In this document: positions 1-24,179 of the stretch, piece by piece | Layout of the letters: each line of letters starts with the position of its first letter | Position numbering within the stretch: the stretch's first letter is position 1 | Source: Candidatus Hydrogenedentota bacterium | GTDB lineage: Bacteria > UBA8481 > J006 | Length of the DNA stretch: 24,179 bases | Reading direction: 5' to 3' | Assembly (NCBI GenBank): GCA_003697085.1 | Contig: RFFU01000140.1 | Location: 1 to 24,179 of the forward strand | Program-made: the position numbers and the translations under genes | The notes under the pieces: model-generated | The model's input: the letters and a program-made list of their open reading frames with translations, nothing else | Database searches by the model: none | What the model was told of the DNA's origin: nothing

Positions 1-431
1 AGTTTCCATGGATCGCTTCTGAAGACGAAGAGACTTCCCAGGATGCGATACATATAGTTGGGCGTGGGCACGAGAAGAACGATGTTCTGTTTGAGGATAT
101 CCGCGCGCTCCCCTCCCGTCTCCTGCCCCTCGTATTTGACGTGATTGCCGAGATCGAAGCGTTCCTTCACCGTAATCAACGTCGCTTCCCGCAACGGGTT
201 GTCGATGCCGTAGATCCTCCACGTTCCCTCGTAAGAGGCCACCTCGGCCAATCCATCGTCCCAGACCGCTCCCGGCCGCTCCGCACCGGGAAGAGAAGCC
301 TCCTGCGGCCTCTCCTTTCCCGCCTTTTGTGTCATCCCGGCTCCACAACCGAAGAGGACAAGCCCCGCCAGAAATATCGCCGGAAGCCCCCTTCCTCTTC
401 CGATCTTCTTGAAACCGCGACCGCCGATCAC
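1..431 (-). CDS. Putative lipoprotein, partial (C-terminus off the window)
   Basis: This is the last visible gene of the minus-strand glycan operon. It begins with GTG at 431, and that GTG overlaps the TGA of the upstream hydrolase gene (GTGA, 4 bp), which points to translational coupling. The protein has a basic N-terminus, a short hydrophobic stretch and a lipobox (LFGC, Cys at about residue 29), so it is predicted to be a lipid-anchored envelope protein. About 143 residues are visible before the frame runs off position 1 without a stop. I do not recognise the mature domain. It contains phrases such as YEGTWRIYGIDNP and RYDLGN-like polar segments, with no catalytic motif I can name. Its place beside a glycosyltransferase and hydrolase set suggests a periplasmic or outer-membrane role with the same glycan. 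The reading frame and lipobox are firm. The function is unknown. Confidence 0.72.
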   Translation of the reverse strand, partial: MIGGRGFKKIGRGRGLPAIFLAGLVLFGCGAGMTQKAGKERPQEASLPGAERPGAVWDDGLAEVASYEGTWRIYGIDNPLREATLITVKERFDLGNHVKYEGQETGGERADILKQNIVLLVPTPNYMYRILGSLFVFRSDPWK

Positions 432-1729
432 TCGGCCTCTTCCCTTTCCCCGTCCCTTCTCTTCGCCACTTTCCCCCACCCTTTCTCCTTGTTCTTCCTC
501 CCGCCGGCCGGCGTAACCTTTCCCTCGACTTCTCGGTTCCATCGCTTCCTCCTCTCCTTTCTCTCCGCATAATCCGCCGCGAACCACCGGCGGAGGAACG
601 TCTCCGCCACTCTGCCTCGAGGAGAGTAGTGGTTTTCCGTGTCCCCGGGAACCCCCCATTCGTAGATGAAGGCCGCAGCGAGTTGGGGGGTCTTCCGCCA
701 CGCTCTTCGAAAGGCCTCGATTCCGCGCGCTTGTTCCGCATCGTCCCGCTCGGCCTCCATCGTGTAATTCCACGGATAAACGGCCCCTCCGTCCACCGCG
801 GGATACCCGACCTCCGTGAAGACAAGCGGCTTCCCGACCGTTGCCTGCCAGGCCAGTATCTCATCACGGATCTTTTCCCAACTCCTTTGCAGTTCCTCGA
901 TCCCCGCCTTCCGGTTCCGCGTCAATTCGTAATAACCCGAGATGCCGATGGCGTCGAGGCTTTGCCAGAAGGTGACCGGCTCGTAATGGTCCCAGTTGGC
1001 GCTGTAGAGCAGGTAGCCGGAAAACGTTCCTCTCACCCGCCGGATCAAATCTTCCCACCGCCACCGAAACCGCTCCGACCAAACCAACTCCGATCCGACG
1101 GAGAGCGCCATCGCGCCTCCCTTCTCCCCGGCACGGGCTACATCGAGAAGGAGCCGCCGGTAATTCTTCCACCAAAGATCCGTATCCGTCGGGGTCATTC
1201 GGCCGCGCCATTCGCGCTTCCCCGCTTTCTCCAACAAAACAATCGGAAGAAGGAAGACGTCGAGATTCCTTCGCCGCGCATAACGAATCAAATTTGCGAG
1301 AGCATCCGGAGGAGGCGTCCGGCCCCGACGCGGCCCCGGCGTGTCCGAATGCACATCGCATTGAAAGAACGGAATAACGAACTCAACGGCGTCCGCACCG
1401 TGCTCCTCGATCTCGTCGATTGCCGGACGGTAGTCGAACTCTCCGCCGTTGTGCAGACCCAAGGCCATCCCGCGGAGAAGAGGATGGGAAACGCCGGAAA
1501 GAGCCTGAGGATTTCCCTTTCCTTGCTCTCCCCTCCTCCCTTCCTCCGTCGCATTCCCCGTTTCCGAAAAGAAGATCCCCGCGAAGAAAAGAAGGAGAAC
1601 GACGAAGAAGGCCCCCGCAATGAGACCGCCGATTCCCAAGCCGGCGTCTTTTCCGCCTTTTCCTCCCGCAACGGATCTCACTTTCTTCTCCCGGACCCCG
1701 ATGCCCCGCCCTTCCTCCCTCGCATTCAT
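428..1729 (-). CDS. Membrane-anchored glycoside hydrolase, GH113-like TIM barrel
   Basis: The protein is 433 residues from ATG 1729, which overlaps the stop of the preceding glycosyltransferase (ATGA, 4 bp). A longer upstream frame exists but lies inside that gene and is not credible. A basic N-terminus is followed by one membrane segment at about residues 31-53, then a TIM-barrel hydrolase region at about 80-385. Two motifs fit a retaining clan-A hydrolase: VGSEL with Glu at about 214 (acid/base) and FTEVGYP with Glu at about 306 (nucleophile). The motif pattern and the later YEWG block resemble GH113, a family known for beta-1,4-mannanases. The last 45 residues are charged and probably disordered. 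The single membrane segment should hold the catalytic domain outside the cytoplasmic membrane, where it could trim the product of the synthase encoded upstream. Family assignment is moderately sure, substrate is inference. Other TIM-barrel GH families remain possible. Confidence 0.78.
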   Translation of the reverse strand: MNAREEGRGIGVREKKVRSVAGGKGGKDAGLGIGGLIAGAFFVVLLLFFAGIFFSETGNATEEGRRGEQGKGNPQALSGVSHPLLRGMALGLHNGGEFDYRPAIDEIEEHGADAVEFVIPFFQCDVHSDTPGPRRGRTPPPDALANLIRYARRRNLDVFLLPIVLLEKAGKREWRGRMTPTDTDLWWKNYRRLLLDVARAGEKGGAMALSVGSELVWSERFRWRWEDLIRRVRGTFSGYLLYSANWDHYEPVTFWQSLDAIGISGYYELTRNRKAGIEELQRSWEKIRDEILAWQATVGKPLVFTEVGYPAVDGGAVYPWNYTMEAERDDAEQARGIEAFRRAWRKTPQLAAAFIYEWGVPGDTENHYSPRGRVAETFLRRWFAADYAERKERRKRWNREVEGKVTPAGGRKNKEKGWGKVAKRRDGEREEAE

Positions 1730-2439
1730 TTCCTTATCAGCCCTTCGAGAAAGATCGTTCCCAATATCTTGACTCCGGCTCCGATCGTTCCCTTCACCGT
1801 TCCGCTGATCTTCGATTTCCCGACGCGTCTTCGATACGTGACGGGGACCTCGCGAATTACAAGCCCTCGTTTGATCGCCTTGACCTGCATCTCGACCGTC
1901 CAACCGTACGTCCGATCCGCCATCGCCAGTCGTTCAAGCGCTCTCCGCCGGATGACGCGAAACGGCCCGAGATCCGTAACCGGAGCGTTCCAGCGGAGGC
2001 GAATGAGGAACGCGGCCAGGGCGTTCCCGAAACGCTGCTGCGGTGTCAGAGCCCCCGGCTCCGCTCGCCCCAGAACCCGCGATCCGATTACGAGATCGGC
2101 TCCCCGCGAAATCTCCTCGAGCAATCGCGGGAGTTCCGCGGGATCGTCCGATCGATCGGCATCCGCAAAGGCGACGATCTCAACATCATCCCCCAACGTT
2201 GCGATTCCCGCCAGGCAGGCGGCGCCGTACCCTTGAATCTCCTCGCGCACAACCTCGGCTCCTCCCCGCTCCGCCTCCGCGGCCGTGGCATCGGTCGAGG
2301 CATTGTCGCAGACGACAATCCGATCGAGAAGAGGCGCTCCGTCCACGCAAAGCCCTCGAAATTCCTCCACGACCGCTCCCACGGATCTTTCCTCGTTGAA
2401 GGCCGGAATCACCAATCCGACGCGCTCACTCTTCCACAT
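1726..2439 (-). CDS. GT2 glycosyltransferase, polyprenyl-phosphate sugar synthase-like (Dpm1/DPG-type)
   Basis: This is a 237-residue GT-A fold enzyme. The N-terminus has the GT2 opening VIPAFNEE, followed by a nucleotide-binding CDNASTD and the metal-binding DAD motif in AFADADRSDDPAE, a layout typical of dolichyl- or polyprenyl-phosphate mannose and glucose synthases. The later GSR and DLGPFR segments and a basic C-terminal stretch (YRRRVGKSKISG) also fit that family. No membrane segment is evident, so it is probably a soluble or peripherally bound cytoplasmic enzyme. I chose ATG 2439, with GGAGG 10 nt upstream. It overlaps the end of the GT-C gene by 14 bp. Its likely role is to transfer a sugar from a nucleotide donor to a polyprenyl phosphate, giving the lipid-linked donor that GT-C enzymes such as its neighbour require. 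The sugar is not determined. Confidence 0.85.
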   Translation of the reverse strand: MWKSERVGLVIPAFNEERSVGAVVEEFRGLCVDGAPLLDRIVVCDNASTDATAAEAERGGAEVVREEIQGYGAACLAGIATLGDDVEIVAFADADRSDDPAELPRLLEEISRGADLVIGSRVLGRAEPGALTPQQRFGNALAAFLIRLRWNAPVTDLGPFRVIRRRALERLAMADRTYGWTVEMQVKAIKRGLVIREVPVTYRRRVGKSKISGTVKGTIGAGVKILGTIFLEGLIRK

Positions 2440-3901
2440 ACCCGCGCATCCTCCGCCGATACAATACTTCTCCCACCGCGGCCGCAACAAAGAGAAAAAC
2501 GATCGCCCTCTGCAATCCCACTCTCTCCCTCCATACGCCATACCGCGCCTCCGTCAGCAAGACCTCGTACGTCAACCCGCTCAGAACCAGAAAGAGCGCG
2601 ACGGATCCGGAACGAACGAGACAGAGCCAAGGAAGGAGATGAGTCAGATACCATGGATAGATGACCGGCTGAACGAGGAGGAAGAGAAGGAGAGTCATCG
2701 TAGCGACGAAAATCGTGTTGGAGGCCGTGAGAGACCAGAGGAAACCCGCCGAGAGAACAAGCCCGGACGCGACAGCGCGGGCGATTCCCTTTTCGCGGGG
2801 CGTTCCCGGCGCGAGGCGACGCGGCGAAGCCGGAAAAGAAACAAGATTCTCGACGGCGGGAACCCAGGAATCAACATGGAGGGATCGGTGAAGGACCCCG
2901 TTGAATTCCCAGTTCCGGTTGTATTCTTTGAGCGTCTCGAAGAGATCCGATCCCGCCGAGAGGTAAGGAATCACGACCAGGAGGGAGGCCAGAAGCGCGC
3001 CTCCGAGAAGAGCCTCCTTTCGGCGCACACGCGGTATCGCCGCTCCTGCGGCGATCGGAATGATCTTGATACCAACGGCGAGCGCGGCGCAAACTCCCGC
3101 GCCGACTCGCTTCCGAAGAAGCCACAGCCCCAGCGCGGCCCCGACCATCCCGACCGCCGCTCCGTCCAAATGCCCCGACCCGGCGAACTCGACGGCGGCC
3201 AGCGGAGAATACGCCCACCAGAGAAGCGCGCGATGGCCCTCCCGGCGCCGCGCGATCAGACCCGCTCCGAGCAGAACGAGCCCGAGGAATTCGCAGAGGA
3301 AGATTTCCACTTTCCAGGCCGTCAATTCCCTCCATCCAGTGATCTTCCGAATCGGCGCTATTCCGCGGGAAAGGATTTGTGCCGCGGGCGGATAAATCGT
3401 TCGATATTCTTTGTGATTGATCCTGGGCCAAACGCGATTGTCGCGCAAAGCCGAGAGTTCCTCGGCGCTGGGCGGATACCGATACGGATCGACACCGGCC
3501 GCCTGAACCCGGCCGTCCCAAATGTTGCGGTAGGCGTCGTCGGAGAGAACGGGGGAAAGGGGGACAAGCACGAGACGCATCGCGGCGGCGAAAAGGAGGA
3601 TGACCGCCAGTTCCCGCTTGGCGAGTCCAGAGTGCAACACGGTATTCTCATCCTTTTCCGGCGCGGCGTTTCGTCCCGCGCCGCATCCGCAGCCAGGCGT
3701 CTCTTCCGTACATCGATTTCGTCTCTCGTGACGGAAAAAGAAAAGAGAGAGAAGAAGAAGATGGAGGGTTCCGGCGAAAACGAGCACCGCGATCCAAGAA
3801 GCGATCCGCGCGGTTCTTGCGGCGGGCGCGAGGTGAAGGAGCGAGAGGACGGCCGTCAAAACGAGGCCGGAAACGGCGATCGCCGCTCGGCGGTCAGGCA
3901 T
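2426..3901 (-). CDS. Integral membrane GT-C glycosyltransferase (GT87/mannosyltransferase-like)
   Basis: This 491-residue protein is rich in hydrophobic segments, with roughly ten or more membrane spans. It carries the features of polyprenyl-phosphate-sugar-dependent GT-C enzymes: an acidic pair in an early external loop (SDDAYRNIWDG, Asp at about 121-122), followed by DPYRYPP at about 138-144, and later IYPP and SGHLDG motifs. These are typical of the GT87 and MptA-like mannosyltransferase group. A Cys- and charge-rich insertion lies at about residues 57-95, between the first membrane segments and the catalytic loop. ATG 3901 overlaps the stop of the upstream synthase by 8 bp (ATGCCTGA). The enzyme should transfer a sugar on the periplasmic side of the inner membrane. 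The Dpm-like gene directly downstream could supply its donor. Donor sugar and acceptor are unknown. Confidence 0.83.
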   Translation of the reverse strand: MPDRRAAIAVSGLVLTAVLSLLHLAPAARTARIASWIAVLVFAGTLHLLLLSLFFFRHERRNRCTEETPGCGCGAGRNAAPEKDENTVLHSGLAKRELAVILLFAAAMRLVLVPLSPVLSDDAYRNIWDGRVQAAGVDPYRYPPSAEELSALRDNRVWPRINHKEYRTIYPPAAQILSRGIAPIRKITGWRELTAWKVEIFLCEFLGLVLLGAGLIARRREGHRALLWWAYSPLAAVEFAGSGHLDGAAVGMVGAALGLWLLRKRVGAGVCAALAVGIKIIPIAAGAAIPRVRRKEALLGGALLASLLVVIPYLSAGSDLFETLKEYNRNWEFNGVLHRSLHVDSWVPAVENLVSFPASPRRLAPGTPREKGIARAVASGLVLSAGFLWSLTASNTIFVATMTLLLFLLVQPVIYPWYLTHLLPWLCLVRSGSVALFLVLSGLTYEVLLTEARYGVWRERVGLQRAIVFLFVAAAVGEVLYRRRMRGYVEE

Positions 3902-5459
3902 TCCCGGTAAGAGTTTCCCGAACCTGCCCCACGGTCATCGCGAACCACCCGATCGTGAAGAGAAGAGCCCATGGCGTTACGAAGAGACAACAAAGAACCG
4001 AGGCGATTATCGTAAAGAGGCCATAGAGTCCAAGGACGGCCTCGGCGACGATCAGTCGATCGAGACGCATTCTGTACCAGACCATTCCGATCGCCGGCGC
4101 AGAACCGTCTCTTCCGTATTTGGGTGTTCTGACGAATGGCGAATCGATACCAAGAAATCCCTCCAGAACCGCGCGGGTCGCGTTGAGGGAATTCCCGACT
4201 CCGAGGACAAGCAGAGCGAGGAACCGCCCCAAGAAACGGCGCAGAGGTGGGCGGCCGTCGGCGACATAATGGAAGAGTCCAACAATAACGGTCGTCGAGC
4301 CGAGCGCGATGGCATAAGCGGCCTTCCAGGCTGCACCGGCCTCGTGAAGAAGGGAGAGCAAGGGCAGAAAAAGAAGGAAGGAGGCCAGAGCCAGCGAGTA
4401 TGTCATCGGAGCCAGCAGATGCGCCACCGCCTCGGCTTTTACGCGAAAAGGAAGCCGCGCGCGAAGAAGACTTGGAAGAAGGTTCCTCGCCACCTGAGCC
4501 ATTCCCTTCATCCAGCGAAACTGCTGGGACTTGAAAGCCTTGTAGGTCGGAGGAAGTTCGGAAGCGCATTCCAGGTCGTCGAGATAGAGGAAACGCCACC
4601 CCGCCATCTGAGCCCGGTAGGAGAGATCGAGGTCCTCGGTCAGCATTCCTCCGTTCCACCCTCCGGCGGAGTGAATGGTCTCCGCACGCCAGATGCCAGC
4701 CGTTCCATTGAAGTTGAAGAAACACCCGTGCGCGCAACGAACGAAGTGTTCGAGCCGGAAGTGACCGTTGAGCGAAAGAGCCTGCGCCCGCGTCAGGAAC
4801 GAATCATCCTCGTTGAGAAAAGTCCACCGCCCCTGCACCATTCCGATCCGGGAATCGCGAAAGAACGGCACGGTCCGCGCCAGGAAATCCCGCGGCGGAA
4901 GAAAATCGGCGTCGAAGACGGCGACGAGTTCTCCACGAGCCTTTCGCAATCCTTCCTGCAAGGCCCCCGCCTTGAAACCGGCGCGACTCGAGCGGCGAAT
5001 CACGCGGATCGAGATGCCCTTCCGCTCGACATCCCGCGCGGCATGGTCCACAACCTCGCGCGTCGCATCGGTCGAATCGTCCAAAACCTGAATCTCAAAC
5101 CGATCGCGGGGATAATCCATCTCCGCCGCCGTTCGAATCAGCCGTTTCGCAACCATTCGTTCGTTGTAGAGCGGAAGTTGGATCGTCACAAACGGGACTT
5201 CATCGCTCGAGGCCGCCTCTTCTCCCCTCCGCCCGATTTTCGGTTTCGCCAGCACCGGATGTCTTCCGCTCCCGCGACCGCCTCGCTCGTGCTCCAAAAG
5301 CGATCCTGAACCGTCCTTTTCCTCCGTCGCCTTCGGGACGGCCGGCTCCCGACCCCGAGGCGAACGATAGCGGTACCAGAGGCGCAAGAGATGAAGGCGA
5401 TGGAGTCCGTAGAGCGAGAAACCGACGATCGAGATGAGAAGAAGGAGTTTCAGAACCAT
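3894..5459 (-). CDS. Processive GT2 synthase, cellulose/glucomannan synthase-like (CslA/BcsA-type)
   Basis: This 521-residue membrane glycosyltransferase has one N-terminal membrane segment, a charged linker at about residues 30-85, a cytoplasmic GT2 domain, and four or five C-terminal membrane segments. The full set of processive synthase motifs is present: QLPLYNE (94-100), LDDSTD (126-131), DAD (183-185), TED (274-276) and QQFRW (312-316, the QxxRW motif). The NFNGTAG and MLTEDLDLSYR blocks resemble plant CslA beta-mannan synthases and bacterial Csl proteins more than BcsA, and no PilZ domain is visible. I prefer ATG 5459 over the adjacent TTG at 5462. GGAG lies about 11 nt upstream. The enzyme likely polymerises a beta-linked glycan from a nucleotide sugar and extrudes it. 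A beta-mannan is suggested by the GH113-like neighbour, but this is not proven. Confidence 0.88.
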   Translation of the reverse strand: MVLKLLLLISIVGFSLYGLHRLHLLRLWYRYRSPRGREPAVPKATEEKDGSGSLLEHERGGRGSGRHPVLAKPKIGRRGEEAASSDEVPFVTIQLPLYNERMVAKRLIRTAAEMDYPRDRFEIQVLDDSTDATREVVDHAARDVERKGISIRVIRRSSRAGFKAGALQEGLRKARGELVAVFDADFLPPRDFLARTVPFFRDSRIGMVQGRWTFLNEDDSFLTRAQALSLNGHFRLEHFVRCAHGCFFNFNGTAGIWRAETIHSAGGWNGGMLTEDLDLSYRAQMAGWRFLYLDDLECASELPPTYKAFKSQQFRWMKGMAQVARNLLPSLLRARLPFRVKAEAVAHLLAPMTYSLALASFLLFLPLLSLLHEAGAAWKAAYAIALGSTTVIVGLFHYVADGRPPLRRFLGRFLALLVLGVGNSLNATRAVLEGFLGIDSPFVRTPKYGRDGSAPAIGMVWYRMRLDRLIVAEAVLGLYGLFTIIASVLCCLFVTPWALLFTIGWFAMTVGQVRETLTGNA

Positions 5460-5513
5460 CAACCGTGCCGCTCCTTTTCTCCCTGTTTCACGATTCTCAA
5501 AATTCCGCCGGGT

Positions 5514-8009
5514 TCAACAGCAACAAGAGGATCCCGCGGAGGATGACTTCTCATCCGAACCGACGCAACACGCCTTGAAGTCCGTCTCGTTTCCTTCGAG
5601 AACGACGAAGGAGTCCGCATAGGGAGGATGCGAAAGTTTCGCCGCCGTATCGGAGCAGACCTCGACCGGAATATTCCTCGGAAACCAATGGCCTTCTTCG
5701 TCGGCAATCCCCTTGAACGGACCGCGATAGATCGCCCATTGTCCGCGATAAACGCAATCCCCCTTCTTGGCGAACTTGTAGGCACGAACGGTGACGGAAT
5801 AGAAGCGATAGCTTTCAACCTCGCGCCAAAAACTCTTCTTCAGGACCTCGATCCCGTAGAATCCGGCCCGTTCCAACATCGCCAGAAACTCCTCCTCGGT
5901 CAGGGCGCCGCTGATGCATTCGCCCCAGAGCCGTGGATCCTTGCGCTGGTGCGGAGGCACTTCCTTTTCCGAAACGATATCCGCAACGACCATCCGGCCG
6001 TGGTCCTTGAGGACGCGCCAGATTTCGTTGAAGACCCGCATCTTGTCGGGGGACAGATTGACGACGCAGTTGGATGTAACGACATCGACCGAGGCATCCT
6101 CGAGCGGTACTTCCTCGAGAAATCCCTTGTGGAATTCAACGTTATCGTAGCCGAGGTTCCGAGCGACGATGGGCCGGCACCGCCGGGCTTCTTCCAACAT
6201 CCGATCGGTCATATCGACTCCGATCGCCCGTCCCTCCGGCCCCACTTTCTTCGCCGCGATAAAGACATCGATCCCCGCTCCACTGCCCAAGTCCAACGTC
6301 GTTTCCCCGGGGCGAATCGCGGCATCTTGAACGGGCGAGCCGCACCCGTAAAACCGCTCGACAACCTCCTTCGGTATGTGCTTCAAATCCTCGGGATCCG
6401 GACGCACCGGACAACACAGATCCTGTTGCGGCTCCTCCGCGGCGTCTCCGTAGAAGAGCCGGACCTTCTTGCGCGGAGCGTCGAAGTCGAAGGAGACGAC
6501 ACATTCGGAATGGGTCGTCGTGAAAGACACACCGCCGTCTCCCCGCGGGAACTCCTCGACCGCGGCACAGTGCACCCCGCCGTCTCCCATTCCGGTAAAG
6601 ACGACCGGCGTCTTGAATCCGGCGTTTCCATTGGCGCAGACTCGCCGTCGCTCCCTCACGAGATCAAAGAAGGCGTCCCGGTACATCTCCTTGTGAAGCT
6701 CACAGTAGGGATCGGGCGCCAGGATCGAACCCCGATGGAAATAGGCATGCTCGATATCCCCTCCTCCGCAGAGAAACTTCAGCGGACAGGCCCGGCAATC
6801 CTCTTTCCGCTCCACCGTCGCGTCCCGAAACTCCTCCGTCACCCGGCTCTTCTTCCAAATCTCCTCGAGCGAAGACTCCGTCACATCGCCACACCGAAGG
6901 GCCTCGACATTCGCCATCGCCGCCGAGGGATAGACGGTTCCGTCGCAATAGACGCAGAGAGAGTTGACTCCGGCGACGGAAAGATCGCGCCGCGTATAAG
7001 GTGGTAATTTCAAGCGGCCTTTGAGCGCCTCGTGATTGTCCACGATCACGCCGAGTTCGTCCCCGATCCGCCGGCACTCGCGCACAACGGCGACGATCTC
7101 GGGAACCGTCGGAACAAGCGCGTCGTCGGCCCGTCCGCGCTTGTGGATCCAGAGAAGGTGGTGCGCAAAGGCCCCGAGTTCACCCGCCAGCCGCGTTACG
7201 CGCGGAATGTCATCGAGGTTCTTCGCCGTCACCACGGACGTCAGAGTCACGTGAAATCCCGCGTCCACCGCATTGCGGATTCCCTCGACGATCCGCATGA
7301 AACTCCCCTCCCCGCGGATCGCGTCGTTCGTCTCGGCGTTCGATCCATCGATGCTGATTTGGAGCCGAAAGCGATCGCGATCCAATCTCTTCAGCCTCTC
7401 CATCAAGGCGCCCTTGAGCGGAATCCCGTTCGTCAAAACAGCGGCTTCGGCTTCAGGATCCGAAAGGATTTCCTCGAGAAGATCAGGAAGATCGCGGCGG
7501 AGAAACGGTTCGCCTCCGGTGATGAAGAAGCGCTTCGTCCCCAAGGAGCGGGCCTGGCGGATCACATCGAGCCATCGATCCGTGGGCAGCCCCTTTTCGC
7601 CGGCCGGCCCGGAGGAAACAAGACAGTGGGTGCACGAAAGGTTACAGGAATTGTTCGTATGGAGCCAAAGTTCGCTCAGGGGCGCGTCTTGCACCCACGC
7701 ACGCCGCCCCCGGTACGGAATCTCCTCTTCCTCCTCTCGTTCGTCGAGAAAACGGTACCGGAGCGCGTCGCCGGCGACGGTCATCACATCTTGATAGGCG
7801 CGGACCCATTCGAGATCGTTCCGGCGCGCGTAATCCGAGACAACCTCCCCCACCGTTCGCGATCCGTCGAAGGCCTTCAGAATCTCCTTTCCGCGTTCGT
7901 CCAGACCGATCCAATTCGGCGCGGATGGGCGCACGAAGACGACCAGTTCCCCTTCCCGATACTCGACCCCCGGCCGAAAGAAAGGCCGGCTCTTCTCCGT
8001 CAATACCAC
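5514..8009 (-). CDS. Radical SAM/SPASM protein fused to ArsM-type arsenite S-adenosylmethionine methyltransferase
   Basis: This is an 831-residue fusion. Residues 5-85 resemble a PqqD-like small domain. Residues 115-445 are a radical SAM barrel with the CX3CX2C cluster motif (Cys 122, 126, 129), the TGGEPF block, and a SPASM-type Cys-rich tail (Cys 352, 355, 405, 408, 414, 436). A linker follows, and residues 530-815 form a full ArsM. That part has the SAM motif [10 protein letters not shown] (572-581) and all the cysteines known to bind As(III) in ArsM: CC at 532-533, the YGCG Cys 556, the SNC Cys 648 and the GEC Cys 698. The ArsM C-terminal domain is present, and the protein ends in Cys-Cys-Cys. 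I chose GTG 8009 because GAGGAGG (8016-8022) sits 6 nt upstream. A GTG at 8024 would overlap that ribosome site. ArsM methylates arsenite. The radical SAM half may further modify an organoarsenical or a peptide, and its substrate is unknown. Confidence 0.88.
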
Positions 8010-8015
8010 GGTGTT

Positions 8016-8022
8016 CCTCCTC
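8016..8022 (-). promoter_or_regulatory. Ribosome binding site that decides the radical SAM-ArsM start
   Basis: GAGGAGG on the minus strand lies 6 nt before GTG 8009. The alternative GTG at 8024 includes part of this element, so the shorter protein is the better call. Confidence 0.75.
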
Positions 8023-8051
8023 ACACTTCACGACCAACACATTGTTGCCGG

Positions 8052-8079
8052 AATATACTACCGAATTAGTAACTCTGAA
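8052..8079 (-). promoter_or_regulatory. Possible promoter of the radical SAM-ArsM operon, with a small palindrome in its spacer
   Basis: On the minus strand TTCAGA (8074-8079) and TATATT (8052-8057) are 16 bp apart, about 45 nt before the start codon. An interrupted palindrome, ACTA-N6-TAGT (8057-8070), occupies the spacer, and a second one, CAACA-N3-TGTTG (8035-8047), lies downstream. Repressor sites are often placed like this, and arsenic genes are commonly under ArsR control, but I cannot match either site to a known ArsR operator. The -35 match is weak. Confidence 0.3.
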
Positions 8080-8256
8080 ACCGGAAAACTTACAGCTGGA
8101 AACGGGCATAGGGGCGAAAAAGGAATCCGCCACGGAGACCAAAAAACACAGAGAGAGGAAAAGAAAAGAAGAACAACGAGGAACATTCCGCAGGAAGAAT
8201 TCGTTTCTCCTCTCTCCTGCTCCATAACACGGCAGAAATGGGACACGGATTTGGCA

Positions 8257-8330
8257 ACCTGGGAACGCAGGCATCTTGCCTGCAAGAATGGAGCGCAGGT
8301 TCTCCAACCTGGGAGCGCCGGCACTCACCT
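8257..8330. repeat. GCAGGCA-N3-TGCCTGC hairpin repeat, with a degenerate second copy
   Basis: The first unit reads ACCTGGGAACGCAGGCA then TCT then TGCCTGC (8257-8283). It contains a perfect 7-bp hairpin, GCAGGCA/TGCCTGC. A diverged unit follows at about 8291-8330, repeating GAGCGCAGG and CCAACCTGGGAGCG. Related copies occur in opposite orientation at 9401-9428 and 21934-21960, so this is a dispersed family. Confidence 0.75.
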
Positions 8331-8339
8331 GTTTCCGTT

Positions 8340-8540
8340 GTCATTCCGAGGAGCGCGAAGCCCGACACCACCACTGTCATTCCGAGCGAGGCGGCGCGGA
8401 GCGACGCCGACGAGGAATCCCCGCCACGTTGTATCCCGCAGCAGGCACTGATTCGCATTCGTGGGGGATTCCTCGCGTTCGCTCGGAATGACAATGCGTA
8501 TGGGGGATTCCTCGTCGGGCTGCGCCCGCCTCGGAATGAC
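8340..8540. repeat. Four copies of a GTCATTCCGAG...GAGGAATCCCC repeat in inverted arrangement
   Basis: Two copies on the plus strand begin with GTCATTCCGAG (8340-8366 and 8376-8423, the second ending GAGGAATCCCC). Two inverted copies read GGGGGATTCCTCG...CTCGGAATGAC (8463-8492 and 8502-8540). RNA from this region could fold into long alternative hairpins. I see no open reading frame that would make it an insertion element by itself. Confidence 0.78.
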
Positions 8541-8549
8541 ACCACGGGC

Positions 8550-8614
8550 GAATCGCCGGTCGCCGCTACAAGCGCTGGTCGTGCCAGGAGGGCGACCGGC
8601 CGGTCGCCCCTACA
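8550..8614. repeat. Palindromic repeat GGGCGACCGGCCGGTCGCCC with a half copy
   Basis: A perfect 20-bp palindrome lies at 8590-8609. GCCGGTCGCCCCTACA (8599-8614) is repeated with one change at 8555-8570, so the unit is partly duplicated in direct orientation. Confidence 0.75.
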
Positions 8615-8684
8615 GTCCGCGATCCAATCCATCCGCCTCCTTTTCTCATCCGTTTTTCGCAGACGACAGAGTCTGTACTCCACT

Positions 8685-8764
8685 CCCCCTTTTCCCTTTT
8701 TCCTTTTCACTTTTCCCTTTTGACTTTTGACTTTTCCGTGTCATTCCGTGTCCTCTGTGGTCGG
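8685..8764. repeat. CTTTTGA/CCTTTTC heptamer-like tract followed by TTCCGTG repeat
   Basis: Loose tandem units of CCCTTTT, CCTTTTC and GACTTTT run to about 8736. Then come two TTCCGTGTC units and CTCTGTGGTC (8733-8764). The same two motifs occur in the same order at 21990-22122. Similar T-rich tracts lie at 10648-10700 and 19600-19680. Confidence 0.65.
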
Positions 8765-8766
8765 GG

Positions 8767-9282
8767 TCAAGGAGTCGGAGGAAGGTGTCGTTTGATTCCG
8801 TCTCCCAGGATTCGCGAGAAAAGTTCGACCGCCGCCGGATCGTGCCGGTATTGCGAAAAGACATGTTTCCCGAACGCGGCTCCGCCCATCGCATAAAAAC
8901 CGACCGCCGCGCCTCCCAATGCGATCAGGCCGATCGCCAATCCTCCCGCCGCGATGAAAACTCCGATCGCCAATCCTCCCAGCGCCGCCAAGCCCAAGGA
9001 AGCCCCGCCGATCGTGATCCCCCCCAACGCCACACCGCCGATGGCAAGAAGACCAATCGCGACGTCTCCGATGGCAATGACCCCTTTTGCAATCTGGATC
9101 GGCTGCCCCAAACCGACCCCTCTCCTGTTCAGGGCAATATGCACCAGCGGCCATCCGCCGATCGTCGTTTTGGATCGGTATTCCAGACCGAAGATCCCAC
9201 TCCCTCGGACCGGCGCGCCGCACTGCGGACAAATAAACGCCTTCTCACTCAGCATCTTACCACATTCGGAACATGGAATCAT
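8767..9282 (-). CDS. Zinc-ribbon protein with 14 Ala-Ile/Leu-Gly pentads
   Basis: This 171-residue protein starts at ATG 9282 with GAGGAGG 11 nt upstream. Residues 4-21 form a zinc ribbon of the form CxxC...CxxC (CSEC and CPQC). A basic, hydrophobic-poor linker leads to about 70 residues made of fourteen five-residue units with consensus A-(I/L)-G-x-x, from about residue 68 to 140. A single inserted Ile separates eight units from the last six. The C-terminal 30 residues are polar. The pentads could form a right-handed beta-helix like pentapeptide-repeat proteins, or a glycine-zipper membrane region, since the stretch is hydrophobic throughout. Zinc-ribbon plus AIG-repeat proteins of unknown function occur in environmental bacteria. 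I cannot assign a role. It stands alone, flanked by repeat-rich spacers. Confidence 0.82.
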   Translation of the reverse strand: MIPCSECGKMLSEKAFICPQCGAPVRGSGIFGLEYRSKTTIGGWPLVHIALNRRGVGLGQPIQIAKGVIAIGDVAIGLLAIGGVALGGITIGGASLGLAALGGLAIGVFIAAGGLAIGLIALGGAAVGFYAMGGAAFGKHVFSQYRHDPAAVELFSRILGDGIKRHLPPTP

Positions 9283-9400
9283 CGTTGAAAGAACCTCCTC
9301 ACCGGAAACCCGATTGCCCGAAAATTATAACACGGTGGAAAAAGGGGCATGAAGAAAAGGCTCTTTGCCTCCAGGAATGGCGCGTTCCGGGTGAACCTTG

Positions 9401-9428
9401 GTGCAGGCAAGATGCCTGCGTTCCCAGG
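9401..9428 (-). repeat. Copy of the GCAGGCA hairpin repeat
   Basis: GCAGGCA-AGA-TGCCTGC followed by GTTCCCAGG is the reverse complement of the unit at 8257-8283, with the same 7-bp stem and flank. Directly after it are eight consecutive G residues (9427-9434), a likely slippage site. Confidence 0.75.
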
Positions 9429-9552
9429 GGGGGGCGCTCTTTGCGGGACTTTGTGCGAGCAGGAGGCCCGTGCCACATCGGCATCACATTCCGTTTCTAT
9501 ATTCCGTTCGGATTCTGACGGACGGCCGCGCCGATACCCTTCTCGTAAGCCT

Positions 9553-9581
9553 TTGGATGCCTTTCTCACAAGACTTTAAAT
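9553..9581 (+). promoter_or_regulatory. Possible promoter of the nucleotidyltransferase cassette
   Basis: TTGGAT (9553-9558) and TTAAAT (9576-9581) are 17 bp apart, about 105 nt upstream of the start codon. The match to sigma-70 consensus is moderate and nothing else supports it. Confidence 0.3.
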
Positions 9582-9686
9582 CGCCGGTCGAACCCTGTTT
9601 CCCAATGGTAATCGTTTTCTTTGGCCCTTCTCACAACCTCCTTGTAGGCTCATTTCGAGAACGGGAACTTCCGGTGGAGGGTGGGA

Positions 9687-10199
9687 ATGAGTTCAGGAAG
9701 TATGGGGCGGATTTTCGCGGCACTCGAATCGGCCAAGGTTCGTTATCTTGTCGTGGGCGGCGTCGCAATGGTTCTTCACGGTCATCCCCGTTTGACCGCC
9801 GATTTGGACCTCGTCATTTCCCTCGTCCCCGAGAATGCAAGAGCGGCTCTCCGAGCACTCGCGGGAATCGGCTTCCGGCCTCACCCTCCTGTTCAGCCGG
9901 AAGATTTGGCTGATCAGAAAACGCGCGCAAAATGGATTGAAGAAAAAAAGATGCGCGTTCTGACGATGTGGAATCCAAAAGACTCTTTGACAGAAATAGA
10001 AATCTTCGTTCAAGAGCCTTTCCCCTTCGAAGAAGCGTTCGCCCGCCGGTTCGTTGCGCGGATCGGAAAGACGAATGTTCCTGTGACCGCAATCGAAGAT
10101 CTCATCGCTCTCAAAAGAAAGGCATCCCGGAAACGCGACCTTGAAGATATCGAAGTCCTCGAACGTATCCGGCGTCTCCGCAAGTCCGGCCATGTCTGA
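9687..10199 (+). CDS. Nucleotidyltransferase-fold protein (AbiEii / DUF6036-like)
   Basis: This 170-residue protein starts at ATG 9687 with GGAGG (9676-9680) 6 nt upstream. The DNA polymerase beta-like nucleotidyltransferase signature is clear: a GG pair at residues 24-25 (LVVGGVAMVLHG), then DLDL at 39-42 supplying the metal-binding aspartates. A third acidic strand, EIEIF, lies near residue 108. A C-terminal helical part, including a KRKASRKRDLEDI stretch, matches the usual end of AbiEii/AbiGii-type and DUF6036 proteins. Members transfer nucleotides to tRNA or protein targets in toxin-antitoxin or abortive-infection systems, but many are uncharacterised. The next gene overlaps it by 8 bp, which supports a two-gene cassette. 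Its family is fairly sure, its role as a toxin is inference. Confidence 0.82.
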   Translation: MSSGSMGRIFAALESAKVRYLVVGGVAMVLHGHPRLTADLDLVISLVPENARAALRALAGIGFRPHPPVQPEDLADQKTRAKWIEEKKMRVLTMWNPKDSLTEIEIFVQEPFPFEEAFARRFVARIGKTNVPVTAIEDLIALKRKASRKRDLEDIEVLERIRRLRKSGHV

Positions 10200-10380
10200 C
10201 CGGACCGACCAAGACCCTCAAAACGCCTGGCAACGCCACAGCGATGAACAAGCGCTGGCGTGGCTACGCCGGTCACCGGCCGAGCGTCTCGCGTGGCTGG
10301 AAGAAGCAAAGAAATTTGTCGCAAAGTTCTCCGGCACGGCTCAAAAGCCGCAACTTCCGGAAAATGAGGACGAGCCTTAG
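10192..10380 (+). CDS. Small 62-residue partner of the nucleotidyltransferase
   Basis: ATG 10192 overlaps the end of the nucleotidyltransferase gene by 8 bp (ATGTCTGA). The product is 62 residues, charged and probably helical, with a repeated WL motif: AWLRRSPAERLAWLEEAKKF at about residues 23-42. The C-terminus is polar and acidic (ENEDEP). I see no DNA-binding domain. Short proteins with a W-L-x-ERL-x-WL pattern often sit next to nucleotidyltransferase-fold genes, so this may be an antitoxin or accessory subunit. That is inference from arrangement and size. The coding call rests on the overlap and the composition. Confidence 0.66.
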   Translation: MSDRTDQDPQNAWQRHSDEQALAWLRRSPAERLAWLEEAKKFVAKFSGTAQKPQLPENEDEP

Positions 10381-10406
10381 AAAAGGTGTCATAGAAAAGG
10401 TGTCAT
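10379..10406. repeat. Tandem 14-bp repeat AGAAAAGGTGTCAT x2
   Basis: Two exact head-to-tail copies begin inside the TAG stop of the 62-residue gene. The GGTGTCA core resembles sequences that often flank REP-associated tyrosine transposase (RAYT) genes, but no transposase is present. Confidence 0.7.
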
Positions 10407-10714
10407 TCTTACAATTTGTCAATTTCGCGCTTTCCATTGCGTTTTCATTTTTTCAGGTCTGCCCGCCTGCCGGGCTGCGGCGCAGGCAGGCCCGCGCTAC
10501 AAGTAGACATCAGATTCGTGCTTCGAAATTCTTTCGGATTTTGGTATTCGTGCTTCGAATCTCTTTTTTCGATATTTGAATTTTGTATTTTCTCACTCGA
10601 CAACCCAAAAATACCACCAAAAAGCCTCCCCCGTTCCCCGTTCTCCGTTCTCCCTTTTCCCTTTTGCCTTTTTCCTTTTGCCTTCTCCTTCCTTCCTTTC
10701 GCCGTTTTCCTCGA
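10407..10714. other. Gene-free stretch with a hairpin repeat and a pyrimidine tract
   Basis: The stretch contains a GC-rich interrupted palindrome, GCCTGC (10465-10470) and GCAGGC (10482-10487), embedded in a unit ending CCCGCGCTAC. A T- and C-rich tract of CCCTTTT/GCCTTTT units follows (about 10648-10700), just past the stop of the LuxE-like gene. No gene is supported on either strand. Confidence 0.6.
10648..10700. repeat. CCCTTTT/GCCTTTT pyrimidine tract
   Basis: Imperfect seven-base units (TCCCTTTTCCCTTTTGCC, then TTCCTTTTGCC) match tracts at 8685-8736, 19600-19680 and 21990-22041. It lies 15 bp past the stop codon of the LuxE-like gene. Confidence 0.6.
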
Positions 10715-11701
10715 TCATTCCTCCACGTTCAACGAGCAGCCCTTCGCCTCGCTTCCCTCGGCCCGGCCCGAAAGAAGGAGTCTCCCTTCCTTCACTTCCC
10801 CCCAATCGCCCGTCAAAATCCCGATCGACGAATCAAGATTCGCCAGATCCAAGATCGCGATCACGCCGGCCCGGCCCTCATCCCTCTCCCGCAGCGTCGC
10901 CGGATCCAGAATTTTGACACGTACCCACGGCGGAACGCGGAATCCCCGCCGGGCCCCCTCGCCCGCCCGCAACGGCGGCTCTTCCCACATCGGACTCGAT
11001 ATCTCGCACATCCCATATTCCGAAAGGATCCGTTCTTCCGGAACCTCGAAATACCGCGACAGCGCCTCGTAAAACTCCCTCTTCTCCAAGGTCCGGCTCC
11101 GCCCCTTGTACCCCCCCGTCTCGATGACAAGTGAGCCGTCCGGCAGCGGCTCCGTTCCTCCGGAGTCGATAAGCCGAACGAAGGAAAAAGCCGGTCCGAT
11201 AACCAGAACCGGATCGCTTAAATCCGCCTCCCGCCAATACTCTTTCATCCACGAAATCATTCGCGCCAGGGACGACTCGGCTTCGTCGGAGATTAGAGAA
11301 CGCACACGATACCTCCCGCCTCCGAAAACCGCCTTCAGCCCCTCGAAGACGGAGTTCCGGTAAAGCGAAAGATCGCGGAAGAAATGGCGTCCTCTCTTCG
11401 ATCGAGTCGTCCCACTGGAAGAGAAGACGGCGACGGCTTCCGAGGGATCAAACGAAAAGATCGTGAAGCGGGAAAAGAGATTCGTCGGCACCAGCGGAAT
11501 CTCTTCGATCCGCTCGAGTGATCCCGCGGAAAGCCGGTGCAAAACGGGATTGGTCTCATTCTGGTACCGGGCGACGCTCAACGCCAGTTCTTCGAAGAGC
11601 CGCTCGTCCCGCTCCGCCGCGTAACCCCGCTTCTGAAAATCGAGGATGCGGCGGAAAAGCCCATTGCGCTCTTCTTCCGCCGCGCGGCGCTCGTTTCTCA
11701 C
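10715..11701 (-). CDS. LuxE-like acyl-protein synthetase (adenylate-forming, PaaK-related)
   Basis: This 328-residue protein fits the LuxE/acyl-protein synthetase family in length and motifs. It has FSSSGTT (93-99, the nucleotide-binding loop), IETGGYKGRSR (about 193-203), SEYGMCE (227-233) and a C-terminal TGDWG block. LuxE activates a fatty acid as acyl-AMP and passes it to a protein Cys before reduction by LuxC. Neither luxC nor luxD is nearby, so the activated acid probably has another fate. I chose GTG 11701 because it overlaps the aminotransferase stop as GTGA. A GTG at 11728 would add nine residues. Coupling to a class III aminotransferase suggests that an amino or keto acid is made and then activated. 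The substrate is unknown. Confidence 0.83.
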   Translation of the reverse strand: MRNERRAAEEERNGLFRRILDFQKRGYAAERDERLFEELALSVARYQNETNPVLHRLSAGSLERIEEIPLVPTNLFSRFTIFSFDPSEAVAVFSSSGTTRSKRGRHFFRDLSLYRNSVFEGLKAVFGGGRYRVRSLISDEAESSLARMISWMKEYWREADLSDPVLVIGPAFSFVRLIDSGGTEPLPDGSLVIETGGYKGRSRTLEKREFYEALSRYFEVPEERILSEYGMCEISSPMWEEPPLRAGEGARRGFRVPPWVRVKILDPATLRERDEGRAGVIAILDLANLDSSIGILTGDWGEVKEGRLLLSGRAEGSEAKGCSLNVEE

Positions 11702-12936
11702 GCGGGCAAGACTTCGCGAAGAATGCACAGCCCCGCTTCGAGCAAGCGAAACGGGATCGTCAAGGGCGGAAGAATTCCCACCACGTCCGCTTCGTCACCC
11801 TCGACCATCACGATCAATCCCCGTTCCAGAGCCCGGCGCGCGACCGCAACCGCTGCTCCCTTCTCGCGCAAGCGTACGCCCAGAAGCGCTCCCCGCCCCA
11901 CGACCTTCCATCGCCCCAATGCCGATCGCACCCTCCTCTCAATTCGCATCGCCCGTTGAGGAAGTTTCTTCCTTTCAAGAAGTTCCATGACGGCCAAGCC
12001 CGCGGCACAACCGATCGGATGGCCCGTGAAAGTGGAGGTGTGGATGGCTTCTCCCTCCGTCTCCGGCCACCGGTCCATAATCTCCGAACGCCCCAACATC
12101 ACGGAGATCGGAAATCCTCCTCCCAGCGTCTTTCCCAGGCAAAGAAGGTCGGGTACGCATCCTTCCTCTTCGAATCGAAAGAGTCTTCCGGTTCTTCCCA
12201 AACCCGTCATAATCTCGTCAAAAATCACGATCTTCTTTTGACTTCGCGCTGTCCGGCAGAGCGCGGCGAGAAATTTCGGTTGCGGCACGCGTATTCCTCC
12301 TCGTCCCTGGATCGGCTCGATGATCACGCCCCCCACCGGCTCCTCCTCGAATATCTCCCTCATCCGGCGAAGCACCTCGAACATCTTTCTTTCCCCTTCC
12401 GGCTCTCCCTCCTCCGGAAACGGCAGGCGGAAGACGGGGATGCCGAGTTGATCCCGAAAAGGGCCGCGAAAGTGAGAACGGGCCGTCACGGAAAGCGCTC
12501 CGTATCCGAGACCGTGGTAGGCTCCCTCGAATGCGACGATCCCGGGAAGCCCCGAGGCGATTTTGACCGTCTTCAACGCGGACTCGACCGCATCGCTTCC
12601 ATTGAGCGAAAGGATTCCTCTCCACCCTCCCGGAGGAAGGCGGCGGACGAGGGCCTCGAGAAGTTCCAATTTGACGAGCGGAGGATGAACATCCCCCATC
12701 GCATGCGGAAGTGCCGCGGCTTGGGCTCGCACGGCCTCGAGAACCTCCGAATGCGCGTGTCCGACCGTGGCCACACCGAAGGCCGACGAAAAATCAATGT
12801 ATTCGCGGCCCTGGTGATCCCAGATCCGCGCCCCCTTCGCCCGGCTCCAATAGATCGGAAAATCGTCGCCTACGTAGGTCAGATTCCGCGATTCAACCTC
12901 GCGCAGGCGAGCGTTGAGTTCGGCAGTCGTGAACAT
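11698..12936 (-). CDS. Class III PLP-dependent aminotransferase
   Basis: This 412-residue enzyme is close to the normal length for the family. It shows the class III signature: GSDAVESALK for cofactor phosphate binding, EGAYHG with Tyr-His at about 140-141, IIEPIQGRGG, FDEIMTGLGRTG with the pyridoxal-binding Asp at about 240, and the Schiff-base Lys at about 269 in LGKTLGGG. Relatives include glutamate-1-semialdehyde aminomutase, acetylornithine and 4-aminobutyrate aminotransferases. I cannot tell the substrate. The start is ATG 12936. GGGAGG lies about 14 nt upstream, farther than usual, but no better start is seen. It precedes the LuxE-like gene with a 4-bp overlap, and lies 59 bp after the DUF1318 lipoprotein gene, so the three may share a transcript. 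Confidence 0.88.
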   Translation of the reverse strand: MFTTAELNARLREVESRNLTYVGDDFPIYWSRAKGARIWDHQGREYIDFSSAFGVATVGHAHSEVLEAVRAQAAALPHAMGDVHPPLVKLELLEALVRRLPPGGWRGILSLNGSDAVESALKTVKIASGLPGIVAFEGAYHGLGYGALSVTARSHFRGPFRDQLGIPVFRLPFPEEGEPEGERKMFEVLRRMREIFEEEPVGGVIIEPIQGRGGIRVPQPKFLAALCRTARSQKKIVIFDEIMTGLGRTGRLFRFEEEGCVPDLLCLGKTLGGGFPISVMLGRSEIMDRWPETEGEAIHTSTFTGHPIGCAAGLAVMELLERKKLPQRAMRIERRVRSALGRWKVVGRGALLGVRLREKGAAVAVARRALERGLIVMVEGDEADVVGILPPLTIPFRLLEAGLCILREVLPA

Positions 12937-12966
12937 GGGAAATGACGGGATCCTCCCGGACGCAAA

Positions 12967-12989
12967 ATTATTCAGCGGAGGGGAATAAT
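12967..12989. other. Small inverted repeat between the lipoprotein and aminotransferase genes
   Basis: ATTATTC (12967-12973) and GAATAAT (12983-12989) form a perfect 7-bp stem around a 9-nt loop. It has no T-tract and could be a weak operator or an RNA stability hairpin. Confidence 0.4.
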
Positions 12990-12995
12990 ATCCGG

Positions 12996-13673
12996 TTACT
13001 TGAGCTGGTACCAGGCTCCGTTGTCGGCTTGAAGCCAATAGCCCGGTGACGCGAAATCACGTTGGACCTCAGCGAAGAGGCGCCCGACGTCCTCGAGCTT
13101 TTCCCGAGGAAGTTTTCGCTGGCGAAGTACTTCCTCGAAGAAGATCGTGCGATCGGTATTCTCTGCTTGAACGATATTCCGTTGTTCGTCGGGAAGGGCC
13201 AAAAGGCTCTTGCCGTCGGGGCGGGCCAAAAGGCCTACATTCGATTCGCCGATCACGCCGGCTTCCTTCATCTCCTTGATCTTCATCAGCCGCCCCTGCC
13301 TCCGCCGCCAGACGGTCACAATCGTATCGGTCATCTCGAGCTTGCTGAGATCGACCTTCGGACTCTTGTGGGAGTTGTCCGTCCGGCTGGCGGCGGCGGA
13401 GCGCTGAGAAGAAAGCGCGGAACGCGCGCTCCCGGTGGACTTGAACCCACCGAGCGTCACAGGTTTCTTCGCTTTCCGTTGCGAAATCGTGATGGTCATA
13501 TCGTTCCAATTGAACTTGACCCAACTGCCGTCATAGAGCGAGGCTTCCAGAGCATAAAAGTCGGTGCGAAGGTCTTCGAAACGGACGACGATCGTCTGGG
13601 TCGGAAGGCAACCCGCAAGCCCGGAAATGACGATTCCGGCACACGCAACCGCAAACAGCCGGCATTGGCGCAT
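12996..13673 (-). CDS. Lipoprotein with DUF1318 (YdbL-like) domain
   Basis: This 225-residue protein starts at ATG 13673, with GGAGG 9 nt upstream. A short hydrophobic signal ends in the lipobox LAGC (Cys 22), so it is predicted to be lipid-anchored in the envelope. A Ser- and Lys-rich middle section (about 75-105) leads to a C-terminal region with MKEAGVIGESNVGLL and a later NIVQAENTDRTIFFEEV block, which match the DUF1318 pattern (YdbL of E. coli, gene next to ydbH/yhdP-type transport factors in some genomes). The function of DUF1318 is not established. It is the first gene of the minus-strand group, divergent from ileS. Confidence 0.82.
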   Translation of the reverse strand: MRQCRLFAVACAGIVISGLAGCLPTQTIVVRFEDLRTDFYALEASLYDGSWVKFNWNDMTITISQRKAKKPVTLGGFKSTGSARSALSSQRSAAASRTDNSHKSPKVDLSKLEMTDTIVTVWRRRQGRLMKIKEMKEAGVIGESNVGLLARPDGKSLLALPDEQRNIVQAENTDRTIFFEEVLRQRKLPREKLEDVGRLFAEVQRDFASPGYWLQADNGAWYQLK

Positions 13674-13779
13674 TCTCTCTACCCTCCTTTCTTCCTCTGA
13701 CTCAGCCGCCCACGTTCTTTCCCGTGGCACCTGTTTGTCTCTATCGGCAGAAAACCGCGGCGGTTTTCCCCTTTTCTAA

Positions 13780-13809
13780 AGCATAACTCGTACCAGCACC
13801 AATCCGCAA
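13780..13809 (-). promoter_or_regulatory. Possible promoter of the DUF1318 lipoprotein gene
   Basis: TTGCGG (13804-13809) and TATGCT (13780-13785) on the minus strand are 18 bp apart, about 110 nt before the start codon. The hexamers are reasonable sigma-70 matches. Confidence 0.4.
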
Positions 13810-13825
13810 GACGGAAAATTTCGTA

Positions 13826-13851
13826 ATTTTTTACACATTTCTGTAAAAAAT
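13826..13851. promoter_or_regulatory. Strong AT-rich palindrome between divergent genes
   Basis: ATTTTTTACA-N6-TGTAAAAAAT has two perfect 10-bp arms. It lies between the putative promoters of the DUF1318 gene and ileS. The symmetry and place fit a dimeric repressor or activator site. As RNA it would be a weak hairpin whose right arm ends in A residues, so it is not a standard terminator on the plus strand. Confidence 0.55.
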
Positions 13852-13883
13852 GCGTTTTCAACCCTCTCCTTAACTCTTTTCCC

Positions 13884-13912
13884 TTGAATTTCGCCTCTCG
13901 AACGGTTTATTG
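13884..13912 (+). promoter_or_regulatory. Possible ileS promoter
   Basis: TTGAAT, a 17-bp spacer and TTATTG lie about 95 nt upstream of the ileS start. The -10 match is weak. The transcript would include the hairpin at 13942-13966. Confidence 0.3.
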
Positions 13913-13941
13913 TCAGACTCCTAAAATGAAATCAAATCCCC

Positions 13942-13966
13942 CGTGTCGAAAATTTTTTTCGACACG
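13942..13966 (+). promoter_or_regulatory. Leader hairpin upstream of ileS
   Basis: CGTGTCGAAAA and TTTTCGACACG are perfect 11-bp arms around a 3-base loop, 38 nt before the ileS start and just upstream of the GGAGG at 13983-13987. There is no T-tract after it. The leader is too short for a full T-box riboswitch, and no T-box core sequence is seen. It may be a palindromic operator or an RNA element that affects translation. Confidence 0.5.
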
Positions 13967-14003
13967 CGACGTCCCCATCCCGGGAGGTACAAGAAAGAGT
14001 CGA

Positions 14004-16748
14004 ATGAAACGCTATCGAAAGACCTTGATGTTGCAGGAAAGCCCCCTCCCAATGCGAGCCAACCTGCGGGAACGGGAGCCGGAAATTCTGAAGCGATGGT
14101 CGGAACTGAAACTTTACCACCGCATTCTGGAGCGACGCCGGGAGGCGCCGCTCTTCCTTCTTCACGACGGCCCCCCCTACGCCAACGGACGCCTCCATAT
14201 GGGCCACGCGCTCAACAAATCCCTCAAGGATTTCGTGGTTCGCTATAAGGCCATGGCCGGCTTTCGCACTCCTTTCGTCCCCGGTTGGGATTGCCACGGA
14301 CTGCCGATTGAACTCAACGTCCTCAAGGAACTCGGCTCCGACGCCGACCGGCTCGATCAACGCGCAATTCGCACCCGATGCCGCGCCTTCGCACGGAAAT
14401 ACATCGAGATTCAGAAAGAGGGTTTCCGGAGATTGGGATGCATCGGACTTTGGGAAAATCCCTATCTGACCCTGGACGAAGGCTTTGAGGCGAGAATTCT
14501 GGAAGCCTTCGCGGAATTGTCGCGGAAAAAGATCATCTACCGGGGAAAGAAACCGATTCATTGGTGTCCCGAGTGCCGGACCGCGCTGGCAGCTTCCACG
14601 GCGGAGGCGGAATATGCCGACCACACCTCACCTTCCATCACCGTCGCGTTTCCGCCGGTCGAAGAATCTGCGCCCGCGATTGTGATCTGGACGACGACAC
14701 CGTGGACACTTCCGGCCAACGTCGCGGTGGCGGTCCGCGCCGATCTGGAATATGTCGTACTGCGCGTTGGAGAACGCCGCTACATTTTGGCCGAGCCGCT
14801 CCTTCTGCCGACGGTTGCGGAATGCGGCTGGACGGATTACTCGATCGAGGAACATCGATCCGGCGAATCCCTTGAAGGCCAAACTTTTCGCCATCCGTTT
14901 CTCGACCGAACCGTTCCGGTCATTCTCGGTGATTTCGTCACCACCGATCAGGGAACGGGCGTCGTTCACATCGCTCCGGGCCACGGGCAGGAAGACTACG
15001 AGGTCGGGCTGAAGTACGATCTCCCGATCCTCTCGCCCGTCGATGAGAAGGGGTGCTTCACTCGCGAGGCGGGGGTCTTCCCGGGGACGAACGTCTTCGA
15101 GGCCAACGAAATGGTCATCGAACTTCTTCGGGAAAAAGGCGCGTTGCTGGCCGTGAACGAGATTCAACATCAGTATCCCCACTGCTGGCGCTGTAAGGGA
15201 CCGATCATCTTCCGCGCGACGGCGCAATGGTTCCTTTCCGTCGATCGAGCCCTCGAGGACGGCCGTTCCCTCCGCGCTCTCGCCCTCCAAAAAGCCCCCG
15301 CCGTCCGTTGGATTCCGGATTGGGGGCGCGACCGATTCCTCGGCACCGTCCGCGACCGCCCCGACTGGTGTCTCTCCCGCCAGCGCGCCTGGGGCGTACC
15401 AATTCCGGCCGTCGTATGCCCCTCCTGCGGTTACGGCGCCGTCACGGAAGAGGTGCTTCGTTCCGCGCTGAACTCAGCGCGGGAAGGCCGCCTCGACGAC
15501 TGGTTTGAACAAGACCTCTCGGGAGACAACTGCCCGCAGTGCGGAGAACCTCTTCACTACGAAAAGGATATTCTCGATGTTTGGTTCGATTCCGGGGTTT
15601 CGTGGTACGCGACCGATATGATCGGGGGTGGAACGCGGAAGGAGAAGATGCCGCAACGAGCCGATCTCTATCTCGAAGGCTCGGATCAACATCGCGGCTG
15701 GTTCCAATCCTCGCTTTGGCCCGCGCTGGCCTTGACGGGAGAGCCCCCGTACCGTGCGGTGCTGACACACGGCTTTATGCTCGACGGCGAAGGCCGCGCG
15801 ATGCACAAATCCGCCGGGAACGTCATCTCTCCCGATGAGATCCTCGAAAAGTATGGCGCCGACATCATTCGCCTCTGGGTCGCCTCGGAAAATTTCCGAG
15901 AGGATGTCCGTCTCTCCTATTCCATCCTCGATCAGGTCGCCGACACCTACCGCAAAATTCGTAACACATACCGATTCCTTGCCGGAAATATCCTCGACCT
16001 CGATCCCGCGTACGATCCCGATCCCGAGACTCTCGAACCGCTCGATCTCTGGACTCTCGCTCGACTGGAACAATACCGCGAGCGGGTCACCAAGGCCTTC
16101 GATGCCTACGAATTCCACAACGTCTATCGCGCCACGCTCGAACTCTGCACCAACGACCTCTCATCCTTTTACCTCGATATCGTCAAGGACCGCCTCTATT
16201 GCGAACCGGCGGATTCTCCGAGCCGGAGAGCGGCTCAGAGCGTCTGCCGCACGGCCCTCTCCATCACACTCCGTTGCATGGCTCCCATCCTCTGCTATAC
16301 CACGGATGAGGTCTGGGCCCTTTCGAATCTCCTGCCCGACCCGCAATCGGTGCCGTCGGTGCATCTCGCGGACTGGCCCGAGCCTCTTCCGATCGACCGC
16401 GGGATTCTGGAAGAGATGGAGCCGTACCTTGCCGCGCGCCGCGCGATCCTGAAGGAGATCGAGGAAGCCCGAAGCAAAGGAACGATCCGTTCCAGTCAGA
16501 TGGCGCGCGTGACGGCTCGAGTCGAGGCTCTGGCGGAGTGCAGAACGCCTCTCGACCTCGCCCTTCTCCGTGACATCTGCCAGGTCGCCGAAATTGTTCC
16601 CGGAGACTCATTGACGGTGGAACCCACCCCGCTGCCGAAGTGTCCCCGGTGCTGGCGGCACCGCGAACCCGCGTCTTCGGGGCTCTGCCCCCGCTGCGAA
16701 ACCGTTGTGCGCGAGGTTGCGCCGGAACTTCTCTCCTCCGACGCCTGA
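14004..16748 (+). CDS. ileS: Isoleucyl-tRNA synthetase
   Basis: This 914-residue class I synthetase charges tRNA-Ile in the cytoplasm. The HIGH motif is HMGH (65-68, in PPYANGRLHMGHA). The editing domain carries TTPWTLPANVAVAV and GTGVVHIAPGHG. The second signature is AMHKS (599-603) in place of KMSKS. A C-terminal zinc finger has Cys 880, 883, 895 and 898, typical of the bacterial type with a mupirocin-sensitive architecture, although drug response cannot be read from this. I chose ATG 14004. GGAGG at 13983-13987 is rather far (16 nt), but the earlier in-frame starts would place the leader hairpin inside the protein and extend beyond the family N-terminus. ileS leads a tight plus-strand group with lspA 5 bp downstream. 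Confidence 0.96.
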   Translation: MKRYRKTLMLQESPLPMRANLREREPEILKRWSELKLYHRILERRREAPLFLLHDGPPYANGRLHMGHALNKSLKDFVVRYKAMAGFRTPFVPGWDCHGLPIELNVLKELGSDADRLDQRAIRTRCRAFARKYIEIQKEGFRRLGCIGLWENPYLTLDEGFEARILEAFAELSRKKIIYRGKKPIHWCPECRTALAASTAEAEYADHTSPSITVAFPPVEESAPAIVIWTTTPWTLPANVAVAVRADLEYVVLRVGERRYILAEPLLLPTVAECGWTDYSIEEHRSGESLEGQTFRHPFLDRTVPVILGDFVTTDQGTGVVHIAPGHGQEDYEVGLKYDLPILSPVDEKGCFTREAGVFPGTNVFEANEMVIELLREKGALLAVNEIQHQYPHCWRCKGPIIFRATAQWFLSVDRALEDGRSLRALALQKAPAVRWIPDWGRDRFLGTVRDRPDWCLSRQRAWGVPIPAVVCPSCGYGAVTEEVLRSALNSAREGRLDDWFEQDLSGDNCPQCGEPLHYEKDILDVWFDSGVSWYATDMIGGGTRKEKMPQRADLYLEGSDQHRGWFQSSLWPALALTGEPPYRAVLTHGFMLDGEGRAMHKSAGNVISPDEILEKYGADIIRLWVASENFREDVRLSYSILDQVADTYRKIRNTYRFLAGNILDLDPAYDPDPETLEPLDLWTLARLEQYRERVTKAFDAYEFHNVYRATLELCTNDLSSFYLDIVKDRLYCEPADSPSRRAAQSVCRTALSITLRCMAPILCYTTDEVWALSNLLPDPQSVPSVHLADWPEPLPIDRGILEEMEPYLAARRAILKEIEEARSKGTIRSSQMARVTARVEALAECRTPLDLALLRDICQVAEIVPGDSLTVEPTPLPKCPRCWRHREPASSGLCPRCETVVREVAPELLSSDA

Positions 16749-16753
16749 TCCCG

Positions 16754-17419
16754 ATGGCCGATGAATCGCTGAAGAAGAATTTTTCCGGACCGCTCCTCTT
16801 CACTTGGCTGATGGTGCCGCTGCTCGTTTTGCTCGACCAATACGCCAAAAACACCGTCTTGAAGACCTTCTACCTCTGGGAATCGATCCGCGTGGTGGGA
16901 AACCTCTTTCGCCTCACCCGCGTCCACAACTCCGGCGCCGCGTTCGGAATCCTTCCCGACATGGGACATATGTTTTATGCCTTAACTATCATCGCGATCG
17001 TCGCCGTGACGCTCCATAAGATCCTCACATCCGAACGCTCCCTTTTGTACCACACCGGCCTCGGCTTGATTCTCTCGGGAGCCATCGGAAACCTCATCGA
17101 CCGCGTCCGCTTCGGATATGTCATCGATTTTCTCGACTTCGGCATCGGCCGAACACGTTGGCCGGCCTTCAATATCGCCGACTCCTGCATCACGACCGGC
17201 GTGTTTCTCATTCTTCTCACAGCCTTCCTCTCCCCTTCCCGTACCTCCCTCTCGTCCGGCTCCCCCGACAACTGCTCGGAGCCGTCCCGTTCCTCTCCTG
17301 CGAAAGATACCGATTCCGAGAGTCCTTCGAAGGCCCAGACACCGCGGAATCCTTCCGCGAACTCTTCCGTTCCTCCCCGAGGACCTCTCCTTCGGGCCGG
17401 CAGGCGGGGAAGGGCCTGA
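16754..17419 (+). CDS. lspA: Lipoprotein signal peptidase (signal peptidase II)
   Basis: This 221-residue inner-membrane aspartyl protease removes signal peptides from prolipoproteins after Lgt has acted. It has four membrane segments and the family motifs: NSGAAFG at 59-65, GNLIDR at 112-117, and the presumed catalytic aspartates 125 (YVIDF) and 143 (FNIADS). ATG 16754 begins 5 bp after the ileS stop. The enzyme is normally about 160-170 residues. Here about 60 extra residues, rich in Ser, Pro and Asp/Lys and probably disordered, follow the last membrane segment. The frame is open through this tail to TGA 17417-17419, two bases before lgt, so it appears to be genuinely translated. Confidence 0.95.
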   Translation: MADESLKKNFSGPLLFTWLMVPLLVLLDQYAKNTVLKTFYLWESIRVVGNLFRLTRVHNSGAAFGILPDMGHMFYALTIIAIVAVTLHKILTSERSLLYHTGLGLILSGAIGNLIDRVRFGYVIDFLDFGIGRTRWPAFNIADSCITTGVFLILLTAFLSPSRTSLSSGSPDNCSEPSRSSPAKDTDSESPSKAQTPRNPSANSSVPPRGPLLRAGRRGRA

Positions 17420-17421
17420 GG

Positions 17422-18183
17422 ATGTATCCGATTCTCTTTTCGATCGGCGGATTTCCCATCCACACCTACGGCGTTCTCGTCGCCCTCGGGTTCGCCGTCG
17501 GACTCGCCACCGCCGTTTCGCTCGGGCGGCGCGAGGGGATCGATGCCGACACGATCGGAGACCTCGCGCTCGTGGCCCTTCTCTCCGGGCTCGTCGGAGG
17601 CCGGCTCCTCTATGTCATCGTCGAATGGGATCAGTTTCGTGACCATCTCGCTTCGATCGTTCTTCGACGCGACGGCTTTGTCTTCTTCGGCGGCCTTCTG
17701 CTCGCCGCTCCCGCGGTCCTCTTCACCATCCGGCGGAAAAATTTGCCGCTTGGAAAAACCGCCGACGTCTTCGCACCGGCCATCGCTTTGGGCCACTCCA
17801 TCGGCCGGATCGGTTGCTTCTCCCAGGGCTGTTGCTTCGGCCGCCCCTTCAAATTTGGAATCCGCTTTCCCACCGATGCCCCCGCCAGCCTCGCCTACGG
17901 TCACGTACCCGTGCATCCCACCCAACTCTACGAGTCGATCTCGCTGCTCATCCTCTTCTTCTTCCTCCTCCGATACCACGGGAAAAGACGCTTCGAGGGA
18001 GAAACCTTCCTCGTTTACGCCGCTTCGTACAGCGTTATTCGCTTCATCATCGAGTTTTTCCGCGGTGACGACCGCGGTTTCTTCCTCGGCCCCATCTCCA
18101 TCTCCCAGATCATCTCGTCCCTTCTCTTCGCCGCAGCGATCGTTCTGATTTTTCGATGCCGGAAACGCGCGTCTTCGTCGTAA
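17422..18183 (+). CDS. lgt: Prolipoprotein diacylglyceryl transferase
   Basis: This 253-residue inner-membrane enzyme transfers diacylglycerol from phosphatidylglycerol to the lipobox cysteine, the first step of lipoprotein maturation. The Lgt signature lies in GHSIGRIGCFSQGCCFG (124-140), with His 125 and the essential Arg 129. It is the Cys-rich variant rather than the enterobacterial NFINGE form. VHPTQLYE and IIEFFRGDDR near the C-terminus are also family motifs. About seven membrane segments are visible. ATG 17422 follows the lspA stop by 2 bp, so the two steps of lipoprotein processing are cotranscribed. Its last 28 bp overlap the start of the pseudouridine synthase gene. Confidence 0.96.
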   Translation: MYPILFSIGGFPIHTYGVLVALGFAVGLATAVSLGRREGIDADTIGDLALVALLSGLVGGRLLYVIVEWDQFRDHLASIVLRRDGFVFFGGLLLAAPAVLFTIRRKNLPLGKTADVFAPAIALGHSIGRIGCFSQGCCFGRPFKFGIRFPTDAPASLAYGHVPVHPTQLYESISLLILFFFLLRYHGKRRFEGETFLVYAASYSVIRFIIEFFRGDDRGFFLGPISISQIISSLLFAAAIVLIFRCRKRASSS

Positions 18184-19106
18184 CGGCTGCCGAAGAACGC
18201 CTCCGGCTCGATAAGGTCCTTGCGGCGCGTTTCCCGGAAATATCGCGTAACGTCCTCGCTCGCCTCGCCCGCGACGGCCGCGTCCTCGTCCAGGGCTCGC
18301 CCCGGACCAAGGCCTTTCCTCTCCGGGAAGGGATGGAAGTTCGCGTTACGTTTCCCGATCCCGATCCCGCCGAAGGATACATCGTTCCCGAGAAACTGCC
18401 GCTGAAGGTACTCCACGAGGATGATCATATCGCGGTCATCGACAAACCGGCGGGCCTCTGTGTTCACCCCGCGCCGGGCCACCCGCGTGGAACCCTCGTC
18501 AACGCCCTCCTTCACCGCTATCCGTGCATCGCCGGCGTCGGATCCCTCAAGCGCCCCGGCATCGTTCACCGGCTCGACAAGGATACCTCCGGACTCCTCG
18601 TCGTCGCTCTCTCGCCTCCCGCCTATCTCCGCCTCGTCTCAACCATCAAGAATCGAAACTTCACCCGGGCGTATCTCCTCGTGGTTCGCGGGGTGCCTCG
18701 ACCCAGGCGGGGCCGGATCGAGATGCCGATCACACGCGACCCGCTCTATCGAAAACGTTTCACCGTTGCAATCGGTCGCAACGCCCGCCTTCCCTCCAAA
18801 CCGGCTGTGACGCGTTACCGGGTCTTGAAGGAGTACGGAACGACCGCGCTGGTCCGCGCTGAACTCGAAACCGGACGCACTCATCAAATCCGCGTCCATA
18901 TGAAAGCCTTCGGACATCCGCTCGTCGGTGATTCATTATACGGACGCGGCAACAAGGAATTTCCCATCTCCCGCCAAGCACTCCACGCCACCTATCTCGC
19001 CATTCGCCATCCCATCACCGGCGCGCTCCTTTCCTTCGAATCTCCTCCACCACCCGACTTTCAGCAACTTCTCGAATACCTCGAGAAGACCCGCCACGGT
19101 ATGTGA
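18156..19106 (+). CDS. Pseudouridine synthase, RluD/RluC family (23S rRNA)
   Basis: This 316-residue protein has an N-terminal S4 RNA-binding domain (about 15-65) and a catalytic domain with the family signature HRLDKDTSGLL. Asp 141 is the presumed nucleophile. The later GRTHQIRVHMKAFGHP block completes the RluA-type fold. The enzyme isomerises uridine in 23S rRNA. Closest by architecture to RluD or RluC, but the target positions cannot be set from sequence, so no symbol is given. ATG 18156 lies inside the end of lgt (28-bp overlap) and no other start fits the S4 domain better. The gene ends the plus-strand group, and a purine-rich tract begins directly at the stop codon. Confidence 0.93.
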   Translation: MPETRVFVVTAAEERLRLDKVLAARFPEISRNVLARLARDGRVLVQGSPRTKAFPLREGMEVRVTFPDPDPAEGYIVPEKLPLKVLHEDDHIAVIDKPAGLCVHPAPGHPRGTLVNALLHRYPCIAGVGSLKRPGIVHRLDKDTSGLLVVALSPPAYLRLVSTIKNRNFTRAYLLVVRGVPRPRRGRIEMPITRDPLYRKRFTVAIGRNARLPSKPAVTRYRVLKEYGTTALVRAELETGRTHQIRVHMKAFGHPLVGDSLYGRGNKEFPISRQALHATYLAIRHPITGALLSFESPPPPDFQQLLEYLEKTRHGM

Positions 19107-19156
19107 GGAAAAGGGGGAAAAGGGAAAAGGGCGAAGGAGAAGGAGAAGGAGAAGGA
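19105..19156. repeat. Purine tract with four GAAGGA units
   Basis: AAGGGGGAAAAGGGAAAAGGG runs into four perfect GAAGGA units (19133-19156). It is close to the reverse complement of the pyrimidine tracts seen elsewhere and begins at the stop codon of the pseudouridine synthase gene. Confidence 0.6.
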
Positions 19157-19270
19157 AACGTAGGTTTTCAACGTGCGGAAGCGAACGAAGCGATGGAAAT
19201 CTCGTCCTCTCCCGTAGTCCAATTACCTTATTGCATAACGGGTGCTTAATCCCCACACTTTGAACATACC

Positions 19271-19296
19271 ATGGTCGGGCGTGCTCGCCCGACCAT
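19271..19296. repeat. Perfect inverted repeat ATGGTCGGGC-N6-GCCCGACCAT
   Basis: Two perfect 10-bp arms surround GTGCTC. The stem is GC-rich, but no T-tract follows on either strand, so a rho-independent terminator is unlikely. It resembles a REP-like extragenic palindrome. Confidence 0.7.
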
Positions 19297-19599
19297 GCGT
19301 CCGTCAGCCATCATCACGTCCCCTTTGTCCCCGCGGGCACGCCGGGGCCTTCACCGGCCGATTCCCGGAAGGGGCGAGAAGGATGCGGAATCCAGCGCGA
19401 ACCGGATGCACAGGCAACCCGCGCACGCGGACGGAAACGAGGAGAAGAGGAACAATCTCGAAGCCGTTTTCAGGGGCTCCGAAGGAAAAAGTTAATGCCT
19501 GTCACCATTACCCGCGTTTTTCATTCATCGACGTTGAACGGCGCTTTTGAACTCGCAAACGATAAGCGCGCCACGCCGAACGCACACTACATCTTCCAC

Positions 19600-19680
19600 T
19601 CCCTTTTGCCTTTTTCCTTTTGCCTTCTGACTTTTGCCTTTTGACTTTTGACTTTTGCCTTTTCCCCTTGCCTTTCTCTT
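19600..19680. repeat. CTTTTGC/CTTTTGA heptamer-like tract
   Basis: Seven-base units such as CTTTTGC and CTTTTGA (TGACTTTTGACTTTTGCC) repeat imperfectly for about 80 bp. It matches the tracts at 8685-8736, 10648-10700 and 21990-22041 in unit and base composition. Confidence 0.65.
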
Positions 19681-19708
19681 GTCCTTGCCCTTGCTCGAGC
19701 GATATAGT
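19679..19708 (+). promoter_or_regulatory. Possible promoter of the TlpA-like gene
   Basis: TTGTCC (19679-19684) and TATAGT (19703-19708) are 18 bp apart. The expected start of transcription is only a few bases before ATG 19721, and no ribosome site is seen, so the message may be leaderless. Confidence 0.4.
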
Positions 19709-19720
19709 ATTCCGCAACTT

Positions 19721-20416
19721 ATGGTTTCTCCTGTCTCGAAGCACGATGCGGCTCTCTTCAGTCTTGCCGTCCTCTTCGTCTCCCTTCCCCTGCTCTCCGG
19801 AGCCTGTGGTTCTTACACTCCGCCTCCCTCCACGGAGATACCAGCGTCTTTCTCGTCTCAAGACCTTCTCATCGACTCCTCCACCGCGGAGTTCACCGAC
19901 ACCGGAACCGCGAGGAACAATATGGCTCCCTCTGGCGTCCCTCCTATCGCAACGCTCTCTTCCTCAAAAGATGCTCCCCGTGTCGGTCGAATCGTTCGTT
20001 CCCGAAGCGCGGACATTTCACGTCTGATCTCGCAGTCCCGCGGCAAGGTGGTGCTTTTCCACATCTACGCCTCCTGGTGCGGTCCCTGCCGCTACGAATT
20101 TCCTTCCATCGTAAAACTCGAGCGAACCTTCCATTCGGCAGGCCTGCGTGTCATTGCTGTGTCTTTAGACGACCGCGAGGAGGACCTTGCCGCCTTCCTG
20201 AAGAAAAATCCGGCCGGATTCGACTCCCATTGGGTCTTTCTCGAATCCGATACCGCTGCGGCCGAATTCGGGTCGACCCTCGAGCGTTACTCGCTCGATT
20301 TCACCGGGGGAATTCCCTTTTCCGCCGTTTTCGACCGAAACGGCCGTCTCGTGACCCAGTGGACCGGAGCGCAGTCGGAGGAGACCTATCGGCAAATACT
20401 TCTCCCCCTCCTCTGA
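19721..20416 (+). CDS. TlpA/ResA-like thioredoxin lipoprotein
   Basis: This 231-residue protein has a signal sequence ending in the lipobox SGAC (Cys 29), a Ser/Thr/Pro-rich linker (about 30-85), and a thioredoxin domain from about 90 to the end. The active site is SWCGPC (Cys 120 and 123). The TlpA-type features IVRSRS-like strand, IYASWCGPCRYEFPS and the cis-Pro region GGIPFSAVFD are present. It should act in the periplasm as a thiol-disulfide reductant. Cytochrome c maturation and other roles are known for the family, but no cytochrome or biogenesis gene is nearby. The start ATG 19721 has no Shine-Dalgarno sequence. The following GT-C gene begins 23 bp after its stop, so they may be cotranscribed. 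Confidence 0.87.
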   Translation: MVSPVSKHDAALFSLAVLFVSLPLLSGACGSYTPPPSTEIPASFSSQDLLIDSSTAEFTDTGTARNNMAPSGVPPIATLSSSKDAPRVGRIVRSRSADISRLISQSRGKVVLFHIYASWCGPCRYEFPSIVKLERTFHSAGLRVIAVSLDDREEDLAAFLKKNPAGFDSHWVFLESDTAAAEFGSTLERYSLDFTGGIPFSAVFDRNGRLVTQWTGAQSEETYRQILLPLL

Positions 20417-20439
20417 TATCGCGAAATGAGGCGCGCTCG

Positions 20440-21738
20440 TTGACTTTCTCCCCCCGCTCCTTCGCCCGCCGCTTCCACGGCGGTATCATTCTCTTTCTTC
20501 TGCTCTTACTCTCGGCCGCCGTGAGAATGATCGGAATCGACACGCCGTTCCTCCGTCCCCACGAGGCCAACAATGCGATCTACTCCGTGGCGGCAAGGAA
20601 TCTTCTCCGGTACGGAGTCACCGGCTGTCGCTATTCCAACTTTCTCGGGACGCCCGGCGCACCTCCTCTTCCGCAGGACTACTACCGTAACCATTTCCCC
20701 ACGCTCTCGATCTTCGTTGCCGCCGCGATGCGTCTCGGCGGTATCGATGACGTTGCGCCTCGCCTGGTTGCGATCCTCTTCTCTCTTTTCGGCGTCGCTC
20801 TCATTTTCCTCGTCACCCTCCGAAGATTCTCCCTGATTCCGGCGTTGGCCGCGGGACTTGGCGCCGGGCTCGCACCCGGCGCCGTCCATTACGGGCGAAT
20901 CGCCAATTTCGAAGTGGTGATCCTTCCGTTCGGACTTCTCTACCTCGACCTTCTCTTCCGTCCCGACTCTTCCAACCCTCGAATTGCTTCGCGTCGCACG
21001 GCCTTGCTCCTCCTGCTTCCGGTCGTCGCAACCTCCATCGATCCGCCCGGTGCCCTTTTCCTCGCGGGCGCCGCGGTTTTTCACCGAAACCGCCGCGAAA
21101 TTCTTCCGGGATTCGTCGGAGCGTGCGCAATACTCGCGGGATTCGCGTTCGTCTATTCTTCAACCGATCCCGGCGCCCTTCACCAAATTCTCCATTCAAT
21201 CCAGATGCGCACCGGGATCGGGACGGCGGTTCTGCACTCCGCCGTCCCGACGATCCTCTTCCGGCATATTCCCGTTTTCTTCACTCCTTTGGCGGTCGCC
21301 ATAGCCCTCTTCGGAGCCGGCATCCTTCTTTCGAATCCGACCCTTCGCTCTCACCGACGCTTTTTCGGAGCGCTTTTCGTCTGGGGATTCTCCTATCTGC
21401 TCCTCTTTCCACAAGCGGCGCTCATTCACGAGTACTGGGTCTTCTACCTCCTTCCCGCAATCGCCTTCGGATGCGCAGCCTTCTTGACCACGCCTCGGCC
21501 GCGGGCACTCGTGGCCGCGGTCCTGGCCGCGTTTCTGGTCGAATCCCACCTTGTTTTCCACCGCTTCCACGACGGCCCGAAGGGCTCCTATACCGAGGAA
21601 TTCGCGATCGTCTCCGCCATTCGCTCTTCCCCCACCCGCTCGCCGCTCTACCGTTCTCCCTTCTCCCCCCGTACCCTTCACGTCCGCTGGTATACGGACG
21701 CACGTGTCGTGGAAAGGAAATCAAAAGGAGAGAATTAG
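20440..21738 (+). CDS. Integral membrane GT-C glycosyltransferase (PMT/ArnT-like)
   Basis: This 432-residue protein has about ten membrane segments. The first, at about residues 15-31, is followed by a loop with PHEANNAIY (His 41, Glu 42). The PMT/ArnT (GT39/GT83) superfamily places an acidic pair at this point, and here it appears as His-Glu. The later loop with QDYYRNHFP also fits lipid-linked sugar transferases. The best start is TTG 20440, with GAGG 8 nt upstream. The next Met, residue 30, lies after the first membrane segment and would remove it. The enzyme should transfer a sugar from a polyprenyl phosphate to an unknown acceptor on the periplasmic side. It belongs to the same broad class as the gene at 2426-3901 but is not a close copy. 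Confidence 0.8.
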   Translation: MTFSPRSFARRFHGGIILFLLLLLSAAVRMIGIDTPFLRPHEANNAIYSVAARNLLRYGVTGCRYSNFLGTPGAPPLPQDYYRNHFPTLSIFVAAAMRLGGIDDVAPRLVAILFSLFGVALIFLVTLRRFSLIPALAAGLGAGLAPGAVHYGRIANFEVVILPFGLLYLDLLFRPDSSNPRIASRRTALLLLLPVVATSIDPPGALFLAGAAVFHRNRREILPGFVGACAILAGFAFVYSSTDPGALHQILHSIQMRTGIGTAVLHSAVPTILFRHIPVFFTPLAVAIALFGAGILLSNPTLRSHRRFFGALFVWGFSYLLLFPQAALIHEYWVFYLLPAIAFGCAAFLTTPRPRALVAAVLAAFLVESHLVFHRFHDGPKGSYTEEFAIVSAIRSSPTRSPLYRSPFSPRTLHVRWYTDARVVERKSKGEN

Positions 21739-21933
21739 ACGGCGGGTTCTCCTTTCTGCGAGACGGCGAACGGAATCGTTCGCGGAAAAATGTCTCCGCT
21801 CTCCCTCCGCTGAGGAAAAGAATCGGCGTCTTTCGTATATTCCAAGCCGTCTTCGATGCCTCACCGTGCGGCCGCGCGCAGACAAGAGTGTCCGCACTCC
21901 ACCACCTCCGCGGCGAGATGCAAACTGGTCTCC

Positions 21934-21960
21934 TGCAGGCAGGATGTCTGCGCTCCCAGG
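21934..21960 (-). repeat. Copy of the GCAGGCA hairpin repeat, with a diverged neighbour at 21878-21900
   Basis: TGCAGGCAGGATGTCTGCG followed by CTCCCAGG matches the unit at 9401-9428 with three changes. The stem is slightly imperfect (GCAGGCA/TGTCTGC). About 35 bp before it, GCAGACAAGAGTGTCCGC then ACTCC is a more diverged copy. Confidence 0.65.
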
Positions 21961-21964
21961 ATCT

Positions 21965-22122
21965 GCCCCTTCTTGTCCTTGCCCCTACCCTTGCCCCCTT
22001 CCTTTTGCCTTTTGACTTCTGCCTTTTGACTTTTTCTTTTTCCGTGTCTTCCGTGGTCCCCCCTTCCCTTCCGTGCATTCCGTGTCTTCCGTGGTTTTAT
22101 CCTTCCGCGTGCTCCGTGGTCC
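21965..22122. repeat. CTTTTGC tract followed by TTCCGTG repeats
   Basis: The tract CCTTTTGCCTTTTGAC...GCCTTTTGAC (about 21999-22041) is followed by TTCCGTGTCTTCCGTGGTC (22040-22058), TTCCGTGCATTCCGTGTC...CGTGGT (22069-22095) and TTCCGCGTGCTCCGTGG (22103-22119). The order tract then TTCCGTG is the same as at 8685-8764. Confidence 0.65.
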
Positions 22123-22136
22123 GGTTCTCTTCGATC

Positions 22137-23363
22137 TCAATACACGAACCCGACGCCGAGGTTGAAGCGATTTTCCGAACGCCCGGCGGCGTCGTCCCAA
22201 GACTCGTAATCCGCCTTGAAGACCAGGTCCTCGAAGGGATAAAACGCCAGTCCCGTCGTGAGGATCTGACGATCCAACTGAGGTTTCGCCACTGTTCCCG
22301 CGGGCACTTTATCCTGCGTGTTGATATCTTCCCAGCGCACGAAGGGTACGAGATCCTTTTCCGAATCCGGGAAGAACCACGTTCCCAGATGCAATGCCCC
22401 CTCAACAAGTCCCGCAACCGCTCGTTCCGGAACAGGATCGCTGTTGCCGCCGTTGTTGGCCGTAATAAAGGCGGCGTTATCGATATCGAGCGCACTGTAG
22501 CGTCCCTGAAGTTCGAAGAATCCGCGCCGCCACCTGCCGTCCACTTCCCACAGTGTGACGTCTCCGTCTCCAATCTCCCGATTTCCCGATTGAACCGCCG
22601 CGTTTCCGACGTAGACGGAGCCGCCCAACGTAAGCCCCAAAACAGGATCGACTTCGATCCTGCCGACCCAGGACGCACCAAACGAATTCGCCTCGGCCGC
22701 ATGCCCCCTCCCGGCGCGAATCGGAGCCGCTGCGTCGAAATTCGAGGCGTCCAATCCAGACACAATGTAGGACCGGTAACGAATCGGTATCGGCGTCTCC
22801 AAACTCCCGTAAAAGCCCGCCCCAAGTTCCTGCCAGGTCGTTGGGATCATCACTTCATCCATCTGCGGACGCTCCACGCTGTAAAATCGGGTTGGCTCAT
22901 GGCGTTCGTTCACCGGACCCACCGGCATCAAAACAACCCCTGTTCGGAAATTGATCGCGGCCGAAGGGGAATAATCGACATAGAGTTCTTCCAACTCCAT
23001 CACTGTAGCAGCGTGTTCGAAATCCACCTCCGCCTCCACTTCCCACCGGTCATTCCACGAATACGAAATCTCCAGGACAAAGCGATGAGCATCCGCTTGA
23101 TCCGACTGCGTTCGGTCGGGGAATCGCGTTCCCCGAGGGCTGTTGTAATGGAACTCGCCGTAACCGTGAAACCGAATCTTGCCCAGGCAGAGACCGGCGT
23201 CATCCTCGGAAGCCCAAACCGTGGCTGCCCCATCAACCATCAAAAGCACCGCGGCCAACAAGACAAAACCCGCCCCCCGAAAGTCGCACCGCGCGCTTCC
23301 CTTTCCCGGACAACGCCGCGCCTCACCCGACATCCCTCTACTTCTTCTTCCCCTTCCTTCCAT
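22137..23363 (-). CDS. Porin-like outer-membrane beta-barrel protein
   Basis: This 408-residue protein has a long basic N-terminus, a hydrophobic core at about 31-44 and a signal peptidase I site after Ala 51 (VWA-SEDD). The mature part, about 357 residues, has alternating polar and aromatic residues typical of beta strands, with Gly/Asp/Asn-rich turns, and it ends in FNLGVGFVY, with a terminal aromatic residue as recognised by the Bam machinery. It resembles OprP/OprO-like or generic phosphate-type porins in length, but I cannot name a substrate. ATG 23363 has GGAG 8 nt upstream. A Met 10 codons further in, and another 18 codons upstream, are alternatives. The n-region of about 30 residues is unusually long, so the Met at 23333 remains possible. 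Confidence 0.85.
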   Translation of the reverse strand: MEGRGRRSRGMSGEARRCPGKGSARCDFRGAGFVLLAAVLLMVDGAATVWASEDDAGLCLGKIRFHGYGEFHYNSPRGTRFPDRTQSDQADAHRFVLEISYSWNDRWEVEAEVDFEHAATVMELEELYVDYSPSAAINFRTGVVLMPVGPVNERHEPTRFYSVERPQMDEVMIPTTWQELGAGFYGSLETPIPIRYRSYIVSGLDASNFDAAAPIRAGRGHAAEANSFGASWVGRIEVDPVLGLTLGGSVYVGNAAVQSGNREIGDGDVTLWEVDGRWRRGFFELQGRYSALDIDNAAFITANNGGNSDPVPERAVAGLVEGALHLGTWFFPDSEKDLVPFVRWEDINTQDKVPAGTVAKPQLDRQILTTGLAFYPFEDLVFKADYESWDDAAGRSENRFNLGVGFVY

Positions 23364-23427
23364 CTTTCCCACTCCTTTCTTCCACCAAAGCGAATGTCTT
23401 CCAAAATTCCTCGCCAAGGATTCCCGA

Positions 23428-23441
23428 ACATCGAGCGATGT
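23428..23441. promoter_or_regulatory. Small palindrome in the porin leader (ACATCGAGCGATGT)
   Basis: Perfect 6-bp arms around a 2-base center lie about 25 bp past the porin -10 box. An operator is possible. Confidence 0.4.
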
Positions 23442-23465
23442 CTTAATTCTATAATAATAGTTTTA

Positions 23466-23494
23466 TAAATATGACTTTTGTTGTTATATGTCAA
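23466..23494 (-). promoter_or_regulatory. Porin promoter
   Basis: TTGACA (23489-23494) and TATTTA (23466-23471) on the minus strand are 17 bp apart. An A/T-only run at about 23498-23515 lies upstream like an UP element. The leader is about 95 nt. This is the best sigma-70 promoter in the window. Confidence 0.65.
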
Positions 23495-23514
23495 CCATTT
23501 TTAAAAAATTTTTG

Positions 23515-23733
23515 GAGGGCGCGGCTTCATCGTCGTTGCCGCGGAACAACCGAGCAATAAAACACGGCGGAAAAGAACAAAACCAACCTCTCCTCCCCTC
23601 TCTCCGGCCCGGCACCCAACTCGATAAGAAACGCCTCGATTCTCCCACTCCTCCCCGATTCTTTCCTCTTTCCCGTCCGCTCTGGTGTCGTATACTCCTC
23701 CCATTCAAAAATATGACCCGGGAGGTTGTTGGA
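23515..23733. other. Spacer between porin promoter and serC
   Basis: No gene is supported. The stretch is pyrimidine-rich near 23600-23680. TATACT at 23691-23696 may be the serC -10 box, but the upstream -35 region is poor. Confidence 0.5.
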
Positions 23734-24179
23734 ATGTCAGAGCGGATTTACAATTTCAGTGCCGGACCCGCGGCGATGCCGGAACCCGTCCTCGAACAGG
23801 CCCGCGACGAGATGCTCGATTACCGGGGCTCCGGAATGTCCGTTATGGAGATGAGCCACCGGTCGAGCGAATTTTCCGAGATCATCGAGACGACCGAGGC
23901 CGATCTTCGTGAAATCTTCGGCGTCAGTGACGACTACGCCGTTCTCTTCCTCCAAGGCGGCGCCAGCACACAATTCGCGATGATCCCTATGAATCTTGCT
24001 CCCGACCGCGCCTCCGTCGATCTCGTTCAAACGGGAAGTTGGACGAAAAAAGCGGCGATCGAGATCGAAAAGATCGCCCGCCTTCGCATCGCGGGTTCCT
24101 CGGAAAAGGAAAAGTTCCGGCGCATTCCTCCGCTCGATACCCTCGACCTCGACCCCAACGCCGCCTACGTCCATATCTG
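23734..24179 (+). CDS. serC: Phosphoserine aminotransferase, partial (C-terminus off the window)
   Basis: The frame begins at ATG 23734 with GGAGG (23721-23725) 8 nt upstream, and runs open to the window edge. The 148 visible residues carry family hallmarks: YNFSAGPAAMPEPVLEQA at the N-terminus, GMSVMEMSHRSSEF, and LFLQGGASTQFAMIP, the phosphate-binding region of pyridoxal phosphate. SerC converts 3-phosphohydroxypyruvate to phosphoserine in serine synthesis and can act in pyridoxine synthesis. The catalytic Lys would lie beyond the window end. The gene starts a new plus-strand unit, with the porin promoter facing away on the other side. Confidence 0.95.
   Translation, partial: MSERIYNFSAGPAAMPEPVLEQARDEMLDYRGSGMSVMEMSHRSSEFSEIIETTEADLREIFGVSDDYAVLFLQGGASTQFAMIPMNLAPDRASVDLVQTGSWTKKAAIEIEKIARLRIAGSSEKEKFRRIPPLDTLDLDPNAAYVHI

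Follow-up and report, generated by a model that had tools for sequence, protein, structure and literature searches.

The window analysed here, a 24,179-nt contig from a Candidatus Hydrogenedentota bacterium (RFFU01000140.1), encodes a protein in which a radical SAM enzyme is joined to an arsenite methyltransferase, ArsM. An earlier note, made from the letters of this DNA, proposed that such a fusion could pass a methylarsenical from one active site to the other, and gave peptide modification as the alternative. The locus raises the question of whether the two halves act on the same arsenic atom and, if so, what they would make. The assembly to which this contig belongs totals 3.2 Mb in 145 contigs and is 94.6% complete, and the GC content of the fusion gene (0.603) is the same as that of its surroundings.

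Architecture and active sites of the fusion protein

Frame analysis of the window found a single uninterrupted ORF (5514..8024, minus strand). Translation from the GTG at 8009 to the stop at 5514 gives a protein of 831 aa (5514..8009, minus strand). This GTG is the likely start because a Shine-Dalgarno-like AGGAGG (8016..8021, minus strand) lies 6 nt 5' of it, and the gene span given in the earlier note, 5514-8009 as one fused ORF, was thereby upheld. Residue numbers refer to the 836-aa frame starting at 8024 and not to the 831-aa protein. Pfam and NCBIfam models placed the radical SAM domain at residues 125-276, SPASM at 353-414 and ArsM from about residue 538. An AlphaFold2 model built from a 23-sequence alignment was confident (pLDDT 86, pTM 0.87).

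The C-terminal half is a complete ArsM, as had been claimed. The domain (residues 515-812; 5589..6482, minus strand) matched NF008823 with an E-value of 4.8e-72, at a score of 242.7 bits that is under the curated 263 bits. The closest sequences with solved structures were CrArsM and CmArsM, and modelled residues 540-812 superposed on CmArsM (4fr0; Z 27.2, rmsd 6.7 over 270 residues) with the ArsM fold, including the C-terminal domain. The As(III)-binding cysteines are C537/C538, C561, C653 and C703. Of these, C561, C653 and C703 correspond in the alignment to CmArsM Cys72, Cys174 and Cys224, and the C537-C538 pair sits at the position of Cys44, judged by motif. All four positions are invariant in 23 aligned members of class A, the window's own class, with the order PqqD-like-radical SAM-SPASM-ArsM. 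The gene ends in a Cys-Cys-Cys sequence (5517..5525, minus strand), of which CC is conserved in the homolog alignment.

The radical SAM core (residues 125-276; 7197..7652, minus strand; PF04055, 6.9e-25) carries the CX3CX2C motif at 7623-7646 as C127, C131 and C134, which are likewise invariant in the 23 members. It is followed by the SPASM domain (residues 353-441; 6702..6968, minus strand; PF13186, 3.4e-9), whose cysteines C357, C410, C413, C419 and C441 are near-invariant in the same alignment, with losses in L113 and L115. D423 occupies the place of a fourth cysteine of the SPASM motif, as an Asp does in PqqE. Both the CX3CX2C motif and the SPASM-type cysteine tail described from the sequence were therefore confirmed by Pfam and the homologs. 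The linker to ArsM (residues 465-514; 6483..6632, minus strand) contains a further cysteine, C508, which does not vary among the 23 aligned members of class A or in the class C and D members introduced below.

The N-terminal PqqD-like domain (residues 17-91; 7752..7976, minus strand) stood in part. Its Pfam PqqD match was below threshold (20.9 vs 23.4 bits), but modelled residues 17-459 superposed on the RRE enzyme CteB (5wgg; Z 31.4, rmsd 4.4 over 412 residues), so that an RRE, radical SAM and SPASM fold is predicted for the fusion. These matches, together with those to CmArsM and the conserved residues, support the domain order and the integrity of the active sites. The radical SAM part did not prove to be ArsS itself: the ArsS profile TIGR04167 scored 49.7 bits against a cut-off of 300 bits, and the fold is like that of RRE/SPASM peptide maturases.

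This likeness argues for a reading in which the N-terminal half acts as a RiPP maturase, its PqqD-like domain recruiting a peptide, the radical SAM/SPASM part modifying it and ArsM methylating it or loading arsenic. CteB is a sactisynthase, other maturases matched residues 17-459 as well, and the closest solved sequences to this half were PqqE and SkfB. We nevertheless consider this reading improbable on the evidence of relatives and gene neighbourhoods given in the next section.

Relatives and gene neighbourhoods

A database search for the same domain order found it in about 30 further genomes, which belong to several phyla. Full-length relatives, at 47-60% identity, came from Acidobacteriota, Planctomycetota and several other groups. 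Given this recurrence and the invariance of the catalytic cysteines in 23 members, the fusion is not a chance join. A stop within the fusion was found in one of 31 relatives, G410, where a TAG in the radical SAM part stands opposite the otherwise invariant S224. The earlier note had named a split by a stop in close relatives as evidence against its proposal, but G410 is a single case, and its TAG may reflect gene decay or an error in sequencing. A plasmid search yielded no full-length fusion. N-terminal extensions of L126, L131 and L132 had no NCBIfam match and were taken as upstream read-through.

Three further classes were distinguished. Class B (loci L134-L142) is a short radical SAM-ArsM protein of about 610 aa without the PqqD-like domain. 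Class C (L079, L080) is a triple fusion, radical SAM-ArsM-DUF5714, of about 1,020 aa (L116:8318-11368; L117:12-3101; DUF5714 by Pfam in L116 only), which has lost the SPASM cysteines and the CC of ArsM and kept CX3CX2C. L118 (class D) has the class A domain order and a separate placement.

In the window, the fusion gene is followed at 52 bp downstream by a gene for a CESA-like GT2 glycosyltransferase (3894..5462, minus strand; Pfam), which overlaps one for a GT87-like membrane glycosyltransferase (2426..3901, minus strand; Pfam). By BLAST, eight other loci have a homolog of the GT2 protein no more than about 4.5 kb from the fusion, and direct BLAST placed homologs of the GT87 protein near it in nine; the long alignments showed 34-44% identity for GT2 and 25-30% for GT87. 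A GH113-like glycoside hydrolase gene (window:428-1903) lies downstream of the GT87-like gene on the same strand.

Neighbours were clustered over 40 loci, comprising 31 with long fusions (classes A, C and D together) and nine of class B. Genes similar to the arsenosugar-type glycosyltransferase families TIGR04282/TIGR04283 occurred near the fusion in 16 of the 40, many of them directly adjacent. Other recurring neighbours were VTT-domain proteins (12 loci), GT87-like (11) and CESA-like GT2 (nine) glycosyltransferases and a MerA-like FAD oxidoreductase (nine). These counts are approximate because the single-linkage clustering also drew in some spurious ORFs of GC-rich regions. L139 unites GT2, DUF3179-family, GT87, fusion and TIGR04282/04283-like genes.

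On the window contig, where GT2 and GT87 genes are the fusion's neighbours, no TIGR04282/04283 match exceeded the cut-off. Elsewhere in the same genome, on contig C70, both models matched over cut-off within one 510-aa protein (L060:848-2380). A sigma-factor-like gene adjoins it; its best match, at 41% identity, neighbours a lone ArsM in L143.

A search of the 2.5 kb around class A fusions, which distant or very short ORFs could escape, gave no convincing small ORF that is conserved. The fold allows the peptide-modifying alternative of the earlier note, but this search yielded no conserved precursor peptide to go with it. Two features of the relatives also count against a RiPP maturase: the SPASM cysteines are lost in L113, L115 and class C without loss of the catalytic cysteines of radical SAM and ArsM, and class B, which lacks the PqqD-like domain, has neighbourhoods resembling those of class A.

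Two other genes were seen near fusions. An ArsC-like arsenate reductase fused to an Acr3 arsenite efflux transporter (L061:296-1816) is encoded some 7 kb away from the fusion, and a DUF547 gene stands just upstream of it in L120 (7762-8823, Pfam) and L061 (7978-8802, by eye).

Co-occurrence with ArsS and phylogeny

We measured co-occurrence in a set of 392 genomes grouped as the phylum of G061, the Planctomycetota genome that carries locus L010. A radical SAM-ArsM fusion was present in 25 genomes and ArsS in 131 (E<=1e-50; 130 over cut-off). None of the 25 fusion genomes had ArsS, as against 131 of the 367 others (Fisher p 3e-5, ancestry ignored). TIGR04283 was found in 21 of the 25 fusion genomes vs 127 of the 367 others (p 1e-6, ancestry ignored); the remaining four fusion genomes, some of them fragmentary, had no match. 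Among the 148 genomes with TIGR04283, 90 had ArsS, 21 had the fusion and none had both. In a second, broader sample of 336 genomes, ArsS was detected in 55, none of them fusion-bearing, which is not significant alone (p 0.11-0.14, ancestry ignored); TIGR04283 was present in 13 of 15 fusion genomes, the window's included. The window genome contained no ArsS above cut-off.

This distribution suggests that the fusions do, in a single protein, the arsenosugar-type job of ArsS-using genomes. The link to organoarsenical synthesis drawn in the earlier note thus gained support from the absence of overlap with ArsS and from the adjacent arsenosugar-type glycosyltransferases in related loci.

The same two observations bear on a further reading, in which the protein is a detoxification methyltransferase with the radical SAM part fused to it for shared regulation or a redox role only, and no linked reaction. 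ArsM alone would detoxify, and the ArsC-Acr3 gene near the fusion in one genome (L061) fits such a role, but the strictly conserved radical SAM motif speaks against it along with the glycosyltransferase association and the non-overlap with ArsS. We regard this reading as very unlikely.

In the ArsM tree, the ArsM domains of fusions grouped in a single clade with the ArsMs encoded beside ArsS (SH-aLRT 96), and most stand-alone ArsMs fell outside it. The radical SAM tree set class A apart from class B and ArsS on a branch with SH-aLRT 100%, and this tree is suggestive of separate radical SAM lineages among the fusions. The AU test did not bear out separate origins, as it did not reject a single clade of all fusions (p 0.21) or of class A with ArsS (p 0.11); the ArsM trees are likewise compatible with a single clade, and the fusions may have arisen once or several times. 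It is conceivable, though we advance it only tentatively, that a radical SAM lineage which is not ArsS, and which derives from RRE/SPASM peptide maturases, became joined to ArsM and assumed the C-As step of arsenosugar synthesis in many bacterial lineages, so that this step evolved more than once.

Proposed reaction and comparison with known systems

We lean slightly towards reading the fusion as a bifunctional C-As bond-forming organoarsenical synthase that combines ArsM with an ArsS-like step. The intact catalytic cysteines, the gene neighbourhoods, the non-overlap with ArsS and the clade that the ArsM domains share with ArsMs beside ArsS speak for it; the absence of TIGR04282/04283 matches over cut-off on the window contig and the four fusion genomes with no TIGR04283 match speak against it. 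The ArsM half would methylate As(III), probably to the dimethyl stage, and the radical SAM half would then draw on a second SAM for a carbon group and join it to the methylarsenical, possibly after a hand-over between the two sites. The group transferred would most likely be 5'-deoxyadenosyl, as by ArsS, and the product may be the precursor of an arsenosugar-type compound, to be processed by the TIGR04282/TIGR04283 glycosyltransferases. Equal chemistry with ArsS is a proposal that we infer from context, because the profile score sets the radical SAM domain apart from ArsS and its fold is that of peptide maturases.

That same difference from ArsS favours a reading in which the radical SAM half makes another C-As bond, transferring 3-amino-3-carboxypropyl as ArsL does or some other alkyl group, so that the product would not be a classical arsenosugar. 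ArsL, which transfers the 3-amino-3-carboxypropyl group to As in arsinothricin biosynthesis, pairs with ArsM for this chemistry (PMC8552651), and the fusion's ArsM scored 208.5 bits against the arsinothricin ArsM model, below its 500-bit cut-off. The association with glycosyltransferases and the non-overlap with ArsS point instead to arsenosugar-type products, and we consider such a different bond unlikely.

Fusions of a radical SAM enzyme with ArsM are already known as such, to judge by the title of Yang et al. (2024, Environ Sci Technol 58:19266; via PMC12124457), which names an 'ArsSM fusion protein' from a sulfate-reducing organism. By its name, ArsSM also joins an ArsS-type radical SAM enzyme to ArsM; as compared by title, it could be class A, class B or neither. 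The ArsL and ArsM of arsinothricin synthesis similarly pair a radical SAM enzyme with ArsM for an organoarsenical, but as separate genes (PMC8552651). ArsM/AS3MT enzymes (CmArsM, 4fr0; CrArsM, 5evj) have the domain, fold and As(III) cysteines in common with the fusion, in which ArsM makes up the C-terminal half of the 831 aa and falls below the curated NF008823 score. RRE radical SAM/SPASM maturases (CteB, 5wgg; SkfB, 6efn; PqqE, 6c8v) have the same fold and domain order as residues 17-459, whereas the fusion has ArsM, no precursor peptide found within 2.5 kb and, in some members, lost SPASM cysteines.

If the synthase reading is true, organoarsenical synthesis could be predicted in many uncultured bacteria without ArsS, which ArsS-based searches miss. 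The fusion would then be a one-protein system for two SAM chemistries on a single arsenic atom, with a peptide-maturase-like fold serving a small metalloid substrate.

ArsS (TIGR04167) adenosylates arsenic in arsenosugar synthesis, according to Cheng et al. (2021) as cited in PMC12159101. It resembles the fusion in being a radical SAM enzyme that works with ArsM and in its TIGR04282/TIGR04283 company, but it is a separate gene adjoining arsM (L148-L151) and never occurred in the same genome as a fusion in the samples searched. In L148-L151, from ArsS-bearing genomes, arsM and arsS stand in a row with a third gene, which by eye looks like one for purine nucleoside phosphorylase. This phosphorylase-like gene had no homolog in the fusion neighbourhoods.
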